Made by a program: the position numbers and the translations under genes | DNA from: Coriobacteriia bacterium | GTDB lineage: Bacteria; Actinomycetota; Coriobacteriia; Anaerosomatales; PHET01 | Direction of reading: 5' to 3' | DNA length: 36,563 nt | Assembly: GCA_009779675.1 (NCBI GenBank) | Contig: WRDS01000007.1 | Location: 1 to 36,563, forward strand | The notes under the pieces: generated by a model | What the model was told of the DNA's origin: nothing | The model's input: only the letters and a program-made list of their open reading frames with translations | Database searches by the model: none | Shown here: in pieces, positions 1 through 36,563 of the stretch | Layout of the letters: every line of letters begins with the position of its first letter | How positions within the stretch are numbered: position 1 is the stretch's first letter

Positions 1-63
1 CGGTGCAAGAACCGCCCATTTCCCGTCAGTAAGATCGTGCCTGCGATACGCACTCGTCACCAT
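1..63 (-). CDS. IS5-family-like transposase, N-terminal fragment (runs off left edge)
   Basis: Reading leftwards from an ATG at 63-61, the minus strand encodes 21 residues containing RHDLTDGKWAVLAP before the window ends. The pattern R-x-DLTD-x-x-W-x-x-L-x-P is the usual opening of IS5-superfamily (IS4/IS5 DDE) transposases. A strong Shine-Dalgarno (GAGAGGAGG, complement of about 72-80) lies a few bases upstream of the ATG, and a TATAAT hexamer lies on the minus strand at 91-96, though no good -35 is visible. The catalytic DDE residues lie outside the window, so intactness cannot be judged. The assignment rests on one short motif plus a good start context. Confidence 0.65.
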   Translation of the reverse strand, partial: MVTSAYRRHDLTDGKWAVLAP

Positions 64-119
64 GATGGAGGCCTCCTCTCAGCCTTCATCATTATATCAC
101 TAACTTGTGACGACACACT
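1..119 (-). mobile_element. Left end of an IS5-family-like insertion sequence
   Basis: The start of the transposase at 63 and the non-coding leader up to about 119 look like the 5' end of an insertion sequence. The element abuts the neighbouring surface-protein gene exactly at its stop codon, inside a CTAG tetranucleotide at 120-123. IS5-family elements commonly have short, TA- or CTA-containing targets. The terminal inverted repeat cannot be confirmed because the other end lies outside the window. Confidence 0.5.
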
Positions 120-2690
120 CTAGTTAAGCAAGACGTTTTGCAGCCTTGCTTTGACATTGTCACTGACCACGTTAGCTCCGCCATAGATCTGGATATCGGG
201 TCTTACGCCTGCGTAGGCACCGCTTCTGAGATAGGCATCCCAGTTCGGGGAGAGCGCATTCGGCGTGGTCAGTACAAGTATGCCTCCCTGCTCACCGGTT
301 GCAACACCCCCGGCAAGCGCGTCCGGAAAGTTTGTTCCCGTTGCAACCCCGATGAATTCTTTAGTGGCAAGATCGTTCTCGAGTGCGTACTTTGCAACTG
401 CTTCTGCGGTCTCATAGCGGGTTGAGCCCTCAATGCGCCTGAATGTTGGAGAACTATTGGCCCATCTTGCCACGATGTCTTTCACGGTATCAGAGACAGC
501 AGCCGTGGAGCCCACAATAGTGAAATCCGTGATGTCTAGATCCTGAATGGCATATATTGCATATGAGGAAGGAACCGCCGGTTTGGTGAGTATCACCGGG
601 ATCTTATTGGCATACGCCAGCGGAGCGACCGCCAAGCCATCTGCAAAGTTATCCCCTCGGGCGAGAAATGCCGTACCAGCAAAGTCATCGCCTTCGATCT
701 CTGCAACAACATAGGCAATGTAAGCGCTTGTTTCGTAGCGATCTTCCCCATCGATACGCACCACATCAAACCCGGCTTTATCAAGTGCGCTTTCAACGCC
801 CTTTGACACCGCAGCCTCTGAGCCGATGATGCAAACCACCTCTGCCCCAAGACGCTTGATCTCATTCAAAACCCCATTGCTCAAAACGTTTGGATGAGTA
901 AGAAGAATCGGCGCTTTCAAGGAACCGGCAAGGGCAGACGCGGATAGCGCATCCGCATAGTTCGTGCCAGTGGTCAAAACAACCGCCTCTGCAAACTCGA
1001 AGTTTTTCTTGGATGCCTCGATGGCGGTCTGATAGCGGTCTGCACCGGAAACGCGCTCGATAACACCGCCAAGCTTGATAGTGAAGGCGGCGTTGTGCGA
1101 AACCTCCCTGTTGCCAGCATTATCCTTGGCCCAGAATTCAATAGTATGTCGACCGCTCGTATTGACGGTAACAGTTGCTGAGCTTCCAGATGTGACAACT
1201 GAAGTACCGCCATCAAGAATGTATGTGATCTCCTTAACACCAGCATCGTTATCCGTTGCAGTGATGGTGATAACCGCTGGTGCAGCCGGGTACGAGACGC
1301 ACACATCAGAAGTTGATGCTGGAGGCATAGTGTCTGTGATCTGAGTGAGGGTGCTCCCAGCTAAGCTCCAGAGCGAACCGTCAGCCTTGATGCCGATGGA
1401 GTGATAGAGTCCTGTGCCGATGATGCTCTTCCAGTTGGCACCGATCCCAACGCGAACAGGGTCATAGCGGCCATCTCCCCACGTGTAAAAGATCCACAGT
1501 GACCCGTCGCTTTTTATTGCATACGAATTTTGAAATGCGTCTCCTCCTGCAGCAACAGCCCTCCAGCTAGTGCCAGTTCCAACGCGAGCAGGAGCATATC
1601 TATTCGGATCCTCACCTTCCACCGCTTCCCCAAAGAAGTTAGTCCCCCACGCCCAGAGCGAGCCGTCGTCTTTGATGGCAAGGGAGTGCCAGTCTCCCGC
1701 ACTGAGAGCCTTCCAATCGGTTGCGTCTCCAATGCGAGTGGGGGTGCTTTTGTCCTCCTTCGTGCCGTCGCCGAGCCCCCCATACCAGTTAATCCCCCAC
1801 GCCCAGAGCGTGCCGTCGGTCTTGAGCGCAAGGGAGTGATTGAATCCCACGCTGATGGCTTCCCAATCGGTAGCAACCCCAATGCGGGTAGGAACGTTTT
1901 TGCTGGTGCCATCGCCCTTCGTGCCGTTGCCAAGTTGACCGTACTCGTTCCACCCCCATGCCCAGAGAGAGCCGTCGTTTTTTAGTGCAAGGGAGTGGAA
2001 ATTCCCTGTACCAATGGCCTTCCAATCAGCCGCACTCCCAATACGCACAGGAGTGCTTTTGCCTTCCCACGTGCCATCGCCGAGCTGGCCGTAATTGTTG
2101 GCTCCCCACGCCCAGAGCGACCCGTCCTCCTTCAGTGCAAGAGAGTGCGCCCCTGCAAAGAAGTTACCGCCCCCGGCGCTGACCGCTTTCCAGTCAGTCG
2201 CATCCCCGATGAGGGTGGGAGCGCTTTTGCCCTCCCACGTGCCATCGCCAAGCTGGCCGGCACCGTTATCCCCCCATGCCAAAAGTGAGCCGTCATCCCT
2301 TATTCCAAGAGAATGGATGGTTCCAGCACTGACTTCCTTCCACCCTGCATTCGGATCGGCAACAAGCTCCGTCAGTGCGGCAGGTGTCGGTTCCGTCATC
2401 TCCACCTGCATGACGGATGTCGACTCCGTGAGCCTCAACTGCGCGAGAGTAGCCCCAGCACGAGCGACCTCAGCAGGCACGCCGCCAGTATGAGCACCTT
2501 CGGCAGGCGCAACTCCCGTGTGTGCGACCTCGGCAGGCGCGCCCCCAGTGCGAGCGGCTTCGGCAGGCGCGCCCCCAGTGCGAGCGGCTTCGGCAGGCGC
2601 GATCCCGGGAGCCAGGAATGCAGCGGCCAAGGCTGTCACCAGGGCGACCTGTGCCACACGTTTGAGTGTGCTTTTTCTTTGTTTTCTCAC
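120..2690 (-). CDS. Secreted RCC1-propeller surface protein with three CWB2 wall-binding repeats
   Basis: The product is an exported protein held on the cell wall. A GTG start at 2690 is preferred over the ATG at 2699 because AGAAGG lies about 9 bases before the GTG but touches the ATG. Order of domains: signal peptide (about residues 1-35), five degenerate copies of a PAEAARTGGA-like decapeptide, seven RCC1-type repeats (about 115-460, each with HSLALK and DGSLWAWG-like cores), an Ig-like module (about 465-550), then three CWB2 repeats to the C-terminus (RYxTAxxxA, FADALS/FADGLA/FPDALAGG and xxGS/GGxxxVS signatures). CWB2 modules bind wall polymers non-covalently. Seven RCC1 repeats would close one seven-blade propeller, a fold used for protein binding; the ligand is unknown. 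The C-terminus (NVLLN) ends at the IS junction and differs from the LLL ends of the two other CWB2 genes here. Confidence 0.88.
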   Translation of the reverse strand: MRKQRKSTLKRVAQVALVTALAAAFLAPGIAPAEAARTGGAPAEAARTGGAPAEVAHTGVAPAEGAHTGGVPAEVARAGATLAQLRLTESTSVMQVEMTEPTPAALTELVADPNAGWKEVSAGTIHSLGIRDDGSLLAWGDNGAGQLGDGTWEGKSAPTLIGDATDWKAVSAGGGNFFAGAHSLALKEDGSLWAWGANNYGQLGDGTWEGKSTPVRIGSAADWKAIGTGNFHSLALKNDGSLWAWGWNEYGQLGNGTKGDGTSKNVPTRIGVATDWEAISVGFNHSLALKTDGTLWAWGINWYGGLGDGTKEDKSTPTRIGDATDWKALSAGDWHSLAIKDDGSLWAWGTNFFGEAVEGEDPNRYAPARVGTGTSWRAVAAGGDAFQNSYAIKSDGSLWIFYTWGDGRYDPVRVGIGANWKSIIGTGLYHSIGIKADGSLWSLAGSTLTQITDTMPPASTSDVCVSYPAAPAVITITATDNDAGVKEITYILDGGTSVVTSGSSATVTVNTSGRHTIEFWAKDNAGNREVSHNAAFTIKLGGVIERVSGADRYQTAIEASKKNFEFAEAVVLTTGTNYADALSASALAGSLKAPILLTHPNVLSNGVLNEIKRLGAEVVCIIGSEAAVSKGVESALDKAGFDVVRIDGEDRYETSAYIAYVVAEIEGDDFAGTAFLARGDNFADGLAVAPLAYANKIPVILTKPAVPSSYAIYAIQDLDITDFTIVGSTAAVSDTVKDIVARWANSSPTFRRIEGSTRYETAEAVAKYALENDLATKEFIGVATGTNFPDALAGGVATGEQGGILVLTTPNALSPNWDAYLRSGAYAGVRPDIQIYGGANVVSDNVKARLQNVLLN

Positions 2691-2699
2691 AAAAATCAT

Positions 2700-2903
2700 C
2701 CTTCTGGTGATAGGCTTCGACTACAGCAAGCTGGATCTGGTCAGAATACCTGTTCCGGATGCGAAACGACAATTTTAGAGACTGAGCGCAGGCACTCCGT
2801 AGACTACCAGCGGCAGCGTGAGCACTCTGCCGCTCGCGCTAGCCGCTGCGCCATCACGCAGTCATTACCGCATATTAAGCAAGCGGCACGTTCCAGCCCC
2901 GCC
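2700..2903. other. Intergenic region between clpB and the CWB2 gene with nested inverted repeats
   Basis: No gene is visible. The stretch contains an inner inverted repeat AGCGGCAG (2809-2816) / CTGCCGCT (2826-2833) and an outer pair GCGCAG (2786-2791) / CTGCGC (2846-2851). Together they could fold into a long branched hairpin downstream of clpB on the minus strand. There is no U-tract, so it is not a standard intrinsic terminator. A tRNA D-arm resemblance was rejected because no T-loop is present. Confidence 0.4.
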
Positions 2904-5486
2904 TCATGCGACCCGGTATCCCTCGCCATCGGCATCGATCACGACGGTATCACCTTCGTGCACCTCGCCCTCGATGACCTGTTTGGCGACGCGGTCTACG
3001 ACCTCACGCTGGATCAGCCGCTTGAGCGGCCGTGCGCCAAAGACCGGGTCGAAACCGTCGATGGAAAGGCGCTCCACCACCGCCGGGGTCACCTCGAGGG
3101 TGATCTTGCGCTCGGCGATGCGCGTGCGGATCTGGGCAAGCTGCAGCTCAACGATGTTTGCGATCTCATCGAGCGAGAGCGCGTGGAAGGTTACCACGTC
3201 ATCGATACGGTTCAAAAACTCCGGCCTGAAGGTCGCACGCAGTGCCTCCTGGAGCATCCGGTCGGTCTCCGCCTCGTCAGCCCCGCCCTCGGCAAATGCC
3301 TGGATATAGCTCGAGCCCACATTGCTCGTCATGATGATGATCGCGTTCTTGAAGCTGACTACGCGACCCTGGCCGTCGGTGAGCCGTCCGTCATCGAGCA
3401 CCTGCAAGAGCACGTTAAAGACATCCGCATGCGCCTTCTCGATCTCGTCGAGCAGCACGACCGAGTACGGTCGACGCCGCACGATCTCGGTGAGCTGGCC
3501 GCCCTCCTCGTAACCCACATATCCAGGAGGGGCCCCGATGAGCCGCTGCACACTGAACTTCTCCATGTACTCGGACATGTCGACGCGCACGAGCGCCCGC
3601 TCATCGTCGAAAAGGTACTCGGCGAGCGTTTTCGCAAGCTCGGTCTTGCCCACACCGGTCGGGCCAAGGAACAGGAAGCTGCCGATGGGGCGGTTGGGGT
3701 CTGAGAGCCCAGCACGCGAGCGACGGATGGCGCCCGCGACCGCCGCGACCGCCTCATCCTGGCCCACGACGCGCTCGTGCAGCACCTCCTCGAGCCGTGC
3801 GAGCTTGCCCATTTCGCCCTGCATGAGACGGGCGACGGGCACCCCGGTCCACGCCGAGACGACCTCGGCAATCTCGTCCTCGGTGACTTCCTCTTTGAGC
3901 ATCGCGTTCTCGGCCTGCAGCTCGCCCAGACGCTGCTCGCTCTCGCTGATCTGCCGCGCAAGCTCGGGGATGCGCCCGTAGCGGATCTCGGCGGCACGCT
4001 GCAAGTCGCCCTCTCGGGTCGCACGCTCCTCTTCGGTACGCGCCTCGTCGAGCGCGGCCTTGGCCGCCTGGGCACCCTCGATGACCTCCTTCTCGGCGAG
4101 CCAAGATGCCTTGAGCCCCGAAAGCTCCTCGGTAAGCCCGGCCATCTCCGCCCGTAGCGTCTCCAGGCGCTCGGCGCTTGCATCGTCCTCCTCGCGCATG
4201 AGTGCCTGCTCCTCGATCTGCATCTGCGTGACGCGCCGCTCCGCCGCATCGATCTCGGTGGGCATCGAGTCGATCTCGATGCGCAGGCGGCTTGCGGCCT
4301 CGTCGATGAGGTCGATGGCCTTGTCGGGCAGGAAGCGGTCGGCGATGTAGCGGTTGGAGAGCTCCGCCGCCGAGACGATCGCCCCGTCGGTGATCCGCAC
4401 GCCGTGGTGGACCTCGTACTTCTCCTTGAGCCCACGCAGGATCGTGATGGTGTCCTCCGTGCTCGGCTCGCCCACGAGTATCGGCTGGAACCGGCGTTCG
4501 AGCGCTGAGTCCTTCTCGACGTGCTCGCGGTACTCGTCAAGCGTCGTTGCGCCGATGGCATGCAGCTCCCCGCGGGCGAGCGGCGGCTTGAGCATGTTGC
4601 CGGCATCCATCGCGCCCTCGGCAGCGCCTGCCCCAACGATCGTGTGCATCTCGTCGATGAAGAGGATGATGCGGCCCTCGGCCGTCTCGATCTCCCGCAG
4701 CACGGCCTTCAAGCGGTCCTCGAACTCCCCGCGGTACTTCGCACCGGCGACCATCGCACCCAGATCCAGCGCCACAACGTCTTTGTCGCGCAGGCTGCCA
4801 GGCACGTCACCGGCGACAATGCGCTGTGCAAGCCCCTCGACGATGGCCGTTTTGCCGGTTCCCGGCTCGCCGATGAGCACCGGGTTGTTCTTGGTGCGCC
4901 GAGAGAGCACCTGGATCGCCCGGCGGATCTCCTCGTTGCGACCGATGACCGGGTCGAGCTTGCCCTCGCGGGCCATCTCGGTGAGGTTGCGCCCGTAGCG
5001 CTCCAGAGCCTGCATCTGGCCCTCGGGGTTCTGGTCGGTGACCTTCGAGCCTGCACGCAGCTCTTCGACCGCCTTTCCGATGCGCTCGGGACTGACCCCG
5101 CTCATCTCGAGGATCCTTCCCGCCTCGCCCTTGTCGGCAGCGAGCGCGATAAGCAGGTGCTCGGTCGAGACGTAGGAGTCCTTCATCTTCTCGGCAGTCT
5201 TGAATGCGTCGTTTAACACCGTGGTCAGCCGAGGGCCGGGCATAGACTGCGCAGCCGCACCGCTCACCGTAGGCATCGAGGCGATCGCCTTGCCCACGCC
5301 CGCGTCAAGCGCGCCTGGATCGGCACCCACCTTCGCAAGCACTGGACGGACGATGCCGTCCGCCTGATCGAGCAGCGCTTTGAGCAGGTGCTCGGGCTCG
5401 ATCGCCGCAGCATTGCTGCCAGAAGCGATCCCGGCGGCCGCCTCAATGGCCTCCTGGCTCTTGATAGTGAGCTTGTCGAGCCTCAT
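2904..5486 (-). CDS. clpB: ATP-dependent disaggregase ClpB
   Basis: ClpB is a cytoplasmic hexameric AAA+ machine that pulls polypeptides out of aggregates together with DnaK. The 860-residue product has the typical family length. It shows the N-terminal Clp repeat domain (about 1-145), first AAA module with Walker A GEPGTGKT (about 206-213) and Walker B LFIDE, a coiled middle domain (about 405-525), a second AAA module with Walker A GPTGVGKT (near 600) and the [13 protein letters not shown] pore-loop segment, and the small C-terminal domain. The start ATG overlaps the hspR stop as ATGA, with AGGAGGT about 9 bases upstream, so translation is probably coupled. It is the last gene of the dnaK operon, as in many actinobacteria. 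Nothing is missing in the motifs seen. Confidence 0.97.
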
Positions 5487-5878
5487 CTGAACCTGACCTC
5501 CTTCGTGACCCCGCCCGGCACGTGCACGAGCGCGGTGTAGGTTCGCGGAGCCTGCCGTTGCACCGCCAGCAGCTCCTCGGCACGCGCAAGACGCCGCCGC
5601 GTCGCCTCAAGCTCGCGGTGCAGATAGTCCAACTCGCGCTGCATCTCCATGATCCGCATGACCCCCGCGAGGTTTACCCCCTCTTCCTGGGTCAGCTGCT
5701 GGATGAGCCGCAGCCTTTCGATATCGGCCTCCGAGTACAGGCGCGTGTTCCCGCCCGACCGCTGCGGCTGGATCAACGCCTTGCGCTCATATATCCGAAG
5801 CGTCTGCGGATGGACGCCGGCAAGCTCTGCGGCAACGCTGATCATATAAAGTGGCCTGTTCCGACCGGGATGTCTCAT
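5483..5878 (-). CDS. hspR: Heat-shock repressor HspR (MerR family)
   Basis: HspR represses the actinobacterial dnaK operon and uses DnaK as co-repressor. The 131-residue protein has a MerR-type winged helix near its N-terminus, with [20 protein letters not shown] followed by the [13 protein letters not shown] wing, then a helical segment and a short basic tail. The ATG at 5878 is preceded by AAGGAG with an 8-base gap, which fixes the start; a start at Met12 is also conceivable. It lies between dnaJ and clpB and overlaps clpB by 4 bases. I found no canonical HAIR operator (CTTGAGT-N7-ACTCAAG) near dnaK, so its target sequence here may differ. Confidence 0.93.
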
Positions 5879-5907
5879 TTTCTCTGCTCCTTGGGCATGC
5901 TATCTTG

Positions 5908-5998
5908 CTGGTTTTGTTGGTTTCGCTGACCCTGCCGACCCTGCCGGTCTCGCTGACCCTGCTAGTCTTGCTGACCCTGCCGGTCTCGCTGGTTCTGC
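5908..5998. repeat. Degenerate 18-bp tandem repeat between dnaJ and hspR
   Basis: The only sizeable gap inside the heat-shock operon is filled by near-copies of an 18-base unit beginning CTGACCCTGCCGGTCTCG, with clear copies at about 5953 and 5971 and partial ones at about 5926 and 5989. Neighbouring genes in this operon otherwise overlap or nearly touch. The repeat holds no complete gene; a minus-strand reading gives a Gln/Arg-rich peptide interrupted by a stop. Confidence 0.8.
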
Positions 5999-5999
5999 A

Positions 6000-7133
6000 T
6001 CAGGCAAGCCGATCCAAATCGGCTCTGATATCATCGTTCATCTCGGCGGCAAGCTCCTCAAAGAGCTCCTTCTGCCGATCAGTAAGCGCCTCCGGCACAA
6101 CAACGCTGACCTTGGCCTTCAGGTCGCCGAGCGACCCGCTTTTCCCGCCTTTGAGCTTTGCCGCACCTTTGCCTGCAATGCGGAAGACCCGCCCGCTCTG
6201 GGTTCCCGCAGGAACCTTCAAACGCACCTTGGCACCGCCCGGGGTGGGTACCGTGACCTCGGTTCCCAGTGCGGCCTCAGAGACCGAGAGGGGCAGATCC
6301 ATCGTGACATCGGCCCCCTGGCGCGCAAAGACCGGGTGCGGCTTGATGTGGGTGACCACGTAAAGATCGCCCGCAGGGCCACCTGCAACGCCCGATCCGC
6401 CCTTCCTTTTGAAGCGCAGCTTGCCGCCGTCGGTGGCTCCCGCAGGCACATTCACCGCCACCGGCCGCAGCCTCACGACCGAGCCCCTGCCCTGACAGGC
6501 GCTGCAGGGATCCTTGATCTCCTTGCCTGCGCCGCCACACCGTGGACACCGCCGAGAGAACCCGAACACGCCTTGTCCCTCGCTCACCTGGCCGGTGCCT
6601 TTGCATTCACTGCATTCGGTGGCCGAGGTGCCCGGCTTGGCCCCGGAGCCACCGCAGATCTCGCACTTCTCGGTACGCTCGACCTGCACCTGCACCGAGG
6701 TGCCTGAGAACGCTTGCTCGAACGTGAGGTCGAGATCGATCTGCACGTCTGTGCCGCGGCTCGGCTGTGGCCGGGACGCATGATGCCTCCCGGGACCGCC
6801 GGGGCCGCCGCCAAACCCTGCCCCGTCTGAACCAAAGAAGTCGCCAAACAGGTCGCCAAAGTCGACGTGGTAGCCGCCGCCTGGCCGACCGCCAGAAGGA
6901 GCGCCTGGGGGCTGGACCCCGCCGAAGTACTGCCCATAGGTGTCGTATTGCTCACGCTTCTTTGGGTCGGAAAGGACCTCGTAAGCCTCGTTTATCTCTT
7001 TGAAGCGCCCCTCGTCGCCACCCGCATCGGGATGGTGTTTGCGCGCAAGGCGGCGAAACGCCTTCTTGACCTCATCGGCCGAAGCGCTTTTCTTGATGCC
7101 GAGGACATCGTAATAGTTGCGGGTGGCTGCCAT
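6000..7133 (-). CDS. dnaJ: Chaperone DnaJ (Hsp40, type I)
   Basis: DnaJ delivers unfolded substrates to DnaK and stimulates its ATPase. The 377-residue product has the complete type I layout: J domain with HPD at about residues 34-36, a Gly/Phe/Pro-rich linker (about 85-125), four CxxCxGxG zinc-binding motifs ([32 protein letters not shown]), and the C-terminal beta-sandwich substrate domains. The start lies 3 bases after the grpE stop, with an AACAGGA ribosome site overlapping the grpE end. It is the third gene of the dnaK operon. Some actinobacteria carry two dnaJ genes; this one is in the operon position. Confidence 0.97.
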
Positions 7134-7136
7134 CGG

Positions 7137-7846
7137 CTATCCTGTTCCTTTTGGGCCTCCGGTCGAAACGATCACTGTCGCAGGCCGAAGCACACGACCA
7201 CCCATCTCGCAGCCCTTTTGCAGTACCTCTACGACCGTGCCATCGGGTACATCTGCGGCATCCCTCATCTGGACAGCGCTATGCTTGGCAGGATCGAAAG
7301 GCTCGCCAAAAGGATCGATCAGGAAAGCACCTTCCTTTTCTAAAACGCCGATGAGCTTGCGGTAGACCTGGATGACACCCTCGGCATGATCCATGCTGTG
7401 GCCCCCGATGTGCTCCGCCGCCCTTTCCAGGTCGTCAAAGACCGGAAGCAGCTCGGTGATCACACGCTCGCCTGCCCGGAGAAGGGCGTCTGCGTGACGC
7501 ATCTCAAGGCGGCGGCGGGCATTCTCGAACTCGGCCTGGGCGCGCAGTGCTTTGTCCCGCCACTGCTCGGCCTCCTTGCGGAGGTCATCGGCGCTTACAT
7601 CGGTATCCGCGCTGGCGGTCGTACTGGCACCCGCATCGGCATCCGCGCTGGCGGTCTCGCCAGACGGCGCATCGACACCCACGCCGGTGCCCGCACCAGG
7701 CGGCGCATCGGCACCCGCGGCACCCGCGCCCACGGCGGCAGCCGATGACGACGCATCGACCCCGCCATCAGACGACACACCCTCCTCGTACCGGCCGTGG
7801 CCCGGGGCGATGCCCCGGGCGGCCTTTTTGCGCTTCTCGGCCATGA

Positions 7847-7850
<4 letters not shown>
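7137..7850 (-). CDS. grpE: Nucleotide exchange factor GrpE
   Basis: GrpE releases ADP from DnaK as a homodimer. The 237-residue product has a long N-terminal Ala/Asp/Gly-rich low-complexity region (about 25-80) before the conserved coiled coil ([14 protein letters not shown]) and the C-terminal beta domain ending in [20 protein letters not shown]. The GTG at 7850 overlaps the dnaK stop as GTGA; an ATG six bases later (7844, giving MAEKRKK) is an equally possible start. The family core is intact, and the extra length is mainly the unusual N-terminal tract. A 21-base palindrome (7800-7820) lies in the first codons. Confidence 0.95.
7800..7820. repeat. G+C-only hairpin in the first codons of grpE
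   Basis: GCCCGGGGC (7800-7808) and GCCCCGGGC (7812-7820) form a perfect 9-bp stem with a 3-base loop. In the operon mRNA it would lie about 25-50 bases downstream of the grpE start and just after the dnaK stop. On the plus strand it is followed by a T-rich stretch, but no plus-strand gene is served. Confidence 0.75.
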
Positions 7851-9766
<1,916 letters not shown>

Positions 9767-9930
9767 ATGTCTTTCACTCCTTTTCTTAAGACCTGTTTTC
9801 TCAGATCCTCTTAGCGACTTCTTAGCGACTTCTTAGATTCTCTCGTTCTTAGCTCCCATACGTGTTAGATCCCATGCGTTGTTTCTTTGCGATCCCATGC
9901 GCGACATGCGCCTGGCCCATTGCTGGAGCC

Positions 9931-9959
9931 ATTCTAGGATATGACAGTGATGTTATCAA
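9931..9959 (-). promoter_or_regulatory. Candidate promoter of the dnaK operon
   Basis: On the minus strand TTGATA (9959-9954) and TAGAAT (9936-9931) are separated by 17 bases, a close match to a housekeeping sigma-70 promoter. It would give a dnaK leader of about 155-160 bases. Confidence 0.65.
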
Positions 9960-10078
9960 GTTTTTTGCTAATAGTAAATACAATTATTTTGGCATCCGAG
10001 AACCCGGGGGACGGGCCAGTTTCGCAAAAGGTTGTGGCCGTTCTCCAAAACATTCTTTAAAAACCTGCGCATATGGTC

Positions 10079-10107
10079 TTTACAGGCTTGCGGGTGCTTT
10101 GTATGGT
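10079..10107 (+). promoter_or_regulatory. Candidate promoter of the ferredoxin gene
   Basis: TTTACA (10079-10084) and TATGGT (10102-10107) are separated by 17 bases, about 65 bases upstream of the ferredoxin ATG. Confidence 0.45.
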
Positions 10108-10173
10108 ACCCACGAAAACAGCGGCAGCACGGCAGCACGCTAATATGGCTTCTCGGCAAACTAAGGAGAAAAC

Positions 10174-10362
10174 ATGCCACGCCCCATAATCAACGAGGAT
10201 GACTGCTCAGCTTGCGGAATCTGCGTGGACGCTTGTCCCAACGATGTGATCGAGATCGTCGGCGATGCCGCTGAGCCCGTTCACGATGATCGCTGCGACG
10301 GATGCGCCGCGTGCATGGAAGAGTGCCCCATGGGCGCTATCATCGAGATAGAAGAGGACTAG
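10174..10362 (+). CDS. Small 2[4Fe-4S] ferredoxin
   Basis: The 62-residue protein has two complete tetra-cysteine motifs, CSACGICVDACP and CDGCAACMEECP, each expected to ligate one [4Fe-4S] cluster with the usual exchange of the distal cysteine. Such bacterial-type ferredoxins carry low-potential electrons in anaerobes, for example to hydrogenases or oxidoreductases; the partner is not evident here. The ATG follows AAGGAG with a 5-base gap. The gene stands alone on the plus strand and its stop lies 3 bases from the stop of the convergent gene. Confidence 0.93.
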   Translation: MPRPIINEDDCSACGICVDACPNDVIEIVGDAAEPVHDDRCDGCAACMEECPMGAIIEIEED

Positions 10363-10365
10363 GGC

Positions 10366-11034
10366 TTAATACACGGGCTTTTCGGGAGTGGCCGCCAACA
10401 GCTGCTTCCATACACGCCGTTTCGTGTCCTGGCCTGCAAGCGATGCCTCCAGGCCGGTACACGCTACGAACCTACGCCCTGCATAATGCACGAGACATCC
10501 CGGTTCGATCTCTTCCGGCAGGTCGAATGCGCGGGAAAGGTCGGTCGCAGCCACCATATCGGTAGCGATCACTAGCGGCGCGTCAACCGACTCGAGAAGC
10601 AGCCTGAGCCGACGCGGAATGGCATCCCCGCCCCCGCCTCCTGGTGCGGCATCCCCGCCTCCGTCCTCTGCCTCAGGACCCTGTGCGCACGGTGGGCGCG
10701 AGAGCGCAAAGAACACCTGCCCGGTGTCGTGGCCGAGCGCCGCAAGCGCCTTTATCGCCGCATCGCCGTCTGCCCCCGAAAAAGCGGCACCCCCGGCAAG
10801 TTCGGCGACACTGGGTATCCCCTTGACGACCGCGACCTCAGGAGCCAGGCAGCCCTGCCAGAGCGATGCCTGGCCGCCACTGCAAGACGGTGTCCGATCA
10901 CAACGGGTTAGCGCCTGACCGCAGCCGAGCAGCGCATCGGCAAGCCCCAGCTCGATCACAGTCCGCTCGGCGTAAAGCACGGTGAGGGGCTGGGGCTGCG
11001 GCTGGGACGGGGGCTGCCGGCCTTCAGGCTTCAT
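10366..11034 (-). CDS. Unrecognised protein translationally coupled to the epimerase gene
   Basis: I do not recognise this 222-residue protein. The ATG at 11034 shares its A with the TGA of the upstream epimerase gene (TGATG), which argues for this start rather than the in-frame codon further upstream. The N-terminal half has four scattered cysteines (GCGQ, RCDR, SCSG, QGC). The middle has a Gly/Asp/Ala-rich low-complexity insert (about 118-142), and the C-terminus is conserved-looking with GRRFVACTGLEASLAG and KRRVWKQLL. No signal peptide or membrane segment is visible, so it is probably cytoplasmic. It is the last gene of a sortase-epimerase operon. Its function cannot be inferred from context alone. 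Confidence 0.7.
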   Translation of the reverse strand: MKPEGRQPPSQPQPQPLTVLYAERTVIELGLADALLGCGQALTRCDRTPSCSGGQASLWQGCLAPEVAVVKGIPSVAELAGGAAFSGADGDAAIKALAALGHDTGQVFFALSRPPCAQGPEAEDGGGDAAPGGGGGDAIPRRLRLLLESVDAPLVIATDMVAATDLSRAFDLPEEIEPGCLVHYAGRRFVACTGLEASLAGQDTKRRVWKQLLAATPEKPVY

Positions 11035-11981
11035 CAAACAGTCCCCGCACCACTTTCCCGTTCGTACCATGGCCAGGTGATCCCGATGCCCGTCTCAAGG
11101 TCCACGCTGGCCTTCCAGCCTAAGACAGCGGCTGCTTTGGAGGGGTCGAGCACACTGTGCTCAATGTCCCCTGCGCGAACAGGCGCATGCTCCACATCGC
11201 CAAAATAGCCGACGGCCTGGCGCATCACACCTATGAGCTCAAGGATCGACCGCCCTATCCCCGTCGAGATGTTGTAGGCCGCCCCCTGTGTCGCAAGCGG
11301 GCTATCGCAGGCCAGGGCAGCCAGGATCGCAGCGACAACGTCCCCTACAAAAATGAAGTCGCGGGTCTGTCCTCCCTCGCCATGGATCACCGGCGGCAAC
11401 CCGGCAAGGAGCTGCGCCAAAAAGACCGCCACAACGCCCCCGTCACTACCGGCGACCTGTCTTGGCCCATACACGTTGGCAAACCGGAGGCTTGCGTAAT
11501 CGACACCTGTGCCATCCAGCTCGGCGCTAAGCCGTCTCTCCCCCTCAAGCTTGGACTTGCCATAGGGGCTTTCCGGCGCGCACAGCGCGCTCTCGGCCAA
11601 AGGAAGGCCCATGGGGGTTCCATACACCGCTGCCGACGATGCTGAGATGACCCGGCGCGCACCCGCCTTGACGGCAGCCTGGGCGATGTGCGCAGTGCCC
11701 TCGGCGTTTACCCGCATGCTGCGCCCGGGGTCTTTGATGGACGCGGAGACGCTCGACTGCGCCGCAAGGTGAACGACCACTTCCGGGGAAAAGGCGGCCA
11801 TGTGCGCCGACATCCCGTCGTCTAAGATACCAAGGATCCTGAAGGTAGCCCTGGGATCCAGGTTCCCCACGGTGCCCGTGGACAGGTCGTCGATGAATGC
11901 GACCTCATGCCCCTCGGACAGCAACGTGTGCACGAGTGCCGACCCAATGAATCCGACCCCTCCGGTCACGTAAACCTTCAT
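11034..11981 (-). CDS. NAD-dependent sugar-nucleotide epimerase/dehydratase (extended SDR)
   Basis: The product belongs to the extended short-chain dehydrogenase family that includes UDP-glucose 4-epimerase (GalE), acting on nucleotide sugars for wall or glycan precursors. The start at 11981 is preferred because GAGGAGG lies 5 bases before it; a codon 24 bases upstream is also open. The 315-residue protein opens with the Rossmann loop TGGVGFIG (usual TGGAGFIG) and has DDLSTG, VVHLAAQSSV, SSAAVYG with the catalytic YGKSK (YxxxK), FANVYGPRQ and the DFIFVGDVV segment. All expected catalytic residues are present. The exact substrate cannot be told from sequence. It follows the sortase gene after a short gap and is coupled to the next gene by TGATG. 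Confidence 0.9.
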   Translation of the reverse strand: MKVYVTGGVGFIGSALVHTLLSEGHEVAFIDDLSTGTVGNLDPRATFRILGILDDGMSAHMAAFSPEVVVHLAAQSSVSASIKDPGRSMRVNAEGTAHIAQAAVKAGARRVISASSAAVYGTPMGLPLAESALCAPESPYGKSKLEGERRLSAELDGTGVDYASLRFANVYGPRQVAGSDGGVVAVFLAQLLAGLPPVIHGEGGQTRDFIFVGDVVAAILAALACDSPLATQGAAYNISTGIGRSILELIGVMRQAVGYFGDVEHAPVRAGDIEHSVLDPSKAAAVLGWKASVDLETGIGITWPWYERESGAGTV

Positions 11982-12014
11982 CAAAACCTCCTCGTAGCGC
12001 GCCACGGGTTACTT

Positions 12015-12713
12015 TTACTTGATCCGCCTCACTGAGACAAGTTCGGCCTGGGCGATATAGCGGTAACGGGCGCTATACGGCGGATGGCACGCAACCATCG
12101 TCAGCATGGGCTTCTCGGTGGACTCGGCAACATCACCTCGGTTCGGGGCCACTTGGAACAGATCGACCACCTCATAGGTGTACTCCCGATACGGCGAGAT
12201 GAACGAGACCGTGTCGCCCACCTGAAGCTTCTCGATATGCCGGAACGGGGCCTTGTAAGTAACCCTGTGTCCGGCAACCCCGAAGTTGCCCGTATCCCCC
12301 GGAAGGTCGCTCCACGTGATCCAACCAGGACCCTTGGTCAGGTCAGAGGAGCTGGTCCCCTTTACCACAAAGGAGTCTAGCCCCATTGGCCGAGCAACCA
12401 GCCGACCGAGCGGCTGACCAGGGGAAAGCCCTTCAAAATAGGCTCGGTCCTCCTCTTCCCAGCCATTGAGGTCAAAAGCGTCATCCTGCGCCGCCGTGGT
12501 CGCAATAGTTTCAGTAGGCACGGTATTTGCTGCACTACCTAGTTCAGATGCAAGTCTACGTTGCTCAAGCAGCGTAAAAAGATCTGTGAGCACATAGTAG
12601 GAGAGTAGGCCGACGGCAATGCCGAAAAAGACGTTCCCGAAAGAACGCAGCAACACTTTTGAAAGTGGGTTTTTGCCTGTTGACCCAGACATACGCGCAG
12701 ACCACGCCCCCAT
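12015..12713 (-). CDS. Class E-like sortase
   Basis: Sortases are membrane cysteine transpeptidases that attach or polymerise surface proteins. The 232-residue product has a cytoplasmic basic N-terminus, one transmembrane helix (about 24-46), a variable linker, and the sortase barrel with catalytic His149 in GVAGHR, Cys209 in TMVACHPPYSAR and Arg216 or Arg218. The C-H-P context after the cysteine resembles the TLTTC(H/N)P of class E sortases of actinobacteria. No protein in this window ends in a recognisable LPxTG or LAxTG sorting signal, so the substrate is elsewhere. No clear ribosome site precedes the ATG at 12713; Met8 is an alternative. It heads an operon with the epimerase. Confidence 0.9.
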   Translation of the reverse strand: MGAWSARMSGSTGKNPLSKVLLRSFGNVFFGIAVGLLSYYVLTDLFTLLEQRRLASELGSAANTVPTETIATTAAQDDAFDLNGWEEEDRAYFEGLSPGQPLGRLVARPMGLDSFVVKGTSSSDLTKGPGWITWSDLPGDTGNFGVAGHRVTYKAPFRHIEKLQVGDTVSFISPYREYTYEVVDLFQVAPNRGDVAESTEKPMLTMVACHPPYSARYRYIAQAELVSVRRIK

Positions 12714-12852
12714 CTAGAACGCTTTCAAGAACACCTGCAAGAAATGCTCCAAAAAAATTCTGGTTTGCTCGGAAAACTGTAGGTATCCGCTAAAGATTCT
12801 ACCCTGTCTGCCGATAGTAAGAGCGTAATTGAAAACAGCACAAAGCGCCCGA

Positions 12853-12945
12853 TCCCAGAAAAGGCACCGCGCGCCGAAAGGCCGCTTCGCAAAGTCACGG
12901 GTCTAAAAGAGGGAACACCCTCCTACGACAGCCGGACCGCCGGGA
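12853..12945 (+). promoter_or_regulatory. Cyclic di-GMP-I (GEMM) riboswitch aptamer
   Basis: The untranslated leader has the elements of the class I c-di-GMP aptamer in the right order. A closing helix TCCC/GGGA (12853-12856 with 12942-12945) is followed by a helix capped by a GAAA tetraloop (12876-12879), the conserved CGCAAAG joining segment (about 12888-12894), and ACGGGTCTAAA corresponding to the tetraloop receptor. Next come a perfect P3 hairpin GAGGG-AACA-CCCTC (12909-12922) and the CTACGACAGCCGG 3' strand. These are the conserved GAAA, GCAAAG and CTAA blocks of the family. The ligand call (c-di-GMP rather than cGAMP) is inference. It precedes the secreted HExxH protein at 13043. Confidence 0.8.
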
Positions 12946-12966
12946 CGAAACCTCGCTGACTCGTCA

Positions 12967-13007
12967 GGCCCGGTTTCCACCCAGCAACTTTATGGGGGAA
13001 CCGGGCC
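12967..13007 (+). terminator. Switch hairpin downstream of the riboswitch (terminator-like expression platform)
   Basis: GGCCCGGTT (12967-12975) pairs with AACCGGGCC (12999-13007), extended inward by CC/GG pairs, giving a strong helix before the gene. The U-tract after it is weak (GTTATGTGT). A competing pairing GAAACC (12947-12952) with GGTTTC (12972-12977) reaches from the edge of the aptamer and excludes the hairpin, as expected for a terminator/antiterminator switch. Confidence 0.6.
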
Positions 13008-13042
13008 GTTATGTGTCCAGCCGAAACTGGAGGATACAAACG

Positions 13043-13657
13043 ATGTCAGTATTTCGCCGCATTCAGATCGTCACCGCAGTGCTCATTGCAGTAGCGGGTG
13101 TCACCGCTTGGGCGTTCTCGGCCAATATCATGGCAGGTGCGTCTACCTCGTTCATGCCTGGCCTTGAGCCTGCCAGCCGCACGCAGGTCACTATCGCAAT
13201 CCCCGATGACGAGCCCTTGGCAACCTTCACCACCCAAGAGAAACAGTTCTCCAGAGTGGTCAGCTCTCCAAAGGCAAAGGCCACCCAGGGCGTACGCTCT
13301 TACGCAGCAAGCAGCGGCAAGAAGGGTTCGGCATTTGCTCCGGCCCCCACCGCCCCACCGAAGAACCCGTCAGTAAGCCTGTCGCAAGCCGAAAAACTCG
13401 CCCTCGCACAGGCGATCCTCGATGAGCAGATCGCAAAATACCCGATCCTTGCGGGCACAACGGTCTCCTTTGGCGATGCACGCGGCTACCAGGCGATCGC
13501 CTACTACACGACCGGCCGCATCATCATCAGCCCGAACCACACGACCTCGCTTGAGAAGATCATTTCCCACGAGGTATGGCACATCATCGATTGGCGCGTC
13601 AATGGAAGAATCGCTTGGGGCGAGAACGTCCCCCGAACCGATTGGGTCCCACAATAA
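13043..13657 (+). CDS. Small secreted HExxH protein, putative metallopeptidase, under riboswitch control
   Basis: The 204-residue product has a signal peptide or N-terminal membrane anchor (about 6-32), a long linker with an Ala/Pro-rich stretch (about 95-108), and a compact C-terminal region containing IISHEVWHIID (HExxH at 176-180), the hallmark of zinc metallopeptidases. A possible third zinc ligand is Glu194 in WGENVP, 14 residues later; the protein ends at residue 204, so the fold is short for a gluzincin. The ATG at 13043 has GGAGG nine bases upstream, while an in-frame ATG at 12992 lies inside the switch hairpin and is rejected. A strong terminator follows, so the gene is a single transcription unit. 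Activity is inferred from one motif; the family is not recognised. Confidence 0.75.
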   Translation: MSVFRRIQIVTAVLIAVAGVTAWAFSANIMAGASTSFMPGLEPASRTQVTIAIPDDEPLATFTTQEKQFSRVVSSPKAKATQGVRSYAASSGKKGSAFAPAPTAPPKNPSVSLSQAEKLALAQAILDEQIAKYPILAGTTVSFGDARGYQAIAYYTTGRIIISPNHTTSLEKIISHEVWHIIDWRVNGRIAWGENVPRTDWVPQ

Positions 13658-13706
13658 CCTCGATACCTGCCTCTCCTCGCCCCGATTCTTCTTCCCCCAT
13701 AATAAG

Positions 13707-13750
13707 CCGACTGCCCGGGTCTGATACGGATCCCGGGCAGTCGGTTTTTT
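13707..13750 (+). terminator. Intrinsic terminator after the HExxH gene
   Basis: CCGACTGCCCGGG (13707-13719) and its exact complement (13732-13744) form a 13-bp stem with a 12-base loop, followed directly by six T residues (13745-13750). It closes the riboswitch transcription unit just before the convergent lon gene. Confidence 0.95.
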
Positions 13751-13796
13751 GCCTCCGGACACACAGCGCGGAATGCGCCCATGCGGCGTGTGCGCC

Positions 13797-16142
13797 TTAG
13801 CCCTCCTGCTTGCCGGTCAATAGGGCATGCTTGAGCACCTCGTCCATACCGCCTACCGGGATAATGGCAAGGTCGTCACGTACGTGCGGCGGCAACAGGT
13901 CCAGATCCCGCAGGTTGTCCTTCGGGACAAGCGCCGTTGTTATGCCCGCCCGATGAGCAGCAAGCAGCTTTTCTTTAAGCCCGCCGATAGGCAGCACCCG
14001 CCCCCTTAGGGTTATCTCCCCGGTCATCGCCAGATCACGCCGCACGGGGATACCTGTCAGCACAGAAGCGAGCGCGGTTGCCATGGTGATCCCGGCACTC
14101 GGCCCGTCTTTTGGGATTGCCGCAGCGGGAACATGGATGTGCAGGTCGTTCTTCTCGGGAAAGGACTCGGGGATCTCAAGGCGTTTCGCACGCGTGCGGA
14201 TGTATGATATCGCCGCCGTCGCCGACTCCTTCATCACATCCCCGAGCTGACCGGTCAAGGTCACCTGGCCCTTGCCCGGCATGATCGTAGCCTCAATAGA
14301 TATGATGTCCCCTCCGGTCTCGGTCCAGACAAGCCCAGTTGCGACACCGACCTCGTCCTTTGCCTCGGCGAGGCCGTAGGTGAACTTGGGGGGCCCAAGG
14401 TATTTGTGGAGCGTGCGCGCAGAGACCGTCGTCTTGCCCTTCTTGCCCTCGACGACCTTACGGGCGACCTGGCGGCAGATCATCGCGATGGTGCGCTCTA
14501 AGTTGCGGACTCCCGCCTCACGCGTATGCCGCCTGATGATCTCACATACCGCATCCTCTTTGATGAGGAGCTTGCCCGATGTCAGCCCGTGCGCTTTGAT
14601 CTGTTTGGGGATGAGGTACTTAAAGGCGATGTTGACTTTCTCGTCCTCGGTGTAGCCGGGGAAGTGAATGACCTCCATCCGGTCACGCAAAGGTGTCGGA
14701 ATCGGGTCGAGCAGGTTGGCGGTGGTTATAAACATCACATTGCAAAGGTCAAAAGGCACTTCAAGATAGTGGTCCTGGAACGCATAGTTCTGCTCGGGGT
14801 CGAGCACTTCAAGGAGCGCCGAGGTCGGGTCGCCCCGGAAGTCCATGCCCACCTTGTCGATCTCATCCATCATGAACACGGGGTTGCGTGTGCCTATCGT
14901 CGATATCGACTGGATGATGCGACCGGGCAGGGCGCCGACATAGGTCCGGCGGTGCCCACGTATCTCGGCCTCGTCACGCACCCCGCCAAGGGACATGCGG
15001 ATGAACTCCCGGCTGAGAGTACGGGCGATCGAGCGGCCGATCGAGGTCTTGCCCACCCCGGGGGGGCCCACAAAGCACAGGATGGGGCCGCGCATCGTAT
15101 CGGTGAGCTTGTGCACGGCCAGGTACTCGAGGACGCGCTCCTTTACCTTCTCAAGGCCGTAATGGTCCTCGTCCAAGATCTCTTGGGCGGCAACAAGGTC
15201 GAGCTTCTCCTCGGACTCGATATTCCACGGCAGCCCGACGAGCCAATCCAGATAGGTGCGGATGACACCGGTCTCAGCGCTTGCCGCAGGCATCTTCTCA
15301 AGCCGCCCCAGTTCCTTTAATGCCTTCTTCTCCACATCCTCGGGCATGCTTGCGGCCTTGATCTTCTCGGTATACTCGTCGATCTCAGCCTGCACCTCGT
15401 CAAACTGGCCGAGTTCCTGCTGAATGGCCTTGAGCTGCTCGCGCAAGAAGTACTCCCGCTGCGATTTGGTCATCTGCTCTTTGACGCGGCTTTGGATCTT
15501 GCTGCCGAGCTCGAGTATCTCCAGCTCCTGCCGCAGGAACAGCGCTGTCTGCTCAAGCCTTGCCGCAGGCTCGATGGCCTCAAGGATCTGCTGTTTCTCC
15601 TCGACTTTAGGGTTTAAGTGGAACGCCACAAAGTCGGCGAGGCGGCCAGGCTCCTCGATCGCGGCGGCGGCGGCAATCACTTCTTGCGGGATCGGCTTGC
15701 CGAGTTCGGCCGTACGCTCGAAATCGCCGAGCAACGCCCGCATGAGCGCCTGTATCTCTACGTTGACCTGCGTCGACTCCTCAATGGGCTCGGCACGCAC
15801 AAGGAAGAAGGGGTCGGTCTGGACAAACTCCAGGATGCGGAAGCGCTGCCGCCCCTCGATAAGCGCTTTTGCGGTGCCGTCCGGCAACTTGAGCTCTTGC
15901 ATCACCGTTGCCGTGCAGCCGATCTCATAAAGCTCGTCTGGCTCAGGGTCCTGGACCTCGGCACGTAGCTGCGTGGTAAGCGCAACCAGGTGCTCCTCGC
16001 GCATGGCCTTCTCCAGGGCCCTTATCGACCGCTCCCGCCCGACAAAGAGCGGTACCACCAGATTCGGGAAGAGCGTCATGTCCCTCAACGGAATCAGCGG
16101 CAAAAGAAGCTCAGTCGGTGTAGTTTTCTTGGATTTTGGCAT
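13797..16142 (-). CDS. lon: ATP-dependent protease La (Lon)
   Basis: Lon degrades misfolded and regulatory proteins in the cytoplasm. From the ATG at 16142 the product is 781 residues, the usual length. It has the N-terminal LAN substrate domain (about 10-200), a coiled segment, an AAA+ module with Walker A GPPGVGKT and Walker B FMMDEIDK, and the C-terminal protease domain with catalytic Ser in PKDGPSAG and Lys in [10 protein letters not shown]. The ATG at 16142 is chosen because GAAAGGA lies about 10 bases upstream; an in-frame TTG nine bases earlier would sit almost on that site. Its upstream region is occupied by the 24-bp tandem repeats. A typical actinobacterial HAIR heat-shock operator is not seen. 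Confidence 0.97.
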
Positions 16143-16169
16143 GCGTGACAAATCCTTTCAGCTATCTAC

Positions 16170-16307
16170 TACTGCGTCGTGCCATAATCAAGCTACTGCG
16201 TCGTGCCATAATCAAGCTACTGCGTCGTGCCATAATCAAGCTACTGCGTCGTGCCATAATCAAGCTACTGCGTCGTGCCATAACCAATGTTCGTGCCATA
16301 ATCAATT
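16170..16307. repeat. 24-bp tandem repeat array between lon and a secreted-protein gene
   Basis: Four exact copies of a 24-base unit beginning TACTGCGTCGTGCCATAAT start at 16170, 16194, 16218 and 16242. A fifth diverged copy starts at 16266, and a shortened sixth lies at about 16290-16307. There are no spacers, so it is not CRISPR. Each unit contains TGCCATAAT on the plus strand, which resembles an extended -10 element pointing toward the gene at 16399. The array lies in the divergent region between lon and that gene. Confidence 0.95.
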
Positions 16308-16398
16308 ATGCCTGTTCGATCCCCATAGCACTTCATGGTTCATGCATTTTTTCCTGCACAATTAAAAAGATGGACTGAAGATCGGCGGAACTATCTCG

Positions 16399-18537
16399 AT
16401 GGCTTTGACGCGCAAGGGATTGCTTTTCATAGCCTGCTTTGCAGCGGCCCTGACCCTGTCAGCCGTCGCGTTTGTCGGCACCACACACGCCGCACGCACG
16501 ACACCCGCCACGCCCGCCATCGTACCCGCGGTACTCATGGGCACCACGCACGCCGCCACACCTGTAATCGATCCCCCTGCCGCAGCCAAAACGTCCCTCG
16601 CTGCATCTGGGGATCAGATCGCAACCACAATCGGGCCAGCCAGGGTCTCAGTTGACACCAGCGGCTGCGTCATTCCGGCAAAAGGGCAGTTCGAACTCGT
16701 GGCAACGGTCACCTCTGACTCCGCAACCGAGTACCTGCAGGCCCGGATGCGCGTGTTCGGCGACAAAGGACGCTTGCTTTATCAAAAGACCTTTGTCTCC
16801 GCGGATGGTGCCCCTGCAAACTTCGAGTACGCAAACACGGGTGCCGCGCTTCGGCTCCACCCTGGCACCTACCCGGCAGAGCTTCTGGTCATGCTGTCGG
16901 CCTCCGATAAGACCTACCAAGACACGATCCCTTTCTCCCTGATCGTATATGACCCCGAAAAGGAGCCGGTTCCCCTTACTATCGTCGCCCGCATCAGCGC
17001 GCAACCGCTTTCTGGCCCCGATGGGGACTTCATCTCAGACCCCGCCCAGTTCACAAGGGCCAGGGAGGACACCCTGCGCATTGCCGAGTACGTGCTCGCA
17101 GACCCCAAGGCACGCATCGCGCTGTCGCTTTCCCCAGCCATGTTAGATGAATGGTCGCGCATCTCAAAAGGCTACAGCTTCATCGGGGCAGAGGGCGAGG
17201 TGCTGTCCGCCGCCGAGGAACCGGTTCCACGCGCCTACGACACGGCACTGAAAACACTCAGGCGCGCTGCCGCCACCGGACGGCTGGAGATCCTCTCGGC
17301 AGGCTACAGCGACCCGGACCTCGTCGGCGTTGCCGCAACCGGCCTTACCGACGACATCCACACGCAATACGCATGGGGGCGCAAGATGCTGGCGGACGCG
17401 CTCGAGACAAGCGTCTCGGCGGGTGCCGCCCCGCCAAGCGGACGGCTTTCCCAAAACGCCCTGCCGCAGCTGGGCAAAACCGACATAGGGTATGTGTTTG
17501 CGGACGCAGCACACGTGGTCAGCGGGGAGAAAGAGCCTGTCTCGCCAGGTGCCTACCGCTCATCGGCAGGCTCGATGACGGTGATCGCCGTCGACTCTGA
17601 GCTGGCCGGCTCGCTCACGTCCAGCCCAACTGTCGAGCTACGCGAGGCGGTCTTCACCGGCTTTGCCGCCGAGAAACAACCGCTGGGCACGGATGCTGCA
17701 GCGATAACCGTCGATGTCGGGCCTAATGCCGCAGAAGCAAAGGCCGTGGTCAGCGCCGCGCAGATGCTTTACCGGCAACCGTGGATAGAGCCGGTGCTCC
17801 CCGCTCGGCTGGCATCCTCAGCGACAGGCACCGCCACGGCAGAGGCGACGGGCACCGTCGCCATCCAGCTTCCAAAAGAGGAGGCGGGCACGCCCGTAAG
17901 CTACTGGAGTACAGTCGCAGCGGCGCGCTCGGCAGCCAACGCCCTCGTGTCCGCCCTTGGCGAAGAGCACCCGAGCGCACAGGCAGCTGTCCGGAACTCG
18001 CTTATCGCAGAAGGCTCATCATGGGCGGGGCATGACAAGAAGTGGGTCTCGGCGGGCAAGGGGCTTGACTTCGCGACCTCGGCGATTCAAACAGCCGAGA
18101 GCCTCTTTTCGCAGGTGAGCCTCGGTGCAAAACCCATCACGCTTGCCGATGATGCCGGTCGGGTGCCCATCACCATAGTCAATAGCACCGGCGGGCCTCT
18201 GTATCTTATGCTCACCATCGAAGAGGGCAGCTCCATGCGGATCGGGGTACCCGCAGATCAGATGATCACGCTAAAACCCGGCGAGAACTATATCGAGATA
18301 CCGGTTCGCTTGATAAACGTAGTCAACAGCACTTTAAGGATCCGGCTTTCGGCTGCCGATACGGAGATTACGGACACAACTGTGGCGCTGAGCGCCTCAT
18401 ACCTTGACAAGATCGTAACTGTTACCAGTGTCGCATTTGCTTTGCTCGGCATCCTTGTCTTTATCATTCGGCGTATCCGGACAGCTGATAAACTTGACCG
18501 GGACAGCGTTGCTGAAACAAACCAGGGGGAGGCGTAA
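16399..18537 (+). CDS. Large exported protein with C-terminal membrane anchor, function unknown
   Basis: The 712-residue product starts with a signal peptide (about 1-32) and a Thr/Ala/Pro-rich stretch. An extracellular beta-rich region follows, then a middle region with IVARISAQ, ARIALSLSPAMLDEW and LEILSAGYSDPDLVG that looks like a TIM-barrel of the polysaccharide-deacetylase or GH57/GH38 kind. It ends with a beta domain, one transmembrane helix (about 675-698) and a basic tail. This resembles DUF6049-like actinobacterial membrane proteins in layout, but I cannot name a family. The predicted topology puts almost all of it outside the cell. GGCGGA lies about 9 bases before the ATG. Its TAA overlaps the next start (TAATG), so the two are translationally coupled. 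Confidence 0.75.
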   Translation: MALTRKGLLFIACFAAALTLSAVAFVGTTHAARTTPATPAIVPAVLMGTTHAATPVIDPPAAAKTSLAASGDQIATTIGPARVSVDTSGCVIPAKGQFELVATVTSDSATEYLQARMRVFGDKGRLLYQKTFVSADGAPANFEYANTGAALRLHPGTYPAELLVMLSASDKTYQDTIPFSLIVYDPEKEPVPLTIVARISAQPLSGPDGDFISDPAQFTRAREDTLRIAEYVLADPKARIALSLSPAMLDEWSRISKGYSFIGAEGEVLSAAEEPVPRAYDTALKTLRRAAATGRLEILSAGYSDPDLVGVAATGLTDDIHTQYAWGRKMLADALETSVSAGAAPPSGRLSQNALPQLGKTDIGYVFADAAHVVSGEKEPVSPGAYRSSAGSMTVIAVDSELAGSLTSSPTVELREAVFTGFAAEKQPLGTDAAAITVDVGPNAAEAKAVVSAAQMLYRQPWIEPVLPARLASSATGTATAEATGTVAIQLPKEEAGTPVSYWSTVAAARSAANALVSALGEEHPSAQAAVRNSLIAEGSSWAGHDKKWVSAGKGLDFATSAIQTAESLFSQVSLGAKPITLADDAGRVPITIVNSTGGPLYLMLTIEEGSSMRIGVPADQMITLKPGENYIEIPVRLINVVNSTLRIRLSAADTEITDTTVALSASYLDKIVTVTSVAFALLGILVFIIRRIRTADKLDRDSVAETNQGEA

Positions 18538-18944
18538 TGGTCGTAGAGAGATTGAAGTCGTTAGGCAAAGTATTGCTCATACTGCTCGTAGTCGTACTGC
18601 TTGGTGTGATCATCCATGACCTCGCGAAGTTCGCCACAGCCCAACGCACGCTCAATTTAGCGACGTACGATTTGACCGTCTGGACGGCTGGTCAAACCGG
18701 CGGCTCAAGCAAGCTCACACGGGACCAGGGCGCGCAAATAGCGGCAGACGAGGCCGCGGCCAGAGGGATCACACTCTGGCAGTACGACCAGACCGAGCGC
18801 AGGGTCTTCTTGTGGACAGAATCGACCGCCCCCAACACCATTGCCATAGGGACGGTCGTAAACATGTTCAGGGGCATGTCTTTTGATGAGGCACGCACCA
18901 CGCCGATGAGGATCACAAGCCACCATGAGGCCAGCGTGACTTAA
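18537..18944 (+). CDS. Small one-pass membrane protein, function unknown
   Basis: The 135-residue protein has a basic N-terminus, one hydrophobic helix (about 11-33) and an outside domain containing QGAQIAADEAAARGI, RRVFLWTEST and FRGMSFDEARTTPMRITS. The size and the N-terminal helix followed by a small beta-containing domain recall TadE-like pseudopilins, but no diagnostic motif confirms this. It is wedged between the large exported protein and the PIN-TPR gene with 1-base TAATG overlaps on both sides, which suggests the three act together at the membrane. Confidence is high that it is a real gene, low for any function. Confidence 0.7.
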   Translation: MVVERLKSLGKVLLILLVVVLLGVIIHDLAKFATAQRTLNLATYDLTVWTAGQTGGSSKLTRDQGAQIAADEAAARGITLWQYDQTERRVFLWTESTAPNTIAIGTVVNMFRGMSFDEARTTPMRITSHHEASVT

Positions 18945-20194
18945 TGCCCGCTGCCCCTGAAGGAAACCGCCCTCCGAGCAGGGTCATAGTCCTTGACACC
19001 AACGTCCTTTTGGCAGATCCCAACTCGATCCTGTCGTTTCCAAGAGCCGAGGTAGTGATCCCTGAGGCGGTTCTCGGCGAGCTTGACAAGCTCAAAGTCG
19101 CCCGTGTCGACCCCGACCTGCGGTTCCGTGGCCGAGAGGTAAGCCGCATGCTCTTTGGGCTTTCCGAGGAGGGCTCGCTCATCGACGGAGTCGACCTGCC
19201 GGATGGCGGGTGGCTCCGTGTGGCCCCGCTAGACAGCGACGGCGGGCTTCCCGATGGGCTTTCAGTCCGAAACGCCGACGACCGCATATTGGCAACGGCC
19301 TACCAGGAGACGCAGGCGGCATTGCAGACAGTGGCGACCGCGCAGCAGGCATCGGCGGTATCATCGGCACCGGCAACACCGGCAGCACCGGCGGCGACGC
19401 AGGCGCAAGGCGGCCGCGTGGAGCTGCTTACCAACGACCTCAACATGCTTCTCAAGGCACAGGCCTTTGGCCTGAACGTCTCCCGGTACGGCGAGGAGAG
19501 CAAGGGAGGGTTTGTCCGCAGGTTCATTGTCAGACCGTTCCAGCGTTACAAGGTCCCGCTGGGCATCCTGGCTATCGCCCTCGGTGTCTTTGCGGCAGTG
19601 ATCGTGATCGTCAACACCGTGCAAAAAATCCCGACGGGGACAGATGTTATGCCACCAGGGTTTGAGAGCCTACTGAGCACAGAGCAGCAAGATGCCCTCC
19701 AGGCGCTGAAGACGCTTGAAGGCGACCCAGGGAATGCGAACGCGCTGCTAGCTATGGGCAACTTCTATTACGACACAGTCGCAACCGCACAGCAGGCCGG
19801 CAACCAGGCATCGGTGATCCAAAACAGCCGACAGGGCGTGGAGTATTACGAGAGGTTCCTTGCGCTCAGGTCTGACGACGGCGATGCACGCGCCGACATG
19901 GCCTCGCTCTTCTTTTATTCCGGGCAGACGGACAAGGCGATACAGCAGGTCGGAACCGTGCTTGAGCGCGATCCGGCGCATATAAACGCCAACTTCAACC
20001 TTGGCATATTCTATTGGCAGGGCCGTAGGGACCCCGAGGCGGCCCGCGATCAGATGAACCGGGTGATCGACCTCACGAAAGACGATCCCCAGCATCAGGC
20101 AACGGTCGAAAGGGCGTCTCACGTCCTTGAGCAGATCAGCGGCGAGATATCGGCAACAGGCACATCGAGCGAAGGCGGGATGAGTGGACACTGA
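18944..20194 (+). CDS. PIN-domain / transmembrane / TPR fusion protein
   Basis: The 416-residue product begins with a PhoH-type PIN ribonuclease domain (about 13-180): VIVLDTNVLL (Asp18), VLGELDKLK (Glu46), RNADDRILA (Asp112/113) and LLTNDLNML (Asp165). These supply the acidic residues expected for metal-dependent RNA cleavage. An Ala/Gln/Pro-rich insert (about 131-156) interrupts the PIN fold before the last strand. A basic patch and one transmembrane helix (about 205-227) follow, then TPR-like helical repeats (about 240-395) with ANALLAMGNFYYD and AHINANFNLGIFYW. The charge pattern predicts a cytoplasmic PIN domain and an extracytoplasmic TPR part. It overlaps the previous gene by TAATG and trxB by 11 bases. 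The domain calls are firm, the biological role is unknown. Confidence 0.85.
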   Translation: MPAAPEGNRPPSRVIVLDTNVLLADPNSILSFPRAEVVIPEAVLGELDKLKVARVDPDLRFRGREVSRMLFGLSEEGSLIDGVDLPDGGWLRVAPLDSDGGLPDGLSVRNADDRILATAYQETQAALQTVATAQQASAVSSAPATPAAPAATQAQGGRVELLTNDLNMLLKAQAFGLNVSRYGEESKGGFVRRFIVRPFQRYKVPLGILAIALGVFAAVIVIVNTVQKIPTGTDVMPPGFESLLSTEQQDALQALKTLEGDPGNANALLAMGNFYYDTVATAQQAGNQASVIQNSRQGVEYYERFLALRSDDGDARADMASLFFYSGQTDKAIQQVGTVLERDPAHINANFNLGIFYWQGRRDPEAARDQMNRVIDLTKDDPQHQATVERASHVLEQISGEISATGTSSEGGMSGH

Positions 20195-21131
20195 GCACAC
20201 CGGGATCGCAATCATCGGCGGAGGCCCGGCAGGGCTTACTGCAGCACTGTACGCTGCACGCGGCCGAGCAAAGACCACGGTCTTTGAGCGTGGCATCCCC
20301 GGAGGGCAGATCGTCACCACCGACCGGATAGAGAACTATCCCGGGTTTCCTGAAGGGCTTTCGGGAGCCGAGCTCGGCGATCTGATGGCGCGCCAGGCCG
20401 AAATACATGGTGCCATCATCAAGGGCTTCAACCCAGTCGAGGCCATCGAGGCAGCTGACGGGCACTTCACGGTCGTCAGCGAAGAGGGGGTCTTTCTGGC
20501 CGATGCGGTTATCCTCGCAACGGGAACGACCCCGCGCAAGTTGGGTATCCCCGGAGAGGCCGAATTCACCGGCAGGGGTGTCTCATGGTGTGCGACCTGC
20601 GACGGTGCGCTCTACCGGGACAAGGAGGTCTGCGTCATAGGCGGAGGGGATGCCGCCGTCGAAGAGGCCATGTTCCTCACCAGGTTTGCAAGCCAAGTCC
20701 ACCTCATCCACCGCCGAGACGCACTGCGTGCAACGAAGTGCCTCCAGGAGCGGGCATTCCTGAACGACAAGATCAAAATACACTGGAACCGAGTCGTTAC
20801 CGAGGTGATCGGTGCTAACGACAAGGTCTCGGCAGTGCGGCTTGCTTCCACCTCCGGTGAGCCTGAAGAGATACTTCCGCTCGCAGGGGTATTCATATTT
20901 GCGGGGATCATCCCCGCCAGCGAGCTGGTGGAAAACATCGTAGAACTGGGCGGCATGGGGTACGTGAGCGCCGACGTCTACGGAAAGACCTCCGTCCCAG
21001 GCCTATTCGCAGCAGGCGATGTGGCCAGCTTTGGGCTAAAACAGGTGATAACCGCAGCATCAAAAGGTGCCCAAGCGGCATTCGAAGCGCTAAAGTACCT
21101 TGATGAGGACACTGCCACACGCTCTAAATGA
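20184..21131 (+). CDS. trxB: Thioredoxin reductase
   Basis: This flavoenzyme passes electrons from NADPH to thioredoxin. The 315-residue protein, the usual length, has the FAD-binding GGGPAGLTAA, the redox-active CATC in WCATCDGALY, the NADPH-binding GGGDAAVEEA with following HRRD, and the C-terminal FAD segment LFAAGDVA. The GTG start lies 11 bases inside the end of the PIN-TPR gene. It is followed 72 bases later by trxA, so the pair forms a complete thioredoxin system. Its position behind membrane and exported proteins suggests one transcript, but that is inferred from spacing. Confidence 0.96.
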   Translation: MDTEHTGIAIIGGGPAGLTAALYAARGRAKTTVFERGIPGGQIVTTDRIENYPGFPEGLSGAELGDLMARQAEIHGAIIKGFNPVEAIEAADGHFTVVSEEGVFLADAVILATGTTPRKLGIPGEAEFTGRGVSWCATCDGALYRDKEVCVIGGGDAAVEEAMFLTRFASQVHLIHRRDALRATKCLQERAFLNDKIKIHWNRVVTEVIGANDKVSAVRLASTSGEPEEILPLAGVFIFAGIIPASELVENIVELGGMGYVSADVYGKTSVPGLFAAGDVASFGLKQVITAASKGAQAAFEALKYLDEDTATRSK

Positions 21132-21183
21132 CGCACGCTCTACATAACGTTCTGCATAGACACTGCCGCACGCCCTACATAAC
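21108..21183. repeat. 25-bp direct duplication at the end of trxB
   Basis: A 25-base segment covering the last codons of trxB (21108-21132, starting GACACTGCC) recurs with a few changes at 21159-21183 in the trxB-trxA gap. A related shorter copy of the CACGCTCTA part lies at about 21133-21147. It looks like local tandem duplication of the gene end. Confidence 0.75.
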
Positions 21184-21203
21184 AGTATGGAAAGGAGATT
21201 CGG

Positions 21204-21527
21204 ATGGCTGACCTGGCACATGTCACAGACGCTGATTTCGCAAGCCTAGTGGAGGGCTCCGCAAAGCCGTTCCTGCTCGACTTCTGGGCACCATGGTGCG
21301 GCCCCTGCCGCATGATGGAGCCTGTGCTCAAAGAAGTAGCCGCCGAGACCGAAGCGATATCGGTCGGCAAGCTCAATGTCGATGAGAACCCCGGGACGGC
21401 CACTCGGTTCGATATCCTGTCCATTCCAACGCTGCTTGTCTTCAAAGATGGCCAGGCCGTCAAGAAGATCGTAGGGGTACGCTCGAAAAAACAGCTCCTC
21501 GAAGAGATCGCCCCCTGGACGGCCTAG
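21204..21527 (+). CDS. trxA: Thioredoxin
   Basis: The 107-residue protein is a standard cytoplasmic thioredoxin with the WCGPC active site (about 31-35), a preceding FLLDFWAP strand and the cis-proline segment SIPTLLVFKDG. It would be reduced by the adjacent TrxB and serve ribonucleotide reductase and protein disulfides. AAAGGAG lies about 6 bases before the ATG. No unusual residues are visible. Confidence 0.97.
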   Translation: MADLAHVTDADFASLVEGSAKPFLLDFWAPWCGPCRMMEPVLKEVAAETEAISVGKLNVDENPGTATRFDILSIPTLLVFKDGQAVKKIVGVRSKKQLLEEIAPWTA

Positions 21528-21656
21528 GGCTCTTCGTCTAGGGCTCCGTCTCAGGCAGGGTTCGTTCTTAGGGTGGGGCTCCGTCTCAGAGCTTTGTCTT
21601 CGTCTAGGGCTTTTTCGGAAGACCCCGCTGAAGGGATTCATTGAAGGGATTGCAAA
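21528..21656. repeat. Repeat-rich gap between trxA and a small gene
   Basis: The gap contains paired short direct repeats: CTTCGTCTAGGGCT at about 21532 and 21600, GGGCTCCGTCTCAG at about 21540 and 21576, and GAAGGGATT twice near 21632-21653. The last copy supplies the ribosome site of the next gene. No other feature is seen. Confidence 0.7.
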
Positions 21657-21908
21657 ATGTGCACAAAAGGCGTCAACGCCGAGCAGCTCAAGCTGATGAT
21701 CGCCCAGGCAAATGATTCGCTTGCCCTCACCCGGCAGTGGCTGGAGCAGATCCGCCATATGGCCGGCCATGCCGACTTGGATGAGACCGGTGCCGAGATC
21801 GCCCAGGCATCCGCACTCCTTAATGAGGCGCGCACGAGGCTTGAGGGTGCTGCTGCTGCCGCTGAGGGCCAACCGGTGGACTCGGAAGTCCAGGTCGAGC
21901 TTGTTTAA
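21657..21908 (+). CDS. Small helical protein, function unknown
   Basis: The 83-residue product is hydrophilic and predicted mostly helical, with heptad-like spacing (QLKLMIAQANDSLAL, EIAQASALLNEARTRL) and an acidic/Ala-rich tail. No signal peptide, cysteine motif or known domain is seen. AAGGG lies about 8 bases before the ATG, which supports a real start. It may be the last gene of the trxB-trxA run. Its stop overlaps the stop of the convergent nikMN gene within TTAA. Confidence 0.6.
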   Translation: MCTKGVNAEQLKLMIAQANDSLALTRQWLEQIRHMAGHADLDETGAEIAQASALLNEARTRLEGAAAAAEGQPVDSEVQVELV

Positions 21909-23026
21909 AGCACCTTGACCGGCGTTTTGCCCGAAGGTGCCCTTTGTTTGAGCACGAATCCCACGCCCATGGTCAGCGCGAGGACGATGCCAGCACCAAC
22001 GAGTCCCGATGTACTCGCGCCTGGGTCGACATTCGGCCACGCTGGCTCGCGTTCTGATCCTTCAGACCCCGGCTCTTCGCGCCCCGGCCCCTCAACAGGC
22101 TCCACGACATGTCCGGGCGCAGCATTCTTAGGTGCGTTGTCCCCGGGCACAGGAAACCCATAATCGGGCAAGACGGCAGTCCTCCCTTGAAGATTGGCAA
22201 GGAACGCATGGAGCGGCCCTTCTACATGGATGTCTGTCGTGCCTGTGATCCGCTCGATCGACCACTCAAGACCGTCGGCATGACTCGACGCAAACCATGA
22301 GATGCCTGCTCCCGCAACCACCGCGGCAACAATGAGGCTCGCGAGCACCGTTTTAAGACGCAGCCCCGCAACCGACAGCCGCGACGCGGTGCGCTCAAGC
22401 AGCTCGGGCTGCGCTCGAAGGACAAACATCGCCACGCCCGCAGTGACAAGGCCCTCGACAACGCCGATAGCAAGATGTATCGGCTGCATCAGCATTGCAA
22501 ATGCCGAGAACGGCAGCAAGCTGACACCGGAGCGCGCGGTCTCAAGCACAACGCCGAATGCGCCGAGCTGAAGCGCGACAACCGCACCAAGGACACTGCC
22601 GACAAGTACTTTTAGGGGTGTGGGCCTTGATCCAACAATCTGTTTGTATATGAGCGGGAAGGCAAGGAACGCCGGCCAGAAACCCAGATTGAATATATTG
22701 CATCCAAGGGCAAGTAGGCCCCCGTCGGCAAAGAACAGGGCCTGGACCGTCAGGATAGAGGCCATCACTAAGAAGGCGGCCTCCGGGCCAAGCAAAAGCG
22801 CCAGTATCAGCCCGCCCCCTATGTGGCCACTTGACCCAGTTCCCGGAATGGTGAAGTTAAGCATCTGTCCGGCGAAGACGAAGGCACCTGCAACCCCCAT
22901 GAGGGGAATCTTTGCGGGGTCGTCCTCCTCCCGGATCCTCTTGGCGCAATACGCGGTGGTTGCTGCAGCCGTCACCCACATTGCCCCGCCCACGGTCGGC
23001 GAGATGAGTGCGTCTGACATGTGCAT
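21905..23026 (-). CDS. nikMN: Nickel ECF transporter substrate-binding component NikMN (CbiM-CbiN-like fusion)
   Basis: This 373-residue membrane protein is the metal-capturing S component of a group I energy-coupling-factor transporter. The start giving MHMSDALISP is chosen: in NikM/CbiM proteins the free N-terminal Met1-His2 chelates the metal, and GGGAGGA lies 3 bases upstream. The CbiM part (about 1-210) has several transmembrane helices and the conserved GTGSSGHIGGGL with the third metal ligand His. The C-terminal part has two further helices around an extracytoplasmic acidic, Pro/Glu-rich loop, as in NikN/CbiN. Nickel rather than cobalt is inferred from NikR and hyp genes nearby. It is transcribed away from nikR-nikQ-nikO, separated by an island of CWB2 genes and IS debris. 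Confidence 0.9.
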   Translation of the reverse strand: MHMSDALISPTVGGAMWVTAAATTAYCAKRIREEDDPAKIPLMGVAGAFVFAGQMLNFTIPGTGSSGHIGGGLILALLLGPEAAFLVMASILTVQALFFADGGLLALGCNIFNLGFWPAFLAFPLIYKQIVGSRPTPLKVLVGSVLGAVVALQLGAFGVVLETARSGVSLLPFSAFAMLMQPIHLAIGVVEGLVTAGVAMFVLRAQPELLERTASRLSVAGLRLKTVLASLIVAAVVAGAGISWFASSHADGLEWSIERITGTTDIHVEGPLHAFLANLQGRTAVLPDYGFPVPGDNAPKNAAPGHVVEPVEGPGREEPGSEGSEREPAWPNVDPGASTSGLVGAGIVLALTMGVGFVLKQRAPSGKTPVKVL

Positions 23027-23133
23027 GCGTCCTCCCGGGTCGCTTAAAGGTGGTGTCACGCAGCTCGCCAGCTCGCCAGTTCTGTTATTGCGACAGCTGT
23101 TACGCCAGCTTTTGCGCATCAGATCATTCAATA

Positions 23134-23198
23134 GTGCTACAAAACAAAATATCGTGTTACTACATGATGACGATATATGATTCCGTAACACAAAGCAA
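23134..23198 (-). promoter_or_regulatory. Candidate nikMN promoter with NikR-like half-sites
   Basis: On the minus strand TTGCTT (23198-23193) and TATCGT (23175-23170) are 17 bases apart. The inverted pair GTGTTAC (23154-23160) / GTAACAC (23185-23191) brackets this promoter with a 24-base spacer, and a third half-site GTGCTAC lies at 23134-23140, 13 bases from the middle one. The 7-mers match NikR half-sites, but the spacing differs from the 13-14 expected. Confidence 0.55.
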
Positions 23199-23288
23199 GG
23201 CTCACTTTCGCGGGCATTTCTTAATGAGGCACTACGGGCTCAGGCAACGAATTCGTGCACGACCTGCGCGCCGAACGCACCTACAGCT

Positions 23289-23324
23289 GTGGGCTGCAGC
23301 TCCACACTTGGAGTCACAGCCCAC
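23289..23324. other. Hairpin downstream of the CxxCH-CWB2 gene
   Basis: GTGGGCTG (23289-23296) pairs with CAGCCCAC (23317-23324), with a second inner stem CTCC/GGAG. It lies just beyond the stop of the minus-strand CWB2 gene and could act as a terminator or mRNA end, but no U-tract follows on either strand. Confidence 0.5.
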
Positions 23325-23352
23325 GCTTGATCACGCTTAGAAAGCAAAACTC

Positions 23353-24711
23353 CTACAGCAAAAGATCCTCCAGCTCATGCTTGACATCATCAGAAAGCAC
23401 GTTTGCCCCGCCAAAGAGCTGGATGTCTGGCGTGATGCCGGAGTACGTGCTCGGCAAGTAGCTGACCCAGACCGGCGAAAGGACATGGGGGGTGGTGAGC
23501 ACAAGAATGCCGCCACGCTCGCCGGTTGCGACCCCACCGGCAAGGGCATCAGGGAAGTTCAGCCCTGTCGCAACCCCGATGAAGCCCTTGCCCGCAAGGG
23601 AGTTATCAAGCGCGTAGGCGGCGACCTTTTGTGCGGTTCCGTAACGGTCGGTGCCCCCAAGGCGCCTGACGGTCGGGTTCGTGGAAAGGCCTTTCACGAT
23701 CGCCTCCACGCCTGTTGAGACCGCAGCATCAGAGCCGGTGATGGTCACATCGTTGATGCCTAGGCTTTGGATGACATCTGTCGCATACGTCGGGAACAGC
23801 GCCGAGCGGGTCAGTATCACCGGGTACTTGTTTATGTAGGCCACAGGCGATGCCGAGAGGCCATCTGCAAAGTTATCACCCCGGGCCAAGAATGCCTTTT
23901 TGGCAAAGGACGAGCCCTCAAGGAACGCCACCTTGCGCGCAACAAGGGCGCTCGTCTCGTAACGGTCATAGCCGCCGATGCGTTCTACTTCGAGGCTTTC
24001 GCTCGTAAGGCTGTTTGCCACGTTCGCAGAGATGGCTGCCGTGGAGCCCATAATGTAGACCTTGTCGGCACCTAGACGCTCTATCTCATCCAAGACACCC
24101 GGGCTTAGCACATCCTTCCTCGTCAGCAGGAGCGGGGCCCTCTCCGAGCCTGCAAGCGCACTTGCCGAGAGTGCGTCAGCAAAGTCCATGCTGGTGGCAA
24201 GTATGACCGCATCCGCAGACGGGAAGTTCTCCCTGCTTATCTCGATCGCAGTCTCGATACGATCCTTGCCAGGAGGCCGAGTGACCTGACCGCCTTCTTC
24301 TCTGATCTTGTGGCAATCTTTGCAATCGTAGTCGGTGATGTAGCCGTGGTTCTCAGGTGCCTTATCGTCACGCCCGATCTCAAAGGCCTCTGCGATACGG
24401 TGACACCCCTCGTCCGTGCAACCCTCGACACGTACTGGATACCGGTTACCATGGCACGGGCCACACTCGACGGTGTCGCTTGCACTGTAATTATTACCGA
24501 TCGACTTATGGTGATGATCCTTGATATCCGACGTGATCGGCTTGTCACTCGTGTCAGGCTCGGGGTCGTCGTCAGCAAGACGGCATATTCCTTGAGGGCT
24601 GCCAGCGAACGCCGCTACCGGCACAGCGCCAAGGATAAGCGCCAGACAAAGTACCGCCGAGAGACGCACCCGCCACTTTGCCGCCATTGTCTTTTGGAGA
24701 GTTTGATCCAT
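23353..24711 (-). CDS. Exported CWB2 wall-binding protein with cytochrome c-type haem motifs
   Basis: The 452-residue product has a signal peptide (about 10-37), a small Cys/His-rich domain (about 60-140) and three CWB2 repeats (about 148-452). The small domain contains CGPCH (83-87) and CKDCH (130-134), the CxxCH motif of covalent c-type haem attachment, and CTDEGCH (98-104), a CX4CH variant. Extra histidines (DHHHK near 66, NHG near 111) could be distal ligands. The start is fixed by GAGGAGG 7 bases before the ATG at 24711. The CWB2 half has all three repeats with RYETS/RYGTA and FADALS/FADGLS/FPDALAGG signatures. A wall-attached two- or three-haem cytochrome is the simplest reading; a zinc-binding role for the cysteines is the alternative. 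Confidence 0.88.
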   Translation of the reverse strand: MDQTLQKTMAAKWRVRLSAVLCLALILGAVPVAAFAGSPQGICRLADDDPEPDTSDKPITSDIKDHHHKSIGNNYSASDTVECGPCHGNRYPVRVEGCTDEGCHRIAEAFEIGRDDKAPENHGYITDYDCKDCHKIREEGGQVTRPPGKDRIETAIEISRENFPSADAVILATSMDFADALSASALAGSERAPLLLTRKDVLSPGVLDEIERLGADKVYIMGSTAAISANVANSLTSESLEVERIGGYDRYETSALVARKVAFLEGSSFAKKAFLARGDNFADGLSASPVAYINKYPVILTRSALFPTYATDVIQSLGINDVTITGSDAAVSTGVEAIVKGLSTNPTVRRLGGTDRYGTAQKVAAYALDNSLAGKGFIGVATGLNFPDALAGGVATGERGGILVLTTPHVLSPVWVSYLPSTYSGITPDIQLFGGANVLSDDVKHELEDLLL

Positions 24712-24805
24712 ACGGCTTCCTCCTCTGTTCGTAAGTTGGCTCACATAAAATTCCGTTCCTAAAGGATACCTTCCAAGGTGTGGAATGCAAAATGATGGAC
24801 CGGCC

Positions 24806-25418
24806 TTACAGCAGAAGCTCTTCCAGCTTGTTCATAACGTTGTCGGAGAGCACATTGCTCCCGCCATAGAGCTGGATGTCGGGCTTGGTGCTCCCATACG
24901 CGCCGGGCAGGTAGTTGACCCAGTTGCCTGAGAGCGCGTCAGGGGCGGTGAGGATGATTATGCCCCCACGCTCGCCGGTGGCGATACCGCCTGCAAGGGC
25001 ATCAGGGAAGTTCAGCCCTGTCGCCACGCCGATGAAGCCCTTGGTCGCTAGGGGGTCGTCGAGCGCGTGCTCGGCGATCCTCTGCGCGGTCGCGTAGCGG
25101 TCAGCACCTGCCACACGCCTGACCGTAGGGTGCGTGTCAAGGGCGCGCACCTCTGCCTCGACGGCAGCAGATACCGCAGCCGTGGAGCCGAGTATGGTGA
25201 CGTCATCGATCTCCAGGAACTCGATGGCGTCTGCCGCGTCCCAGGGAAGCGAGGCGGGGCGGGTGAGGATGACCAGCACCTTGTTCCTGTATGCGAGCGG
25301 GGACGCCGCAAGCCCGTCGGCGAAGTTGTCGCCGCAGGCGAGGAACGCCTTCTTAGAAAAGCCTGTGCCCCCTATCTCCTCGAGTTCGGCTACCGCGAAG
25401 GCGAGCGCCCTGTTGTGC
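24806..25418 (-). pseudogene. 5'-truncated CWB2 surface-protein gene
   Basis: From the stop at 24806 up to about 25418 the minus strand encodes the last two CWB2 repeats (FADGLAASPLAY, VTILGSTAAVS, RYATAQRIAEHAL, FPDALAGGIATGERGG) and ends in LEELLL like its upstream neighbour. The signal peptide, any N-terminal domain and the first CWB2 repeat are missing. Further upstream the open frame continues to 25573 only as the antisense of an IS3-family transposase. The junction therefore marks where the insertion sequence removed the 5' part. It is a tandem paralogue of the 23353-24711 gene and is probably not exported. Confidence 0.85.
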
Positions 25419-25717
25419 ATAGCGACCAAGGGTGCCATTACCGTTGGCCCGGCTGGATCAAGAGGATGGAGGCGGCCGGCCTCTTGCGCTCGATGTCTAA
25501 GGAAGGCTGTTGCCCAGACAACGCGGCCTGCGAGGAGCTGTTCGGCAGGATCAAGAACGAGATGTTTTAGCACCGGTCATGGAGAGGAGTTGGCATCGAG
25601 GAGTTCATCACCATCCTTGACAACTACCTGCATTGGTACAATGAGGGCAGGACCAAGGAATCGCTTGGCTATCTAAGCCCTGTGCAATACAGGCAAAGCC
25701 TTGGCTTGGCGGCTTAA
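25400..25717 (+). pseudogene. IS3-family transposase, C-terminal remnant with internal stop
   Basis: The plus-strand frame encodes the end of an IS3-family (IS150-like) DDE transposase: PVVHSDQGCHYRW with the second catalytic Asp, NAACEELFGRIKNEMF with the catalytic Glu, then a TAG at 25568-25570 where the family normally has Tyr. In the same frame it continues with LDNYLHWYNEGRTKESLGYLSP to a TAA at 25715-25717. The first catalytic Asp and the whole N-terminus are absent. It is a dead fragment that truncates the adjacent CWB2 gene. Confidence 0.88.
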
Positions 25718-25721
25718 CGCG

Positions 25722-25747
25722 AGTCCAGAAAAACGTCCGCATCCCCA
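25722..25747 (+). repeat. Probable right terminal repeat of the IS3-family remnant
   Basis: Directly after the transposase stop lies AGTCCAGAAAAACGTCCGCA and a short C/A-rich continuation. IS3-family elements of this type end in similar sequences. The left end is lost, so the inverted repeat cannot be verified. Confidence 0.5.
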
Positions 25748-25844
25748 AACAAACAAATCCATCTTGAACGACATTCATACGCAAGACAACACGGACATCG
25801 ACTGTTCCTCGGCATAGCACAATATTTCATTTTCATCACTGTTG

Positions 25845-25872
25845 GTGCTACAATTAATAAAATTAGTAGCAC
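25845..25872 (+). promoter_or_regulatory. NikR operator upstream of the nik-hyp operon
   Basis: GTGCTAC (25845-25851) and GTAGCAC (25866-25872) form a perfect 7-bp inverted repeat with a 14-base A+T-only spacer. This matches the GTGTTAC-N13/14-GTAACAC form of NikR site known from several non-enteric bacteria. A -10-like TACAAT (25849-25854) lies within it, so bound NikR would block RNA polymerase. NikR itself is the next gene. Confidence 0.75.
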
Positions 25873-26002
25873 GCGCACGACCGCGCATCAGGCCGATATT
25901 AGGATGCCGTATCAGGATATCGGCATCAGGGCCTATATATTTGAACGCGTAGGGCACGCATGCGGCCACTCGGCAGGGAACCTATTCGTGAAGGAGCAGA
26001 TC

Positions 26003-26422
26003 GTGGGAGGAATCGTAAGGTTTGGCGTATCGGCTGATGAGCGGCTTCTTGAGCGCTTTGACGAGCTGCTTGTCCGCAAAGGATATGTGAACCGGTCTGA
26101 GGCCGTGCGCGACCTGATCAGGTCGGCGCTCGTTGAGGATGAGTGGTCCTCGGAGACCGTCGTCGCCGTTGGCACTGTGACGCTGGTCTATGACCACCAT
26201 GCAAGCGACCTGACCGAGCGGCTTACCGACCACCAGCACAGGCACCACGAGACGATCCTGTCCACCCTGCACATCCATCTTGATCACCATAACTGTCTTG
26301 AGGTGATCGTGCTCAAAGGCCCGGCCTTCAAGATCAAGCAGCTTGCTGACACGCTGATTGGCACCAAAGGGGTCAAGCACGGCAAGTTTGCGGCAAGCAC
26401 AACAGGCAGAGCCCTGGTCTGA
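26003..26422 (+). CDS. nikR: Nickel-responsive transcriptional regulator NikR
   Basis: NikR is a ribbon-helix-helix repressor that binds DNA when loaded with Ni(II). The GTG at 26003 is preceded by GAAGGAG with a 6-base gap and gives 139 residues, the normal family length; longer in-frame starts are rejected. The N-terminal RHH (VRFGVSADERLLERFD, NRSEAVRDLIR) is followed by the ACT-like metal domain with the nickel ligands in LVYDHH, LHIHLDHHNC and the conserved Cys. It probably represses its own operon through the site at 25845-25872 and possibly nikMN. Confidence 0.95.
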   Translation: MGGIVRFGVSADERLLERFDELLVRKGYVNRSEAVRDLIRSALVEDEWSSETVVAVGTVTLVYDHHASDLTERLTDHQHRHHETILSTLHIHLDHHNCLEVIVLKGPAFKIKQLADTLIGTKGVKHGKFAASTTGRALV

Positions 26423-26426
26423 GCAC

Positions 26427-27248
26427 ATGCCCTCGCTTGAGACCAGCCTGTACGAGCTGGGACGGCTTGACCGGCTCGGCGCGCAGGCAACCTTGATCCA
26501 CCGCATCGACCCGCGCATCAAGGTGCTCGTGACCTTTGTCTACCTTGTGTGCATCGTCTCGTTTGGCTGGCATGAGATTTTAAGGCTGCTCCCTTTCACA
26601 CTCTATCCGGTGGCGCTTGCCTCTGCTGCCGACCTTCCGGTTGGGTTCTTGCTCAAGCGGCTTGCGCAGGCAGCCCCGTTCGCACTTCTTGTAGGAGCGT
26701 TCAACCCCCTGCTTGCGCGAACGGTGGTCGGTTATCTCGGCAGCCTGGCAGTCACGAGCGGGATGCTTAGCTACGCCTCGATAATCCTGAAGTTCCTTCT
26801 ATGCACAAGCGCCGCACTCGTGCTGATCTCAACGACCGGCATGAGCGGCATCTGCGGGGCGCTGCGGGGCATGGGTGTCCCGGATGTCTTTGCGACGCAG
26901 CTGACGTTCCTTTACCGCTACATGTTCCTGCTCGCAGAAGAGGTGTTGCGGTTCTCACGTGCGAGAAGGCTGCGCTCCTTTGGCACGCGGGGCATGGGGC
27001 CCAAGGCCTACGCGAACATCCTCGGGCACCTACTGCTGCGCACGGTGGCACGCGCCCGCCGCATCTACGGGGCCATGCAATGCCGAGGATTCATCGGCAC
27101 CCTCATGCCCGCAGCTCGGCTGGATAGGCTGCGCGGGCCTGATGTCGCCTATGTGTTCGGGTGGTTGACGGCCTTTGCGCTTTTCAGGGTCTTTGATGTC
27201 GTGCTTATCTTAGGGGGCCTCGTCACCGGATTAGGAGCAGGCACGTGA
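26427..27248 (+). CDS. nikQ: Energy-coupling factor T component, nickel transport (NikQ/CbiQ family)
   Basis: This 273-residue integral membrane protein couples the ATPase to the S component. It has the family's hydrophobic helices, a RIDPRIK segment near the N-terminus and the cytoplasmic coupling helices with RARRLRSFGTRG and RARRIYGAMQCRGF, the Ala-Arg-Gly-like motifs. The ATG at 26427 lies 4 bases after the nikR stop. Its stop overlaps the nikO start (GTGA). The partner S component is the separately encoded NikMN. Cobalt is a possible alternative substrate, but context favours nickel. Confidence 0.92.
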   Translation: MPSLETSLYELGRLDRLGAQATLIHRIDPRIKVLVTFVYLVCIVSFGWHEILRLLPFTLYPVALASAADLPVGFLLKRLAQAAPFALLVGAFNPLLARTVVGYLGSLAVTSGMLSYASIILKFLLCTSAALVLISTTGMSGICGALRGMGVPDVFATQLTFLYRYMFLLAEEVLRFSRARRLRSFGTRGMGPKAYANILGHLLLRTVARARRIYGAMQCRGFIGTLMPAARLDRLRGPDVAYVFGWLTAFALFRVFDVVLILGGLVTGLGAGT

Positions 27249-28036
27249 GCCACCACATCATCGAACTTAAGGATGTAGGGTTCTCCTACCCTGATGGCAC
27301 CCATGCACTCTCAGGCATCTCGCTTCGCATACTGCACGGCGAGTCGGTCGCGGTGATCGGGGCGAACGGTGCCGGGAAGTCCACCCTGCTCATGCACTTG
27401 AACGGCCTCCACACCGCCAGCGAGGGCAGTGTGCGCATCGGAGACGCGCCGGTGGTCAAGTCGACTTTGGAGGACATCCGCAAGACGGTCGGCACGGTGT
27501 TCCAAGACCCGGACGATCAGCTCTTCATGCCCCTGGTCTCTGACGATGTCGCTTTTGGGCCGCTCAACCTTGGGCTCCCACCCGCAGAGGTCGAGCGGCG
27601 CGTTGACAGCGCACTTGCCGAGGTGGACGCACGCGGGCTCAAAGAGCGCTTCTCCCACCAGCTTTCCGGAGGGGAGAAACGTCGCGTTGCGATCGCGACC
27701 GTCCTCGCGATGCTGCCAAGCATCCTTGTGCTCGACGAGCCGTCAAGCGGCTTGGACCCAAAAGCCCGCCGCCGCCTGATCGAGCTGCTCAAAGGCTTTG
27801 AGCACACGAAGATCATCGCGACCCATGACCTCGACCTTGCCGCAGATGTGTGTGAACGCACCATTGTCCTAAGCCACGGCTCGGTGGCTGCCGACCGGCC
27901 GACCGCCGAGGTGTTTTGCGATACCGGTCTGCTCGAGCGCTGCGGCCTTGAGCCGCCCCTCGGCATGCAGGGTTGCCCCGTGTGCGCTACTGGGATCACG
28001 GGAGACAAGGGTGGGCGCGAAGATGACCCGGCGTGA
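27245..28036 (+). CDS. nikO: Energy-coupling factor ATPase, nickel transport (NikO/CbiO family)
   Basis: This 263-residue ABC ATPase powers nickel uptake with NikQ and NikMN. It has Walker A GANGAGKST, the Q-loop region VFQDPDDQLF, signature LSGGEKRRVAIA, Walker B ILVLDEPSSGLD and the switch histidine in IIATHDLDL. The GTG start overlaps the nikQ stop by 4 bases, and the end overlaps hypF by 14 bases, so all are probably translated from one mRNA. A C-terminal CxxC-like segment (GMQGCPVCATG) is present beyond the ATPase core. Confidence 0.95.
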   Translation: MSHHIIELKDVGFSYPDGTHALSGISLRILHGESVAVIGANGAGKSTLLMHLNGLHTASEGSVRIGDAPVVKSTLEDIRKTVGTVFQDPDDQLFMPLVSDDVAFGPLNLGLPPAEVERRVDSALAEVDARGLKERFSHQLSGGEKRRVAIATVLAMLPSILVLDEPSSGLDPKARRRLIELLKGFEHTKIIATHDLDLAADVCERTIVLSHGSVAADRPTAEVFCDTGLLERCGLEPPLGMQGCPVCATGITGDKGGREDDPA

Positions 28037-30740
28037 GATAGCGGGCGGCGGTGCGGGGGGCGATCATGGGCGCGACCGCGTGGGCGGCGGTGCGCCTGGC
28101 GACCCCACGCCTGGACGCGTGGGCGCACTGCGCCTGCACATCACCGGCATCGTGCAAGGCATCGGTTTTCGGCCGTTTGTCTACAACCTGGCTGTTGAGG
28201 CCGGCCTGACAGGGTGGGTGCTCAACGCCTCCGACGGGGTCCACTGCCATGTCGAAGGACCCTTTGAGGCAGCCAGGGACTTTCCGCAGCTGCTTGAGTC
28301 GAGAGCACCGGTGATGTCGGTGATCGAGCATATCTCTGCCGAGGAGGTCGCACCGCAAGGTTGCTCATGCTTTGAGATCCGGAAGTCCGTGCACGATGCT
28401 GACGCGGTGACGCTGGTCTCGCCTGACATCGCGACCTGTCCGGAATGCTCGGCAGAGCTATGGGACTCAGGCGGCCGCCGATGGCACTACCCCTTCATCA
28501 ACTGCACAAATTGCGGGCCACGCTTCACCATTATCGAGGACGTGCCCTACGACCGACCGATGACAACGATGCGGGGCTTTGAAATGTGCGCCGAGTGCGC
28601 CGCGGAGTACCGCGATCCGGGTAACCGCCGGTTTCATGCCCAGCCAAACGCGTGCTTTACCTGCGGGCCGCGCCTCTATCTGAACGCCGCCCCTCATGAT
28701 GCCACCGCCCCTAGCATCACGCCCTGTGGCCCCAATGCCGCCCCTCGCGACAACACCCCTTGCGACACCGCTGATTGGGGCTGGTCGCATGAGGCGGAGG
28801 CGGAGGCTGCCACGCAACCACACCGGGATCGAGAGGCCGAAAGGGAGCGCTCGGACGCGATCCTGTCGGATGCGGCGGCCAGACTCGCTCAAGGGCAGGT
28901 GCTTGCCATCAAAGGGCTTGGCGGCTTCCACCTCGCTTGCGCCGCAACATCTGAGGGCGCGGTCGCGCAACTGCGCAGTCGCAAACACCGATGGGGGAAG
29001 CCACTCGCCATCATGGTGCAAGACGTGTCAGCCGCTCACGCATATTGTGATGTGTCCGCGGCAGAGGAATCGCTGCTTGCCGGAACGACCCGCCCCATCG
29101 TGCTGCTCATGCGCTCAAGCGACGGGTTTGCCCCTGCCCCCGGCGCACCCGCCCCGCTTGCAGAAACTGTCGGCGGCGGCCTTGCCGAGATCGGCATAAT
29201 GCTGCCTTACACCCCGCTCCACCACCTGCTGCTCTCACTTGTGCAGCAGCCGCTTGTGATGACCAGCGGCAACATCTCAGACGAGCCGATCTGCATAGAC
29301 AACGCCGAGGCACTGAAGCGGCTTAGCAAGATAGCCGACGCGTTCCTGATGCATGACCGCAAGATATATAGTCGATACGATGACAGCGTCGTGCGGGTTG
29401 TCGGCGGGACTGCCGAGCCCGTAAGGCGGGCGCGCGGGTATGCCCCGTACCCGCTGCCGGTGCCCTTGCCAGCACCGGCACCCTTGCCAGCACCCCGCGG
29501 AAAGAGTGTGGCGGGCAGCGCCGAAGACAGCACTGAGACCGGCTTTGAAAGCGACACAGCAAGCAGCACAGAAGGCGAAGCTGCGAGCATTACCCCCATC
29601 TTAGGCGTGGGCCCGGAACAGAAAAACACATTCACCCTGCTCACTGGCGAGCATGCATTCGTCTCCCAACACATTGGAGACCTCGAGAACGCCGAGACCA
29701 TGGCCGCTTTTGAGGAGACGCTTGCCGTCTACGAGCGTCTGTTCCGCGTCAAGCCGACACTTGTGGCCCATGACCTGCATCCAGAGTACCTCTCGAGCAA
29801 ATGGGCCCTGGGCTCTGGGCTGCCGACCCTCGGCGTGCAGCACCATCATGCGCACATCGCCAGCGTGACCGCCGAACACAACGTCAGCGAGCGCGTGGTG
29901 GGCATCGCATTTGACGGGACCGGATACGGGATCGACGGACACATCTGGGGCGGCGAAGTGCTTTTGGCCGACTGGAGCAGCTTCGAGCGCTTTGCCCACC
30001 TGCGATACGTGCCGATGCCAGGTGGGGCATCAGCGATCCGCCGTCCCGCACGCATGGCGATAGGAACCCTGATCGGACTAGGACTGCTTAGCCATCCGGG
30101 CGCAGGGTCTTTGCGCGACCGTCTTGCGTCCGGTGAGGAGCGTACGTTGAGGACGATGGTCGAGCGCTCGGTGAACTCGCCACTCACAAGTTCGGTCGGT
30201 CGGCTCTTTGACACAGTAGCCGCACTTACAGGGATAGCCGATGACGCAGCTTTTGAAGGCCAGGCAGCGATGCTCCTTGAGGCGGCTGCCAGCAGAACCG
30301 CCATCAGCGAGATCGCCAACAGCGTTGCCGACGGTGCCACCGCCGACGGCATTCCCGACGGTGCCTACAGGTTCGGCCTCCTTGGGTCGACGATTGACCC
30401 TACGCCCGTTATCGCGGCTGTTTTGGACGATGTCGCTTCCGGAGCCGATGCCTCGGTCATCTCTGCACGCTTCCATCATGCGGTCGTGAAATGCGTGGTC
30501 GATGTCGCGCTCAAGGCATCTCTGGCCGCCGAGACAAAGCTCGTTGCCCTGGGCGGCGGAGTGTTCATGAACCGCATCATTTTAGGGGGTTCAGCAGCAG
30601 CTCTTAAGAAAGCAGGGCTCACACCACTCACCCATGTGAACTTACCGGCCAACGATGGAGCAATCTCTTACGGACAAGCCATCATCGCCCAAGCGCTCGG
30701 CACGCGATATGATTGCACACACGAGCAGCCAGATCCCTAA
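28023..30740 (+). CDS. hypF: [NiFe]-hydrogenase maturation carbamoyltransferase HypF
   Basis: HypF makes the thiocarboxamide on HypE from carbamoyl phosphate, the source of the cyanide ligands. From the ATG at 28023 it is 905 residues, longer than the usual 750 or so. In order: a Gly-rich start (1-32), acylphosphatase domain (VQGIGFRPFVY), two pairs of zinc-finger cysteines (CPEC/CTNCGPRF and CAEC/CFTCGP), YrdC-like domain (KGLGGFHLACAA, KRPxG-like), and the Kae1-like domain with HHAHIASV (near 607) and GTGYGIDGHIWGGE. Two low-complexity inserts explain the extra length: about residues 219-279 and about 475-525, the latter Pro/Ala- then Ser/Glu-rich. All catalytic motifs seem intact. A downstream GTG at 28118 is a less likely start. 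Confidence 0.94.
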   Translation: MTRREIAGGGAGGDHGRDRVGGGAPGDPTPGRVGALRLHITGIVQGIGFRPFVYNLAVEAGLTGWVLNASDGVHCHVEGPFEAARDFPQLLESRAPVMSVIEHISAEEVAPQGCSCFEIRKSVHDADAVTLVSPDIATCPECSAELWDSGGRRWHYPFINCTNCGPRFTIIEDVPYDRPMTTMRGFEMCAECAAEYRDPGNRRFHAQPNACFTCGPRLYLNAAPHDATAPSITPCGPNAAPRDNTPCDTADWGWSHEAEAEAATQPHRDREAERERSDAILSDAAARLAQGQVLAIKGLGGFHLACAATSEGAVAQLRSRKHRWGKPLAIMVQDVSAAHAYCDVSAAEESLLAGTTRPIVLLMRSSDGFAPAPGAPAPLAETVGGGLAEIGIMLPYTPLHHLLLSLVQQPLVMTSGNISDEPICIDNAEALKRLSKIADAFLMHDRKIYSRYDDSVVRVVGGTAEPVRRARGYAPYPLPVPLPAPAPLPAPRGKSVAGSAEDSTETGFESDTASSTEGEAASITPILGVGPEQKNTFTLLTGEHAFVSQHIGDLENAETMAAFEETLAVYERLFRVKPTLVAHDLHPEYLSSKWALGSGLPTLGVQHHHAHIASVTAEHNVSERVVGIAFDGTGYGIDGHIWGGEVLLADWSSFERFAHLRYVPMPGGASAIRRPARMAIGTLIGLGLLSHPGAGSLRDRLASGEERTLRTMVERSVNSPLTSSVGRLFDTVAALTGIADDAAFEGQAAMLLEAAASRTAISEIANSVADGATADGIPDGAYRFGLLGSTIDPTPVIAAVLDDVASGADASVISARFHHAVVKCVVDVALKASLAAETKLVALGGGVFMNRIILGGSAAALKKAGLTPLTHVNLPANDGAISYGQAIIAQALGTRYDCTHEQPDP

Positions 30741-30760
30741 ATAAGAGACGGGAACAGAAA

Positions 30761-31006
30761 ATGTGTCTTGCCATTCCGGCGCAAGTTATTTCGTTGGAAC
30801 CGAATAACATGGCAGCAGTTGACATCATGGGTGTCACCCGCGTGATATCACTCGACTTGGTGCCCGACGCAAAGAAGGACGACTTCGTGCTCGTGCATGC
30901 CGGCTTTGCCCTACAGGTCATCGACGAGGGAACAGCGGCCGAGACGCTTGACCTGCTCAAAGACCTCCCGATTTTTAGCGACCCCGCCCCTGCTGAGAAA
31001 GCCTAG
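30761..31006 (+). CDS. hypC: Hydrogenase maturation chaperone HypC
   Basis: HypC with HypD holds the Fe(CN)2CO unit and delivers it to the hydrogenase large subunit. The start at 30761 gives MCLAIPAQV, with the essential Cys at position 2; an in-frame codon 48 bases upstream is rejected because it would bury that Cys. The 81-residue protein has VDIMGV and the VLVHAGFALQ signature. It lies 20 bases after hypF and 5 bases before hypD. Confidence 0.96.
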   Translation: MCLAIPAQVISLEPNNMAAVDIMGVTRVISLDLVPDAKKDDFVLVHAGFALQVIDEGTAAETLDLLKDLPIFSDPAPAEKA

Positions 31007-31011
31007 CCGCT

Positions 31012-32124
31012 ATGGATCTTCCGGCGTTCCGCGACCCTAAAGTCGCCCGCAGGCTTATCGATGCCATCCATAGCACATTCCCCGGACACCCGATAAAGAT
31101 CATGGAGGTCTGCGGCACCCACACCGTCTCAATCGCAAAAAGCGGCTTGCGCACCGTCATGCCCGAGTGGGTCACCCTGCTCTCAGGCCCAGGGTGCCCT
31201 GTGTGCGTCACTGCAAACCGCGACATTGATACCGCTATTGCACTGGGCAGGCTTGACGGGATCACCCTCACCACTTTTGGCGACATGATGAAGGTGCCTG
31301 GCAGCAGCTCATCGCTCAGCGCCGAAAAGGCCGACGGTCGCGATATCCGCATTGTGTATTCACCCCTTGACGCCCTTGATCTCGCTCAAAAAGACCCGTC
31401 GCGTGAGGTGGTATTCATAGCTGTCGGTTTTGAGACCACCGCCCCCCTTATCGCTGCCGCCCTGATCCGGGCCCATGACAGCGGCATCAGCAATTTCTCT
31501 GTCTTCTGTGCCCACAAGACAGTGCCTGGTGCGCTTGACGCACTCGTAAACGACCCGGATGTCGAGGTAGATGCCTTCATGCTCCCTGGCCATGTCTCGA
31601 CGATCATAGGTCTCAGCCCTTACCAGTTCCTTGCAGATACCTATCGTACTTCCGGGGTTATTGCCGGGTTTGAGCCAGTGGACATACTGCAGGCTATCTG
31701 GATGCTTGTATCCCAACTTGAGCAGGGTCGCGCAGAGATCGAGATCGCGTACCGCCGGGGTGCCAACGCAGACGGTAACGAGCACGCCCGCAAGCTCATG
31801 GAACGCGCCTTTGAGCCTGCGGATGCCGAATGGAGAGGCATCGGCGTGATACCGGGCTCCGGGCTCAATATCTCCCAGGAGTTTTCCGCGCTTGACGCAA
31901 CCAAGCGTTTTACCGTGAGCGTCCCTCGGCCACGGGAGGTCAAAGGCTGCCAGTGCGGTGACGTGCTACGCGGTATTGTGCTCCCCTTTGAGTGCAGGCT
32001 TTTCTCAAAGGCATGCACTCCTGAGCACCCCGTCGGCCCGTGTATGGTCTCCAGCGAGGGAAGCTGCGCGGCCTATTACCGATACACCGATCTTGGAAAG
32101 ACCGGAGGCGCAGATGCACGCTGA
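31012..32124 (+). CDS. hypD: Hydrogenase maturation factor HypD
   Basis: HypD is the [4Fe-4S] scaffold on which Fe(CN)2CO is assembled with HypC. The 370-residue protein shows MEVCGTHT, SGPGCPVC, TTFGDMMKVPG, AVGFETTAP and the C-terminal cluster cysteines in the CRLFSKAC and GPCMVSSEGSCAAYY segments. Length and motifs are normal. The start follows hypC by 5 bases and the end overlaps hypE by 11 bases. Confidence 0.97.
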   Translation: MDLPAFRDPKVARRLIDAIHSTFPGHPIKIMEVCGTHTVSIAKSGLRTVMPEWVTLLSGPGCPVCVTANRDIDTAIALGRLDGITLTTFGDMMKVPGSSSSLSAEKADGRDIRIVYSPLDALDLAQKDPSREVVFIAVGFETTAPLIAAALIRAHDSGISNFSVFCAHKTVPGALDALVNDPDVEVDAFMLPGHVSTIIGLSPYQFLADTYRTSGVIAGFEPVDILQAIWMLVSQLEQGRAEIEIAYRRGANADGNEHARKLMERAFEPADAEWRGIGVIPGSGLNISQEFSALDATKRFTVSVPRPREVKGCQCGDVLRGIVLPFECRLFSKACTPEHPVGPCMVSSEGSCAAYYRYTDLGKTGGADAR

Positions 32125-33124
32125 AAAAATCATGCTCGCCCACGGCTCAGGCGGAACCCTCATGCGCGCGCTCGTCGAGGACGTGTTCGTCGCGGGGCTT
32201 TCCGAAGAGGCGCTCTCGCGTTTGGACGATGCCGCATCGCTTACCATCCCCGGCAGCCGCATCGCGTTCTCGACCGACACCTATGTCGTGACCCCGCATT
32301 TTTTCCCAGGGGGCGACATCGGCAGGCTCGCGGTATGCGGAACCGTGAACGACGTCGCCACCAGCGGTGCCCGCCCGCTTTACCTTTCGATGGCAGTCAT
32401 CCTCGAGGAGGGGATGGCCATCCAAGACCTGCACCGGATCCTTGAGTCGATGCGCGCCGCCGCACGCGAAGCAAACGTCCACATCGTTACGGGCGACACC
32501 AAGGTCGTTGAGCGCGGCCACGGCGACGGGATCTACATCAATACCGCCGGCATCGGCGTTTTGAGGCCCGGCACCGACCTTTCGGGCTCCTACGCCCGCG
32601 AAGGTGATGTCGTCTTGCTCTCCGGCACGCTCGGCGACCATGGCATCACCATCATCTCCTGCCGAGAAGGACTCGGCTTTGAGGCCGACATCTCCTCAGA
32701 TGCCGCCCCGCTTGCCGAGATGTGCGCAGCGGTGCTTGAGGCCGCACCTGACACACGCTGCTTCCGCGACCCCACGCGAGGCGGCCTTGCAAGCGCGCTC
32801 AATGAGATCGCAACAGCATCGAATGTGCCGATCACCGTAAAAGAGGCGGATGTCCCGGTAAAGCCACAGGTAAAAGGCGCTTCCGAGATGCTCGGCTATG
32901 ATGTTTTCCAGGTCGCGAACGAGGGGAAGATGGCTGCGATCGTGCCCGAGGAGCAAGCCGAGGCCGCCCTTGCGGCGATGAGGGGCGCGCCGTACGGCTC
33001 GGATGCTGCCATCATCGGTCGTGTCGCCGGGAACATGCCCGGGCGCGTTTATGTGGAGACGGCTTTTGGGGCCACCCGGATCATGGACATGCTCGTAGGC
33101 GAGCAGCTGCCAAGGATCTGCTAG
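32114..33124 (+). CDS. hypE: Hydrogenase maturation dehydratase HypE
   Basis: HypE dehydrates the thiocarboxamide placed on its C-terminal Cys by HypF, giving the thiocyanate that supplies cyanide. The ATG at 32114, with GGAGGCG about 3 bases upstream, gives 336 residues and the usual HGSGG opening; longer upstream readings overlap hypD and are rejected. The PurM-like fold motifs (DTYVVTPHFFPGGDIG, GDTKVVERG, DPTRGGLA) and the required C-terminal PRIC are present, so it should be active. It is the last gene of the nik-hyp run; hypA and hypB are not in the window. Confidence 0.97.
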   Translation: MHAEKIMLAHGSGGTLMRALVEDVFVAGLSEEALSRLDDAASLTIPGSRIAFSTDTYVVTPHFFPGGDIGRLAVCGTVNDVATSGARPLYLSMAVILEEGMAIQDLHRILESMRAAAREANVHIVTGDTKVVERGHGDGIYINTAGIGVLRPGTDLSGSYAREGDVVLLSGTLGDHGITIISCREGLGFEADISSDAAPLAEMCAAVLEAAPDTRCFRDPTRGGLASALNEIATASNVPITVKEADVPVKPQVKGASEMLGYDVFQVANEGKMAAIVPEEQAEAALAAMRGAPYGSDAAIIGRVAGNMPGRVYVETAFGATRIMDMLVGEQLPRIC

Positions 33125-33455
33125 GTCTACAGAATCCCACTGCGCCAACAAGCCCTGGCCAGCAAGGCTCTAAATGGTAGCCTCTGGCCTGCAATTTTGC
33201 GAGCTGTTCTTTCGGTTTGTGAGGCGCTTCCTCAGCATCATGCCAGCCCACATCAGCAAAATTTGCAAGGCACCTTTCCGAGCAGAAACCGCAATGGCTC
33301 AAACCGCATGCATCAAAAAGGCTGTCACGCTTGCAGATTTTTGAATCAGTTTTTGAGCCGCTCTGCGTTTGACGTATGGTCAAATGCGCCTTTCGGTTAT
33401 GCTTTTCTCCTGGCGTGACCGATGACTCACACATGAGCCGCACGAAAGGGCACCT
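33125..33455 (+). other. Intergenic region before pgi with an operator-like palindrome
   Basis: No gene is supported in this gap of about 330 bases. TTTGAC (33368-33373) and GTCAAA (33379-33384) form a 6-bp inverted repeat around a 5-base centre, flanked by GCG and TGCGC. A weak promoter-like pair TTGAGC and TATGGT overlaps it. It may be an operator controlling pgi. Confidence 0.4.
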
Positions 33456-35318
33456 ATGACAGCACTTGAGCACCTCGCCCGAACAGATGCGATAGCACGG
33501 CTCGTGAGGCGCGACCCGACGCTTTGCTCGGTGATCGCCGAGGAGAGAGAGCGCATCAAGAGCCGCCTCGGCTGGGTGGGGCTCGCGACCAAGACCGCTG
33601 CCAACGTCCCATTTGGCGTTTTGGCGCAAGCCACAAGCCTTGCCGAGCAGGCCGCAACCGAGGGCGTGACCGATGTCGTATTACTTGGGATGGGCGGCTC
33701 AAGCCTCGCCGCACTTGCGATCTCGGCAGTAGTAGGCGCTGACAGCACCGATGGGTGGCGCAACACCGGCGACGACAACGGTGGCGGCGGCAACACCGGC
33801 GACAATACTAGAGATAACGGCGGCACCGATGACAGCATGCGCCGCCCGCACCCGCGCATGCACGTCCTTGACACCGTTGCGCCTACCACCGTCACGCAAG
33901 TGCTTGCAAAGACGATGGCCGCAAACACCTTGCACCTTGTGGCAAGCAAGTCCGGGAGCACGGTCGAGCCGAACGCGCTCTACTCCATCTTCCGCGAGCG
34001 GGCGGTAAAGGAGCTTGGCTCCGACCGCGCCGGCCAACAGTTCGTCGCTTTGACCGACAAGGGCAGCCCACTTGAGGCGCTCGCGCACAAAGACGATTTC
34101 TACAAGGTCATCCTCACGCCAGCGGACGTGGGGGGAAGGTTTGCGGCTCTTACAGCCTTTGGGCTGGTTCCCGCCGCGCTCGCCGGGGCTGATATAGCAC
34201 GCTTGACGCAGCGCGCAGCAGCAGCCGAGGCGCTCTGCTCTCAGCCTGAGCCGATCGCCGACAACCCTGCTGCCGCTTTAGCGGCCTTCATGCTTGACGC
34301 GTACGCTTCAGCCGCCGACAAGCTCACGATCATCACGCCACATGGGCTTACCGCCATCGGGCTTTGGATCGAGCAGCTTGTGGCGGAGTCGCTCGGCAAG
34401 AGCGGCATCGGCATCGTGCCCGTCTTTGAGATTGCCGATCAGCCCCGCCTGCACGGGCCCGACCGTGCGATAGTCGCCGTGCGCTTGGCGGGCGGCGCGG
34501 TCGCGGATAGCGCGGGCGCGACACCGGCAGCAGCAGACGACCCGGCACCGGCGGCAGCAGACAGCGCGGCGACACCGACAGCACCGGCGGCAGCCGAGGA
34601 CACCCGCATCCCCAAGCTCGAGATCATCTTACGTGACCCCTATGACATTGCGGCCGAGTTCGTGCGCTGGGAGTACGCGGTCGCGCTTGCTGGATCTGTG
34701 CTCGGGGTGAACCCGTTCGATGAGCCAAGTGTTGCGGCTGCCAAAGATGCGGCATCTGCGATCCTGGACGGTTCGGCAGCCCCGCCGACCCCACAGCCAA
34801 CAGGATCCTCCGGCTGGCCAGCCGTCTCAATAACCCCCCTGGGCGGATTGCAGCTTGAACCGCAATCCTCACGCAGCCTCACGCCCGCGCTCTCCTGCAT
34901 GCTCGCCACGCTTAGACCCGGCGACTACCTCTCCCTGCTCGCCTTCCTGCCAAACGATCCCGACCTGCTTGCGCCACTCGGTGAGGCTGCCCGAGCTGCT
35001 GCTGATGCGACCGGACATGCAGTCTGCTTTGGGCTGGGGCCACGCTACCTGCATTCGACCGGCCAGCTCCACAAGGGCGGGCCTCCCACAGGAGCCTTTG
35101 TGCTCGTCACCGCGCAGGACACCATGGATCTGCCCGTGCCCGGTAAGCCCTGGAGCCTGCAAGACCTCCACCGCAGCCAAGCCGAAGGCGACCTCATCGC
35201 GTTGGCCAAGCTGGACAGAAGGGTACTTTGGGTCGACTTGGCAAACACATCAGATGCCTCCATCAGGGCTTTAGCACAGGCGCTCTCGGACGCGGCAAAA
35301 AAGATGCCTCTCAGCTGA
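33456..35318 (+). CDS. pgi: Glucose-6-phosphate isomerase family protein
   Basis: The product interconverts glucose-6-phosphate and fructose-6-phosphate if it acts as the family does. The 620-residue protein has two sugar-isomerase (SIS) domains with VVLLGMGGSSLAALA, ASKSGSTVEPN, FVALTDKGSPLEALA and GGRFAALTAFGLVPAAL, and a C-terminal region with LPVPGKPWSLQDLHRSQAEGD as in the Pgi part of actinobacterial transaldolase-Pgi fusions. Two low-complexity inserts lie in loops: about residues 95-131 (Gly/Asn/Asp-rich) and about 346-383 (Ala/Pro/Asp-rich). AAAGGG lies about 5 bases before the ATG. Its stop lies in the palindrome TCAGCTGA shared with the convergent gene. A bifunctional role cannot be excluded. 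Confidence 0.88.
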   Translation: MTALEHLARTDAIARLVRRDPTLCSVIAEERERIKSRLGWVGLATKTAANVPFGVLAQATSLAEQAATEGVTDVVLLGMGGSSLAALAISAVVGADSTDGWRNTGDDNGGGGNTGDNTRDNGGTDDSMRRPHPRMHVLDTVAPTTVTQVLAKTMAANTLHLVASKSGSTVEPNALYSIFRERAVKELGSDRAGQQFVALTDKGSPLEALAHKDDFYKVILTPADVGGRFAALTAFGLVPAALAGADIARLTQRAAAAEALCSQPEPIADNPAAALAAFMLDAYASAADKLTIITPHGLTAIGLWIEQLVAESLGKSGIGIVPVFEIADQPRLHGPDRAIVAVRLAGGAVADSAGATPAAADDPAPAAADSAATPTAPAAAEDTRIPKLEIILRDPYDIAAEFVRWEYAVALAGSVLGVNPFDEPSVAAAKDAASAILDGSAAPPTPQPTGSSGWPAVSITPLGGLQLEPQSSRSLTPALSCMLATLRPGDYLSLLAFLPNDPDLLAPLGEAARAAADATGHAVCFGLGPRYLHSTGQLHKGGPPTGAFVLVTAQDTMDLPVPGKPWSLQDLHRSQAEGDLIALAKLDRRVLWVDLANTSDASIRALAQALSDAAKKMPLS

Positions 35319-35913
35319 ACTCGTCAAGAAACAGGATCCGTGCAGTCGGCTCGGCGTCCTCGGCAAGCTCGAGGACTGCGACGCTCTCGCGAGGCTCATT
35401 GCCTCTCGGTCGTGTCGCAGAGCCCGGGTTGATCCACAGGAGGCCGTCATCGTGCGCAACAACCGCACGATGCGAGTGCCCAAAGACAACGGCATCCGCA
35501 GCGCCAACCGCCTGCAACGCCGCCGACGCATTGCGCTGGTCGTGGACGAGCACGATGTCTACCCCGCATATCGGCAAGTGGCGCATGAGGGGCAGGTCCT
35601 CGCCAACGCATATCGCCGAGTCCGTGTTGCCCAAAACCGCATCAGTCGGTGCCAGGGCCTGGAGTTCCCAAAGCACGTGCGGCCGACCGATGTCGCCGGC
35701 ATGCAGTATGCGATCAACGCCTCGAAACGCAGCCATGACGCGTGGGTCAAGAAAGCCATGCGTGTCCGAGATGAGCCCGATTCTGCACAGCGGTCCTTGC
35801 GCGGGCACTCTCTCTATGGAGGCTCTTCTTGCGGACACCCTCTCTGCAGATGCCCCCCCTGTGGACACCCTCACCCTCTCTGTGGACACTCTCTTTGTAG
35901 ACATTTTTTGCAA
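35311..35913 (-). CDS. YfcE/MJ0936-type metallophosphoesterase
   Basis: The 200-residue protein has the calcineurin-like phosphoesterase motifs of the small YfcE/MJ0936 group: GLISDTHG, ILHAGDIG, VLGNTD, LVHDQ and VFGHSHR, which together bind two metal ions. Family members hydrolyse phosphodiesters in vitro; physiological substrates are mostly unknown. The TTG at 35913 has GAGG 7 bases upstream and is preferred over the ATG at 35904. The first 45 residues are a degenerate Val-Ser-Thr-Glu-Arg-like repeat absent from typical relatives. It follows the LytTR gene by 12 bases and its stop overlaps that of pgi. Confidence 0.88.
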   Translation of the reverse strand: MQKMSTKRVSTERVRVSTGGASAERVSARRASIERVPAQGPLCRIGLISDTHGFLDPRVMAAFRGVDRILHAGDIGRPHVLWELQALAPTDAVLGNTDSAICVGEDLPLMRHLPICGVDIVLVHDQRNASAALQAVGAADAVVFGHSHRAVVAHDDGLLWINPGSATRPRGNEPRESVAVLELAEDAEPTARILFLDEFS

Positions 35914-35925
35914 AACACATCCTCT

Positions 35926-36563
35926 TTAAAACCCCAACGCCTTTTTCAGCGAGGACACACGCCGCCGAGAAACCGGGACCTGTGTCGCATCCTCATCCAT
36001 AAGCGTAAGGAAAAGGGTCCCGCCGTGTACAGTCTCCACCTCTTTGACGCACGTAAGGTTTACCAGGTACCGCCGATGCGTACGGAAAAACCCCGATGCC
36101 TCCAGCTTGGCCTCGAGACTCGCCAAAGACATCGTCGAAAGATACCGGCCAAAACGGGTGAGCAGATAGCTGTAGTCATCCTTTGACATGATATAGAAGA
36201 TGTCCTCAGCATTGATCAACAGCTTCTTGCCGGCTTTTTCGACCGAAATGCGCTCGGCTTTCGCAGATCCCTGTTCGGCAACAGGCACCAAACGCGAGAC
36301 CGCTTGCTTGAGGCGGTCAAGCTCGACCGGTTTTACGAGGTAGTCGGTCGCCCTGACTTCAAACGCTTTCACCGCGTGCTCAGAATGGGCGGTCACGAAG
36401 ACAATCGCCGGCGGGCGGGCGTGCGCGAGGAGTGCCTCGGCAAGCTGGACACCGGAAAACCCGGGCATGTGGATATCGAGAAAGATCACATCGCACGGAA
36501 CCGTCTTTATGAGCCGCGTTGCCTCGACGACGTTTCCGGCTTCGCCGACGACCTTGACACCAC
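35926..36563 (-). CDS. LytTR-family response regulator (N-terminus beyond the window)
   Basis: The minus-strand frame is open to the right edge, so the first residues are missing. The receiver domain shows the phospho-acceptor Asp in VIFLDIHMPGFSG, the Thr in FVTAHSEHA and the Lys in DYLVKPVEL. The C-terminal LytTR DNA-binding domain follows (ISVEKAGKKLLI, DIFYIMSKDDYSYLL, FRTHRRYLVNL, VPVSRRRV). Such regulators, paired with a sensor kinase, often control wall, toxin or peptide-responsive genes. The kinase is probably upstream outside the window. Confidence 0.93.
   Translation of the reverse strand, partial: GVKVVGEAGNVVEATRLIKTVPCDVIFLDIHMPGFSGVQLAEALLAHARPPAIVFVTAHSEHAVKAFEVRATDYLVKPVELDRLKQAVSRLVPVAEQGSAKAERISVEKAGKKLLINAEDIFYIMSKDDYSYLLTRFGRYLSTMSLASLEAKLEASGFFRTHRRYLVNLTCVKEVETVHGGTLFLTLMDEDATQVPVSRRRVSSLKKALGF

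Follow-up and report, generated by a model that had tools for sequence, protein, structure and literature searches.

Two unrelated classes of c-di-GMP riboswitch act in opposite directions on surface attachment in C. difficile, where class I represses zmpI/PPEP-1 and class II activates CD2831, and PPEP-1/ZmpI cleaves the class II-activated, sortase-anchored proteins (PMC6366702). In the actinobacterium Rubrobacter, type IV pili are governed by the sigma factor WhiG, which itself answers to c-di-GMP (PMC8325347). The minigluzincins (selecase, projannalysin and proabylysin) share a metallopeptidase fold of about 100 residues, with HExxH in the active-site helix. For Coriobacteriia, a search of the open-access literature turned up no work on c-di-GMP riboswitches, and it found none on the protease family described here either.

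We analysed a 36,563-nucleotide stretch of DNA from a Coriobacteriia bacterium (hereafter “the window”), whose draft genome is 1.89 Mb long and 94% complete. An earlier note on this DNA had proposed that a riboswitch and a small HExxH protein in it form a c-di-GMP-driven attachment and release switch. We consider it probable that the locus is the protease half of such a circuit, from which the adhesin has been lost. The features on which this reading draws are as follows.

12015-12713, minus strand: sortase gene, 232 residues, probable class E (Pfam Sortase, 2.2e-26), divergent from the protease gene
12791-12816, plus strand: sigma-28/WhiG-type promoter, TAAAG-N14-GCCGATA, exact consensus
12817-12852, plus strand: conserved 5' leader, which in relatives supplies the 5' sides of the helices OUT and ANTI-SD, degenerate in the window
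12853-12944, plus strand: c-di-GMP-I (GEMM-I) riboswitch aptamer (RF01051, 51.3 bits)
12967-13007, plus strand: strong platform hairpin without a U-tract, from sequence and folding, with an equivalent in relatives' leaders
13013-13037, plus strand: local hairpin covering the Shine-Dalgarno GGAGG (13029-13033) in the minimum free energy structure
13043-13657, plus strand: exported 204-residue HExxH protein, a predicted minimal zinc metallopeptidase, with HEVWH at residues 176-180
13568-13582, plus strand: codons of the HEVWH motif, whose H, E and H are invariant in 46 homologues
13707-13750, plus strand: intrinsic terminator with a perfect 13-bp stem and T6
13797-16151, minus strand: lon protease gene, from the open reading frame and neighbour table; in relatives the LPFTG adhesin gene sits between the protease gene and lon
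Elsewhere in the window genome (G000:C17, L157, about 9156 and 10836), minus strand: two type IV pilin promoters, sigma-28/WhiG-type

The observation made at this locus in the earlier note is confirmed. The aptamer is matched on the plus strand over the full RF01051 model (cmscan, model positions 1-87, E 2.4e-7, gathering score 35 bits), and is the sole RF01051 match in the draft genome. The exported protein has a GGAGG ahead of its open reading frame and ends, as claimed, 24 residues after its HExxH, and the terminator behind the gene is present (arms 13707-13719 and 13732-13744, then TTTTTT). The divergent gene certainly encodes a sortase; its assignment to class E is likely rather than firm, because class_E is the best NCBIfam class model but scores 105.7 bits against a curated cut-off of 160. 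That gene had also been called an operon back to back with the protease; of the 40 loci of the order in which the protein is linked to a riboswitch, 39 show the divergent arrangement (the remaining locus lies at a contig end), but the conserved neighbour is a single gene and the word “operon” is loose. Just 5' of lon, at about 16130-16300, we also observed a tandem short repeat translated as CHNQATAS.

To place the locus in context we used 61 genomes of the order, which are related and include many metagenome-assembled genomes, so that counts across them do not represent independent events. They hold 57 class I riboswitches, 40 of which lie directly upstream of a member of the protease family, and a protease homologue is present in 44 of the 61 genomes. 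When 297 genomes of the phylum were searched with a profile, nine more family members turned up outside the class, and the remaining sampled genomes of the same class gave none; five of these nine loci from other classes again have a class I riboswitch upstream. With 40 loci in the order and five of nine elsewhere in the phylum, the linkage of riboswitch and protein exceeds chance. Several of the distant loci are cassette-like: at two of them (L265 and L269) the riboswitch-protease gene converges on a gene whose product ends in LPYTG or LPFTG, at another (L268) it is convergent to a sortase and an LPYTG protein, and at a fourth (L266) it lies beside a sortase. At three loci without a riboswitch (L270-L272), neither a sortase nor an LPxTG-type neighbour was seen. 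The association is therefore not limited to one order.

Among the relatives, gene order is fixed, running from the dnaK side through the divergent sortase, the riboswitch-protease unit and a convergent LPFTG-protein gene to lon. The LPFTG gene lies directly downstream of the protease gene in 36 of the 40 linked loci; at one locus (L109, G024:C111, 7500-9500) two tandem riboswitch-protease units precede a single LPFTG gene. The encoded proteins span 550-2070 residues, being shorter where contig ends cut them, and all those of the cluster end in EPFLPFTG or a close variant, followed by a hydrophobic stretch and basic residues (RRR). Domain searches of three of them found SdrD_B, SpaA, DUF11 and DUF7507. 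By this signature, the LPFTG proteins are sortase-anchored and of adhesin type. Internal LPFT or LPYT motifs occur in them 23 times against 1.1 expected (e.g. L083, L098, L102 and L107), typically as EEFLPFT some 155-169 residues short of the C-terminus or as a tandem copy immediately ahead of LPFTG, and also appear in L268 (9221-10067) and L269; they are candidate cleavage or second sorting sites.

Riboswitch-linked protease and adhesin co-occur almost perfectly. By profile search, LPFTG proteins are present in 40 of the 61 genomes; 38 genomes have both a riboswitch-linked protease and an LPFTG protein, one has the linked protease alone, two the LPFTG protein alone and 20 neither (Fisher p 7e-13, with kinship ignored). 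Joint losses fall inside five families (f4, f6, f11, f12 and f15). Six genomes retain the protease without an LPFTG protein, and none of the five that have a protease but no linked riboswitch encodes one. The sole genome with a linked protease and no LPFTG protein is that of the window, the atypical one of the set, where lon directly follows the riboswitch-protease unit, the LPFTG gene is missing from its usual place, and a profile search of the 94%-complete draft found none elsewhere. A single match to an LPFTG DNA pattern in this genome proved to be internal and out of context, and was rejected.

The adhesin genes carry a riboswitch of their own. Class II aptamers (RF03169) lie at the 5' end of the LPFTG gene in eight of nine loci scanned and, genome-wide, at 24 of the 28 LPFTG open reading frames whose start is present; the four exceptions are one in G017, one stub and two genes that come second in a tandem whose first gene has the class II switch. 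Each of the 24 aptamers is followed by a hairpin whose 5' arm consists of the aptamer's last 7-15 nucleotides, and in 19 a T-rich tail comes after the hairpin. The ligand-folded aptamer and the terminator would therefore compete, and this anatomy indicates that the class II switch turns the adhesin ON by antitermination. No class II riboswitch was found in the window genome.

The direction of the class I switch is harder to read. Its leader (12826-13045) folds at -81 kcal/mol, with a z of -3.9 against shuffles. The switch hairpin that the earlier note had described is present, at 12967-13007, but is followed by no U-run, and therefore forms no terminator by itself; we ruled out a terminator role for the platform hairpin, as the U-tract is absent in the window and in most relatives. 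The relatives' leaders instead share three conserved long-range helices: OUT pairs GCACATCG in the 5' leader with CGATGTGC 3' of the hairpin, SEC pairs the bases directly 3' of the aptamer with those directly 5' of the Shine-Dalgarno, and ANTI-SD pairs the 5' flank of the aptamer with the Shine-Dalgarno itself. Since OUT crosses both SEC and ANTI-SD, the leader has two states, which differ in whether the ribosome site is open or hidden. In 17-18 of 20 non-redundant leaders, pairing between cognate strands is stronger by 3.3-3.6 kcal/mol than pairing between strands of different relatives, a difference absent from three control region pairs. These co-varying helices can hide or expose the ribosome site of the protease gene, and the platform probably works translationally. 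In the window, the leader helices are weak and a local hairpin covers the ribosome site instead.

We regard it as fairly likely that the class I switch is OFF with c-di-GMP, because the adhesin has the opposite, ON design and because of the precedent in C. difficile. Folding calculations favour neither direction: the hidden state is about 14 kcal/mol the more stable with or without P1, and the coupling to P1 is near zero. The converse, that ligand turns the protease on, seems unlikely. High c-di-GMP would then bring about synthesis of adhesin and protease alike, and in sessile cells the protease would serve to process the surface layer or turn it over. This reading draws on the ground state of the leader, which already hides the ribosome site and which ligand could open. 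We saw no feature that links ligand binding with the open state; moreover, cutting the adhesin while it is being produced would be self-defeating, and the known counterpart in C. difficile is OFF.

The usual cassette of the relatives comprises a divergent sortase gene, a protease gene behind a sigma-28-type promoter and a class I riboswitch, and a convergent LPFTG gene behind a class II riboswitch. Taking OFF as the preferred direction of class I, the adhesin would, at high c-di-GMP, be switched on via antitermination and anchored to the wall by the sortase, with the protease held low; when c-di-GMP drops, the protease would be made and the adhesin released. The window genome encodes 5-6 GGDEF proteins. 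The suggestion in the earlier note of an attachment and release switch like that of PPEP-1 gains strong support from the convergent adhesin gene, its class II riboswitch and the co-occurrence of adhesin and protease, and the neighbours of the homologues (class I riboswitch and divergent sortase) agree with it; these comparative data back the reading better than the window itself does. We infer that the adhesin is the substrate of the protease, and judge the circuit as a whole, with the window as its protease half, to be a probable account. Because the adhesin is missing from the window locus and was not found in the draft, the protease of this organism may be a survivor of the circuit or may have another substrate.

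A further alternative is that the HExxH protein serves the sortase pathway as a maturation or housekeeping factor, for example by trimming or degrading mis-sorted substrates, with c-di-GMP doing no more than adjusting its amount to the output of adhesin, and that it does not free adhesins so that cells can detach. The sortase gene does adjoin the protease gene even where the LPFTG gene and the riboswitch have been lost (G008, G021 and G034), remains beside it in the window, and LPFT-like motifs recur close to the sorting signal, all of which a housekeeping role would accommodate. We nevertheless find this doubtful. Adhesin and protease are under opposite riboswitch classes, as they are in C. 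difficile, and this is more in keeping with opposed than with joint expression. Secreted hydrolases and proteases are also what the order's other class I switches control, and this points to dispersal. Read from their sequences, the products behind the class I riboswitches that are not linked to the family are exported glycanase-like proteins, a beta-helix protein and subtilisins. Unlinked class I riboswitches (L126-L142) were also seen to precede a PAS-type sensor, and may mark a dispersal-enzyme regulon.

Release of the adhesin presumes that the HExxH protein is a protease. Searches of Pfam and NCBIfam gave no worthwhile match to the 204-residue protein, and PDB sequences gave none beyond one chance match at E 0.98. 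Its 46 homologues are 36-58% identical to it and keep the motif, as residues H176, E177, H180, D183, W192, E194 and P197 (window numbering) are invariant; HExxH is also retained in a second branch of the family, from other classes. AlphaFold2 predicts a helix-strand-strand-strand-helix core (mean pLDDT 85) with HExxH within the last, second helix (core 81-98), and a tail bearing E194 at a pLDDT of only about 70-80. The top Foldseek matches of the model are the minigluzincins selecase, jannalysin and abylysin (probability 0.9-1.0, TM about 0.5, best E 7e-3), followed by IrrE-type proteins and MATCAP; PPEP-1 is not among the best 50 of 209 matches. The protein had been thought a possible new minimal metallopeptidase fold, and its lack of a sequence relative in Pfam, NCBIfam and the PDB agrees with novelty; the model, however, resembles the minigluzincins, and it is therefore probably an unnamed new family with a known small fold. 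The invariant E194 is the likeliest candidate for the third zinc ligand, and we infer that the protein is an active protease with a zinc site. That it is not a protease, now or ever, and that HExxH either has some other metal-binding function or has merely persisted as a relic in the lineage of the window, is very improbable: the tail behind HExxH is very short, no sequence relative has a known activity, and the window lineage has no adhesin and a weakened leader, but the seven invariant residues at such divergence, the motif kept in the second branch and the match to known minimal metallopeptidases all argue against it.

The promoter places the protease gene in a wider programme. A TAAAG/TCAAG/TAAGG-like-N15-GCCGATA element precedes all 40 linked loci, with its -10 part about 43-54 nucleotides upstream of the class I aptamer. 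Promoter scores of at least 10/12 occur at this fixed place in 39 of the 40, compared with 17 when 2000 random positions were scored and 24 among 2000 shuffles, and the exact TAAAG-N14-GCCGATA occurs at six sites in the window genome against none for the reversed pattern. As a sequence, TAAA-N15-GCCGATA is the FliA/SigD/WhiG consensus, and sigma-28 presumably drives the protease gene. A FliA/WhiG sigma gene scores above cut-off in 59 of the 61 genomes; in the window genome it is a 77-residue piece at a contig edge (G000:C81:2-232), where the cut gene keeps the xerC and trmFO neighbours that it has in relatives. None of the 61 genomes has flhA, a gene of flagellar export, in agreement with published work that describes Coriobacteriia as lacking flagella (PMC10746217). 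The same element stands upstream of the major type IV pilin gene and of a minor-pilin operon in the window genome, and before the major pilin gene in four of six relatives checked (G014, G036, G050 and G006). Given this shared element and the WhiG control of pili in Rubrobacter, the protease probably belongs to a surface-motility programme. An RsiG-type anti-sigma motif, E(X)3S(X)2R(X)3Q(X)3D, was absent near whiG in 20 stretches scanned. Near position 1500 of two stretches (L207 and L229), a gene for a FlgM-like protein of about 80 residues (Pfam FlgM E 0.18, weak) lies directly behind a sigma-28-type promoter; its product might act as an anti-sigma factor on the WhiG/FliA that has been kept.

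If the proposal is true, the opposed use of two unrelated c-di-GMP riboswitch classes on an adhesin and its releasing protease has evolved at least twice, with unrelated proteases, and would be no quirk of one pathogen but a design that Gram-positive bacteria use generally to attach reversibly. It would also assign a role that can be tested to a conserved family of proteins without a name, account for the flagellar sigma factor kept by a lineage without flagella, and provide a simple module for attachment and release in bacteria of environmental biofilms and of electrodes (EMTCatB1, for example, comes from a thermophilic biocathode; PMC5347234).

Among the closest known systems is that of C. 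difficile, in which a class I riboswitch likewise acts on a small secreted HExxH protein, PPEP-1/Zmp1 (CD2830), with the adhesins CD2831 and CD3246 (PMC6366702, PMC4591827). The class II riboswitch on a sortase-anchored adhesin is a second likeness, seen here in the relatives and not in the window genome, and the adjoining of protease and adhesin genes, judged there by locus number, is a third (PMC6366702, PMC4591827). Unlike C. difficile, the cassette described here belongs to another phylum, its protease has no detectable sequence kinship to PPEP-1, it includes a sortase gene and a directly convergent adhesin gene, and it combines a sigma-28-type promoter with a probably translational class I platform. 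The minigluzincins are archaeal; no sequence similarity to them was found for our family, which is exported behind a low-complexity linker. With the WhiG-RsiG system of Rubrobacter, the system described here shares a flagellar-type sigma factor that an actinobacterial lineage without flagella has retained, TAAA/GCCGATAA promoters in front of genes for type IV pili, and c-di-GMP in the same programme (PMC8325347); unlike in Rubrobacter, the promoter here also sits at a riboswitch-gated protease. On balance, we lean towards a complete two-riboswitch circuit that arose in Actinomycetota independently of that in C. difficile, with a new exported minimal-metallopeptidase family dedicated to LPFTG adhesins, and that came under a flagellar-type sigma factor which, in this flagellum-less order, now runs type IV pili.
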